Positions 1 through 44,825 of a stretch of DNA of 44,825 bases are shown here, piece by piece; the stretch's first letter is position 1, and each line of letters starts with the position of its first letter. The translations under genes were made by a program, and so were the position numbers. Under the pieces are notes generated by a model, which was not told where the DNA came from, did not search any database, and worked only from the letters and a program-made list of their open reading frames with translations. The DNA is from Clostridiaceae bacterium (GTDB lineage: Bacteria > Bacillota > Clostridia > Oscillospirales > Acutalibacteraceae): contig JAEERC010000033.1 in NCBI GenBank assembly GCA_016285645.1, positions 1-44,825 on the forward strand. The letters run 5' to 3'.

Positions 1-129
1 CACCTCAAAGAGATGAAATTTGTGCATATTTGCAGGTTATGACGACGAGTAATACTTGCCGTATTCCGAGGAGGAATACCTGCATAAGATGTGCGAAGGT
101 CGCTCTTTGAGGCATTACTGGCTTATGAA
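1..129 (+). other. Structured RNA or decayed gene end, unidentified
   Basis: No intact gene is visible. Positions 3-12 pair perfectly with 103-112, 31-37 with 78-84, and 63-67 with 73-77, giving a nested fold that ends just before a strong terminator. That is the layout of a small structured RNA or the 3' end of a longer one. The alternative is a gene remnant: the frame at 53-142 reads YLPYSEEEYLHKMCEGRSL and onward with host-like codons and stops inside the terminator, but the same frame has stops at 14-16 and 50-52. I could not match it to 6S, SRP, tmRNA, RNase P or a riboswitch class. The window edge may cut it. Confidence 0.25.
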
Positions 130-156
130 GGACCGCCCTTAGGGCGGTCCTTTTTT
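130..156 (+). terminator. Rho-independent terminator
   Basis: A 10-bp GC-rich inverted repeat (130-139 with 141-150) is followed by six T residues. It separates whatever lies at the left edge from the flavoenzyme gene. Confidence 0.85.
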
Positions 157-182
157 GTTTCGCAGGTTACTCCTCAACCGTG

Positions 183-211
183 TTGACATTATTCCTTCAC
201 GCATTTATAAT
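183..211 (+). promoter_or_regulatory. SigA promoter of the flavoenzyme gene
   Basis: TTGACA (183-188), 17-bp spacer, TATAAT (206-211): a full consensus. The start codon lies 36 bp downstream and is preceded by GGGGTG at 236-241. Confidence 0.85.
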
Positions 212-246
212 GTGAATAAGGAAAAATAAACAAACGGGGTGTAAAA

Positions 247-2223
247 ATGAATACAAAATATCCGGTTCTGTTCTCTCCCGCGAAAATCGGAAATGTCACT
301 TTGCGCAACCGCACGGTAATGGCGGCTATGGGTATGAGCCAGTCCGACAACGGCTTTGTCAACAAGGCGGTGCTCAATCACTACGCCGCGAGGGCAAAGG
401 GCGGCGTGGGCGCGATTGTGGTCGAAGTCACCTGCGTTGACACTCCGCTCGGGCTCAACACAAACGGTATGCTCGTAATTGACGATGACAAATATATTCC
501 CGGTATGGCTCAGCTTTCCGGCGTTATACACGAGGGCGGAGCGAAGGCGTTTTTGCAGATTTCGCACACGGGCAGAGGCGCGCGCAGAAAAATAATCGGC
601 GAACGCCCTGTGGGACCGAGCGAGGTGGCGATGCCCTATTCGTTTATGATGGGGCTTGGCAATGAAACGCCCCGCGCGCTTACAATTGAAGAAATCAAGG
701 CGATTGAGGAAAAATACGCTCAGGCGGCGCTCAGGGCCAAAAAAGCGGGCTTCGACGGCGTGGAAATACACAGTGTCGGCTACTATCTCGGTCAGCAGTT
801 TCTCTCAAAAACAGCCAACATCCGCACCGACGAATACGGCGGAAGCAGAAAAAACCGCATACGATTTCATCTGAATATTGTAAAAAGAATACGAGAGCTT
901 TGCGGCGATGACTTTGCCATTATCGTAAAACTCTCCGTTGTGGAGCAGGGCAAGGACGGCGGAATCTCAATTCCGGACGGCATTTACTACAGCAAAGCCC
1001 TTCAGGACGCCGGCGTTGACGCCATTGAGGTTCTCGCGGGCAAGTGGTCTGAGGAATCGGGCAAAAACGAAAAGCCCGAATCCGCCTATCCCGACTGTAT
1101 GGCTGTGCCGCTGTGTCAGGTTGTAAAAGCGGGTCTGTTTTTAACCACGGGCAGAAAGAAAAAAATACCGCTCATTGGCGGCGGCAGGGCGCAGGACCCG
1201 GCGAAGGCGGAAAAGGCGCTCGAAAAAGGCAGCTGCGATTTCATATTCATCGGTCACGGTCTGCTTGTTCAGCCCGACCTTGTAAAGCTTATTGAGGAGG
1301 GCAGAGAGGACGAGGTGCGCCCCTGCATCGGCTGCGGTCACTGCATAAATCAGCAGCTCCAGCACGGAGGCAGAGCGATTTGCTCGGGCAACGCCGTGCT
1401 CGCGAGAGGCGACAATGATGACACCCTGCCCCCCGCGGAAAAGAAAAAAAGCGTTGTTGTAATCGGCGCAGGTGTCGCGGGCGTTGAGGCGGCGAGAATC
1501 GCGGCAAAAAGAGGTCACAGCGTGGATTTGTATGATTCTTCGGGCAAAATAGGCGGTCAGATAAATCTCGCGGACAAACCCCCGTTCAAGGACCATTTCA
1601 GACTCCTTAAGCCCTATCTTGAAAGGCAGCTTGAACTTACGGGAGTAAATGTTCACCTCGGAAAAGCCGTGACAAAGGAAGACGTGCTCTCAATGAACGC
1701 CGACGCGGTCGTATGCGCCACGGGTTCAAAGCCCGTAAGCCTTAAAATCGAGGGGGCTCACAGGGCGATATTCGCAAAGGATGTGCTCGCGGGCGCCGAA
1801 ACGGGCAGATATGCCGTGGTTATCGGCGGCGGCTCAACGGGCTGCGAAACAGCCGAATATCTCGCGAAACAGGGAAAGAACGTTGCGATAGTCGAAGTGA
1901 CCGACACATTGGCGGGAAACACCGGCAAAACGGCGCAGACAATTCTTATGGGACATCTCAAGGGAATGGGCGTGAAAATGCTCACGCAGCACCGCGCGGA
2001 AAGAATCACGCCCGATTCGGTAATATGCACCGATAAGGACAAAAACACCGTCACTCTGAAAGCTGACACGGTTGTTATGGCAATCGGCGAAAGACCGGAC
2101 GCTTCGCTTTACAACGAGCTTAAGGACATCCTTCCCGAGGTTTACAACATAGGCGACTCAAACGGCGGGGGAATACTTCCCAACGCGGTCTATGAGGGCT
2201 ACACGGCGGGATGTAAAATATAA
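247..2223 (+). CDS. NADH:flavin oxidoreductase / 2-enoate reductase family
   Basis: This 658-residue enzyme has the architecture of 2,4-dienoyl-CoA reductase and clostridial 2-enoate reductase. It has an Old-Yellow-Enzyme-type FMN barrel (about residues 1-350), a 4Fe-4S cysteine cluster, then FAD and NAD(P) Rossmann domains. Visible motifs are VEIHSVGYYLGQQFLS in the barrel, cysteines at 360, 363, 366 and 379, the dinucleotide motif VVVIGAGVAGVEAA near 403 and a second, VVIGGGSTGCETAEYL, near 524. In this family, electrons pass from NAD(P)H through FAD and the cluster to FMN, which reduces an activated C=C bond. The cysteine spacing (C-x2-C-x2-C-x12-C) is slightly unlike the usual C-x2-C-x3-C-x11-C. 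It is monocistronic with its own promoter and terminator. The substrate cannot be told; no bile-acid or fatty-acid genes are next to it. Confidence 0.9.
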   Translation: MNTKYPVLFSPAKIGNVTLRNRTVMAAMGMSQSDNGFVNKAVLNHYAARAKGGVGAIVVEVTCVDTPLGLNTNGMLVIDDDKYIPGMAQLSGVIHEGGAKAFLQISHTGRGARRKIIGERPVGPSEVAMPYSFMMGLGNETPRALTIEEIKAIEEKYAQAALRAKKAGFDGVEIHSVGYYLGQQFLSKTANIRTDEYGGSRKNRIRFHLNIVKRIRELCGDDFAIIVKLSVVEQGKDGGISIPDGIYYSKALQDAGVDAIEVLAGKWSEESGKNEKPESAYPDCMAVPLCQVVKAGLFLTTGRKKKIPLIGGGRAQDPAKAEKALEKGSCDFIFIGHGLLVQPDLVKLIEEGREDEVRPCIGCGHCINQQLQHGGRAICSGNAVLARGDNDDTLPPAEKKKSVVVIGAGVAGVEAARIAAKRGHSVDLYDSSGKIGGQINLADKPPFKDHFRLLKPYLERQLELTGVNVHLGKAVTKEDVLSMNADAVVCATGSKPVSLKIEGAHRAIFAKDVLAGAETGRYAVVIGGGSTGCETAEYLAKQGKNVAIVEVTDTLAGNTGKTAQTILMGHLKGMGVKMLTQHRAERITPDSVICTDKDKNTVTLKADTVVMAIGERPDASLYNELKDILPEVYNIGDSNGGGILPNAVYEGYTAGCKI

Positions 2224-2230
2224 AAGAGTA

Positions 2231-2262
2231 AACCCGGGCTTCGTCGGAAGTCCGGGTTGTTT
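2231..2262. terminator. Bidirectional terminator
   Basis: The stem 2231-2241 / 2248-2258 lies between two convergent genes. T-rich DNA follows on the plus strand. Confidence 0.7.
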
Positions 2263-2268
2263 GTATTC

Positions 2269-3123
2269 TCAACCGATTATGCCGGCGAGCGGGCTGTATA
2301 TCAGTGATAAGATATGGAGCATATCGCCGAAAAGCGTGAGCGGGAATGTGAGGATGAACGGCACCTCAATATCGACGCCCTCTGTGTTTATTACCGGCTC
2401 CGTGCTCTCACCCAAACCGAGTTCACTGAGTTTTTCGAGCACGGCAACGGCGATTTTCAGATTGCCCGCGGCGCTCGGGTGAATGCCGTCCCCGGCGAAA
2501 TCGTTTTCGGAATCGTCAAGGCGTGATGCGACATCCACAACATATAAACCGTCGGGATTCTCCCCGGCGAATTTCAGTATTGCCTCGTTTAAAAAGCCGA
2601 TGGCGGTCTCATACGCCTCGCCAATATAGCCCGTCTGCGGGTTGTATAGGGTCTGAAGCAGAATCACCGCGTCGGGATTGACCGAACGGATTTTTGAAAT
2701 AATCGTGCCGAGGTCATCATAAAACGCGGCTACGGTGTTCTCCGCCTGCTCTGTGTTGCCCCTGACAATGAGGTTGAAAAGCAGAAGCGGCAGGTTACCG
2801 AGAAGGAAGTTGTTGCCGCCGATTGAAATGCTGATTATATCCGCCTTTTTCACATCCTCAATTACACTTTCATTTTCAAGGCGCGAAAGCAGATTCTTCG
2901 TTGTGTGCCCGGGAACTGCGTCGTTTGCGTAGTCATAGCCGTTTGTGTCGGCGACTATTCTGCCGAAGCACGCGTCCTGTGAATTCTTGAGCCCCGAGCC
3001 GTAGCCGATTGAATCGCCGAGAACAAGATAGAAAAGTTTTTCATCCTGAGCCGACGAGCCGACGCAGAGAACCGTGAAAAGCATAACGAGGCACAGCGCG
3101 GCCGCGGTGATTTTTTTAATCAT
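2269..3123 (-). CDS. Secreted SGNH/GDSL-family hydrolase
   Basis: This 284-residue protein starts with a signal peptide (about residues 1-25, cleavage likely after SSA). The SGNH hydrolase blocks follow: VLGDSIGYGSG with nucleophile Ser38, SIGGNNF as block III, and DGIHPSAAG carrying the catalytic Asp/His pair. The family removes acyl or acetyl esters from lipids or polysaccharides outside the cell. The last 45 residues form a hydrophobic tail (FPLTLFGDMLHILSLIY) that may hold the protein to the membrane or a partner. It lies 28 bp downstream of the GH31 gene in the same direction, so the two may be co-transcribed and cooperate in glycan breakdown. The substrate is unknown. Confidence 0.85.
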   Translation of the reverse strand: MIKKITAAALCLVMLFTVLCVGSSAQDEKLFYLVLGDSIGYGSGLKNSQDACFGRIVADTNGYDYANDAVPGHTTKNLLSRLENESVIEDVKKADIISISIGGNNFLLGNLPLLLFNLIVRGNTEQAENTVAAFYDDLGTIISKIRSVNPDAVILLQTLYNPQTGYIGEAYETAIGFLNEAILKFAGENPDGLYVVDVASRLDDSENDFAGDGIHPSAAGNLKIAVAVLEKLSELGLGESTEPVINTEGVDIEVPFILTFPLTLFGDMLHILSLIYSPLAGIIG

Positions 3124-3151
3124 TTTTCTCTCTCCTTCTTTTTATCATTTA

Positions 3152-5188
3152 TTAAAATTCAAATACCTGCTTTTCTTTGTCGCTGTTTATGAAAATAACG
3201 GTGACTTTTTTTGTTTTGCAGTCCGCGGACGGAGTGACGGTTATCTCCTCGCCGTTGAGGGTAAAATCGATTGAGCCGCCGTCCTCGTCATACTGGGTGT
3301 AGCTGCCCTGCCCCGCGAAGGCGTAAACCTCAAGCTCGTCAAATAAAGCAGAGTTGCCCTCTCTTTCGGGAAGAAGAGGAATAATCGCGCCCTCTTTCAC
3401 AAACACGGGATATTCTTCAAGCGGGCACTCCCTGCTGTAGTGACCGCCCGTATATTCCCTGTGTGTGAAGAAATCCGTCCATTTGCCTTCGGGCAGATAA
3501 AAATCGACATTCGCCCTGCCCGCTTTGCCCGGCTTTGTAACGGGGGCAACAATCATCTGCCCGCCGAAATAATACTGATTTTTGTATTTGCCGTTTCGCG
3601 CGTCATCGCTTTTGTCGTAATAATACATCGGGCATATAAGCGGAATGCCCTCTTTTGCCGTGAGCACATTCGCCGTGTAGAGATAGGGAAGCAGGCGGTG
3701 CCTCAGGCGCAGGAAATCCTCGGCGGTTTTTTCGGTGTCGGGGAAATTCCACGGCTCTTTTGATATTGACGTGTTGTTGGAATGCAGGCGGTTTATCGGT
3801 GAGAAAACGCCGTACTGCACCCAGCGCAGATAAAGCTCGTTGTTTCCCGAATTCATAACATGGCCGCCTATGTCGTGGCTCCACCAGGTATATCCGGCGT
3901 TTGAGGCGTTCGATGTAAACCACGGCTGAAAATCGAGACTTTTCCAGCAGACGAAGGTGTCACCCGAGAAGCCGAGCGGATAGCGGTGCGAGCCGATGCC
4001 CGCGTAGCGCGAAAGAATAAGCCCCCTTCTGCCGCCGCGGCAGTTGTCGAGCGTGTGGTAGTGGTTGAGAAGCCAGAGCGGGTCAAGCCCCATCATTTCG
4101 GGCGACTGCGTGCCCTGCTGCCAGTCAATCCACCAGAAATCAACTCCGTCCTCCTCATAAGGGTGGTGGAGAATATCGAAATAGGCGTCCCTGAATTTTT
4201 CGTCTGTAAGATTGAACTTGACGGGCTTTTTCTCGCCCGCGTCCTGCCCTACAGCCGCGCACATGTCGGCATACTGCTTTTCGAAATACCTCACGCCGTC
4301 GTGCGGGTGGAGGTTCATCGTTATCGCGAGCCCCTTTGCTTTCAGGTCTTTAAAGAACTGTTTGTAATCGGGAAAGAGCGATTCCTCAAAGGTGTAGCCC
4401 GTCCAGCCCGCGCCCTGAATCTTTGTGGCGGGCACATCCTTCGGAACATTCTTTACAATGTGCCAGTCCATATCGATTGTGGCGACCGTAAGCGGGATGT
4501 TGTGCTTTTCAAACTCGTTCATCAGATTTATGTATTCATCCTGCGTGTAGGCGTGGTAGCGGCTCCACCAGTTGCCCAGAGCGTATTTCGGCAGAAGCGG
4601 GGTCGCTCCGCATAGGGAGTAAAACTCCTTTAATCCGCCGAGGTAATCGTCGCCGAACGCGAAAATATATTTGTCAATAACTCTGAAAGGGCGCAGGGAG
4701 ACAGAGCCGTCCTCATTGAAGAGGAAGGAGTCGCTGTCGTCTATTTCGGCAACTCCGTTTGAGGAGAATATGCCCTTGCGCATATGGCCGAGGAAGAAGC
4801 GGTCGCGCTTTTCTTTCTTTGTTTTCCAGCTGCCCATAACGCCGAAGGTGCCGTCAAGGGTGCGCGCCGTGCCGCCCAGATTCGTCTCGTTTGACGGATA
4901 AGTCCATTTGCCGTTCACCGCCGCCTCGACCTTTGCCGTTGCGGGGGTTACGCGAAAGGCAGTCTTTGAGGTTTTTACAATAATCTTTCCGCCCGCGGTG
5001 TGCTTTATTTCATAATCCACATTCATAAAATCGCGGCAGACAACCATCTGTGTTGCCCTGTCGCAGAAGCCCGTTGAGGACTTTTCCACTCTCAGTATTC
5101 TGTCGGTGATGACCGTCAGGCGAACATCGCCGGTTATAAAGGTCTGCGCTTCGTTGGCGGGAGCGCTTTTTACGGAAAATCTTGCCAT
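3152..5188 (-). CDS. Glycoside hydrolase family 31
   Basis: This is a 678-residue alpha-glycosidase of family GH31 (alpha-glucosidase, alpha-xylosidase and related activities). The catalytic nucleophile is Asp355 in FWWIDWQQG and the acid/base is Asp410 in LGFSGDTF. There is an N-terminal beta-sandwich (about 1-200), a (beta/alpha)8 barrel (about 200-530) and C-terminal beta domains. I chose ATG 5188 because AGGAG lies 7-12 bp before it and the family-like sequence begins at MARFSVKSAP; an upstream extension in frame would run through the promoter. There is no signal peptide, so it probably acts on imported oligosaccharides. Exact substrate specificity cannot be read from the sequence. Confidence 0.92.
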   Translation of the reverse strand: MARFSVKSAPANEAQTFITGDVRLTVITDRILRVEKSSTGFCDRATQMVVCRDFMNVDYEIKHTAGGKIIVKTSKTAFRVTPATAKVEAAVNGKWTYPSNETNLGGTARTLDGTFGVMGSWKTKKEKRDRFFLGHMRKGIFSSNGVAEIDDSDSFLFNEDGSVSLRPFRVIDKYIFAFGDDYLGGLKEFYSLCGATPLLPKYALGNWWSRYHAYTQDEYINLMNEFEKHNIPLTVATIDMDWHIVKNVPKDVPATKIQGAGWTGYTFEESLFPDYKQFFKDLKAKGLAITMNLHPHDGVRYFEKQYADMCAAVGQDAGEKKPVKFNLTDEKFRDAYFDILHHPYEEDGVDFWWIDWQQGTQSPEMMGLDPLWLLNHYHTLDNCRGGRRGLILSRYAGIGSHRYPLGFSGDTFVCWKSLDFQPWFTSNASNAGYTWWSHDIGGHVMNSGNNELYLRWVQYGVFSPINRLHSNNTSISKEPWNFPDTEKTAEDFLRLRHRLLPYLYTANVLTAKEGIPLICPMYYYDKSDDARNGKYKNQYYFGGQMIVAPVTKPGKAGRANVDFYLPEGKWTDFFTHREYTGGHYSRECPLEEYPVFVKEGAIIPLLPEREGNSALFDELEVYAFAGQGSYTQYDEDGGSIDFTLNGEEITVTPSADCKTKKVTVIFINSDKEKQVFEF

Positions 5189-5231
5189 ATTAATTCCTCC
5201 GTCATTATGATAAAAAAGAAATAATATTATT

Positions 5232-5260
5232 ATTTTACCACCGCCCGCGCATTTTTTCAA
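5232..5260 (-). promoter_or_regulatory. SigA promoter of the GH31-GDSL unit
   Basis: Read on the minus strand: TTGAAA (5260-5255), 17-bp spacer, TAAAAT (5237-5232). It lies just downstream of the terminator of the preceding gene. Confidence 0.7.
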
Positions 5261-5270
5261 GGAGGAGAGA

Positions 5271-5303
5271 GGGCAGAAAAAACGCAGAGGGATTCCTCTG
5301 CGT
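5271..5303 (-). terminator. Terminator of the metallophosphoesterase unit
   Basis: A 10-bp stem (5281-5290 / 5294-5303) is followed on the minus strand by a T run. Confidence 0.8.
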
Positions 5304-5314
5304 TTCAATGCTTT

Positions 5315-6265
5315 TTATTCGATTATGCTTTCGAGATAGGGTTTTCCGTTGTTTATCGCCACATTTTTTATCCATCTGTTTGTGGTGGTGTTCCTCGGGC
5401 GTATAACCACTCTGTCATCATAGACTTCAAGAACAACGCCTATGCCCATCGCTCTCTCCTCGCCGTGGTGGTTGCCGCAGGCGAGAGACGGAAGGTTTAT
5501 GAGCCACACGCCGTCCTCGTTTTCGAAACTTGAGTAGCCTTCCTTTTTAAACAGGTTTTCGCCGCCGAGCCCCATATGGGAGTGGCCGCTGAAATAGAAA
5601 ACATTTTTATATTTTTTCAGAACAGCGGCAACCTCGTCGCTTCTCGCGCCTATTCCGCCCTCGTCGGGGGCGCGGTCCGGGCGTTCCTCCCTGTCCCAGG
5701 TGCGGGGAAGGCCGTGCCTGCCGTTTAAACTCTGATGGCAGAAGACGAAAATCGGTTTTCCGCTCTCGCCCGCTTTTCTCATTTCATCGCTGAACCAGTT
5801 CATCTGCTCATCGCTTATCTGCGCCTCGCAGCCCGCGTCGGAATCGCCGCCGAGGAAAACAAAATGATAACCGTTGATTATCTCGGTGAAACAAGGTTTT
5901 TCGCGTTTCGCGCCCGTGATTGCCTCGCTATACTTGAGAAAGTTCTGAAGCGCGGGGTCAAAGCCGCCATCGTTCCACAGATCGTGATTGCCCACGGTGA
6001 ATATCATCTTTTCGGCGGGGCGCCTGTTTTTAAGCGCCTGAGATACCATCTGCCAGTTTTTTTCACTGCCTCTCGAAGTGGTGTCGCCCACGGTGATGAA
6101 CGCGTCCATACGGGGAGAGGCCTTTTCGGCGTCCTTAGCCGCCGCGCGCAGACGGAACTTGGGCAGGGCGGGAACGGGGTGCCTGCAGTCAATATGCGTG
6201 TCGCTGACTATTGAAACAAAGAGTTTTATTCCTGTGTGAAGAGGGCTTAAACTGCTCATTTTCAT
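5315..6265 (-). CDS. Calcineurin-like metallophosphoesterase
   Basis: A 316-residue protein with the full set of dinuclear-metal phosphoesterase motifs: VSDTHID (Asp22, His24), GDTTSRG, GNHDLW, FCHQS and SGHSHMG. The family hydrolyses phosphomonoesters or diesters; nucleotides, cyclic nucleotides and phosphoproteins are possible substrates. No signal peptide is evident, so it is probably cytosolic. Its start lies 6 bp after the stop of the DUF1015 gene, so the two are translated from one message. ATG 6265 and ATG 6259 are both possible starts. Confidence 0.85.
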   Translation of the reverse strand: MKMSSLSPLHTGIKLFVSIVSDTHIDCRHPVPALPKFRLRAAAKDAEKASPRMDAFITVGDTTSRGSEKNWQMVSQALKNRRPAEKMIFTVGNHDLWNDGGFDPALQNFLKYSEAITGAKREKPCFTEIINGYHFVFLGGDSDAGCEAQISDEQMNWFSDEMRKAGESGKPIFVFCHQSLNGRHGLPRTWDREERPDRAPDEGGIGARSDEVAAVLKKYKNVFYFSGHSHMGLGGENLFKKEGYSSFENEDGVWLINLPSLACGNHHGEERAMGIGVVLEVYDDRVVIRPRNTTTNRWIKNVAINNGKPYLESIIE

Positions 6266-6271
6266 TCCGCC

Positions 6272-7519
6272 TTATGAAAGTTTATGAATGAATAATCCGC
6301 TCAACGGCTTGGGCTCAAACCAGGTTGATTTTGGCGGCATTATTTTGCCCGCGTCGGCAACATCAAGCAATTCGTAAAGACTTGTGGGATACATCGCGAA
6401 CGCCAGACACATATCGGTTTTCGCGCGTTTTTCAAGTTCGCCGAGACCTCTTATGCCGCCTACGAAATCAATGCGTCCGTCTTTTCTCGGGTCGGTTATG
6501 CCGAGCACGGGGGCGATTAAATTGTTCTGTAAAACGGAGACATCGAGAGCCGCAACGGGGTCGCTTTCGTCGAATGTGCCGGGCTTCGCGGTGAGTTTAT
6601 ACCACTCGCCGCCGAGGAACATACCGAAGGTGTGCACCTTTTCGGGGCGGTAGGGACCTTCGCAGTTTGCTTTTTCAACAATAAATTTATCGCCGGTTTT
6701 TTCAATGAACTCCGCCGGAGTCATACCGTTCAAATCTTTTATAACGCGGTTGTAATCGAATATTTTAAGTTCGTCGCAGCTGAAAAGAACCGCTAAAAAG
6801 AAATTGAATTCCTCGCTGCCCGTGTAACCGGGATTCTCCTGCCTTCTCTGCATTCCCACGTGAACCGCAGACGCCGCTCTGTGGTGGCCGTCGGCTATGT
6901 AAAGATACTGAACATCCTTAAACCATTTTGTGATGTTGTCGGTGTCTTTTTTATCGCTTACAACCCAAACCGTGTGGCGCACGCCCGTGTCGGCTGTGAA
7001 ATCATAGACCGGCTCGTTCTTTTCCTTGAAATCGGTTATGAATTCCGAGACGGGGTTGCTTTTGCGGTGAGTCAGATAAATGGGACCCGTGTTCGCGTCA
7101 CAGGTGTCAACATGCTTTATGCGGTCAATCTCCTTTTCGTGGAGGGTAAGCTCGTGTTTTTTGATAATATTGTCCGCGTAGTCGTCAATCGACACACAGC
7201 CCATAATACCCGTCTGGCTCCTGCCGTTCATAACGAGGCGGTAGATGTAGAAGCAGGGCGTTTCGTCCATGGCGCAGATTCCGTTTTGCTCGAGCGCCCT
7301 GAGATTCTCAGCCGCCTTCGCGTAAACCTCATCGGCGTAGAGATCCGTGCCCGCGGGCAGGTCGATTTCCGCCTTGTCAACATGTAAAAACGAATAGGGG
7401 TTGCCCGTAACCATCTGCGCGGCTTCCTCGCTGTTCATAACGTCGTAGGGAAGCGCCGCCACTTTGTCCGCGTATTCCGGAAGAGGTCTGAGCGCCTTAA
7501 AAGGTCTGAATACTGCCAT
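6272..7519 (-). CDS. DUF1015 family protein
   Basis: A 415-residue cytosolic protein of the DUF1015 family, widespread in anaerobic Firmicutes and without a settled function. Recognisable family segments are the N-terminal FRPFKALRP and PYDVMNSEEA, then YIADGHHRAASA in the middle, which is typically the most conserved part. ATG 7519 was chosen because GAAAGGA lies 10-16 bp upstream and the family-typical sequence begins there; a longer in-frame extension overlaps the promoter. It is the first gene of a two-gene unit with the metallophosphoesterase. Confidence 0.85.
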   Translation of the reverse strand: MAVFRPFKALRPLPEYADKVAALPYDVMNSEEAAQMVTGNPYSFLHVDKAEIDLPAGTDLYADEVYAKAAENLRALEQNGICAMDETPCFYIYRLVMNGRSQTGIMGCVSIDDYADNIIKKHELTLHEKEIDRIKHVDTCDANTGPIYLTHRKSNPVSEFITDFKEKNEPVYDFTADTGVRHTVWVVSDKKDTDNITKWFKDVQYLYIADGHHRAASAVHVGMQRRQENPGYTGSEEFNFFLAVLFSCDELKIFDYNRVIKDLNGMTPAEFIEKTGDKFIVEKANCEGPYRPEKVHTFGMFLGGEWYKLTAKPGTFDESDPVAALDVSVLQNNLIAPVLGITDPRKDGRIDFVGGIRGLGELEKRAKTDMCLAFAMYPTSLYELLDVADAGKIMPPKSTWFEPKPLSGLFIHKLS

Positions 7520-7550
7520 AAAATAATATCCTTTCAGAAATGCTTTTGTA

Positions 7551-7579
7551 ATATTACAACCTGCGGCAGTAAAAGTCAA
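7551..7579 (-). promoter_or_regulatory. SigA promoter of the DUF1015 unit
   Basis: On the minus strand: TTGACT (7579-7574), 17-bp spacer, TAATAT (7556-7551). It is back to back with the plus-strand promoter at 7597. Confidence 0.7.
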
Positions 7580-7596
7580 TTTGTATTTTATATAGA

Positions 7597-7625
7597 TTGA
7601 TTTTTAATTTGTTTTAAGTTATAAT
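7597..7625 (+). promoter_or_regulatory. SigA promoter of the zinc-ribbon/two-component unit
   Basis: TTGATT (7597-7602), 17-bp spacer, TATAAT (7620-7625). AAAGGAG follows just before the ATG at 7659. Confidence 0.75.
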
Positions 7626-7658
7626 GTATTTTGACTAATTGTGTAAAGGAGAAATGAT

Positions 7659-8459
7659 ATGACTTGCACCAAATGTTCCGCGGAATTTGACGACAGTTTC
7701 TCATTCTGCCCGAAATGCGGCGCGCCCGCTGTAAAAAGCGAGCCCGTAACTCCCGACACCGATGTTCAGGAACCCTCCGCTCCCGCTTACGCTCAGCCCG
7801 AGCCGCAGCCCGTTTACAGTCAGCCCGAGCCGGCTTACGCTCAGCCCGCAGCCGACCCCGCCGAGATTCAGGCACCCGCGAAAGAATCATTCTTCAAGGC
7901 GCCCACAAAGAGCGCGAAGAGCTTCGCGGCATTGTTCACGGCGTTTACTCTTGTTCCCGCGATTTTCTGGATAATGATTGACTACATCATCGATTTTCAG
8001 GTTGACGGCCCCATAACCAAATACGCCGTAGGTCTTCTGGTTGTAGTATGGATCTGCGCTGTTCTTCCGGCAATCAGAGTCACTCCCGCTCCCGTCACGG
8101 CGCTGATATGTTTCCTCGCGGTCGCCTCATATGTGTTCTTCGTGATCAAAGAGATAAGCGGCTCAATGGAATGGTTCACCACCGTCGCTCTTCCCATGCT
8201 TCTCATTCTCGCGGTGTTCATAGGGCTTGACTCGGCAATCGCGGCAAACTCAACAGCGCGGCTGTTTATGCCCGGTATAATTGCGGGCGAAGCGTCAATC
8301 TTTACGCTTATCGGCGGTTTTCTCTGGACGAATTTCCTCGGCCTTGACCATACGCAGTGGCAGCTCAGGGCGGCGATATTCATATCTGCTTCCCTGCTTA
8401 TGCTCGCAGTTGTTCTTGTTGCCGTATCCTATGTCAAAAAGGTAAACAGTTCTAAATAA
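7659..8459 (+). CDS. Zinc-ribbon membrane protein
   Basis: This 266-residue protein begins with a short zinc ribbon (Cys3, Cys6, Cys17, Cys20). A proline/glutamine-rich linker with repeated Q-P-E-P units (about 25-75) follows, then about six hydrophobic segments from residue 85 to the C-terminus (for example VVLVAVSYV at the end). Such zinc_ribbon_2 proteins are common in Clostridia and mostly uncharacterised. It ends 15 bp before the response regulator gene and shares its direction, so it may be co-transcribed with the two-component system. Its role as an accessory sensor is only a guess. Confidence 0.75.
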   Translation: MTCTKCSAEFDDSFSFCPKCGAPAVKSEPVTPDTDVQEPSAPAYAQPEPQPVYSQPEPAYAQPAADPAEIQAPAKESFFKAPTKSAKSFAALFTAFTLVPAIFWIMIDYIIDFQVDGPITKYAVGLLVVVWICAVLPAIRVTPAPVTALICFLAVASYVFFVIKEISGSMEWFTTVALPMLLILAVFIGLDSAIAANSTARLFMPGIIAGEASIFTLIGGFLWTNFLGLDHTQWQLRAAIFISASLLMLAVVLVAVSYVKKVNSSK

Positions 8460-8474
8460 AACCGGAGGACAGTT

Positions 8475-9164
8475 ATGTTCAACATTCTTATTTGCGACGA
8501 CGAAGCCGACATCCGCACAAGTCTGAAGATATATCTTACAAGCGAGGGCTACTCCGTGCAGGAGGCTTGCGACGGTGCCCAGGCGCTCGCCGCAATTAAA
8601 AACGGAGATAAAATCGACCTGATTCTTATGGATATCATGATGCCCGTTATGAACGGCATTGAGGCGATGGTGAAAATCAGGGAGATTTCAACCGTGCCGA
8701 TTATACTGCTCAGCGCGAAAAGCGAGGACTCCGACATCATAGTCGGTCTCAATGTCGGCGCGGACGACTACATAACAAAACCCTTCAATTCCGTTGAGGT
8801 TATGGCAAGGGTAAAGGCGCTTCTGCGCCGCGCCCTCTCGCCCGCCCACGGTCACTCCGACACGCTCGTAAACGGCGGCATTGAAATTGACAACCGCACC
8901 AAATCCGTGACCGTTGACGGCAACGAGGTGAGTCTTACACCGAAGGAATATGAAATACTGCATTTCTTTATGGAGCACCCGGGCGAGGTGTTCCCGCCCA
9001 AGGATATTTACCGCCTTGTATGGGAAAACGACCCCTACGGCGCGGAAAACACCGTAACCGTGCATATAAGACATCTGCGTGAAAAAATCGAGATTAACCC
9101 CGCCGAGCCGAGATACATAAAGGTTTCGTGGGGGCACGGCTATAAAATGGAAAAAATCGACTGA
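8475..9164 (+). CDS. OmpR/PhoB-type response regulator
   Basis: A 229-residue regulator: receiver domain (1-115) with acidic pocket Asp8/Asp9, phospho-acceptor Asp53 in LILMDIMMP and Lys in ITKPFN; then a winged-helix DNA-binding domain (about 130-229) with LTPKEYEIL and VHIRHLREKIE. The sequence is VanR-like. GGAGG precedes the ATG. The sensor kinase follows after 19 bp. The target genes are unknown; the zinc-ribbon protein and the downstream dehydrogenase are the obvious first candidates. Confidence 0.93.
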   Translation: MFNILICDDEADIRTSLKIYLTSEGYSVQEACDGAQALAAIKNGDKIDLILMDIMMPVMNGIEAMVKIREISTVPIILLSAKSEDSDIIVGLNVGADDYITKPFNSVEVMARVKALLRRALSPAHGHSDTLVNGGIEIDNRTKSVTVDGNEVSLTPKEYEILHFFMEHPGEVFPPKDIYRLVWENDPYGAENTVTVHIRHLREKIEINPAEPRYIKVSWGHGYKMEKID

Positions 9165-9183
9165 CACCCGAGAGGTATAAAAG

Positions 9184-11286
9184 GTGAAAAAACGGATAAG
9201 GTCGGCAAACGACCGTATGATCGCGCTGATTATCATAATTGCCCTTACTGTTGTGGCAATCGGCGGCATACTCGGCGTTTCGACAATGGCGACATACAAT
9301 ATTTACAGGGATAAAGGCGGTTACGCCTGGTCTGTCGCGCGCAACAGCATAACCGAGGGCATAGTCAGGGACATTGAGAACGAGTACTACAACTATCTCG
9401 TTGACAGCGGCTACAATGCAAACGACTCCCTGCCCGTGCTCGGTAACAAGGGCTATGAAAACAACTCCTCCGTGCGCATAAGCACCAATGTAATTGAAAA
9501 ATATTCGCAGTCAAACGCGAATTTCGCCTTCGCGGTCAAAGACCGCTCCGACACGGTGCTGTGGTATAACTACAACCCGGCGGACGCGGGAATACGCGCC
9601 GACAAAAACGGCGATGTAATTGAGGGCACCTCGCTTTATCAGTACACTCCCGTTTACGGCTATACCTTTTATATCATAGGCAATTCGATGGAAAACTCCG
9701 AAAACGGCTCGGTTATTTTCAACGAGGGCGAGATTCAGGAGGTTACCATCTTCATTGAAATCTATGTTCTCGCCCCCGATGCCGACGGGCGCTACCCCGC
9801 GAGCGACAACTACTCAACGGCAAACTGGTGGATAAACTTCGCCGTAAACTGCCGCTTCATAATTTTCGGCGTCATCGCCCTGGCGATACTTCTCATTTTC
9901 ATTCTCCTTGTTATGATAACGAACGGCGCGGGTCTTACAGCCGACCCGAACTCGGATGAAATAATACCCGGCTTTATTGACAGAACCCCGCTCGACCTGG
10001 CACTTATTGTCGCCGCGGGAATCGTGGCGGCGGGCTTTGCCTGCATAAGGCTTACCTATGTAGGCGACGCCGGGCTTGTTGCGGAAAATGTTGTTACCAT
10101 TTCGATTTCCTGCACGATTATGATTGTTATTGTAAATGTGCTTGAAACCATATCCGTGCGCATAAAACTCGGAAACCCCGGGCGCACCACTCTTATTTAT
10201 AAAATCATTGAAAAAATATCAAAACGCTTGGGCGGCGAAAAGCCGAAGAAAAAGCGCTTCAAGGTTTCCTACGTAACAAGACTCATCTCGATTGTTGTGT
10301 CAATCAGCGCGGCGCTGCTGCTTACGCTCGTCTATTTCGCCTACCGTTACTTCGTCCTCGGCGCCACGCACCTTAAATTTGAGTATTACATAGCCCTCTC
10401 GGTTGTCGCGGCCATCATCCTTCTGCCTCTTATGATTATGTTCGTCATAAACTTCGGCTACATACGCGATGTCGGTGAAAAAATCGCGAGCGGCGACCTT
10501 GAAACGGACGATGTCTCCTCCCGCCTTTCAATCAAGACCATGCGCGACCACGGCGAAAACCTCGACCACATAAGGCGCGATATGGCAAAGGCGGTGGCTC
10601 AGGAAATGAAGGAGGAGCGCTTCAGAAACGAACTCATCTCCAACATCTCGCACGATATAAGAACGCCCCTGACCTCTATAAACAACTTCGTTGAACTGCT
10701 TTCGGACGAATCAATAACCGAGGATCAGCGCGCCGAATATATGGAAATACTCCAGCGCCAGGTAAAGAACCTCAACGGTCTTACAAAAAATCTTATGGAT
10801 ATTTCCAAATTCTCAACCGGCATTGTCGATGTGAACCTTGAGAGAATGGATATAGGCGTTGTGGTTGAGCAGATGGTGGGCGAGTACTATTTCACCTTAC
10901 AGCAGAACGGCATTGAAATTGAAATACAGAAAGAGGATAAGGAATACCCCGTTATGGCGGACGGCGATATGCTCGGCAGAATTGTTGACAACCTTATGTC
11001 AAACATCAACAAATACGCCATGCCGTCAACGAGGGCTTACATAAGAGTTAAAGATGAAGACGGCAAAATAAGCATTATGTTCCGCAATGTCTCAAAGGAT
11101 ATTCCCGACCTTTCGGGCGACGAACTTGCTGAAAGATTCGTGCGCGAGGACAAGTCGCGCCACACGGAGGGAAGCGGTCTGGGACTTTCGATCGCGAAGA
11201 GCCTGACGGAACTTCAGCACGCCGTATTCACCCCCGAAACAGACGGTGACCTGTTCACCGTTACTATAACATTTGACCGCGCATAA
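9184..11286 (+). CDS. Membrane sensor histidine kinase
   Basis: A 700-residue kinase, GTG-started, with AGAGG about 9-13 bp upstream. An N-terminal membrane segment (about 13-35) is followed by an extracytoplasmic sensor domain of roughly 180 residues, then a membrane segment near 220-242 and four further hydrophobic segments up to about 425. The kinase core follows: H-box ISHDIRTPLTSI with His490, N-box VDNLMSNINKYA and the G-box EGSGLGLSIAKSL. The unusual multi-segment membrane block between sensor and kinase suggests that it senses something at or in the membrane. It pairs with the response regulator directly upstream. Confidence 0.92.
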   Translation: MKKRIRSANDRMIALIIIIALTVVAIGGILGVSTMATYNIYRDKGGYAWSVARNSITEGIVRDIENEYYNYLVDSGYNANDSLPVLGNKGYENNSSVRISTNVIEKYSQSNANFAFAVKDRSDTVLWYNYNPADAGIRADKNGDVIEGTSLYQYTPVYGYTFYIIGNSMENSENGSVIFNEGEIQEVTIFIEIYVLAPDADGRYPASDNYSTANWWINFAVNCRFIIFGVIALAILLIFILLVMITNGAGLTADPNSDEIIPGFIDRTPLDLALIVAAGIVAAGFACIRLTYVGDAGLVAENVVTISISCTIMIVIVNVLETISVRIKLGNPGRTTLIYKIIEKISKRLGGEKPKKKRFKVSYVTRLISIVVSISAALLLTLVYFAYRYFVLGATHLKFEYYIALSVVAAIILLPLMIMFVINFGYIRDVGEKIASGDLETDDVSSRLSIKTMRDHGENLDHIRRDMAKAVAQEMKEERFRNELISNISHDIRTPLTSINNFVELLSDESITEDQRAEYMEILQRQVKNLNGLTKNLMDISKFSTGIVDVNLERMDIGVVVEQMVGEYYFTLQQNGIEIEIQKEDKEYPVMADGDMLGRIVDNLMSNINKYAMPSTRAYIRVKDEDGKISIMFRNVSKDIPDLSGDELAERFVREDKSRHTEGSGLGLSIAKSLTELQHAVFTPETDGDLFTVTITFDRA

Positions 11287-11310
11287 CGCGGCTTTACTGA
11301 GGAGGAAAAT

Positions 11311-12174
11311 ATGAAAATAGGATTTATCGGGCTCGGCATAATGGGCGAGTCCATGTGCGAAAACATTGTAAAGAAGCACGACGACAAGGTTTTTGTAAAC
11401 GACATAAACCGCGCGCAGGTTGAAAAACTCGCTTCGCTCGGAGCGGTCGCCTGCGGAAACAACATTGAGGTTATGCAGAAGGCGGATATGGTCTTTTCGA
11501 TGGTTCCGAAATCGGAGCATGTAAAGGCGATTTACACCGAACTGCTCCCCTATATTGACGAAAGCAAAACGATAATTGATATGAGCACAATCGACCCCGC
11601 CGTTTCGGTTGAGGTGTCACTTATGGTAAAGGCGAAGGGAGCGCAGTTCGCCGACGCGCCCGTTGTAAAATCCAAGCCCGCGGCAATAAACGGCACGCTC
11701 GGAATACTCGTGGGCTGCGATGAGGCGCTGTTCCCGGTAATTGAACCGATTCTCAAGTATATGGGCTGCAATGTTATCCGTATGGGCGAAAACGGCAAGG
11801 GTCTTGTTATGAAAATATGCCACAACACGCTGGTAGCCGAAATTCAGAACGGCGTGAACGAGACGCTCGGCCTTGCCCTCAAAATGGGCATTGACATTGA
11901 CGATTTCGCCACTGCCGTATCCTACGGCGGAGCGCAGAACTTCTACCTTGATTCACAGAGGGAGAACCTGAAGGCGCGCAACTGGGCAACGGCATTTTCA
12001 CTTGAAAACATGCACAAGGACCTCGGCATAAGCCAACGCCTGAGCGGCGAGCAGAACTTCCCGATGCCCGGTATGGAAAACTGCAAGGCGGTTTACGACA
12101 GAGGAATGGAAAAGGGCATGGGCAAGGGCGATTTCAGAGCCACATTCAAAATAGTCAACGGGATTGAGGAATAA
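11311..12174 (+). CDS. 3-hydroxyisobutyrate dehydrogenase-family oxidoreductase
   Basis: A 287-residue beta-hydroxyacid dehydrogenase: N-terminal NAD(P)-binding motif GFIGLGIMGESM (4-15), substrate motif around DAPVVKSKPAA, and catalytic Lys168 in GLVMKICHN. The family reversibly oxidises beta-hydroxyacids (3-hydroxyisobutyrate, tartronate semialdehyde/glycerate, 2-(hydroxymethyl)glutarate). The member-specific substrate cannot be told from this sequence. It begins 24 bp after the kinase with a GAGGAGG ribosome site, so it may belong to the same transcript, although no functional link is evident. Confidence 0.88.
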   Translation: MKIGFIGLGIMGESMCENIVKKHDDKVFVNDINRAQVEKLASLGAVACGNNIEVMQKADMVFSMVPKSEHVKAIYTELLPYIDESKTIIDMSTIDPAVSVEVSLMVKAKGAQFADAPVVKSKPAAINGTLGILVGCDEALFPVIEPILKYMGCNVIRMGENGKGLVMKICHNTLVAEIQNGVNETLGLALKMGIDIDDFATAVSYGGAQNFYLDSQRENLKARNWATAFSLENMHKDLGISQRLSGEQNFPMPGMENCKAVYDRGMEKGMGKGDFRATFKIVNGIEE

Positions 12175-12188
12175 AAGCAGCAAAAAAA

Positions 12189-12222
12189 GGTATGTATCGC
12201 AGTGATACATACCTTTTATTTT
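12189..12222. terminator. Bidirectional terminator
   Basis: A perfect 10-bp stem (12189-12198 / 12204-12213) has T-rich DNA on the plus side and the matching A run on the other, between convergent genes. Confidence 0.9.
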
Positions 12223-12232
12223 TTCACCCTGT

Positions 12233-13594
12233 TCAGGTCAGTATTCCCGTAAGCAGGCTCGCGAGCCCGAAATAGATAGCGAGGGATGTGATATCGCTGA
12301 GCGACTGGATAAGCGGACCGCCGACGGTAGCGGGGTCACTCTTTAAAAGCTTCGCGAGCATAGGCAGTGAGCAGCCGATTAATTTCGCGCAGATAATGGA
12401 GACGAACATAGCCGCGGACACAACCGCGCACACCTGCCAGCCGCCGCTGCCCGGAATAAACGAGCGCAGCATATTAGCCGCCGCCGCGACAGCGCCGCAG
12501 ATTGCCGCGACTCTTATTTCCTTGAGCACTATCCGCCAGTAATCCTTGGTTTTTATTTCGCCGACCATAAGGCCTCTTATCATAAGCGTGGAGGACTGGC
12601 TGCCCGCGTTGCCCGAGGTGGCGGTTATAATCGGAATGGACACAACGAGCGCCACGGAGCCGGCGATGAGTTTTTCAAATCCGCTCACTACAAGACCCGC
12701 TACCGTGCCTATGAGCATAAGTATAAGCAGCCAAAGTATTCTGTTCCCGGCAAGGCGGAAAACGCCCGTTTTGAGGTATTCGTCATCCGAGGGGGCGAGG
12801 GACGCCATCTTTTCAATATCCTCGGTCGCCTCCTCCTCAATAACGTCGACTATGTCGTCAACGGTTACAATGCCCACAAGGCGCTTTTCGTTATCCACAA
12901 CCGGCACGCTGAGAAGGTCGTATTTTTTGACTATGTCGGCAACCTCCTCCCTGTCGTCAAGGGTGTTTACCGAAATGAGCTGCGCGTCGTCCTGCATAAT
13001 GTCGCGCACCATTGTATTTTCATCACAGAGAAGCAGGTGGAGCAGCGGAACGGCGCCGAGCAGGGTGTGTTTCGCGTCGGTGACATAGCAGGTATAGACC
13101 GTCTCCTTATCCACGCCGTTTTCGCGTATGCTCGCTATTGCCTGAGCCGCCGTCATATTGTCGAGCAGGCGCACCATTTCGATTGTCATAATGCTGCCCG
13201 CCGAGCTTTCGGGATAGCGAAGGAAGCGGTTTATCATCTTTCTTGTCTGCGCGTCCGTGTTGCGCAGAACGCGGGTTACGACATTTGCGGGCACTTCCTC
13301 AAGGAAGTCCACCGTGTCGTCAAGGAACATTTCATCGAGCAGACTCTCAAGCTCGTGGTCGTTTATCATAGCCACAAGCTCCGTCTGACTGTCGGTTTCA
13401 AGGTATGAAAAAATGTCGGCGGACACATCCTTCGGGAGAATACGGAAAAGCCGTAACTTTTCAGCCGGCTCGAGTTCCTCCATTATTGCGGCGGTGTCCA
13501 CGACATTAAGCTCGCTGAGCAGACTCCTGAGCGCCGAGATTTCTCCCTTTGCCAGAAGCGAACCCACTATTTTGAGAATGGTGTCAAATTCCAT
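12233..13594 (-). CDS. mgtE: Magnesium transporter MgtE
   Basis: A 453-residue Mg2+ channel/transporter with the standard layout: N-terminal helical domain (about 1-125, rich in acidic residues), two CBS domains (about 130-255) that sense Mg2+, a connecting helix, and a five-helix membrane domain (about 275-453). The latter has TATSGNAGSQSSTL and the pore-region DPATVGGPLIQSLSDI. Length is typical. An AGGAGG ribosome site precedes the ATG. The likely message begins upstream of a 31-codon ORF, about 55 bp before mgtE, which could act as a regulatory leader. No M-box (ykoK) riboswitch was recognised. Confidence 0.95.
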   Translation of the reverse strand: MEFDTILKIVGSLLAKGEISALRSLLSELNVVDTAAIMEELEPAEKLRLFRILPKDVSADIFSYLETDSQTELVAMINDHELESLLDEMFLDDTVDFLEEVPANVVTRVLRNTDAQTRKMINRFLRYPESSAGSIMTIEMVRLLDNMTAAQAIASIRENGVDKETVYTCYVTDAKHTLLGAVPLLHLLLCDENTMVRDIMQDDAQLISVNTLDDREEVADIVKKYDLLSVPVVDNEKRLVGIVTVDDIVDVIEEEATEDIEKMASLAPSDDEYLKTGVFRLAGNRILWLLILMLIGTVAGLVVSGFEKLIAGSVALVVSIPIITATSGNAGSQSSTLMIRGLMVGEIKTKDYWRIVLKEIRVAAICGAVAAAANMLRSFIPGSGGWQVCAVVSAAMFVSIICAKLIGCSLPMLAKLLKSDPATVGGPLIQSLSDITSLAIYFGLASLLTGILT

Positions 13595-13648
13595 TTTGCC
13601 CTCCTGATTTCAGCGGCAAAACGGCAACCCGACCTCACCACACTCCTT

Positions 13649-13744
13649 TTATGAAAAAGCAATGGTGAAATTAAGGGCGCTTATTACCGCTTTTATTCTT
13701 TTTGCCTTTATACTTCGGGGAACGGGATTGTCCGCGGCTGCCAT
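13649..13744 (-). CDS. 31-residue ORF upstream of mgtE, possible leader peptide
   Basis: The ORF starts with ATG 13744 and is preceded by GAGGTG. It encodes 31 residues: an acid/proline-containing start (MAAADNPVPRS), a basic middle (IKAKRIKAV) and a hydrophobic end. A strong promoter lies about 36 bp upstream and no terminator separates it from mgtE, so it should be the first reading frame on the mgtE message. The acidic/proline start followed by basic residues recalls in kind the E. coli mgtA leader MgtL, in which such codons destabilise ribosomes at low Mg2+. Homology is not claimed. It could also be a chance ORF. Confidence 0.45.
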   Translation of the reverse strand: MAAADNPVPRSIKAKRIKAVISALNFTIAFS

Positions 13745-13779
13745 AATTTCACCTCACGTTTCTTTCGGAATATAATTAA

Positions 13780-13808
13780 ATTTTAGTCTTATATTTTAAA
13801 AATGTCAA
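13780..13808 (-). promoter_or_regulatory. SigA promoter of the leader ORF-mgtE unit
   Basis: On the minus strand: TTGACA (13808-13803), 17-bp spacer, TAAAAT (13785-13780). The -35 box overlaps the stop codon of the upstream cytidylyltransferase gene. Confidence 0.8.
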
Positions 13809-14515
13809 TTCATATTTTCAAGAATTGCCTTCGCGGTTTCGAGGTCGGCGGGGCGTGTGATTTTTATATTGTCCGCGCTGCCCTCAACCATAAACACCTT
13901 TTTGCCCGTTTTTGTGAACAGTGAGCATACATCGGTGAGTTTTTCACGCTCGTCCCTGCCGAGCTTCCCGAGCGAGTCGAGGTATTCGGAGAGTCTGAAC
14001 GACTGCGGGGTCTGGCTGTGAAAAACCGTCTCCCTTTCGGGCGCGTAATCGATGAATTTTCCGTCCGCGCTGATTGTTATTGTGTCAACTGCTCCCGTGA
14101 CGGTGTTGCACGATCCGTAGCGTGAAGCGGCTTCTATGTTTTCCTCAATCATTTTTTCCGTTACAAAGGGTCTTACCGCGTCATGTGTGAGGATTATGTC
14201 ATCACCCTTCGCGCCGAATTTTTTTATTATAAGTTCAACGCTTTTTTCGAGCGTTTCGTTCCTTGTTTTTCCGCCCTGAGAGACAACGATTTTTTCAGCG
14301 TATTCACTGAGATATTTTTCAACGAGCGACTGTGTGTAGCCCACCCAGGCGTCCGGGCACATAACCGCGGTTTTAACAACGCTTCCGCACTCGGCGAAGC
14401 GCCTTAAAGTGTGTATTATAATGGGGCAGTCACCCAGAGTCAGAAACTGCTTGGGAACATCGGTAACGCCCATACGCGAGCCGTTTCCGCCCGCCATAAC
14501 CGCGGCAAATACCAT
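13805..14515 (-). CDS. IspD/TarI-type cytidylyltransferase
   Basis: A 236-residue nucleotidyltransferase with the CTP-binding signature AAVMAGGNGSRMG, the substrate-site PKQFL, and LTHDAVRPFV in the middle. These are shared by IspD (methylerythritol phosphate pathway) and TarI (ribitol-5-phosphate cytidylyltransferase). Two things favour a TarI-like role: the sequence after PKQFL (GDCPIIIHTLRRF) is TarI-like, and the gene ends a cluster of glycosyltransferases and a TagGH-type exporter. IspD remains possible, especially if no other ispD exists in the genome. Confidence 0.8.
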   Translation of the reverse strand: MVFAAVMAGGNGSRMGVTDVPKQFLTLGDCPIIIHTLRRFAECGSVVKTAVMCPDAWVGYTQSLVEKYLSEYAEKIVVSQGGKTRNETLEKSVELIIKKFGAKGDDIILTHDAVRPFVTEKMIEENIEAASRYGSCNTVTGAVDTITISADGKFIDYAPERETVFHSQTPQSFRLSEYLDSLGKLGRDEREKLTDVCSLFTKTGKKVFMVEGSADNIKITRPADLETAKAILENMN

Positions 14516-14557
14516 TTTTTCACCTTCCGTTTAAAAAAGGGCGGTCCCCCGCCCCTG

Positions 14558-15310
14558 TCAGTTTTTCTTCTTTGCGGCGGCGAGTTCGATGTATCTGTCG
14601 CACACATCGTTGACCTCGCCCTGATAAACGATTTTGCCCTTGTCGAGAATAATCGCCTTGTTGCAGATTCTGCGCACCTGATCCGTGTTGTGCGAAACAA
14701 AAAGAACGGTAACGCCCTTGTCGAACATCGAAATAATCTTCTGCTCGCTCTTCTGCCTGAATTTCGCGTCGCCCACGGAGAGAACCTCGTCGAGAATAAG
14801 CACTTCGGGATCCACCGCGGAGGCAATCGCGAAACCGAGCCGCGCCTTCATACCCGAGGAGTAGTTCTTGACGGGAACATCGATGAATTTTTCAAGCTCG
14901 CTGAACGCCACAATCTCATCATAGCGCTCCTGAATGTATTTTCTCGAATAGCCCATAGTTGCGCCGTAGAGAAAGATGTTTTCCCTGCCGGAATAGTTCA
15001 TGTCGAAGCCCGCGCCAAGCTCGAGCATGGGGGCTATAACACCGTCAACACGCACACTGCCCTTTGTGGGCTTGAGTACGCCGGAAACGACTTTTAAAAG
15101 CGTGCTTTTGCCCGCTCCGTTGAAGCCGAGAATGCCGACCCTGTCAGACTTATTGACGGTGAAACTCACATCGGTCAGCGCCCAGAATTCGTTGTAGTGA
15201 AGCTTGCGCGTGACGAGTTTTATGAAATATTCTTTTATATTGTCGATTTTTTCGTTGTTGAGGTTAAACAGAACGCTTACGTCTTTAACCTCTATTACGG
15301 GCAGGTCCAT
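14558..15310 (-). CDS. Polysaccharide/teichoic-acid ABC exporter, ATPase subunit
   Basis: A 250-residue ATPase of the TagH/Wzt/KpsT group. Walker A is GFNGAGKST (62-70), the signature YSSGMKARLGFAIA replaces the usual LSGGQ, and Walker B is VLILDEVLSVGD. The linker before Walker A, running up to NEFWALTDVSF, is typical of glycan-export ATPases. It lacks the C-terminal glycan-binding domain of Wzt. ATG 15310 has GGAGG just upstream; the longer in-frame extension overlaps the permease gene. It pairs with the permease 10 bp upstream. Confidence 0.92.
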   Translation of the reverse strand: MDLPVIEVKDVSVLFNLNNEKIDNIKEYFIKLVTRKLHYNEFWALTDVSFTVNKSDRVGILGFNGAGKSTLLKVVSGVLKPTKGSVRVDGVIAPMLELGAGFDMNYSGRENIFLYGATMGYSRKYIQERYDEIVAFSELEKFIDVPVKNYSSGMKARLGFAIASAVDPEVLILDEVLSVGDAKFRQKSEQKIISMFDKGVTVLFVSHNTDQVRRICNKAIILDKGKIVYQGEVNDVCDRYIELAAAKKKN

Positions 15311-15320
15311 AAGCGCCTCC

Positions 15321-16133
15321 TCAGATGTGAAGAATGAATTTATCCTGCTTCTTGGCGAACACAAGGCAGCCCGCCGCGAGGCAGACCACGCTGAACGCGA
15401 GCGAGTAAAGCAGGTGGTTTATGTTGAACATTCTGCCGAAAAGCACGCAGTCGCGGAACATCGAGACAATCGAGTAGAGCGGATTTGCCATAAGAATCCG
15501 CCTGACAAGCACGCTTTTTATTTTGAGCTGATCGAGATTGTAAACTATCGGGGTCATATAGAAAAGCATCATGCAGAACACATCGTAGATATACTCAATA
15601 TCCTTGAAGAATACCGAGAGTGCGGAGAGCAGTACGCCGACGCCGAGAGTGAGAATGAGAAGCACCAGAACGGGCACGAACGAGAGAAAGACATAGGGCG
15701 TGATGTTCGGCTTGTTCGGTGAGAAAATCAGGAAATAGGCGATGAACAGCACAAGCACGATAAGCGAAATGAGGAATGTGACGAAGGTCGAGCAGACATT
15801 CGCCAACGGATACATATATTTCGGCACATAAACCTTTTTGATTACCGAGGCGCTGTTTTTGATTGAGCGCATAGCGCGCTTTGTCGCCTGGGAGTAAAAG
15901 TCATAGAGCAGTCTGCCGCAGAGCAGGTAAATGGGGTAATTGAGCACCTTTGAGGAATCCTTGCCGAGCAGGTTGCCGAAGACTATTACAAGCACCAGCG
16001 TTGTCAGCAGGGGCTGCAGAAAAGTCCACAGCACGCCGAGAACAGAGTCACGGTACTGCAGTTTTATATTTTTACGCACTATCTCATAGAGAAGATAGCG
16101 GTATTTGTAAAAATTCCGCCAAAACTTTTTCAT
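15321..16133 (-). CDS. Polysaccharide/teichoic-acid ABC exporter, permease (ABC-2)
   Basis: A 270-residue integral membrane protein of the TagG/KpsM type. It begins with an amphipathic stretch (FWRNFYKYRYLLYEIVRKN), has the conserved LGVLWTFLQPLL at its first membrane helix and about six hydrophobic segments. Start ATG 16133 is chosen from the ribosome site (GAGGA) and family length; an upstream in-frame extension would overlap the glycosyltransferase. With the adjacent ATPase it exports lipid-linked glycan made by the neighbouring glycosyltransferases. Confidence 0.92.
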   Translation of the reverse strand: MKKFWRNFYKYRYLLYEIVRKNIKLQYRDSVLGVLWTFLQPLLTTLVLVIVFGNLLGKDSSKVLNYPIYLLCGRLLYDFYSQATKRAMRSIKNSASVIKKVYVPKYMYPLANVCSTFVTFLISLIVLVLFIAYFLIFSPNKPNITPYVFLSFVPVLVLLILTLGVGVLLSALSVFFKDIEYIYDVFCMMLFYMTPIVYNLDQLKIKSVLVRRILMANPLYSIVSMFRDCVLFGRMFNINHLLYSLAFSVVCLAAGCLVFAKKQDKFILHI

Positions 16134-16147
16134 AGTCCTCCGTCGGG

Positions 16148-16918
16148 TTATTTCCAGCCCCACTTGTTGAAATAGCTTATCATTGATTTTATCTGAATAA
16201 TTCTCAGTTTGTTGTTCTTTTTGGATTCCCTGCCCCACTCGTGACAGACAACCGCTTCCGGGTAATAGACAAGGCGGCTTCGCTTTGTGACCTCACGGGA
16301 GAGGTCGCAGTCCTCAAAATACATAAAGTAGCGCTCGTCAAATCCGCCGATTTCTTTAAACAGAGAAGTGCGGATGAGCATAAAGCAGCCCGTGGCGTTC
16401 TCAATATCGAAGGCGGTTTCGGGGTCCTTGTCGAGCATGGCGTATTCGCTCAGCACTTTGCCCGGCTTATCGCCTCTCATACGGCTCGCAATAAGATATT
16501 TTATGCGCGGACTGCGCTTGCCGAGCACCTGATATCTGCCGTCCGGAAAGCGGATGCAGGGCGAGAGCATACCGATATCGGGGTGCGAATCCATATATTC
16601 AACCATTTTCGCGAGCACATCGTCACGAATGATGATATCGGGGTTTATTATCGCGTGATATTCGGAGTCAATGAGGTCGATTATTTTATTATGACCCGCT
16701 CCGAAGCCGGTATTCGCGCTGTTGTATATGACCTCAACCTGCGGATATTTTTCGGATATGTGCTGAGGAGTGCCGTCGGTTGAGCAGTTGTCCACTGCGT
16801 AGAGTTTAAAGGGAATTTTCGTTTTTTCAAGCAGAGAGCCCACGGCTTTGTCAATCGTGCGCATATTGTTGAAAGTGACAATACAGCCCGTCACCTTGGG
16901 TGAATCCATAGGGTTCAT
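16148..16918 (-). CDS. GT2 glycosyltransferase, rhamnosyltransferase-like
   Basis: A 256-residue GT-A fold enzyme: nucleotide-sugar site VTGCIVTFNN at the start, AVDNCSTDGTP, the NPD metal-binding motif in INPDIIIRDD, and YFEDCDLSREV towards the C-terminus. The pattern resembles WbbL-type rhamnosyltransferases. It is translationally coupled to the preceding glycosyltransferase: the two overlap by four bases as ATGA. The sugar and acceptor are unknown, but the exporter next door suggests a cell-surface polysaccharide. Confidence 0.9.
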   Translation of the reverse strand: MNPMDSPKVTGCIVTFNNMRTIDKAVGSLLEKTKIPFKLYAVDNCSTDGTPQHISEKYPQVEVIYNSANTGFGAGHNKIIDLIDSEYHAIINPDIIIRDDVLAKMVEYMDSHPDIGMLSPCIRFPDGRYQVLGKRSPRIKYLIASRMRGDKPGKVLSEYAMLDKDPETAFDIENATGCFMLIRTSLFKEIGGFDERYFMYFEDCDLSREVTKRSRLVYYPEAVVCHEWGRESKKNNKLRIIQIKSMISYFNKWGWK

Positions 16919-17610
16919 TTCCTTTCAAGCAGAAGAAAAGCCATTCTCGCTCTCCATCTGAGTTTTTGCATAAAGCCCGTTTTCGCGCCCGTGAAGGTGT
17001 TTTCGTGCCTGCGGTAGTAAATGAGCTGTTCGGGCAGAAAAACAACGTTCCTGCGCTTTTTAAGAGCAACCAGGGCTATATACCAGTCGTGCATCGGCAG
17101 GTTTTCGGGAAACGGGAGACAGTCGTTCACAACCTCCCGCGTAAAAGCCATACAGCAGCCGACAAACGAGTTTTTTACAAGATTGTTGAGAAAACCGTTC
17201 TTTGACGAGTGAGACTCGAAAAACGAGTTTTCGGTAATATTGAGACCGCCGTCCGTTACAAAGGCGTCGTGCAGAACGACATCGGCGCCGTTTTCGATTG
17301 CGCTTATCACGGAGCTTATCTTTCCGGGCAGCCATACATCATCCTGGTCGCAGAGGAAAACAACATCTCCCCCGCTTGCCCTCAAAGCGTTTTCAAAATT
17401 GGCGCACACGCCTTTTCCGGGGCCGTCGATATATTTTATTCTTTCGTCTTCGCCCGCGGCGGCAAGAACGGCAGCCCGCGTGTCTCCCTGAGGATAATCG
17501 TCGGAAATAATCAGTTCGCCGTTTTCGGGAAGCTGCGAAAGAACGGATTTGACCTGCTCGCCTATGAACTTTTCGCCCTTATAGGCGGCGAGGCATACGG
17601 AAATTTTCAT
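16915..17610 (-). CDS. GT2 glycosyltransferase
   Basis: A 231-residue family 2 glycosyltransferase with SVCLAAYKGEKFI at the nucleotide site and the LCDQDDVWLPGK motif (DxDD type), typical of surface-polysaccharide sugar transferases. It starts 5 bp before the end-point of lysS, within one transcription unit, and overlaps the next glycosyltransferase by four bases. It probably works on the same glycan as its neighbour. Confidence 0.9.
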   Translation of the reverse strand: MKISVCLAAYKGEKFIGEQVKSVLSQLPENGELIISDDYPQGDTRAAVLAAAGEDERIKYIDGPGKGVCANFENALRASGGDVVFLCDQDDVWLPGKISSVISAIENGADVVLHDAFVTDGGLNITENSFFESHSSKNGFLNNLVKNSFVGCCMAFTREVVNDCLPFPENLPMHDWYIALVALKKRRNVVFLPEQLIYYRRHENTFTGAKTGFMQKLRWRARMAFLLLERK

Positions 17611-17614
17611 ATTC

Positions 17615-19234
17615 TCAGCCGAGCGATTTCATTGTCGGGAACAGGAGAACATCGCGGATGGCAGCCGAATCGGTGAGCAGCATGCACATTCTGTCAATGC
17701 CGAAGCCGATACCGCCCGTGGGGGGCATACCGTATTCGAGAGCGGTGAGGAAATCCTCATCGGTGGTGTTCGCCTCTTCATCACCCTGCGAAAGAAGAAT
17801 CTCCTGCTGTCTGAAGCGTTCGCGCTGGTCAATCGGGTCGTTGAGCTCGGAGTAGGCGTTCGCCATTTCCCAGCCGTTCATAAAGAATTCAAAGCGCTCC
17901 ACATAATTCGGGTCGGAGGGCTTTTTCTTTGTGAGGGGTGAAATCTCAATCGGGTGATCCATAAGGAAGGTGGGCTGAATGAGTTTATCCTCAACAAACT
18001 CCTCAAAGAAGAGATTGAGTATGTCGCCCTTCTGATGCCTCTCTTCATATTCGAGGTGATGTTCCTTGGCTATTTTGCGGGCGTCCTCAAGGGTTTCGAC
18101 CGTGTTCCAGTCAACCCCCGCGTATTTTTTGACCGCTTCAATAATCGTGATGCGCTCAAAGGGTTTGCCCAGATCCATCTGCACGCCGTTATATGTGATG
18201 ACGGTTGTGCCGAGCACCGCCTGAGCCAGATGGCGGTAGAGTCTTTCGGTCAGATCCATCATACCGTTATAGTCGGTATATGCCTGATAGAGTTCCATAA
18301 GTGTAAACTCGGGGTTGTGACGGGTATCGACACCCTCGTTTCTGAAAACCCTGCCGATTTCGTAAACTCTCTCCATACCGCCGACAATAAGGCGCTTGAG
18401 GTAGAGTTCGAGTGAAATGCGGAGTTTAACATCCTCATCGAGGGCGTTGAAATGTGTTTCAAAAGGTCTTGCCGCCGCGCCGCCCGCGTTGGGAACGAGC
18501 ATCGGGGTTTCAACCTCGATAAAGCCCTGCCCGTCGAGGAATTTGCGGATTTCGCTTATTATCTTCGAACGCTTGCGGAAGGTGTCCTTAACATCGGGAT
18601 TCATTATAAGGTCAACATAGCGCTGACGGTAACGAGCGTCAACATCGGTAAGACCGTGGAATTTTTCGGGAAGGGGCAGAAGGGATTTTGTGAGAAGGGT
18701 GACCTCGGACGCGTGAACGGAGATTTCGCCCGTCTTTGTTCTGAACGCGTAGCCCTTGATGCCGAAAATGTCGCCTATATCGGACTTCTTGAACGCGGCG
18801 TAGGATTCCTCACCTATGGCATCGCGGGAGACATAAATCTGGATATCACCCGTCAGATCGCGGATGATGAAGAACGACGCCTTGCCCATAACGCGCTTGA
18901 ACATCATACGGCCCGCGACCGACACATCAATGGGGCTTGCGTCCATAATCGCCCTGCGCTCGTTGTAATCGTCATTTACCGCCTGCCTTGCCGCCGCTTC
19001 GTCCATACCCTCGGTATTGACCGGGGCTCTGCCCGCGAGAAGCTCCTCCTCGTGAGCGGTGTAAAGCGACTTTACATCGGCGGAGTGGTGGGTCTGGTTG
19101 TAAGTGGTTATGACAAAGGGATCGTTGCCCGCCGCCTGAAGGGCTTCGAGCTTTTCGATTCTTATCTGCCTCTGTTCGTTGGCGCTCTGCTTTTCCTGCG
19201 CTTCGTTTACGGGAACATTGTTGTTTTCTGACAT
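17615..19234 (-). CDS. lysS: Lysyl-tRNA synthetase, class II
   Basis: A 539-residue class II synthetase. It has an N-terminal OB-fold anticodon-binding domain (about 85-190), then motif 1 near FLDGQGFIEVETPML, motif 2 in FRNEGVDTRHNPEFTLME, and motif 3 in GGIGFGIDRMCMLL near the C-terminus. It is somewhat longer than the usual 490-500 residues because of an N-terminal acidic/glutamine-rich extension (about 1-25) and inserts. It charges tRNA-Lys. AAAGGA lies 9 bp upstream of the ATG. It sits 54 bp after greA, with a hairpin in between. Confidence 0.96.
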   Translation of the reverse strand: MSENNNVPVNEAQEKQSANEQRQIRIEKLEALQAAGNDPFVITTYNQTHHSADVKSLYTAHEEELLAGRAPVNTEGMDEAAARQAVNDDYNERRAIMDASPIDVSVAGRMMFKRVMGKASFFIIRDLTGDIQIYVSRDAIGEESYAAFKKSDIGDIFGIKGYAFRTKTGEISVHASEVTLLTKSLLPLPEKFHGLTDVDARYRQRYVDLIMNPDVKDTFRKRSKIISEIRKFLDGQGFIEVETPMLVPNAGGAAARPFETHFNALDEDVKLRISLELYLKRLIVGGMERVYEIGRVFRNEGVDTRHNPEFTLMELYQAYTDYNGMMDLTERLYRHLAQAVLGTTVITYNGVQMDLGKPFERITIIEAVKKYAGVDWNTVETLEDARKIAKEHHLEYEERHQKGDILNLFFEEFVEDKLIQPTFLMDHPIEISPLTKKKPSDPNYVERFEFFMNGWEMANAYSELNDPIDQRERFRQQEILLSQGDEEANTTDEDFLTALEYGMPPTGGIGFGIDRMCMLLTDSAAIRDVLLFPTMKSLG

Positions 19235-19249
19235 ATTTATTCCTTTCGT

Positions 19250-19272
19250 AAAAAGGCGACAGGCCTGTCGCC
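19250..19272 (-). terminator. Terminator or attenuator between greA and lysS
   Basis: An 18-bp perfect palindrome (19255-19272) is followed on the minus strand by TTTTT. Only about 15 bp separate the T run from the lysS start, so some read-through or a promoter inside greA is needed for lysS. Confidence 0.75.
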
Positions 19273-19288
19273 GTGCCGCCGTTAAAAT

Positions 19289-19753
19289 TTATTTGGATAT
19301 TTTGATAACTTTATAATAGACCGTTTCGCCGCCGGGAAGCACAACCTCCGCCTCTTCGCCGACCGCCTTGCCGAGAAGAGCCGCGCCCACGGGCGACTGG
19401 TCAGAAATGATGCCTTCCGCTATATTGCTTTTGCCGAGGATTTTATAGGTTACTTCCTCTTTTTCACTCTCGTCAAACGCGACAACCGTAAGACCCACGC
19501 GCACAACGCTCGTGTCGTTTGCTTCGGTTTCGTCAATGAGAGTGGCGTCGCGGAGTTCCGCCTCGAGTTTCGCTATGTTTGCCTCAAGCTTCGCCTGGTC
19601 GTTCATCGCCTCGTCGTATTCGGCGTTTTCGGAAAGGTCGCCGAACGAGCGGGCTACCTTGATTCTTTCGGCGATTTCGTCTCTGCCTTCGGTTCTGAGT
19701 TTTTCAAGTTCCTCTTTAAGGACTCTCAGGCCCTCTTCTGTATATTTTGCCAT
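19289..19753 (-). CDS. greA: Transcription elongation factor GreA
   Basis: A 154-residue GreA. The N-terminal coiled coil (about 1-75) carries the tip acidic residues in FGDLSENAEYDEA, and the C-terminal FKBP-like domain has ISDQSPVGAALLGKAVGEE. It binds RNA polymerase and stimulates cleavage of backtracked transcripts. AAAGGAG precedes the ATG. It is first in the unit that runs through lysS into the polysaccharide genes. Confidence 0.97.
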   Translation of the reverse strand: MAKYTEEGLRVLKEELEKLRTEGRDEIAERIKVARSFGDLSENAEYDEAMNDQAKLEANIAKLEAELRDATLIDETEANDTSVVRVGLTVVAFDESEKEEVTYKILGKSNIAEGIISDQSPVGAALLGKAVGEEAEVVLPGGETVYYKVIKISK

Positions 19754-19798
19754 AAAACAAATCTCCTTTAAGCCGTATTTGTCGAATTATTAGCGTTC

Positions 19799-19827
19799 AT
19801 TATAATAAAAATAATTAAATATGTCAA
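19799..19827 (-). promoter_or_regulatory. SigA promoter of greA
   Basis: On the minus strand: TTGACA (19827-19822), 17-bp spacer, TATAAT (19804-19799): a full consensus. Confidence 0.85.
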
Positions 19828-19840
19828 GTATTATGAACTG

Positions 19841-19869
19841 TTGCATAAGGCGGTAAAATATGATATACT
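19841..19869 (+). promoter_or_regulatory. SigA promoter of the acidic lipoprotein
   Basis: TTGCAT (19841-19846), 17-bp spacer, TATACT (19864-19869). Confidence 0.7.
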
Positions 19870-19951
19870 TATATGGTAAGCGAAAAATCATCCGCCGGTA
19901 AATCCGGCTTTTCCATAATCCGTATGTGAAATGAAAAGGAGTGTAACAATA

Positions 19952-20968
19952 ATGAAAAAAGCCGTTGTTTCGGTAATCGCCGTTCTTCTCGCGGTGACAA
20001 TGCTCGCGGGCTGCTCGATGACCCCCGCACAGTTGCTCGGAAAGGCGAAAACACTGGCGTCCGGCGCCATAGATAAAATCAAGAGCGCGGATATCCCCTC
20101 GCCCGTTATTTCAGCCGACACCGAAAAGGCGCATTATTCCTGGGCTCAGGCGTATCTTGAAATAATCGATATATGCAAAAGCCGAAACGGCGTTTTCTCG
20201 GAAACAATAAACGAAAACACCGAAGTCACCTCCCGCGAGGGACTGTTTATATGCAGTCTGTTTGACTGGAATGAGGACGGCACGCCCGAGCTTATGGTCG
20301 GTTTTTCACCGAAGGGCGCGAAATCGCTCAATTTTGAAAAACTCTCCGTTTACACCTATTCCGAAGGCAAAGCCGCCGCTCTGCTCAGCGAAATTCCCGG
20401 GGGAAGAGATGACGGCGAGGAGGCGAACACTGTAAAACTCCTCAAAAACGAGGACGGAAAATACTATATCGAAGTTGCCCATTCATACGATGACGGCGCC
20501 AAAAACGACTACTGCGTCTATTCCTTTGACGGCGCGAAGGTTGACTGCACAAAGTTCTACTACGGCACGGTTGACAGCGACGAGGCGACAGGCGAAGAGG
20601 TGACCGAGGAGCCGACAACCGCACCCGAGGAAACCACAGCCGAAGCGGCGGAAGAAGAAAACGAGGACGCCTCTCAGGCGGAAAACGAAGAAGAAACGGA
20701 AGAAACCGAAACAGAGGCGGAGACCGAAACCACCGTTCCCTCGCACCATACAAGCGATGAGTATTCGTATTTCTGCATTGACGGCAGAAGATGCTCGAGA
20801 ACCGAGTTTTATGAGAAGCGTAACGAAATCGATTTCACAAACGCGCAGATTATAAACTGCGAGGAGAATGTTGACTACTCTCAGCTTGTCGAGTTCCTTT
20901 CGGGCAAATTAGGCGATTATATCGACCCCGTCAGCAAGGCGGAATACCTCAACTCAACACAGGGGTGA
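19952..20968 (+). CDS. Lipoprotein with acidic Thr/Glu-rich linker
   Basis: A 338-residue lipoprotein with signal MKKAVVSVIAVLLAV and lipobox LAGC (Cys21). The first domain (about 60-200) contains FDWNEDGTPEL, which fits a calcium-loop pattern (DxNxDGxxE), within a beta-rich fold seen in many clostridial lipoproteins. A low-complexity Glu/Thr linker (about 205-265) follows, then a small C-terminal domain with SYFCIDGRRCSRTEF. ATG 19952 is chosen because AAAAGGAG precedes it and the lipoprotein signal starts there. The function is unknown; it is probably surface-exposed. Confidence 0.8.
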   Translation: MKKAVVSVIAVLLAVTMLAGCSMTPAQLLGKAKTLASGAIDKIKSADIPSPVISADTEKAHYSWAQAYLEIIDICKSRNGVFSETINENTEVTSREGLFICSLFDWNEDGTPELMVGFSPKGAKSLNFEKLSVYTYSEGKAAALLSEIPGGRDDGEEANTVKLLKNEDGKYYIEVAHSYDDGAKNDYCVYSFDGAKVDCTKFYYGTVDSDEATGEEVTEEPTTAPEETTAEAAEEENEDASQAENEEETEETETEAETETTVPSHHTSDEYSYFCIDGRRCSRTEFYEKRNEIDFTNAQIINCEENVDYSQLVEFLSGKLGDYIDPVSKAEYLNSTQG

Positions 20969-21130
20969 TTAATCGGTATGAAGCCGGCACATTCAGCATA
21001 GTGCCGCTCCGGGCAGGAACGCTTTAACTTTTTCGCCACACCCGTCTTGCTCGTTACTCTCGCAATCCACCCTCTCCGTTCTCGGAGAGGGCTATACAGT
21101 TCGCTTGAATTGAATTTAACCACAAAAAAT
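20969..21130. other. Gene-free intergenic segment with a hairpin
   Basis: No ORF. It holds a perfect 9-bp stem (21070-21078 / 21083-21091, loop TTCT) without a T run. It could be a REP-like palindrome or part of the 3' untranslated region of the lipoprotein gene. Confidence 0.4.
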
Positions 21131-21168
21131 CGGCACCTCTTCAAAAAGAGAGGTGCCGGTTAATTTTT
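21131..21168. terminator. Bidirectional terminator
   Basis: A 10-bp stem (21131-21140 / 21149-21158) is flanked by an A run on the left and a T run on the right. It serves the XRE gene on the minus strand and possibly the lipoprotein gene on the plus strand. Confidence 0.85.
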
Positions 21169-21170
21169 TC

Positions 21171-21419
21171 TTATTCGTCTATGCCGAGCAGTTCCGCTAC
21201 CTTCATGCCGAGGATTTCGCTGAGCGCCTTGAGTTCGATATCGGTGACGCTGCGAAGCTGGCCCTCAAGTTTCGAAAGACCCGAAGCGTTGAGATCAACG
21301 CCCTTTATCTGAAGCTGTGTAAGAAGATCCTTCTGCTTCATTCCTATCGCCTTGCGGCGGGCTTCAACGCGGGCTCCGATGATGTTGCGGTCGCCCAGTT
21401 CCTGTTTTCTGATTCGCAT
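21171..21419 (-). CDS. Small XRE-family HTH regulator
   Basis: An 82-residue protein that is almost entirely one Cro/CI-type helix-turn-helix domain: ARVEARRKAIGMKQKDLL, then SGLSKLEGQLRSV as the recognition region, and ALSEILGMKVAELL. GGAGG lies before ATG 21419. There is no effector domain. It is monocistronic with its own promoter and terminator. The targets are not evident; autoregulation would be usual. Confidence 0.85.
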   Translation of the reverse strand: MRIRKQELGDRNIIGARVEARRKAIGMKQKDLLTQLQIKGVDLNASGLSKLEGQLRSVTDIELKALSEILGMKVAELLGIDE

Positions 21420-21455
21420 ATATTATTCCTCCGAAGTGTTTTTACAATTTTATAC

Positions 21456-21484
21456 ATTATAACATCGATTTATATAAAATGCAA
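21456..21484 (-). promoter_or_regulatory. SigA promoter of the XRE gene
   Basis: On the minus strand: TTGCAT (21484-21479), 17-bp spacer, TATAAT (21461-21456). Confidence 0.75.
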
Positions 21485-21585
21485 GACCTTCGGACACAAA
21501 TTTTTCTAATTTGGAAAAAACAACAGATTTCCCCTTTACAGAACAGTAAAAATGTGACATTTCAACAATATTGAAAATTGTAAAT

Positions 21586-22242
21586 TCAGGCACTTATCAG
21601 AGCCAGGAGTTCCGCCGGTGAGGCGACTGTATAATCCGCACCCGCGCAAACAAGCTCATTTTCCGAACCGTAACCCCAGGTGACGCCGACCGCTCTTACC
21701 CCGGATTTTTCAGCACCCTCAATATCGTAGTGTCTGTCACCGACCATAACGGCAAATGAAGGTTCAATGTTCAGGAAGTCCAGAGCGCGATTGATGAGAA
21801 CGGTTTTTGCCGTGTCGCCGTTTTTGTCAAGCGGAGCGCTGACATAATCAAAAAGATCCGCGAGCCCTGCTTTTTCAAGTATCAGGTGAATGAACCTGTC
21901 CGGTTTGGAGGTTGCAACGGCGGTTTTGATTCCTTCCGACCTTACGGCTTCAATCACTTGCGTGATTCCTTCGTAAACATCAAACTGAAACATTCCCTCT
22001 GTTGAATAGAGTTCACGGTATTTTTCGACTGCCGAAAGCGCCTGTTCCTCACTGACGCCGAAAACTCTGCGAAAACTGTCAAGCAGGGGCGGTCCCACGA
22101 ATGAGCGCAAGGCTTCCTCATCGGGAAGCGCCCATCCGAAAGCCGAAGCGGCGTAGCCGACACAGTTGAAGATTCCTCTCCCTGTGTCGGCTACTGTACC
22201 GTCAAAATCAAATAATATTAATTTTGGATTTAATTTACTCAA
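21586..22242 (-). CDS. HAD-superfamily phosphatase (phosphoglycolate phosphatase-like)
   Basis: A 218-residue HAD hydrolase: motif I LILFDFDGTVADTG (nucleophile and acid/base Asp), motif II in TAVATSKPD, motif III Lys in the central region and motif IV in VMVGDRHYDIEGA. A helical cap domain lies between motifs I and II. Members dephosphorylate phosphoglycolate, pyrophosphate or sugar phosphates; the specific substrate cannot be told. It overlaps the upstream lipoprotein gene by four bases, so it is translationally coupled and last in the unit of cell-wall genes. Confidence 0.9.
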   Translation of the reverse strand: MSKLNPKLILFDFDGTVADTGRGIFNCVGYAASAFGWALPDEEALRSFVGPPLLDSFRRVFGVSEEQALSAVEKYRELYSTEGMFQFDVYEGITQVIEAVRSEGIKTAVATSKPDRFIHLILEKAGLADLFDYVSAPLDKNGDTAKTVLINRALDFLNIEPSFAVMVGDRHYDIEGAEKSGVRAVGVTWGYGSENELVCAGADYTVASPAELLALISA

Positions 22243-23174
22243 TATTTGAAGTTGCTGAATGTAACCGTGGTGTTGGCTTTGCCTGTGGCGTTCTTGACGG
22301 TTACTATGAGATATTTGACTGTTGTGAGGTTCGCGGTGAAGTTGAATGTAACCTTGAGATTTTCAAGATTGCCGCTTGCCGCGTCAACAACAGCTGTAAT
22401 TTTGATGGAGTCTGTTGAAACTTTTACTGCCTCAACCGATGCTTCGTCAAGACCGTTGAGCGCGTCATAGATGTTGCCGGCGCTCTTGTAGTCGAATTCG
22501 CTCTTGTCGCCTTTGCCGACGAAGAGACCTGTGTTGTTGATTGCGGAGCTGTCAGATTTGCCCGAGCCGCTTGCACTGCTGGTGCCGTTCTTGACGGTGA
22601 TTTCGATTGTGTATTTGCCGTCCTTTTCGGTGCACTTCGCACTCTGAACATCACCTGCGGAAAGTGATGCCTTGCCCATGTATTCCGCTTTGCCCTTGCT
22701 GTTGTTGTAGGTCTTCGTGCCTACGCCGAGGAAGTCGTTGACAGCGTCTTTAACTACCTGGAAATCAAGGATTTTGCCGCCTTCAAGGGAGTTGATATTT
22801 GTAACTCTTGTCTTGGAGTAGCCGGCTTTTGCGCTGATTGCGCCGTTAACCGCGTCGTTGTAAACCTTGAGAATTTCTTCTGTGGTTTCGGGAACTTTCG
22901 CAGCCTCTGTGGTTGCTTCGGTGGTGTCGGCAGCGGGGGCTGTTGTTTCGCCGTCGGCAGCGGGGGCTGTTGTTTCGCCGTCAGCGGCGGGGGCTGTTGT
23001 TTCGCCGTCAGCGGCGGGGGCTTCTGTTTCTTCTTCTGCGATGTCTTCCGAGGGCTCCTCGATGTCTTCTACCGAGGTGGGTTCATCGACTTTCTTGTCG
23101 CCGCAGGAAGCGAGAGCGACTACGCAGCCGATTGTGAGCGCGAGAGCGAGAAGGATTGCGAGAATTTTTTTCAT
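22239..23174 (-). CDS. Lipoprotein with tandem nonapeptide repeats
   Basis: A 311-residue lipoprotein with lipobox LASC (Cys24). An acidic region follows, then about three copies of a nine-residue repeat (PAADGETTA) as a flexible tether. A globular C-terminal domain of about 210 residues contains Ser/Gly-rich loops (GTSSASGSGKSDSSA). I do not recognise the C-terminal domain. It lies 20 bp after the PBP gene and overlaps the HAD gene, so it is probably expressed with the peptidoglycan synthesis genes and displayed at the membrane surface. Confidence 0.82.
   Translation of the reverse strand: MKKILAILLALALTIGCVVALASCGDKKVDEPTSVEDIEEPSEDIAEEETEAPAADGETTAPAADGETTAPAADGETTAPAADTTEATTEAAKVPETTEEILKVYNDAVNGAISAKAGYSKTRVTNINSLEGGKILDFQVVKDAVNDFLGVGTKTYNNSKGKAEYMGKASLSAGDVQSAKCTEKDGKYTIEITVKNGTSSASGSGKSDSSAINNTGLFVGKGDKSEFDYKSAGNIYDALNGLDEASVEAVKVSTDSIKITAVVDAASGNLENLKVTFNFTANLTTVKYLIVTVKNATGKANTTVTFSNFKY
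22933..23022 (-). repeat. 27-bp tandem repeat inside the lipoprotein gene
   Basis: Three full units (22933, 22960, 22987) and a partial fourth, nearly identical. They encode the nonapeptide tether, so copy number can vary without a frameshift. Confidence 0.9.
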
Positions 23175-23194
23175 TTTGTGACCTCTCCTTTAAG

Positions 23195-24571
23195 TCATGA
23201 ATTTGTATAAACATCGAGGAAATATTGCATAACCTCGTTTGTTACCTCAGTTGCGGGGCCGCTGCCCCAGCCGCCGTTTTCAACTATACACACCACGGCG
23301 AGCGGCAGGTCGCTTCTTGATGAAAAGCCCGCGAGCCAGGAGTGTGAATCGGCGTCGTCGAGCTGCGCCGTGCCTGTTTTTGCGCAGAACTCAAGGTTCG
23401 GAAAATTGTCGTCGCCGTATTTGTTTACGACATTTGAGCGCATAAGGGCGCGCATTTTCGCGGCAATGCCGCCGTCAAGGGTGATAAGCTGATTCGCCGC
23501 GGGGCTGTACTGCCCGTAAAATGTGGAATAGCTGTGAATTCTGTTGGGGGCGTAGCCCGTGCCTCCGTTTGCTATCGCTCCGACTATTGAGAGCAGATGG
23601 GAGGGATTGAGCAGGGTTGTTGACTGACCTATGCCGGCCCAGCCGAGTTCGAGTTTATCGGAATCGCTCGGGGAAAAGGTGCTCTTTTTGAGGGCTACCT
23701 CACCGGCATAAAGCTGTTTGTTGAAGCCGAGGGAATTCGCCGTTTCAAGCAGCTTTGAAGCGCCGAGCTGCAATGTTATATCCGCGAAGGCGAAGTTACA
23801 GGATTTGTTGAACGCCTCCTCAAATGTTTCTTCATAGTGAACGCTGTTGCAGATAACCGCGCCGGAGCCGATTTCGTATTCGCCGTCGCAGTCGAAGGTC
23901 TGACTCTCGATGCCTGGAATATTCTGCAAAGCGGAAATCGCCGTGATTATTTTTATGACGGAGCCGGGGGTGTACACGCCCGAGACCGCTTTGTCAAGAA
24001 ACACGCCGTCATAGTATTTGCTGGTTAAAAGATTTGACGGAACATCATTCACATCATAGGACGGCTTTGAAATGCTGCAGACCAGTTCGCCGTTCTTATA
24101 ATTATAAACAACAATTGTGCCGTTGTAATCGCCGAAAGCGTCGTACGCCACGCAGCACGCCTCGCTGTCAATATTGAGCGTTACGCTGCTTGTTTCGGCG
24201 GGTCTGTTTATGATTCCGTAAACGCCTTCCAGTACATTATAACCCGAAAGTAGCTTTCTGTAAAGAGATTGTGTGCCTGTTGATATAAATCCCGACGTGT
24301 CGCCGACTGTATGCAGTGTGGAAACACGCACTTTTCTTGAGGAATTATACACTCTTTTTCCGTCTTCACTCGAAACGAGCAGGGCGCCGTTGCGGTCGTA
24401 AATCGCGCCGGAATTGGTGGTTGTGCCGTTTGAGTAGAGATGCTGGTTTATACGGTTTGAAGCCCAGTCCGAGCCGTGAACCGCGAGTGAAAAAAGCAGA
24501 TAGACTACTCCCGCCGTGAACAGCGCAACAAGAACAATCAGAGCCGTTGTGCGCTTTAAGGTGTCACGCAT
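23195..24571 (-). CDS. PBP2-type peptidoglycan transpeptidase
   Basis: A 458-residue class B penicillin-binding protein. It has a short cytoplasmic start, one membrane anchor (about 10-32), a dimerisation/pedestal region, and a transpeptidase domain with SxxK Ser204-Val-Ile-Lys207 (in YTPGSVIK), SxN Ser257-Cys-Asn259 and KTG at 398-400 (CAKTGTAQ). The size and anchor match the PbpA/FtsI-like group found next to rodA/ftsW in Actinobacteria and Clostridia. It cross-links peptidoglycan made by the SEDS protein encoded 41 bp upstream; the pair forms a synthase complex. Confidence 0.93.
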   Translation of the reverse strand: MRDTLKRTTALIVLVALFTAGVVYLLFSLAVHGSDWASNRINQHLYSNGTTTNSGAIYDRNGALLVSSEDGKRVYNSSRKVRVSTLHTVGDTSGFISTGTQSLYRKLLSGYNVLEGVYGIINRPAETSSVTLNIDSEACCVAYDAFGDYNGTIVVYNYKNGELVCSISKPSYDVNDVPSNLLTSKYYDGVFLDKAVSGVYTPGSVIKIITAISALQNIPGIESQTFDCDGEYEIGSGAVICNSVHYEETFEEAFNKSCNFAFADITLQLGASKLLETANSLGFNKQLYAGEVALKKSTFSPSDSDKLELGWAGIGQSTTLLNPSHLLSIVGAIANGGTGYAPNRIHSYSTFYGQYSPAANQLITLDGGIAAKMRALMRSNVVNKYGDDNFPNLEFCAKTGTAQLDDADSHSWLAGFSSRSDLPLAVVCIVENGGWGSGPATEVTNEVMQYFLDVYTNS

Positions 24572-24612
24572 CCGCCCCGCCTCCTTTCTTTGAAAATCGG
24601 AAAATCAAATTA

Positions 24613-25944
24613 TCATCTTCCCTGGCGCTTGGCGACGGGAATGTCGCCGTTCGGCATTCTGCCCGCGGGCGCTTTTCTGACAGGCCTGCTCACGGGAATT
24701 GAGGCGATTGCCTCGGGCGGTCTGAACATCACACCCGCCGCCCTGATGTAGGCGAGCAGACCCCAGGAGCATATCATACTCGAGCCGCCGCGGCTTACAA
24801 ACGGAAGGGTGACGCCGGTGAGCGGTAAAATATCGGTTATTCCGAAAATGTTGAGCGAAAGCTGGAAAAGAAGCATTCCCGCCGCCGCCGTTGCCGCGAT
24901 GGCGTAAAAACTCGAGCCGGACTGCCTGACGGTAATAACCGCGAAAAGGGCGAAACCGACAAAACAGATGAGCACGCAGAGCCCTACAATAAGCCCCATT
25001 TCCTCACACACAACGCCGAAAACGAGGTCGGTTGACGAAGCATAGACATTTCTCAGCCGCCCCTCGCCGATTCCGAGACCGAGAAGCCCGCCGCTCGCCA
25101 TATAGACGAGGGTGCGCACCTGCTGGTAGCCCGAGGTGTCGGCGTAATCCCATACACGGCCGTACGCCTGAAATCGCGAGGCGACATAGGGCTTGAAGTA
25201 TATTATCAGCACCGCTCCGAGAAGGGCAGCCGTGCAGATGAGGGCTATTGTACGCACATCGCCCGAGCGCATGAAAGCAATCAGTATGAATGTAAAGAAA
25301 AATATGAGCGCCGTGCCGAAATCCTGCATAAGGAAAAGCAGACCGATGCAGGCGACGGAAAAGATGATATATCTTGTAAGACTTGTGTTTGAAATGAGGT
25401 ATTCGAGTGTAACCGCCCCCACAAACACAAAGGCGATTTTTACTATTTCGGACGGCTGAATCGAGAAGAATCCGAGGTCTATCCAGTTGAGCGTGCCGTT
25501 GGTTGTTCCCGCGAGAATCAGGTTCGCGATAAGAATGAGAATCGACAGCACGGCGACGGGCAGGCGTATTTTCTGGCAGAAATCTATGTTTTTGAGTACC
25601 GCCTGCATAACAAGATAAACAGCCAGCCCCATAAGCACGGCGACTATCTGTTTTAGCGCGTAACTCTCGCCGTAGCTCGCGCACAAGGTAATACCTATTC
25701 CGCAAAGGAAAAACGCCATCGCCTCAAGCTCGAAATAGTCCGTACCCGTGGCGATTATGCCTATCATCATATAGAGCCATTCGAGCACCATATAGCCCAT
25801 AAAAATCAGAGTGAGCACCACGCTCATCTCCTCGCCCCTGTAAAGCACACAGGCGGCTGAGAGAAGCTGGAAAAGGGAGATGAACACCATAACGGTTATC
25901 TGCTTGAATTTCGGCTGTATTTTCTTTTTGGTTTTTGCCGCCAC
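24613..25944 (-). CDS. FtsW/RodA/SpoVE-family SEDS glycosyltransferase
   Basis: A SEDS polymerase of 443 residues with about ten membrane helices and the conserved LGLGIGEGRLR, YASSTDLVFGVVCEE and LPFVSRGGSSM motifs. It polymerises lipid II into glycan strands together with the PBP next door. I prefer GTG 25944 because AAAGGAG lies exactly 8 bp before it; a 14-residue longer ATG-started version would place its own start upstream of that ribosome site. Whether it serves elongation, division or sporulation is not decidable from the sequence. Confidence 0.92.
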   Translation of the reverse strand: MAAKTKKKIQPKFKQITVMVFISLFQLLSAACVLYRGEEMSVVLTLIFMGYMVLEWLYMMIGIIATGTDYFELEAMAFFLCGIGITLCASYGESYALKQIVAVLMGLAVYLVMQAVLKNIDFCQKIRLPVAVLSILILIANLILAGTTNGTLNWIDLGFFSIQPSEIVKIAFVFVGAVTLEYLISNTSLTRYIIFSVACIGLLFLMQDFGTALIFFFTFILIAFMRSGDVRTIALICTAALLGAVLIIYFKPYVASRFQAYGRVWDYADTSGYQQVRTLVYMASGGLLGLGIGEGRLRNVYASSTDLVFGVVCEEMGLIVGLCVLICFVGFALFAVITVRQSGSSFYAIAATAAAGMLLFQLSLNIFGITDILPLTGVTLPFVSRGGSSMICSWGLLAYIRAAGVMFRPPEAIASIPVSRPVRKAPAGRMPNGDIPVAKRQGR

Positions 25945-25976
25945 CGCGTTCACTCCTTTCCGCATTATTTCATTAT

Positions 25977-26005
25977 ATTTTAGCACAATGGGTTTAAAAA
26001 CTCAA
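25977..26005 (-). promoter_or_regulatory. SigA promoter of the SEDS-PBP unit
   Basis: On the minus strand: TTGAGT (26005-26000), 17-bp spacer, TAAAAT (25982-25977). Confidence 0.65.
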
Positions 26006-26042
26006 TAAATTTATTGTTCTTATTTATTTTACAATTTTTATG

Positions 26043-26071
26043 TTGCAAAAGCGGGGCGGAGAGTATATAAT
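26043..26071 (+). promoter_or_regulatory. SigA promoter of the cysteine desulfurase unit
   Basis: TTGCAA (26043-26048), 17-bp spacer, TATAAT (26066-26071). The transcript would begin about 40 bp before the proposed ACG start. Confidence 0.75.
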
Positions 26072-26121
26072 ATATTAAATATTTTATAATGGCTTATTCT
26101 GTGCAAGTGAGGTGACCCGGT

Positions 26122-27252
26122 ACGCAGGCGTATTTTGACAACAGCGCAACAACCAAGCCCTGTGAGGAGGCAATCGCCGCCTGCAGCGAGGCACTGACCG
26201 GGTGCTGGGGCAACCCCTCATCACTGCACGACATGGGTTTAAAGGCGGAGGAACTGCTCGAAAAGAGCCGCTCGCGGGTCGCGAAAAAGCTCGGATGCTC
26301 CCCCGATGAACTGCTTTTCACTTCCGGCGGAACGGAGAGTAACAACACCGCCCTTTACGGCGCCGCCAATCAGTTGAAGCGAAGCGGCAGAAGGATAGTT
26401 TCCACCGTTATTGAGCACCCGAGCGTGTACGAAACTCTTTCACGGCTCGAGAATGAGGGATTTGAAGTAATACGCCTCAAAGTAAACGGTGAGGGCAAAA
26501 TAAGCGAAAGCGATCTTTTTGAAGCCGTCACGCAGGACACAATACTCGTCAGCGTAATGGCTGTCAACAACGAGGTCGGTTCAATTCAGCCCGTATCGGC
26601 GGCAAGGCAGGCGATTCTCAGGGCTCACTCCCCCGCTCTGCTTCACTGCGACGGCGTTCAGGTTTTCGGCAAAATGCCGTTCAGGCCGTCGGATTACGGC
26701 ATTGACCTTATGAGCGTAAGTTCACATAAAATACACGGTCCCAAGGGCGCCGGAGCGCTCTACATCAGAAAGGGAGTAAAAATCTCCCCCCGCCTTTTCG
26801 GAGGCGAGCAGGAGGGAAAACTCCGCCCCGGAACGGAGGCACTGCCCGCGATAGCGGGATTCGGCGCCGCCGCGGCGGCTCTGCCCGATCTGAAAGCGGA
26901 ATTCGACCGGGCGAAGGAAAAGCGCGATTATCTTGTTGAAAAGCTGAAAGCCGTAGGCGGTATTGAAATAAACTCCCCCGCGGACGCTCTGCCGTTCATC
27001 ACAAACATTTCCGTTCTGGGCAGGCGCAGCGAGCCGATGCTGAGTTTTTTAAGCGAAAACGGGGTTTATGTTTCAAGCGGGTCCGCCTGCTCAAAAGGCA
27101 AAAAGAGCCGTGTGCTTGTTGAAATGGGTCTCGGGAACGACAGACTTGAAAGCCCGCTGAGAATCAGTTTTTCAAGATTCACGACTTTTGAGGAAATCGA
27201 TTATCTTGCCGACTGCATCGCTCAGGCACGCAGAATCATCAGAGCAAAATAG
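26122..27252 (+). CDS. Cysteine desulfurase (NifS/IscS family), apparently ACG-started
   Basis: A PLP enzyme of 376 residues that takes sulfur from cysteine as a persulfide. Landmarks are the N-terminal YFDNSATTKP, PLP-binding Lys203 in SVSSHKIHGPKG and active-site Cys323 in SSGSACSKGK. The first ATG (26233) would delete the conserved N-terminal motif, and the frame has a stop at 26113-26115. The only start that keeps the family sequence is ACG 26122, 7 bp after GAGGTG, where homologues typically have ATG. Either ACG is used or a point change has hit the start. The next gene is thiI, matching the Bacillus NifZ-ThiI pair in which the desulfurase feeds tRNA 4-thiouridine synthesis. Confidence 0.88.
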   Translation, partial: TQAYFDNSATTKPCEEAIAACSEALTGCWGNPSSLHDMGLKAEELLEKSRSRVAKKLGCSPDELLFTSGGTESNNTALYGAANQLKRSGRRIVSTVIEHPSVYETLSRLENEGFEVIRLKVNGEGKISESDLFEAVTQDTILVSVMAVNNEVGSIQPVSAARQAILRAHSPALLHCDGVQVFGKMPFRPSDYGIDLMSVSSHKIHGPKGAGALYIRKGVKISPRLFGGEQEGKLRPGTEALPAIAGFGAAAAALPDLKAEFDRAKEKRDYLVEKLKAVGGIEINSPADALPFITNISVLGRRSEPMLSFLSENGVYVSSGSACSKGKKSRVLVEMGLGNDRLESPLRISFSRFTTFEEIDYLADCIAQARRIIRAK

Positions 27253-27268
27253 ATTAAGGAACAGTTCA

Positions 27269-28468
27269 ATGGACGAAATCATACTCATAAAAAACGGCGA
27301 GCTTGCCCTCAAGGGTCTCAACAGGCACACCTTTGAGGATATGCTCATCAAAAACATGCGTCAGCGCTTAACGGGACTCGGGCACTTTGACTTTTCAAAC
27401 GAACAGTCCACCATAGTTGTAAAGCCGCGGGGCGATGTTACCGATATGGACGAGGCGTTTTCAAGACTTTGCAGAGTGTTCGGCATAGCGGGGCTTTCGA
27501 GAGCCGCGAGCGTTGAGAAGGATATGGACACAATCCTGAAAGCGGCGGAGGAATACCTCGGCGAAAAACTGCTCGCCGCGCGCACATTCAAGGTAAACGC
27601 GAAAAGAAGCGACAAAAGTTTTCCACTTGGTTCTCCCGAAATTTGCTCGGAGACGGGCGGATATCTGCTGAGTAAATTCCATCACCTCAAGGTTGATGTT
27701 CACAACCCCGATATAATCGTAAATGTTGAAATAAGGGACACAGCCGCGTACATTCACGGCAATCAGGTCAAAGGCGCGGGCGGAATGCCCGTGGGTAGCT
27801 CGGGCAGGGCGGCTCTGCTCATTTCGGGCGGAATAGACAGCCCCGTTGCCGGCTATATGATGGCGAAAAGAGGTCTGCAGCTGACCGGCATTCACTTCGC
27901 CTCCCCTCCCTACACCAGCAAAAAAGCGGAACAGAAGGTATGCAGACTGCTTGAAAAGGTGGCAATGTATTCGGGCAGAATAGTGCTTTTCATCGTTCCG
28001 TTCACCGAAATACAGGAACAGATAAAGGACAACTGCCCCGAGGAACTGTTCACGCTTGTAATGCGCAGAATGATGATGAGAATAGCGCAGATTATAGCCG
28101 CCGACCAGAACTGCGGCGCTCTGATTACGGGCGAGAGCGTAGGTCAGGTGGCAAGCCAGACAATGCCCGCTATAGCCTGCACCGAGGCGGTGTGCGACAT
28201 CCCTGTTTTCCGTCCGCTTATAGGTATGGATAAGGACGAGGTCGTCGCGATTTCAAGAAAAATTGACACCTTTGATATATCGATTCTCCCCTACGAGGAC
28301 TGCTGCACGGTGTTCACGCCGAAGCACCCCCGCACAAGGCCCACAATCCCCCTGCTTGAAAAGGCGGAACAGGCGCTTGACATTGAGCCGCTCATTGAAA
28401 AAGCGGTTAAGGGTGTGAGAATGGTAATCATTCACGGCTATAAAAACGATGACGAGGGTGAGATATGA
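27269..28468 (+). CDS. thiI: tRNA 4-thiouridine synthase ThiI
   Basis: A 399-residue ThiI: N-terminal ferredoxin-like region, THUMP domain (about 60-165), and a PP-loop adenylation domain with SGGIDS at 186-191. It adenylates U8 of tRNA and transfers sulfur to give s4U, and also serves thiamine thiazole formation in some organisms. It ends with the PP-loop domain and lacks the rhodanese domain of E. coli ThiI, as in Bacillus, so sulfur should come directly from the adjacent desulfurase. ATG 27269 has AAGGA upstream; a longer in-frame version overlaps the desulfurase gene. Confidence 0.95.
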   Translation: MDEIILIKNGELALKGLNRHTFEDMLIKNMRQRLTGLGHFDFSNEQSTIVVKPRGDVTDMDEAFSRLCRVFGIAGLSRAASVEKDMDTILKAAEEYLGEKLLAARTFKVNAKRSDKSFPLGSPEICSETGGYLLSKFHHLKVDVHNPDIIVNVEIRDTAAYIHGNQVKGAGGMPVGSSGRAALLISGGIDSPVAGYMMAKRGLQLTGIHFASPPYTSKKAEQKVCRLLEKVAMYSGRIVLFIVPFTEIQEQIKDNCPEELFTLVMRRMMMRIAQIIAADQNCGALITGESVGQVASQTMPAIACTEAVCDIPVFRPLIGMDKDEVVAISRKIDTFDISILPYEDCCTVFTPKHPRTRPTIPLLEKAEQALDIEPLIEKAVKGVRMVIIHGYKNDDEGEI

Positions 28469-28947
28469 ACGAATCCGCCGAAAAACTTGTAAAGTTATTG
28501 AGTGAAAAGGGCAGAACCGTCGCAACGGCGGAATCCTGCACGGGCGGGCTCATCGCCAAACTCATAACCGATATTCCCGGCTCGTCGGATGTGTTTCACT
28601 ACGGCGCCGTGACATATTCAAACGAAATCAAGGCGGAGATGCTCGGCGTTGACGAGCGGACTCTCGCCGAAAACGGAGCGGTCAGCGAACAGACCGCCGT
28701 ACAGATGGCTGAGGGCGTGAGAAAAAAGGCGAACGCCGATTACGGCGTGTCCTCAACCGGAATATCCGGCCCCGGCGGCGACGGGGTGTGCAACGAGGCG
28801 GGGCTCAGCTTCATAGCCGTTTCGGACGGTGAGCACATCGCCTGTACAAAGCTTGAGACGCACAGAAACGACCGTGACTTCAACAGAACCTACACAGCCG
28901 TTTCGGCAATAAAAATGCTGATTGATTTTATGGAACAAAAACAGTAA
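28465..28947 (+). CDS. pncC: Nicotinamide-nucleotide amidase PncC (CinA C-terminal domain)
   Basis: A 160-residue stand-alone CinA_C domain with TAESCTGGLIAKLITD (catalytic Ser), VFHYGAVTYSNEIK and STGISGPGGDG. It deamidates nicotinamide mononucleotide to nicotinate mononucleotide in pyridine-nucleotide recycling. It overlaps thiI by four bases (ATGA), so the two are translationally coupled. The N-terminal molybdopterin-like domain of full CinA is absent here; a possible degraded relative of full CinA lies two genes downstream. Confidence 0.93.
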   Translation: MNESAEKLVKLLSEKGRTVATAESCTGGLIAKLITDIPGSSDVFHYGAVTYSNEIKAEMLGVDERTLAENGAVSEQTAVQMAEGVRKKANADYGVSSTGISGPGGDGVCNEAGLSFIAVSDGEHIACTKLETHRNDRDFNRTYTAVSAIKMLIDFMEQKQ

Positions 28948-28971
28948 GTTTACATACAGGAGGAACAGAAA

Positions 28972-30387
28972 ATGGATGAAAACAAATCCGGCAGCAATTC
29001 AAATGAATTTGATTTCGACTCGTTTTTCAATGATTTCGGCGATTTCGAGTCCTTTGAATCGGAGACGGATAAGCAGGCGGAAAAGCAGGCCCGGAACGCA
29101 ATAACGGGCAACGAGTTCAAGCCCTCAGCCGATTCTGACGGCAGCGAGGGAGTTGAAAATCTCGACTTCCTGAACAGCGGCAAGGATGACATAAAGGAGA
29201 TTATCTCGTCCTACAAGGAATCCGAAACGGAGCCCGGCCCCGATGTGGATGTTTCCGCGGGCGCGCAGAACACCTTCAACATCAACATTTCGCCCACGGT
29301 TAAAAAGCGCGACCGCTCATCGGCGGAATATCAGCCGTCGGTTGCCTTCATACCGGATGAAAACATAAATGTAAACGACATTCCCGGTTATGAGATTGAA
29401 ACAAAAACCACAAAGACCGAAAAGCCGAAGAAAAAGAAACTCAAGAAGGCGGAAATAATACGCAGGACCGTGCTGGCGCTTTCGATTCTGGTTATCATCG
29501 CAAGCGGCGGATATCTTCTGAAGAGTTATGTGCTGGATCCGCTTCTTTCGGACAAATCCTATGAGCAGGCGTCAAGCGACCTTATTGACGACAACGCCAT
29601 TCCCGAGGGAACGCCCCTTACCGAAATGTGGCAGAAGATCAAGGCGCAGTACCCGAACATTGAATTCCCGCCCGAAATGCTGATTAAATACGCGAATCTC
29701 TACGCCGCGAACCAGGATCTGCGCGGCTGGATAACAATAAACGGTTTCGGTATCGATATGCCTCTCGCGCAGGGTAAAGACAACAGCTACTACCTGAAGA
29801 GGGACATCTACAAAAAATGGACCGAATACGGAGTGCCCTTCTTCGACTACAGAAACAAAACCTATTTCTTAAACCGCAACACCGTTGTTTACGGCCACAA
29901 TATGAGATATTCCGACAAGATTTTCGGTATGCTCGAGGACTACAGAACGATTGACGGTTTCAAGAAAGCACCCGTTATCAACTGCAACACCATATATGAG
30001 GACTACACCTGGAAAGTTTACGCTGTTTTCCTTACCAACAGCGAGGAAAAGGACGACAACGGATATGTTTTCAACTACACCTTCACCGAACTGAAGGACG
30101 ACAAATTTATGGAATACATCTCCGAGGTTGACAAGAGAGCGTTCTACAAGACCGGCGTTGATATCCAGCCCGGCGACAGCATACTTACGCTTTCCACCTG
30201 CTGCTACGACTTTGACAGTGCGAAACTCGTTGTTGTGGCAAGGCAGGTACGCCAGGGCGAAAGCACCGATGTTGACACATCCAAGGCGGTCAAAAACGCA
30301 AACCCGAGATATCCGCAGGCGTGGTATGACGCGAACGACAAGACCAATCCCTACGCCAACGACACACGCTGGTACGCAAACGACTGA
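28972..30387 (+). CDS. Class B sortase with long cytoplasmic N-terminal region
   Basis: A 471-residue transpeptidase of the sortase B group. The catalytic triad is visible: His309 in VVYGHNMRYSD, Cys410 in LTLSTCCYDF and Arg424 in VVVARQVR. The single membrane anchor is unusually far in, at about residues 167-188. It is preceded by about 165 mostly disordered, acidic residues and a lysine-rich stretch (KPKKKKLKKAE) that would sit in the cytoplasm; ordinary sortase B proteins start at the anchor. It attaches proteins bearing a sorting signal to peptidoglycan or pili. No substrate with an obvious sorting motif is in this window. AGGAGG precedes the ATG. Confidence 0.9.
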   Translation: MDENKSGSNSNEFDFDSFFNDFGDFESFESETDKQAEKQARNAITGNEFKPSADSDGSEGVENLDFLNSGKDDIKEIISSYKESETEPGPDVDVSAGAQNTFNINISPTVKKRDRSSAEYQPSVAFIPDENINVNDIPGYEIETKTTKTEKPKKKKLKKAEIIRRTVLALSILVIIASGGYLLKSYVLDPLLSDKSYEQASSDLIDDNAIPEGTPLTEMWQKIKAQYPNIEFPPEMLIKYANLYAANQDLRGWITINGFGIDMPLAQGKDNSYYLKRDIYKKWTEYGVPFFDYRNKTYFLNRNTVVYGHNMRYSDKIFGMLEDYRTIDGFKKAPVINCNTIYEDYTWKVYAVFLTNSEEKDDNGYVFNYTFTELKDDKFMEYISEVDKRAFYKTGVDIQPGDSILTLSTCCYDFDSAKLVVVARQVRQGESTDVDTSKAVKNANPRYPQAWYDANDKTNPYANDTRWYAND

Positions 30388-30431
30388 GATGAAAGGAGAG
30401 CGGCGGACTCCGTTTCGCCGCGAGTAACAAT

Positions 30432-31898
30432 ATGAATAACAACAAAGCAGGAATACTCACACTCTGCAAAACATCGGCGGAGGAAACACCTTCGGCGCTT
30501 ATTGCACTGAGCGAGGCGGTCTCGAAGTATTTTGAGGTTGAGACAAAGGAATTCACATCGATAAAGCCCCTCTTCGCGCAGCTCGGCGCCCAGCTTACCG
30601 AAAACAATCTTGTTATCATAGCCGCAGAGCCCGCTCTTTTCTACTCGGCAAAGGAGACGTTCTGCCAGGCGCTTTCGCTCAAATGCGAAAACAGTGAGGA
30701 GGTAATTGCCTCCCTGCCCACATCATATTTCCCGAAGACTGAGCGCGAATACAGAGTTGTGGCGGGATTCCCGAGAAAATCGGAAATTCTTTTCACCACA
30801 AACGGTCTTTTCAGCGGCTTCTGCTCAAAGGCGGGCGAACAGAAAATAATCTTCCTCCCGCTTGAGGATAAGCTTATACGCGCAATGCTCGCGGGCGATC
30901 TCGGCGAAATGCTCGAAAAAATCTCCGATGAGAATACCATTGTTGAAACGGATATTCTCGCCGAACAGGAACCCGAAAAGGAACCGGAGCAGGAAGCGGC
31001 TCCCGAAGCGCAGGCGGAAGAAGAAGCCCCCGCGCAGGAAGAACAGGAAGAACCCAAGACAATAATCGCGGGCCCCGCGGGCGCGCCCGTCGCCCCTCCC
31101 GTTGCCCCCGTTGCCGAAAGCACCGCTCCCGCGGGTATTCCTATTTCACAGTCCGCCGCGGCTCAGCAGCCCAGAACGGGCAGTTCACTTCTTCAGGAAA
31201 ACTTTGCGAATATGGTCAACGCTCTTAAGAACGCGGGCGCCAGTCTTTCATTCGCCCTGAGCGGACCTTACAAGTATATCATCAACCTCATAGAGTCCGT
31301 TCCCGAGTCAAAGAGCGTTGTATGCCTTGACACCGCGCCCGCCCCGAAATGGAGCAGCGGCCAGTTCAATGATTATTTCGCGTCCCTCGCGAAAACCACA
31401 TTTGAAAACTGCGGCACCGACCTTGCGGGCGCCGTTTCCACGCTCTATACCGACGCTACCGGCAAATTCATGTTCTTTGTTGTAGCCGACGCCGCGGGCG
31501 CGAAAATCACAAAGGTCAGCGGCAAGGAAGCCAACGAAATCGTTTTCAAATGTATGACCGGTCTTGTAAAGGCAATTACGGATAAAGCCAACCTCAGAGC
31601 GGCGGAAATGCCCGCTCAGGAGAAGAAAAACGAGGTTGTCAAATCTCACGCTCCCCTCGCAATAGCGGCGGTTATGCTTGTTATGGCGATTATCGCCAGC
31701 ACCTTCATTTCCGTATATTTCGGAGGCAAAAAAGAGGAGGCGCCGACTGAACCCGCATCTGTTGAGCAGATAACCGAGACTCAGCCGACAACAACAGCGC
31801 CTGTAACAACCGAACCCGAGACAACCACCGGAGCGGAAGGCGAGAGCGAAACGCAGGCAGAGCAGGAGGAATCAACCTCAGACAACGCTGTCGGCTGA
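30432..31898 (+). CDS. Membrane-anchored protein, possibly a degenerate CinA
   Basis: A 488-residue protein not firmly recognised. Residues 1-165 end with NGLFSGFCSKAGEQKIIFLP, which recalls the end of the CinA/MoaB-like domain (a glycine-rich loop before IFLPG). A Glu/Pro/Ala linker follows (about 180-255). Residues 260-400 resemble in order and spacing the CinA C-terminal domain but lack its Ser/Gly motifs. One membrane helix (about 408-432) precedes an acidic Thr/Glu-rich tail. The CinA link is an inference by eye. The gene follows the sortase, two genes after pncC. The ribosome site (AAGGAG, 30393-30398) is 33 bp before the ATG, with a hairpin between. Confidence 0.7.
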   Translation: MNNNKAGILTLCKTSAEETPSALIALSEAVSKYFEVETKEFTSIKPLFAQLGAQLTENNLVIIAAEPALFYSAKETFCQALSLKCENSEEVIASLPTSYFPKTEREYRVVAGFPRKSEILFTTNGLFSGFCSKAGEQKIIFLPLEDKLIRAMLAGDLGEMLEKISDENTIVETDILAEQEPEKEPEQEAAPEAQAEEEAPAQEEQEEPKTIIAGPAGAPVAPPVAPVAESTAPAGIPISQSAAAQQPRTGSSLLQENFANMVNALKNAGASLSFALSGPYKYIINLIESVPESKSVVCLDTAPAPKWSSGQFNDYFASLAKTTFENCGTDLAGAVSTLYTDATGKFMFFVVADAAGAKITKVSGKEANEIVFKCMTGLVKAITDKANLRAAEMPAQEKKNEVVKSHAPLAIAAVMLVMAIIASTFISVYFGGKKEEAPTEPASVEQITETQPTTTAPVTTEPETTTGAEGESETQAEQEESTSDNAVG

Positions 31899-31913
31899 TT
31901 TTAAAACAATGAC

Positions 31914-31945
31914 GGCATCCGTCACACCTGACGGGTGCCTTTATA
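31914..31945 (+). terminator. Terminator of the desulfurase-to-membrane-protein unit
   Basis: An 11-bp stem with one G-U pair (31914-31924 / 31929-31939), then a short T-rich tail. Confidence 0.65.
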
Positions 31946-31970
31946 TTAATGTTTGCAAAGAGGTATATAA

Positions 31971-33197
31971 ATGAAAACCGGCAGGAGTTTTCCCTCGGCG
32001 TTTGTAACAAAAAAAGCCGAAACGGCGCTTAAAAACGGCCATCCCTGGGTCTACGGCGAGGAAATAACAATGCAATCGCCCGATATAAAGAACGGTGAGC
32101 TTGTTGATGTTTTCTCGCAGAAGGGCTCATATCTCGGCACGGGTTTTTACAGTGAGATGAGCAAAATAAAAATCCGTATTCTTTCGGATAACGCGAACGA
32201 GACCTTTTCGGCCGCGTTTTTCGAGAGACGGCTCCGCTATGCCGTGGACTACCGCAGAACGGTTATGGGCGCCGATTTTCACTGTTGCCGCCTCATATTC
32301 GGCGAGGCGGACGGTCTGCCCGGTCTCACCGTTGACCGCTTTGAGAACATACTCGTCTGTCAGGTGCTCTCCTACGGAATGGATTTGATTAAAGGCGATA
32401 TTTTCAGATGCCTTGTGCGTATTCTGCTCGATGAGGGCGAAAAGATTGACGGCGTGTTCGAGCGCAACGATGTTGCCATAAGGGAGCTTGAAGGGCTTCC
32501 ACAATACAAGGGCTGGTATGAGATTGAGGGGCTTGAGCACCCCGACAATACCAATGTGACCATTACCGAAAACTCGATAAAATACAATGTCGATTTTGAA
32601 AACGGGCAGAAAACGGGCTTTTTCCTCGACCAGAAATACAACCGTCTCGCCGTTTTGAAATTCGCGAAGGGCAAAACCGTGCTCGACTGCTTCACGCATA
32701 CGGGCTCGTTCGCGCTCAATGCCGCTCTGGGCGGAGCGAAGAGCGTTACGGCTGTTGACATCTCAGCCGATGCCGTTAAACTCGCCGAAGAAAACGCGGA
32801 ATTAAACGGCATTGAAAACATTGAGTTTATGACGGCGGATGTGTTTGACCTGCTGCCCGAACTTGAAAAAACATCAAAGAGAAAATATGATTATATAATC
32901 CTCGACCCGCCCGCGTTCACAAAGAGCCGAAAAACGGTGGCAAACGCGCAGAAAGGTTATAAGGAAATAAATTTCAGGGCTATGAAACTGCTCGGCAGAG
33001 GCGGATATCTCGCGACCTGCTCCTGCTCGCACTTTATGAGCAACGAGCTGTTTGTGAAAATGCTCAGAAGCGCCGCGGCTGACGCGGGAGTGCAGTTAAA
33101 ACAGATTGAGGTGCGCCAACAGAGCTGCGACCACCCGATACTCTGGAATGTGCCCGAAACGGACTATCTCAAATTTTATATTTTTCAGATTGTGTAG
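31971..33197 (+). CDS. 23S rRNA cytosine methyltransferase, RlmI-like
   Basis: A 408-residue SAM-dependent methyltransferase with an N-terminal PUA domain (about 1-80, with GHPWVYGEEI), SAM motif I VLDCFTHTGSFAL near 237 and the catalytic DPPAF motif at 312-316, then CSCSHFM. This is the layout of RlmI, which makes m5C in 23S rRNA. GAGGT lies upstream of the ATG. It ends 8 bp before the PI-PLC-like gene, in one unit with it and the PfkB kinase. Confidence 0.9.
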   Translation: MKTGRSFPSAFVTKKAETALKNGHPWVYGEEITMQSPDIKNGELVDVFSQKGSYLGTGFYSEMSKIKIRILSDNANETFSAAFFERRLRYAVDYRRTVMGADFHCCRLIFGEADGLPGLTVDRFENILVCQVLSYGMDLIKGDIFRCLVRILLDEGEKIDGVFERNDVAIRELEGLPQYKGWYEIEGLEHPDNTNVTITENSIKYNVDFENGQKTGFFLDQKYNRLAVLKFAKGKTVLDCFTHTGSFALNAALGGAKSVTAVDISADAVKLAEENAELNGIENIEFMTADVFDLLPELEKTSKRKYDYIILDPPAFTKSRKTVANAQKGYKEINFRAMKLLGRGGYLATCSCSHFMSNELFVKMLRSAAADAGVQLKQIEVRQQSCDHPILWNVPETDYLKFYIFQIV

Positions 33198-33205
33198 GTG
33201 AGAAA

Positions 33206-34114
33206 ATGGATTTTACAAACTGGATGAAAGCCGTAAAGGACGAGGTGCATATAAATAAGCTCGTTATTCCCGCCGCCCACAACGCGGGCACAAAGGGCGT
33301 TGCCAAGCCCGGCTGCTGCCAGGACGGCACGCTTTATGAGCAATACCGCTACGGAATACGCGAGTTCGGGCTGTTCTACCGCCTGAAAAAGGGCGTATTG
33401 CGACTGACTCACGGACTTTCCACGGGAGCGCCGCTTGAAGAGGCGCTGAAATCGCTCTCAGAAGCCGTACACGCGGATAATACGGAATTTATGATAATTG
33501 ACCTCCGCCGCTACGGAGACCAGAAAATAGGGCCGTTCACGTTCCGTTACGGCGATGACCGTGAAGCGGCGAACGCGCTTGTGGAAAAATACCTCGAACC
33601 GGAGAAATACGCCTACACCGATTTTGAGAAAATCGCGGATATCACAATGGGCGACATAAGAAAGAGCGGCAAAAAATATCTGCTGCACTCGCCCGAAAAA
33701 CTCTACACCGGCTCACGCGATTTCAGAATTTACGATATGTGGGACAAGCAGGTTTTCGGCTATAAAATTGATAAATTCGTAAAACACTGCACCGATTTTC
33801 TGGACACGGAGACCTGCGAGGACTTTCTGTGGTTCCAGACTCAGCAGACTCCGAACCCGGGCACGGAAAACGGTTTTAAAAAATGGCCGCGCGAGCTCGA
33901 CGAGGAGATGCGCCCCCATTTCAGAGAGGTTATAAAAAGAATCGGCGACAACCCGAAATATCTCGAAAAGGTCAACATCATAGGCGGCGATTTCATGACC
34001 CGCGACTATATGAAGGTAAGCGAAATTCTTTCACTCAATCTACTCAAGGGCTTTATCAAGGACGAGTGCGTTGAGGACTATAAAAAAATGATTGATTATG
34101 AGGTGAAGCAATGA
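33206..34114 (+). CDS. PI-PLC-like phosphodiesterase-fold protein
   Basis: A 302-residue protein of the phosphatidylinositol-specific phospholipase C X-domain superfamily. It has the first catalytic-type His25 in IPAAHNAGTKG, the barrel segment YGIREFGLF, and a second His69 in RLTHGLSTG, corresponding to the acid/base pair of bacterial PI-PLC. The FMIIDLRRYGDQ strand follows. It has no signal peptide, unlike secreted PI-PLCs. The substrate is unknown: a phosphoinositide-like or glycerophosphodiester-like compound is possible. It overlaps the sugar kinase gene by four bases. Confidence 0.75.
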   Translation: MDFTNWMKAVKDEVHINKLVIPAAHNAGTKGVAKPGCCQDGTLYEQYRYGIREFGLFYRLKKGVLRLTHGLSTGAPLEEALKSLSEAVHADNTEFMIIDLRRYGDQKIGPFTFRYGDDREAANALVEKYLEPEKYAYTDFEKIADITMGDIRKSGKKYLLHSPEKLYTGSRDFRIYDMWDKQVFGYKIDKFVKHCTDFLDTETCEDFLWFQTQQTPNPGTENGFKKWPRELDEEMRPHFREVIKRIGDNPKYLEKVNIIGGDFMTRDYMKVSEILSLNLLKGFIKDECVEDYKKMIDYEVKQ

Positions 34115-35001
34115 AAAAGTATTCTTCGGCTATAATCGGGCACATAACCCTCGATTCCAACACCGACCATCTTGACAACACTGTTGACATAGTAGGCGGC
34201 GCAGTTATTTATTCCTCGGCGAGCGCTCACGCTCTCGGCCACAGGGTGGCGGCCGTTACGAAGGTTGCCAAAGCGGATGAGAACCGCCTTGAGCAGTTCG
34301 TAATACCGCAGGAGGATATTTACTGCGTGTTCTGCGAAAAATCGACTACAATGGCTAACAAATACTTCACGCCCGACAAGGAAAAGCGCGTGTGCCGCTG
34401 CTCGAGCAAGGGCGACCCGTTCACACTGGACGACATTCCCGACATCGATGCCGAAATCTATCACCTCGCGGGTCTTGTTTACGGTGATTTCAACGGTGAA
34501 ATAATCAAGGCGCTCGCGAAAAGAGGACCGCTCGCAGTCGATGTTCAGGCGCTTCTCAGGCATGTGAGCGACGACGGCTCGATGTATTTTGAGGACTGGA
34601 GCGAGAAAAAGGAACTGCTTCCGCTCATAACATATCTCAAAACGGACGCGGCGGAGGCGGAGATTCTGACGGGACTTACCGACAGATTTGAGGCGGCAAA
34701 ACTGCTTCACTCCTGGGGAGCCAAAGAGGTGTGCATAACGCACAACACCGAGGTTCTCGCCTTCGACGGCAAAGAGTTTTACACCTGCCCCATCCGCGCG
34801 CGCAATTTAAGCGGCAGAACGGGCAGAGGCGACACAACCTTCGCCGCCTACATAAATGAGCGCCTGAGCAAGGGTATAAAGGAATCACTGCTTTACGCTA
34901 CCGCGACCGTATCGCTCAAAATGGAAACACCCGGTCCGCTCAGATGCGAAAGAAAAGACATTGAAAACTACATTGACGAGTTTTACTCCGATGTGAAATA
35001 A
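34111..35001 (+). CDS. PfkB-family carbohydrate kinase
   Basis: A 296-residue ribokinase-like kinase. It has the N-terminal IGHITLDSN region, a substrate lid, TDAAEAEILTG in the middle and the ATP-site signature GRTGRGDTTFAAY with catalytic base Asp241. The family phosphorylates sugars, nucleosides or cyclitols. Translational coupling to the PI-PLC-like gene makes an inositol- or polyol-type substrate conceivable, but this is only context. It is followed by a strong terminator. Confidence 0.85.
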   Translation: MKKYSSAIIGHITLDSNTDHLDNTVDIVGGAVIYSSASAHALGHRVAAVTKVAKADENRLEQFVIPQEDIYCVFCEKSTTMANKYFTPDKEKRVCRCSSKGDPFTLDDIPDIDAEIYHLAGLVYGDFNGEIIKALAKRGPLAVDVQALLRHVSDDGSMYFEDWSEKKELLPLITYLKTDAAEAEILTGLTDRFEAAKLLHSWGAKEVCITHNTEVLAFDGKEFYTCPIRARNLSGRTGRGDTTFAAYINERLSKGIKESLLYATATVSLKMETPGPLRCERKDIENYIDEFYSDVK

Positions 35002-35018
35002 ACAATAAAACGGTGAAT

Positions 35019-35050
35019 GCCCGGCGGAAATGATTCCGCCGGGCTTTTTA
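35019..35050 (+). terminator. Terminator of the methyltransferase-PLC-kinase unit
   Basis: An 11-bp GC-rich stem (35019-35029 / 35034-35044) and a T run. A second small hairpin follows at 35067-35073 / 35078-35084. Confidence 0.9.
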
Positions 35051-35084
35051 TTATGCAAAACAAAAAGCGGTGGAGAACCACCGC

Positions 35085-35340
35085 CTGAAAGCCAATATGC
35101 TTATTTTTGATATTTGAACTCTGTGCAAGTTTTGCCTATATGCGTCCACATGAGATTCCGGTTCCACAAATCAGCAAAAACCATGTGCACAGTGTTTTCA
35201 AATACGGTATATTCGGACAACTCCGGAGGTTCCGGTTTATTCCGGATCAAAGCGGGCGGGAAACCGGTTTCTGCCTTTCGGCAGTATCCCGCCGCTCATA
35301 TTCCGAATAAACGGTTGCCCGTAATATGATAAATTAGTAA
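35085..35340 (+). other. Gene-free region with duplicated leader and hairpins
   Basis: No convincing gene. A possible promoter (TTGAAC 35114-35119, 17-bp spacer, TATATG 35137-35142) opens onto a sequence that resembles the 5' leader of the zinc-finger gene read on the other strand (35137-35165 against 36098-36070, 25 of 29 bases identical). Downstream are stems such as CTGCC/GGCAG near 35270-35285 inside a larger GCGGG(C)GGGA/TCCCGCCGC pair. It may be a remnant of a duplicated gene start, or a small RNA. Confidence 0.45.
35137..35165 (+). repeat. Leader repeat, copy A
   Basis: 29 bp, 25 identical to copy B at 36070-36098 in the opposite orientation. Similarity continues with gaps to about 35215. 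Confidence 0.7.
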
Positions 35341-36015
35341 TTATCTACCTACGAAATCCCCGAAGATTACGGGAACAAGGCTCTCAAAGAAGTAAGCAAC
35401 GCCTGAGTCGCCTGCAGACTGGAATACTTCCTGGAGACCGGATTCTGTGAATACAGACATGAATACTTCAACGATGTAAGCGAAAACGCGTACAACTGAA
35501 GTGAAGCTGTTGGTGGGTACGTTGAGGTTGATACCCATAACGTATTTGTCGAACTGACGCATGATAACATCCCATACGGTGCCTTCGCCGTGGTTGGCAG
35601 CGATATGGTTGTTGTAGTCCTCTATGCTGGTTGCGATGTAGTTGCAGTCATCATAGGGGCAGGGAATAGCGTTGTCGGGATGAGTGTGAACCTGATCGAT
35701 GTGAGCTGCAAGATCGGCAGCGTTTTCGAAAACGAGGTCACATTTGTCGCATTTGAAGACTTTCGCTTCGGGAGCGTTGTCGGGATTCTTTTCGCAAACT
35801 GCTTCATGCTTTGCAAGAGTAGCGGCATTCTGGAAATAGTCACCGCAGTAACCGCACTGAACATAAGGGCAGCTTGAAATGTGTGCTTCATAGGAAGCGT
35901 CGCTTGTGAAAGCAGTACCGCACTTGGGGCATGTGCCGCCGGCTGCGAAAGCAACAACAGCAAACGAAGAAACAAGCGCGATGGAGAGAACAATTGCTAA
36001 GATTTTTCTTTTCAT
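35341..36015 (-). CDS. Secreted protein with four C2H2/C2HC zinc fingers
   Basis: A 224-residue protein with a Sec signal peptide (MKRKILAIVLSIALV, cleavage near Ala24/Ala25). Four finger motifs follow, all with the eukaryote-like 12-residue C-to-H spacing: Cys29/Cys32/His45/Cys49, Cys54/Cys57/His70/Cys74, Cys89/Cys92/His105/His110 and Cys119/Cys124/His137/His142. The linker aromatic/leucine positions of C2H2 fingers are present. Residues 150-224 form an amphipathic, rather hydrophobic tail (SVVRVFAYIVEVFMSVF). Since it is exported, DNA binding is unlikely; metal-stabilised protein interaction is more plausible. I know of no named family. It is divergent from the LytTR regulator across a 608-bp gap. 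Confidence 0.8.
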   Translation of the reverse strand: MKRKILAIVLSIALVSSFAVVAFAAGGTCPKCGTAFTSDASYEAHISSCPYVQCGYCGDYFQNAATLAKHEAVCEKNPDNAPEAKVFKCDKCDLVFENAADLAAHIDQVHTHPDNAIPCPYDDCNYIATSIEDYNNHIAANHGEGTVWDVIMRQFDKYVMGINLNVPTNSFTSVVRVFAYIVEVFMSVFTESGLQEVFQSAGDSGVAYFFESLVPVIFGDFVGR

Positions 36016-36069
36016 GGTTAACCATACCTTTCTTACCGTAATTGTAAACGGTGATTTTTGTTGTTATAC

Positions 36070-36098
36070 GGAGCCGGAATCTCACAGGGACGCATATA
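36070..36098 (-). repeat. Leader repeat, copy B, in the 5' region of the finger gene
   Basis: Inverted relative to copy A at 35137-35165; 25 of 29 bases match. It lies about 55-83 bp upstream of the finger gene's start codon. Confidence 0.7.
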
Positions 36099-36312
36099 AC
36101 AATTTTTGATTTTTTTGGATAAACGATTTTTCTGCCGCACATTCCACTCACGGCTGTGTCGAATGTCTGTTCGTCTGTCCACTCACTTCTATCACGGCGC
36201 ACTTAGTCAAGGCGCCATAATATTAATTATTATTATATACAGGGGGAGCAAAATTTCAATACCCGAAGTATAAACGGTATAAAAAAAGGATATTCCGTTA
36301 ATTTGGGCGTCG

Positions 36313-36341
36313 TTTCATCCCTCAGTTTTGCATTTCATCCC
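36313..36341 (+). promoter_or_regulatory. Candidate LytTR operator (direct repeat)
   Basis: TTTCATCCC occurs at 36313-36321 and 36333-36341, 20 bp start to start with an 11-bp gap, about 30 bp upstream of the -35 box. LytTR regulators bind pairs of 9-bp direct repeats spaced about two helical turns, so the arrangement fits autoregulation. The sequence itself does not match a known LytTR site. Confidence 0.4.
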
Positions 36342-36371
36342 GATTTTTTGAAATAAATTTGATAAAATCTA

Positions 36372-36399
36372 TTGCATTTCGGCTGAAAAGCGGTATAAT
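36372..36399 (+). promoter_or_regulatory. SigA promoter of the LytTR regulator gene
   Basis: TTGCAT (36372-36377), 16-bp spacer, TATAAT (36394-36399). It predicts a leader of about 215 nt. Confidence 0.7.
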
Positions 36400-36426
36400 A
36401 TGTCTGAACCCGGATTTCCGATATTT

Positions 36427-36492
36427 GTAAAGGTGGTTAACTTTACAAAAATATGATTATGTGTGATTTTGTGTAAAGTATAAATACTTTAC
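36427..36492 (+). repeat. Paired GTAAAG/CTTTAC palindromes in the leader
   Basis: GTAAAG at 36427 and 36473 and CTTTAC at 36441 and 36487. Each motif recurs at exactly 46 bp, forming two stem-loops (36426-36432 / 36441-36447 and 36473-36480 / 36485-36492). They could be operators or RNA hairpins controlling the regulator. Confidence 0.5.
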
Positions 36493-36623
36493 TTTCCTTT
36501 AAATAAAGGGTTTTCGGGCTTTTTACGGGGTGGAAATGTTAAGTTTTTTATGTTTACAATTATCGTATTCCCGTGATATGTCTCCCCTTGTCACCCATAT
36601 ATAATATTGTATAGGAGATTTTT

Positions 36624-37349
36624 ATGAAAATACTTATTTGCGACAGCGATCTGGAGTCAATAGCGAAGCTTGCCCAGATAATCAGGAACAAATATAACGA
36701 AAGCGACCTGCATACCGACCTGCTTATTGAGGCGACGCACACGCCTGAGGAATTTCTCGGCGCTCTCAATACGGCGGAGCTGCCTTTCGATATAATCTTC
36801 ACCGACATCGCCCCCGGAGGCGAGCCGGGCATTCCCGTGGCTCTTGTTGCGAAAAACCGTTTTCCCCAAACGCAGATAATTTTTTTCAGCGCCAACCCGA
36901 AGCTTGCCGAACTTATTTATGTTGAGATGCAGCCCTACGCTTTTATCAACAAACCGTTCAACGCGGAAATAGTTTATCACCACATTGACACAATCGCTCA
37001 GAAGCTCAGCGGCGAAATCAAGACGCTGGAACTTTTTTCAAACAGGCAGACTTATAAAATCGACCTCAAGCGCATAACCTACATTGAAAGCGACCGCAAC
37101 AAAATCACCGTGCATCTTGTAAGGGACAGTCTGACCGCCATATCGACCCTCAGGGAAATTGAAAAATCACTTGACGAAAATTTCATTAAATGCCACAAGA
37201 GTTTTATTGTAAACCTCGCGTACATCATAGGTGTTGAAAAGGGCGACTTTCTGCTGGCGACCGGCGAGAGGGTACCGATAAGCCGCGCGAACCTCACTAA
37301 GAGCAAATTCGATTTTATGATGTACAAGGGCGGAGTGAGCAATATCTGA
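36624..37349 (+). CDS. Orphan LytTR-type response regulator
   Basis: A 241-residue regulator of the AgrA/ComE/LytR class. The receiver domain (1-122) has acidic residues Asp7 and Asp9, phospho-acceptor Asp61 in DIIFTDIAPG and Lys in INKPFN. The LytTR DNA-binding domain (about 135-237) has KRITYIESDRNKITVHL and CHKSFIVNLAYI. AGGAG precedes the ATG. No histidine kinase gene is adjacent, so the sensor lies elsewhere or the receiver works without phosphorylation. In Firmicutes such regulators often control peptide signals, bacteriocins or surface proteins. A small amphipathic peptide gene converges on it and a secreted zinc-finger gene diverges from it. Confidence 0.92.
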   Translation: MKILICDSDLESIAKLAQIIRNKYNESDLHTDLLIEATHTPEEFLGALNTAELPFDIIFTDIAPGGEPGIPVALVAKNRFPQTQIIFFSANPKLAELIYVEMQPYAFINKPFNAEIVYHHIDTIAQKLSGEIKTLELFSNRQTYKIDLKRITYIESDRNKITVHLVRDSLTAISTLREIEKSLDENFIKCHKSFIVNLAYIIGVEKGDFLLATGERVPISRANLTKSKFDFMMYKGGVSNI

Positions 37350-37369
37350 CAAAATAATAAAAAAATAAG

Positions 37370-37397
37370 CCGCTGTCTGAAGACAGCGGTTTTGTGT
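37370..37397. terminator. Bidirectional terminator
   Basis: A 9-bp palindromic stem (37370-37378 / 37381-37389) is flanked by A and T runs, between the LytTR gene and the convergent peptide gene. Confidence 0.88.
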
Positions 37398-37405
37398 TTT
37401 GTTTC

Positions 37406-37582
37406 TCAGCCGGATACAAAATTCGCAAGGAGTTTTGTGAGCACCTGTACAAGAGGGCTGATGTATGTTGCGAGACCTGCGATTGAGTTTGTATCGATCT
37501 TTGTGATATCGAACTTTGAAAGCAGTGTGAACGCCTGAGCTACAAGATTGACAAGTGACTGTAAAAGAGCGGTATAATCCAT
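37406..37582 (-). CDS. 58-residue amphipathic peptide, no leader
   Basis: ATG 37582 is preceded by AAAGGAAGG at 7-8 bp. The peptide begins MDYTALLQSLVNLVAQAF and ends VLTKLLANFVSG. It has two hydrophobic/amphipathic helices (about 3-23 and 33-57) joined by a polar turn (KFDITKIDTN). There are no cysteines, no signal peptide and no GG leader. It has its own consensus promoter (37615-37643) and a strong terminator, so it is a free-standing gene. Size and character recall leaderless bacteriocins or phenol-soluble-modulin-like peptides, but I see no specific homology. It could also be a small membrane-associated protein. Confidence 0.72.
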   Translation of the reverse strand: MDYTALLQSLVNLVAQAFTLLSKFDITKIDTNSIAGLATYISPLVQVLTKLLANFVSG

Positions 37583-37614
37583 ATACGAACCTTCCTTTCT
37601 GAAATTGTGATTAG

Positions 37615-37643
37615 ATTATATTACAACGGTTAAACAAAATCAA
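37615..37643 (-). promoter_or_regulatory. SigA promoter of the 58-residue peptide gene
   Basis: On the minus strand: TTGATT (37643-37638), 17-bp spacer, TATAAT (37620-37615). Upstream DNA is very AT-rich, with short ATATCA repeats. Confidence 0.75.
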
Positions 37644-37714
37644 GCGTTTTAATATGATATTTGATATTTTTTATTATTATATTTTATTACATTATTAATT
37701 AAGCGTCTCCGCCG

Positions 37715-38977
37715 CTACGCTTCCACACAGTAGGATTTGTATTTTTCCGCGAGGCGCACATCGGCGGTTATGTCGAGGAAAATTCCGTTTTCGCGGTATT
37801 CCTCAGAGTGGACTACGCCGTCCTTGCGCAGAGCCGCCGCGGCTGAGCCGTCGCTGTAGGGTATGAGCATTTTAAGTCTTATTCGTGAGGGAGGCAGGGC
37901 TTTCGCTATCGCCTCAAGCAGTCTGTCAAAGCCCCTGCCCTCGAGAGCCGAAATCGACACCGAGTTTTTTTCTGTGCGGAAGGGTTCCGCTCCTCCGATT
38001 TTATCGACCTTGTTGTAAACATAGACCACCGGCTTGTCCTTGCAGCCGAGGGAATCGAGAATTTCATCGGTGACCTTTATATGGTTCGGGTATTCGGGGT
38101 CGGACGCGTCGCAGACATTGAGTATTACATCGGCAACAGCCGCCTCCTCGAGCGTTGACTTGAACGCCTCAACGAGATTGTGCGGAAGCCGTCTTATAAA
38201 GCCGACGGTGTCTATGAGCATAACGCGCCTGCCGTCGGGCAGAACGAGCGCTCTCGATGTGGGGTCGAGCGTTGCGAAAAGCTTGTCCTCAACGAGCACC
38301 TCCGCCTGTGTGAGAGCGTTCATGAGCGTTGACTTGCCCGCGTTTGTGTAGCCGACTATGGCAACGGTCTCAACACCGTCCTTCGCTCTCCTCGCGCGTA
38401 GGAGTCCTCTGCGCTTTTCGAGTTCTTTAAGTTCGTTTTCAAGGCGGTTAATCCTGCCTCTTATATGACGGCGGTCGGTTTCGAGTTTTGTTTCGCCGGG
38501 GCCCCTTGTGCCTATGCCGCCGCCGAGACGCGAAAGCTCCCTGCCCTTGCCCGAAAGGCGCGGCAGTGTGTATTTGAGCTGGGCGAGTTCAACCTGAAGT
38601 TTGCCCTCGCTGCTTCTCGCGCGGGCAGCGAATATGTCCAGAATCAGCGTTGTACGGTCAATGACTCTGACATCGGTCGCGTTTTCGATGTTGCGCTGCT
38701 GAGAGGGGGATATTTCGCCGTCAACAATGATGAGATCCGCCGTGTGTACAGTGCAGAACTCGGCGAGTTCCTCAAGCCGTCCGCTTCCGAGGTATGATGC
38801 CGGGTCGGGCGCGGGGCGCTTCTGAACCATGCGGGCTATAACCTGCGCGCCCGCGGTTTCACTCAACTCCTCAAGCTCGTCAAGCGAGATTTCGCAGTCA
38901 AACTCGCCGGTGTCAACGCTGACGAGAATCGCCTGTTCGGGTATTTCGGAAATTTTGTCGGTAAGTTCCATAATCAT
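37715..38977 (-). CDS. hflX: Ribosome-associated GTPase HflX
   Basis: A 420-residue HflX: N-terminal domain (about 1-175, with AILVSVDTGEF and SLDELEEL), a coiled-coil (RLENELKELEKRRGLLRARR) and the GTPase domain with P-loop VGYTNAGKSTLMNAL, switch II DTVGFIRRLP and NKVD. HflX splits stalled or heat-damaged 70S ribosomes. Start ATG 38977 (or 38971) agrees with the family; a longer in-frame version would run into galE. The start sits only 3 bp beyond a 15-bp-stem terminator and has no clear ribosome site. Confidence 0.93.
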   Translation of the reverse strand: MIMELTDKISEIPEQAILVSVDTGEFDCEISLDELEELSETAGAQVIARMVQKRPAPDPASYLGSGRLEELAEFCTVHTADLIIVDGEISPSQQRNIENATDVRVIDRTTLILDIFAARARSSEGKLQVELAQLKYTLPRLSGKGRELSRLGGGIGTRGPGETKLETDRRHIRGRINRLENELKELEKRRGLLRARRAKDGVETVAIVGYTNAGKSTLMNALTQAEVLVEDKLFATLDPTSRALVLPDGRRVMLIDTVGFIRRLPHNLVEAFKSTLEEAAVADVILNVCDASDPEYPNHIKVTDEILDSLGCKDKPVVYVYNKVDKIGGAEPFRTEKNSVSISALEGRGFDRLLEAIAKALPPSRIRLKMLIPYSDGSAAAALRKDGVVHSEEYRENGIFLDITADVRLAEKYKSYCVEA

Positions 38978-38980
38978 TTC

Positions 38981-39013
38981 AAAAATGCCGCCGCACGATG
39001 CGGCGGCATTTTT
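38981..39013. terminator. Strong hairpin between galE and hflX
   Basis: A perfect 15-bp inverted repeat (38981-38995 / 38999-39013, loop CGA) includes T runs on either strand. As a terminator for galE it ends immediately before the hflX start. Confidence 0.88.
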
Positions 39014-39032
39014 CCGTTTCTTAAGTATTTTT

Positions 39033-40049
39033 TCAGTCTCCGTAGCCGTCGGGATTGCCCAACTGCCAGCGCACGGTGTCCTCGCACATTTTGTCAAGGT
39101 CGCGCTTTGCCTCCCAGCCGAGTTCGGCTTTCGCCTTTGACGGGTCGGAGAAGCAGGTGTCAATATCGCCTGCGCGGCGCGGACCGAATTTGAACGGCAG
39201 AGGTCTTCCTATTGCCTTTTCAACGCCCGCTTTTATGTCAAGCACGCTGTAGCCGATGCCCGTGCCGAGGTTGTAGATGTTGCAGCCCGTTTCGCCGAGC
39301 ACCTTTTCAACCGCTTTGATATGGCCGAGCGCCAGGTCAACAACGTGGATGTAATCGCGCACACCCGTGCCGTCGGGAGTGTTGAAATCGTTGCCGTAAA
39401 TTGTAAGTTCGGGAAGTTTGCCCACAACAACGCGCATAATATAGGGCATAAGATTGTTGGGAATGCCGCGCGGGTCCTCACCGATTCTGCCGCTCTCGTG
39501 GGCGCCGATGGGGTTGAAATATCTGAGCAGGCACACGCTCCACTCCTTATCCGCTTCGTATGTGTCCTGCAGAATTTTTTCAATATAAAGCTTGGTTGTG
39601 CCGTAGGGGTTAGTTGTTTTGCCCGTGGGCATATCCTCGCGCAGGGGCGATTCATTTTCCGCCCCGTAAACGGTTGCGGACGAACTGAAAACTATCTTTT
39701 TGCAGCCTGCCGCCTGCATCGCCTTGCAGAGGGTGACAGTGCCTGAAATGTTGTTTTCATAGTAGTCAAGCGGCTTCTGCCAACTTTCGGGAACGCTCTT
39801 GAGCCCCGCGAAATGTATGACGGCGTCGATGCTGTTCTGAGCAAATACTCTGTCAAGCGCCTCGCGGTCGCGGATATCCGCCTCAATGAATTTCGCCTTT
39901 TTGCCGGTAATTTCTTCAACGCGTTTTACACTTTCGGTCTTGCTGTTGCAGAGATTATCAAGTATAATAACATCATAGCCCGCGTTGAGAAGCTCGAGCG
40001 CGGTGTGCGAACCGATATATCCGGCGCCGCCGGTGACAAGAATTGACAT
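39033..40049 (-). CDS. galE: UDP-glucose 4-epimerase GalE
   Basis: A 338-residue extended SDR enzyme: NAD-binding TGGAGYIGSHTALELL at the N-terminus, FSSSATVYG (Ser/Thr of the catalytic triad) and the YGTTKLYIEK motif (Tyr-x3-Lys). It interconverts UDP-glucose and UDP-galactose for galactose use and for surface glycans. ATG 40049 is chosen because AGGAGG lies 7 bp upstream; an upstream TTG in frame is not needed. It may supply UDP-galactose to the polysaccharide cluster at 14-17 kb, though it is not linked to it. Confidence 0.96.
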   Translation of the reverse strand: MSILVTGGAGYIGSHTALELLNAGYDVIILDNLCNSKTESVKRVEEITGKKAKFIEADIRDREALDRVFAQNSIDAVIHFAGLKSVPESWQKPLDYYENNISGTVTLCKAMQAAGCKKIVFSSSATVYGAENESPLREDMPTGKTTNPYGTTKLYIEKILQDTYEADKEWSVCLLRYFNPIGAHESGRIGEDPRGIPNNLMPYIMRVVVGKLPELTIYGNDFNTPDGTGVRDYIHVVDLALGHIKAVEKVLGETGCNIYNLGTGIGYSVLDIKAGVEKAIGRPLPFKFGPRRAGDIDTCFSDPSKAKAELGWEAKRDLDKMCEDTVRWQLGNPDGYGD

Positions 40050-40141
40050 GACCAAACCTCCTGAAAAAACCTATCTTTTATATTATGTAATAATTTCCGA
40101 TAAAAATCAATAAAAAAATACAATTTTAAAAGGAAAACACG

Positions 40142-41005
40142 ATGATGAATCTCTGTGACTATTCCGAAATAAAAAAACTGCTCGAAATCAACAATTTTCA
40201 TTTTTCAAAATCGCTGGGTCAGAATTTCATAATAAACCCGGCCGTGTGCCCGAAAATGGCGGAAATGAGCGGTATTGACGGCGAAAGCGGCGTTATTGAA
40301 ATAGGGCCCGGCATAGGCGTTCTCACCGCGGAACTCGCCAAACGGGCGAAAAAAGTTGTGTGCATTGAACTTGACTCAAAACTCCTCCCCCTGCTCGGCA
40401 TCACCCTGAAGGAGTTCGACAACATTGAAATAATTAACGCCGATGTGCTCAAAACCGACCTTCACGCGCTTATTAAAGAAAAATTCGCGGGGATGAAGGT
40501 TTTTGTATGCGCGAACCTGCCGTATTACATCACCTCGCCCGTGATTATGGCGTTGCTCGAAAGCAGAATCAATGTTGAGAGCATTACGGTTATGGTTCAG
40601 AAGGAGGCGGCGGAGAGGATGTGCGCCCCTGTCGGCTCAAGGGATTCGGGGGCTGTGACCGTCTCGGTCAACTACTACGCCGAGGCGCAGAAACTTTTTG
40701 ATGTGAGCGCGGGCTCCTTTATGCCCGCCCCGAAGGTTGACAGCAGCGTTATGAAACTGAACATTCGCAAAACTCCGCCTGTTGACGTGACGGATGAGGC
40801 GTTCTTTTTCAGAACCGTGCGGGCGGCGTTCGGCCAGAGAAGAAAAACCGCTTCAAACTCAATAAGCTCGGGGCTCGGCGTCGCCAAACAGGCGGTTATA
40901 AAGGCGATTGCCGACTGCGGTTTCGCGCCCGACATACGCGCCGAAGCGCTTACATTGGAGGATCTGGCGAAACTCAGCGAGGCGATAAAAGCAAACATTT
41001 TATAA
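40142..41005 (+). CDS. rsmA: 16S rRNA dimethyladenosine transferase RsmA (KsgA)
   Basis: A 287-residue enzyme that dimethylates A1518 and A1519 near the 3' end of 16S rRNA. It shows KSLGQNFIINPAV, the SAM site VIEIGPGIGVLTAELAKR, the catalytic NLPYYITSPV and the C-terminal RNA-binding region with AAFGQRRKTASN. Length is typical. AAGGA precedes the ATG. Confidence 0.96.
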   Translation: MMNLCDYSEIKKLLEINNFHFSKSLGQNFIINPAVCPKMAEMSGIDGESGVIEIGPGIGVLTAELAKRAKKVVCIELDSKLLPLLGITLKEFDNIEIINADVLKTDLHALIKEKFAGMKVFVCANLPYYITSPVIMALLESRINVESITVMVQKEAAERMCAPVGSRDSGAVTVSVNYYAEAQKLFDVSAGSFMPAPKVDSSVMKLNIRKTPPVDVTDEAFFFRTVRAAFGQRRKTASNSISSGLGVAKQAVIKAIADCGFAPDIRAEALTLEDLAKLSEAIKANIL

Positions 41006-41021
41006 TAAAAGCATTTGTTTA

Positions 41022-41050
41022 TTGACTTTATTTTATTAATATGATAAATT
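41022..41050 (+). promoter_or_regulatory. SigA promoter of the amino-acid transporter unit
   Basis: TTGACT (41022-41027), 17-bp spacer, TAAATT (41045-41050). Confidence 0.6.
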
Positions 41051-41087
41051 AGTTTTACGACCACAATTATTTTACGGAGGAGTTATT

Positions 41088-41945
41088 ATGAAAAAAAGAG
41101 TAACAGCACTTATTCTCGCGGTTATTACCGTTATGCTTGCCTTCTCGCTCGCGGGCTGCGGAGGCAAAGGCGGTGAGGAATCATCCACAAAAGAAAAAAT
41201 CAAGAATGAAAGCGTTTCTTACGGTTCCGAAGAAAGCAGAACATCTTTCACTATGGGTATCGATCCGGAGTATCCTCCTTTCAGCTATATGGGCGATGAC
41301 GGCGAATACACCGGCTTTGATGTTGAGGTGTGCAAAGCGGTCTGCGACTATCTCGGCTGGGATTTCGAGGTTTTCGGTGTAAACTGGGATCAGAAACTCA
41401 TTCAGCTTGACGCGGGCGAGTGCGACTGCGTATGGTCCGGTATGACAATTCTCGACTCTATGAAGGAATCCGGCTATGTTATTTCAAGACCGTATTTTGA
41501 CAACGAGCAGGTTCTTCTTGTAAAAGCCGGCAGCGGCTTCAAATCATCCAAGGACCTCGCCGGCAAAGATGTTGCGGTTCAGCTCGGCACTTCCGGCGAG
41601 TCGCTTCTCAACGAAGACCTTGCGGATCTCGCCGCGACCTTCGGCAATGTTATCACCTGCGACAGTTTCCTCAAATGCTTCACGGAACTTGAAGGAAACG
41701 CCGTTGACGCCGTTTTCGTTGACAGACCCGTTGCCGACAGTTATGTTGCGGAGCACGACGGCTTTGTTATCATCGACGAGGATCTCGGTGCCGAGCAGTA
41801 CGGTATCGCTTTCCGCTCGGGCGACACTCAGCTCTGCGCTCTTGTTGAAGGCGCAATCGACGCTCTTGTCGCTGACGGGACCTATGCCGAAATAGCGGCA
41901 AAATACGAAGACATTGACGAAGGAAACCTTATTTTCCTCAAATAA
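41088..41945 (+). CDS. Amino-acid ABC transporter substrate-binding lipoprotein
   Basis: A 285-residue lipoprotein (lipobox LAGC, Cys24) with a family 3 solute-binding fold: MGIDPEYPPFSYMG, GFDVEVCKAVCDYLG, WDQKLIQLDAGECD and VQLGTSGE. It captures a polar amino acid outside the membrane. A GGAGGAG ribosome site precedes the ATG. A hairpin follows before the permease gene, which would give more binding protein than permease, as is usual for such systems. Confidence 0.92.
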   Translation: MKKRVTALILAVITVMLAFSLAGCGGKGGEESSTKEKIKNESVSYGSEESRTSFTMGIDPEYPPFSYMGDDGEYTGFDVEVCKAVCDYLGWDFEVFGVNWDQKLIQLDAGECDCVWSGMTILDSMKESGYVISRPYFDNEQVLLVKAGSGFKSSKDLAGKDVAVQLGTSGESLLNEDLADLAATFGNVITCDSFLKCFTELEGNAVDAVFVDRPVADSYVAEHDGFVIIDEDLGAEQYGIAFRSGDTQLCALVEGAIDALVADGTYAEIAAKYEDIDEGNLIFLK

Positions 41946-41964
41946 TCAACCGGCGCACAGTTTT

Positions 41965-41998
41965 CCCGAAGGCGCAGAAATGTGCCTTCGGGTTTAAT
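41965..41998 (+). terminator. Intra-operon hairpin after the binding-protein gene
   Basis: A 12-bp stem (41965-41976 / 41981-41992) with a GAAA loop and a short T-rich tail. It is probably a partial terminator or an mRNA stabiliser. Confidence 0.75.
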
Positions 41999-42031
41999 TA
42001 TTGATTTAACAGAACAGGAAACGGAACAGTT

Positions 42032-42682
42032 ATGACTTTACTGAACATCATTGTCAAAATGAGCGAGGGTCTCGGAAAGACCTGCGCCATTTTCTTTCTG
42101 ACTCTTCTTTTTGCCATTCCTTTGGGAATGATTGTTGCCTCGCTCCGAGGCAGCAGATTCAAGGTCATTTCGGCTGTTGCCCGCGCGTATATCTCCATAC
42201 TCAGGGGCACGCCGCTTATGCTGCAGCTTATTGCGGTGACTTACGGTCCTTACTACCTTTTCGGTTTCAGCGTTTCAAGGAACAAGCTGATTCCGGTTGT
42301 AATCGCGTTTACAATCAACTACGCCTCCTATTTTGCCGAAATTTACCGCAGCGGTCTGGATTCCATGCCCGTAGGGCAGTACGAGGCGGCGCAGGTGTTG
42401 GGCTACAGCAAGATGCAGACCTATTTCAAGATTATTCTTCCGCAGGTAATACGCCGTATTCTGCCGAGTCTGACCAATGAAATAGTCACGCTCGTAAAGG
42501 ATACGTCAATGGCTTTTACCGTGTCGTACCAGGAAATGTTCACAATAGGCAAACAAATTGCGAACTCGCAGACGAGCTTTGTGCCGTTTGTTGTTGCGGG
42601 CGTTTTCTACTATGTGTTCAACGCGCTTGTCGGTTTTGTTATGGGCAGGGTCGAAAAGCGTATGAGCTACTACAAGATTTGA
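42032..42682 (+). CDS. Amino-acid ABC transporter permease (HisM/GlnP type)
   Basis: A 216-residue membrane protein with about five helices. It has the N-terminal RGTPLMLQL motif and the ATPase-docking EAA loop EAAQVLGYSKMQTYFKIILP. It forms the channel with itself or a second permease. It begins 34 bp after the hairpin and lies 68 bp before the ATPase gene. Confidence 0.92.
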   Translation: MTLLNIIVKMSEGLGKTCAIFFLTLLFAIPLGMIVASLRGSRFKVISAVARAYISILRGTPLMLQLIAVTYGPYYLFGFSVSRNKLIPVVIAFTINYASYFAEIYRSGLDSMPVGQYEAAQVLGYSKMQTYFKIILPQVIRRILPSLTNEIVTLVKDTSMAFTVSYQEMFTIGKQIANSQTSFVPFVVAGVFYYVFNALVGFVMGRVEKRMSYYKI

Positions 42683-42750
42683 ATCAAACGACTCGGTATC
42701 GAGCAAAACGGTCTGATGAAAAATATCCAAAGTGAAAGGTTGACGCTGTT

Positions 42751-43884
42751 ATGACACCAATCTGCAAAAGAAACATAGGAATAAGTATTCTTCTTTCCTT
42801 CGTTACTTTTGGTATCTACTTTATTTATTGGGAATATCTGCTTGTAAAAAATATAAGAACGCTGAAAAATGATACTTCAAGTTGCACAGGAGAGATGCTC
42901 TGCCTTGTGCTTGTTCCGTTTTACAATTTATATTGGTGGTACACCAGAGGAAAATTTGTTAAAGATGAATTTGCGGCAAACGGAGCATCCTCTGCCGGTA
43001 ATGAGATAACATATTTACTTCTCGGAATATTTGGATTGGCAATTATTTCAATGGCAATTATGCAAAATGATTTCAATTCATTAGAACTTAAGTCAGCATC
43101 TGATAAATCAAGGAATGTTGTTAACAGTGACAGCGTGCTGTCTGTTTCAAATATTCAAAAATCCTTCGGAGATAACCATGTACTCAAAGACATCAGTTTT
43201 CATGTTAATAAAGGAGAAGTCGTATCTGTTATCGGTCCTTCAGGTTCCGGCAAATCGACACTCCTGCGCTGTTGTACATTTCTTGAAACCATAGACTCAG
43301 GCATTATTGCCTATGACGGTAAAATTGCCGCCGACACGGTTAACGGAATGGCTGTATATTCTAAAGACCTCAACGAATTCCGCCATATTTTCGGGCTTGT
43401 GTTCCAGAATTTCAACCTTTTTCCGCATTATACGGTGCTCAAGAACATGATGGACGCGCCCGTTTCCGTAATGAAAAGGGATAAGGACGAGGTCAGGGAA
43501 GAATGTATGGCTCTGCTCGAAAAGATGGACCTCGCGAGCAAGGCGGATTCCTACCCCTGCGAGCTCTCGGGCGGTCAACAGCAGCGTGTTTCAATCGTGC
43601 GCGCCCTCGCTATGAAGCCCGAAATCCTGTTCTTCGATGAGCCGACATCGGCGCTCGACCCCGAGCTTACCGGCGAGGTGCTCAAGGTTATAAAACAGCT
43701 TGCCGCCGAAAAGATGACAATGGTTATAGTCACCCATGAAATGCAGTTTGCACGCCAGGTGTCCGACAGGGTAGTTTTTATGGACAAGGGCATAATCATT
43801 GAGGAGGGCGACCCTGAAGAGGTCTTCGGCAACACTCAGAACGAGCGCACAAAGCAGTTCCTGCAGAATTACAACAATCAATGA
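42751..43884 (+). CDS. DUF4234-fused amino-acid ABC transporter ATPase
   Basis: A 377-residue protein against about 245 for an ordinary GlnQ. The first 130 residues are a DUF4234-like membrane domain with three hydrophobic segments (for example [20 protein letters not shown]). The remainder is the ATPase: Walker [10 protein letters not shown] at 162-170, signature [12 protein letters not shown], Walker [14 protein letters not shown]. Base composition changes along the gene: by hand count 17 of 60 G+C at 42781-42840 but 37 of 60 at 43621-43680. This suggests that the front half came from an AT-rich donor and was joined within the ATPase. It probably still energises the adjacent permease. Confidence 0.9.
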
Positions 43885-44669
43885 TTATTAGTTATTATAT
43901 CCTCAACCCGACCGGGAACATCACACTGCTTGTCGAAACGCCCCTCGAAAAAAGTGATTATAAAACGGTCGCCGACCGTCTTATGGCAATGAATCCCGAA
44001 GCCGAACAAGCGGGGTTTATCGGCTGTGATGAGAAGGGATATTTTCTCAATATGGCGGGCGGCGAATTCTGCGGCAACGCGACACTCAGCGCCGCGGCTG
44101 TGTTCGCGGAAAAAGAAGGAATAAATCCGGGTGAAAAAAGAGAAATAACCGTCAATGTTTCGGGCGCGGAAAAGCCCGTAAACGTTACCGTTTCGGCAAA
44201 TGAAAACGGCGGCTTTTCGGGAACTGTTGAAATGCCCCCCGCAAAAAGAATCATCACCCGCGATTTTGAGCTTGAAGGCGAAACATTCCGCCTTCCCGTT
44301 GTTGAATTCGGCGGTATTTCGCATATCATTTTCGAGGGCGTAATGCAGAAGGAAAAAGCCGAAAAGGCAGTGGTCCGATGGGGCGATTCACTCGGCGCCG
44401 GCTGCCTCGGTATAATGTTTGCCGATTATAAAAACGGCGCGCTTTCTCCCCTTGTTTACGCGAGGGATGCCGGCACTCTGTTCTGGGAGAGTTCCTGCGC
44501 GAGCGGAACGGCGGCGGCGGGTATTTATCTTGCCGGAAAGGCCGCCCGGGATGTTGACATCTCACTGAAAGAACCCGGCGGAACGCTCAGAATAAAGGCG
44601 GGCAAAAACAAAGCGCCGCTTCTCAGCGGCACCGTAAAAAAAGAAAAATATCTGACAGTTCGGATATGA
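43881..44669 (+). CDS. DapF-like amino-acid racemase/epimerase
   Basis: A 262-residue protein of the PLP-independent diaminopimelate-epimerase fold. The two catalytic-type cysteines are visible: Cys64 in [12 protein letters not shown] and Cys206 in [12 protein letters not shown]. The cysteine pair favours the DapF/amino-acid racemase branch over PhzF-type isomerases. The sequence is diverged from true DapF. It overlaps the ABC ATPase gene by four bases, so it is coupled to the amino-acid transporter and may racemise the transported amino acid, as histidine racemase CntK of this fold does. The substrate is not provable here. Confidence 0.82.
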
Positions 44670-44701
44670 AAAACGGCTTCCTTCGGGCGGTCATTCATAA
44701 G

Positions 44702-44822
44702 ACAGTATTGGTTTTCACGGAAAGCCAAAGCCGCATAACATCGTCAGATTTGCTTACCATACACAAAGTATGCTTTCACAAATCTTCCTTGTTCTGCGGC
44801 TCATTTTTCGCGTGAAAACTGT
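44702..44822. repeat. Large imperfect palindrome, MITE-like or structured RNA
   Basis: Nested pairs: 44711-44719 / 44811-44819, 44729-44739 / 44791-44801 (one mismatch), 44746-44752 / 44779-44785 and 44758-44762 / 44768-44772, with ACAGT/ACTGT at the outer ends. No ORF. It could be a miniature transposable element, an RNA gene, or the 3' region of the racemase unit. The window ends just after it. Confidence 0.65.
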
Positions 44823-44825
44823 TTC

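Follow-up and report, generated by a model that had tools for sequence, protein, structure and literature searches.

Introduction

C2H2 zinc fingers are normally found inside animal and plant cells and are taught as intracellular readers of nucleic acids. In bacteria, the Ros/MucR proteins are described (PMC9779718) as DNA-binding regulators, and Ros as having a single domain of larger size with a spacer of 9 residues. Two other described systems are relevant to the locus reported here. The icaR mRNA of Staphylococcus aureus has a 5'UTR and a 3'UTR that pair by a 7-nt motif covering the Shine-Dalgarno site (PMC3868564), and invertons are reported near surface genes of gut bacteria (PMC11892184). 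No exported bacterial C2H2 protein was described, by title or opening of the abstract, in the open-access literature searched.

Here we describe P0001, a predicted exported four-finger protein encoded in a window of 44,825 nucleotides (the whole stretch of DNA that was analysed), together with its relatives and the inverted repeats that bracket its gene.

Results

The gene and the parts of its product were located as follows.

35341 to 36015, minus strand: P0001 open reading frame, 224 aa, ATG start, predicted exported four-finger protein
35944 to 36015, minus strand: signal peptide, residues 1-24, AFA/AGG cleavage, read from the sequence and conserved in relatives
35869 to 35931, minus strand: finger 1, residues 29-49, C2HC, from the motif pattern and AlphaFold
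35794 to 35856, minus strand: finger 2, residues 54-74, C2HC, from the motif pattern and AlphaFold
35686 to 35751, minus strand: finger 3, residues 89-110, C2H2, the best Pfam match, from Pfam, the motif pattern and AlphaFold
35590 to 35661, minus strand: finger 4, residues 119-142, C2H2 with C-x4-C, from the motif pattern and AlphaFold
35344 to 35580, minus strand: C-terminal helical hydrophobic tail, residues 146-224, of low pLDDT, aligning with the tails of relatives

The initial annotation had described a signal peptide followed by four C2H2/C2HC fingers; both were borne out at exactly the residues first given, and the 12-residue spacing from the second Cys to the first His was confirmed in all four fingers. 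The signal peptide reads MKRKILAIVLSIALVSSFAVVAFA and is followed by AGG; in an alignment of 31 relatives, A24 of its A-x-A end was invariant and A22 nearly so. The profile search that had been proposed gave a match to the Pfam zf-C2H2 family (PF00096) well above the cut-off (53.8 versus 25.2 bits, E = 1.6e-14), and 29 of the 31 aligned family members also matched at E≤0.01. The 200-residue mature protein, with a pI of 4.5, contains four motif matches; when it was shuffled 20,000 times there were no matches in 19,826 shuffles, one in 174 and never two. Among 1,499 open frames of at least 80 aa in the window and 400 kb of other sequence, P0001 alone had two or more matches. The 400 kb came from two further genomes of the genus, G021 and G020, as 20 stretches picked so as to exclude the finger genes known to lie on those contigs; the figure is therefore a background rate and not a census.

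Structure prediction had been suggested as a test that could count against the fingers; finger-like folds were predicted. AlphaFold, run with an alignment of four orthologs, gave four ββα units in the finger region at a mean pLDDT of 78.3. The full-length model was poorer (mean pLDDT 58.5), and the tail was modelled as helical at low confidence, with pLDDT mostly below 50. The best PDB matches by fold (Foldseek) were C2H2 arrays, CTCF first, and those by sequence were CTCF and ZNF568; the low TM-scores of the Foldseek matches probably reflect flexible linkers.

Three other orthologs of P0001 were identified: L072 (MAG Tb.RUG.68, Clostridiaceae), L073 (MAG RGIG2708, Clostridia, goat omasum) and L074 (MAG RUG13231, Ruminococcaceae), with 60, 61 and 52% identity, respectively. 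We take RUG in these names to denote rumen genomes. Conservation of the Cys and His residues, the other proposed test, also held: all 16 zinc ligands (16/16) were invariant among P0001, L072 and L073, with the L072 and L073 proteins entering the alignment as rows from G030 and G013, and L074 kept 12/16, with finger 1 incomplete and finger 2 rearranged. The spacing of the Cys pair of finger 4 varies, with C-x4-C in P0001 and L072 and C-x2-C in L073 and L074.

Two neighbouring genes in the window were of particular relevance to the locus.

28972 to 30387, plus strand: sortase-domain protein, syntenic in L073 and L074
36624 to 37349, plus strand: response regulator with a LytTR domain, divergent from the finger gene

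The neighbourhood consists of the sortase, a methyltransferase, a pfkB kinase, the divergent LytTR regulator and an HflX-like GTPase, the last named by eye; it is retained in L074 and in part in two others, on the pfkB side in L073 and on the LytTR side in L072. Since the window encodes a sortase-domain protein, the organism has a wall-anchoring enzyme of its own. The LytTR response regulator, which is kept as the divergent neighbour in L072 and L074, is a candidate regulator of the finger gene. Palindromes of the form GTAAAGT..ACTTTAC lie at 36425-36448 and 36473-36492, between the LytTR gene and the promoter-like site described below; they have counterparts in the three orthologs and are possible operators.

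The distribution of the family was examined at several taxonomic levels. A search of 60 genomes with P0001 gave matches in 23, its own included, all within the genus. A signal-peptide-plus-finger profile built from 18 members gave whole-model matches in at least 35 of 45 genus genomes at E≤1e-9 and in at least 37 at E≤1e-5, the matches behind the latter figure having been inspected in all genomes but G032; the tally of 45/45 for this profile includes signal-peptide-only matches, which were left out of the counts. Among 200 genomes of the taxonomic family, whole matches at E≤1e-9 were present in just the three genus members and in none of the other 197, with at most 34 candidates scored per genome as against up to 150 in the genus search. 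Three family genomes outside the genus matched only up to model positions 29, 33 and 36. PF00096 itself matched in 33 of the 45 genus genomes at E≤0.01, some of the matches being phage-like proteins that had no signal peptide, in 4/295 genomes of an order sample (E≤0.001) and in 3/398 of a phylum sample (E≤1e-4), the own genome being included in both; in the PF00096 proteins from outside the genus that were read by eye (L070, L071, L201 and L202) there was no signal peptide, the picture in L069 being less clear. In the samples searched, the predicted exported-finger family has so far been seen in one bacterial genus.

Small phage-like proteins of the same genus (L045, L050 and L051, classified by eye) carry a single C2H2 finger at the C-terminus and lack a signal peptide. 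They look like a separate kind of protein and are a possible source of the finger. An ortholog scan of viral contigs gave no relative, and a viral origin of the family was rejected.

The relatives were collected as 56 open reading frames (ORFs) by a rule of our own, which takes in L069, a locus outside the genus. The family plan is a signal peptide, one to four mostly acidic fingers, a helical tail and, often, an LPXTG-like anchor. The strict finger motif was present at least once in 47 of the 56 ORFs and absent from nine, and an anchor-like end of the TG..hydrophobic..KK type was present in 32. The window group has four fingers and an unanchored tail, a second architecture joins fingers and a helical tail to the TG-hydrophobic-KK anchor, a third consists of short forms with one to three fingers, and in a fourth (L031, L035 and L138) the fingers are followed by a longer domain with an FF..FF helix at its end. 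L052, by eye a large surface-type protein, has one finger and an FF..FF tail.

The tail-plus-anchor profile matched all 45 genus genomes, some by the anchor part alone, and one genome of another genus. The same anchor signal ends open frames of more than 1,000 codons in many genomes; in the own genome a 2,476-codon open frame ends in a VPHTG anchor. Sortases were found in 42 of the 45 genus genomes, including the one inside the window. The anchor tail (LPXTG-like motif, hydrophobic stretch and positive tail) is absent from P0001, which may therefore be released.

These results bear on the possibility that P0001 is a cytosolic zinc-finger regulator with an N-terminus that merely resembles a signal peptide. 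Known bacterial C2H2 proteins, as described in PMC9779718, are cytosolic regulators of the Ros/MucR type, but the A-x-A signal peptide is common to the 31 aligned relatives, many of which have anchor-like ends, and the fingers are acidic; we regard a cytosolic regulator as highly improbable. Judged from its sequence, P0001 departs from a regulator of this type in its signal peptide and acidic fingers. The suggestion in the initial annotation of a job other than cytosolic DNA binding is supported by the genus-confined signal-peptide-plus-finger matches and by the predicted anchor-like tails of relatives.

The charge and spacing of the fingers were determined for 63 fingers from 31 proteins. Net charge was negative in 48 and positive in five, with a mean of -1.7; the pI of the mature protein was below 6.0 in 28/31, and 59/63 fingers had the 12-residue spacing, with a pattern that allowed 10-15. 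Both the acidic fingers and the 12-residue spacing, which is not that of Ros, would fit an extracellular job that does not involve DNA. Extracellular DNA binding, for DNA uptake or for biofilm DNA, could be proposed from the resemblance of the fingers to DNA-binding arrays and from the presence, in G027, G019 and G029, of a PilT-type (T2SSE) gene close to the finger gene. However, the net negative charge of 48/63 fingers argues against DNA binding, as do the low pI values, and pilus-type gene families were lacking in the other stretches compared; this explanation is very unlikely. One ORF separates the T2SSE gene from the finger gene in G029; in G027 and G019 the T2SSE gene is followed by a T2SSF gene. 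The PilT-type loci are L203, L205 and L212.

Metal handling had been suggested alongside protein interaction. On this view, the protein would be an extracellular zinc store or scavenger, buffering zinc in the gut lumen or delivering it to the cell. Each protein has four predicted zinc sites and the own genome encodes two such proteins; furthermore, in G004, G007, G010 and G060 genes for an ArsR-type regulator and an E1-E2 ATPase are no more than about 3.5 kb away from the finger gene, the domains having been assigned by Pfam in G007 only. The other stretches in the comparison gave neither of these two families, however, and zinc is bound too firmly at structural C2H2 sites to be readily exchanged. 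A zinc sink, moreover, needs no strong finger turnover, and we consider a zinc store unlikely. Of the two suggestions, protein interaction is the better fit, since several pairs of close species have strongly divergent finger parts and metal genes are nearby in just four of the compared loci. The loci with the ArsR-type regulator and E1-E2 ATPase genes are L206, L213, L214 and L215. We read the fingers as putative zinc-stabilised extracellular binding modules.

The family is modular, and in several pairs the finger part differs far more than the sequences on either side of it. Between L047 and L048, identity was 100% in the signal peptide, 39% in the fingers and 93% in the tail, and the corresponding dS values were 0.06, 1.96 and 0.34. 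Between L013 and L044, it was 18% in fingers 1-2, 88% in fingers 3-4 and 90% in the tail. In the finger regions dN was lower than dS, and dS was also raised; since dS rose together with dN, these data point to segment exchange under constraint rather than to positive selection or diversifying point mutation. The fingers of L054 and L076 were 88% identical and showed an excess in dS only (1.02 versus 0.35). There was no finger excess in L001/L013, and of three pairs from repeat-free groups, for which the finger-tail border was set at residue 90, two had no excess and that of L019/L096 was small (0.33 versus 0.19). Variant fingers are present in several relatives. One locus, which adjoins two DUF4474-type genes and is shared between genomes, encodes three fingers in G017, two in G002 and two in G011, and none in the own genome (L135, 2734-3228; compared with L216, L217 and L218). 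At this locus, predicted fingers come and go on the same gene.

The P0001 gene is bracketed by an inverted repeat, with the following elements around it.

36052 to 36098, minus strand: upstream repeat arm, 47 nt, within the predicted 5'UTR
35137 to 35183, minus strand: downstream repeat arm, 47 nt, within the predicted 3'UTR
36232 to 36259, minus strand: promoter-like site TTGAAA-16-TATAAT, 11/12, upstream of the 5' arm, a consensus match only
35065 to 35086, minus strand: terminator-like hairpin with a T run, beyond the 3' arm

Of the 56 family ORFs, 17 are bracketed by inverted repeats (score ≥20), which are 27-50 nt long and of two unrelated sequences. Among 346 genes of the window and the 400 kb, a score of 16 or more was reached by the window gene alone (0/345 others). 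The arms in the window are 79% complementary, at the lower end of the 79-83% range of the window group (group 1). The core of this repeat, allowing two mismatches, was present in exactly 4/45 genus genomes, those with a P0001 ortholog, with one copy per orientation in each and nowhere else in them. L072-L074 are almost identical over the roughly 90 nt that precede the start codon, from which the window departs at a few positions. Group 2 comprises 13 genes of the anchored group (for example L203 and L205), of which L088, L089 and L102 carry variant finger motifs only. Its repeat, CTATC..GCTTAARTGATAAC, has arms at -192 to -133 and +34 to +97; a pattern search for it gave any match in 17/45 genomes and a bracketing pair in 14. 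In G061, one repeat pair encloses two finger-type genes. No repeat with a score above 16 was found around the other finger groups. In a set of eight regions, the brackets listed were all weak (35 nt at 71% in L220, 22 nt at 77% in L222, and 20 nt at 80%, A+T-rich, in L135) and were left uncounted.

Several other explanations for the flanking sequence were rejected. The region from 35000 to 36700 gave four Rfam hits at E≤1, all far below gathering scores; one of them (24.5 bits versus 55) touches 8 nt of the downstream arm and none touches the upstream arm. A hairpin in the 5' leader alone had a z-score of -1.48, and 16/200 shuffles folded equally well. A conserved leader peptide in group 2 was set aside, as the frames differ in an alignment read by eye.

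All 17 bracketed genes, the only ones in which this was scored, have a terminator-like hairpin and T run either at the distal arm or up to 70 nt beyond it; a promoter search at L203 gave 9-of-12 sites only. The arms were complementary and paired in the minimum-energy fold in 17/17, for stretches cut 10 nt outside the arms and with predicted transcript ends. In group 2, 344/351 arm cells were paired in the mRNA sense and 314/351 in the antisense. When the distal arms were dealt out among the 13 genes, 344 was never reached in 10,000 trials (mean 333.6), and with the nine distinct arm pairs the observed 237/243 was reached once in 10,000, kinship being ignored in both cases. The sense duplex was the more stable in 12/13 genes of group 2 and in 0/4 of the window group; the antisense duplex was the more stable in all four of the latter, which argues against an mRNA role there. 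Distinct differences between arms were few in group 2, with seven wobble-compatible, four opposite and one other; counted by cells, group 1 had nine versus eight. The sense pairing and the stability of the sense duplex lead us to favour a 5'UTR-3'UTR mRNA stem over DNA inversion for the anchored group. The repeats of the window group may be either an RNA stem or a DNA site.

The repeats could instead be recombination sites, with the finger gene as an invertible or exchangeable cassette subject to phase variation. Such a cassette would agree with the confinement of the window-group core to the four genomes with an ortholog, one copy per orientation, with the second repeat sequence that brackets another group, with the apparently swapped finger segments and with the invertons noted near gut-bacterial surface genes (PMC11892184). 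However, the assemblies gave no flipped copy: in 17/17 assembled copies the direction of the gene is towards the terminator-like hairpin on the outside, although an assembly shows the main form only. The excess of mRNA-sense over antisense pairing in group 2 (344 versus 314 of 351 cells), the mere 79-83% complementarity of the group 1 arms and the lack of a recombinase among the window neighbours scanned with Pfam also stand against a cassette, and we consider it rather doubtful.

Discussion

The explanation that we prefer, and hold to be somewhat more probable than not, is that P0001 is an exported surface binding array of zinc-stabilised, exchangeable fingers, with an mRNA probably controlled by a UTR stem. 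P0001 would be exported by the Sec route and act outside the membrane, where its fingers would fold around zinc in an anaerobic habitat; anaerobic conditions that keep the cysteines reduced probably help extracellular fingers. The four predicted ββα units would form a binding array that contacts an extracellular partner, a protein or another ligand but not DNA, by the faces of the fingers, and the helical tail would keep this array at the cell surface or link it to a further surface component. Sortase would hold those relatives that have an LPXTG-like tail. The finger part would serve as an exchangeable module flanked by a signal peptide and a tail that stay constant. A long stem joining the two untranslated regions of the mRNA, 5' and 3', would probably govern how stable the transcript is or how it is processed. 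Sequence and prediction provide the motifs, the export signal, the fold, the conserved ligands, the restriction to the genus in the samples searched, the modularity and the paired repeats; zinc binding, location at the surface, the partner and the role in the mRNA are inferred from these.

A broader proposal is that this genus turned the C2H2 finger into an exported recognition module that is exchanged between strains, with repeats that either form a 5'-3' mRNA stem or drive exchange or inversion of the cassette; we put it forward tentatively, as possible but not probable. If true, it would represent a bacterial surface system of variable zinc-finger receptors, in which the C2H2 fold is a stable and evolvable extracellular binding scaffold that keeps its ligands while the finger part changes. 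The repeat-bracketed transcripts offer a case in which a long, conserved stem between the 5'UTR and the 3'UTR of a bacterial mRNA can be tested directly.

Like icaR (PMC3868564), the finger genes have complementary 5' and 3' untranslated regions that are predicted to lie in one mRNA. Their arms, however, are 27-50 nt long and end at least 36 nt before the start codon; for the 5' arm, this end is at -36 in the window group and, in group 2, at -133 or further, so that neither covers the Shine-Dalgarno site. As in invertons and phase-variable surface genes, inverted repeats flank a gene for a putative surface protein, but here the pair encloses the whole transcription unit, with the terminator-like hairpin outside.

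With Ros/MucR, the family shares a bacterial zinc finger of the C2H2 type; it differs in its 12-residue spacer, compared to nine residues in Ros (PMC9779718), in having several fingers and in predicted export. The signal peptide, the TG-hydrophobic-KK tail of 32/56 relatives and the LPDTG of the relative L102 are those of LPXTG/sortase-anchored surface proteins of Gram-positive bacteria, but P0001 is without such a tail and the module that would be displayed is a zinc finger. The closest likeness in the fingers themselves is to classical C2H2 fingers (PF00096), such as the CTCF and TFIIIA arrays, with which P0001 shares the C-x2-C-x12-H-x3-5-H/C motif, the tandem array and the predicted ββα fold. 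In contrast to these arrays, P0001 is bacterial, acidic and predicted to be exported, its linkers are irregular, and fingers of its type are joined to a signal peptide and to a helical tail or wall anchor.
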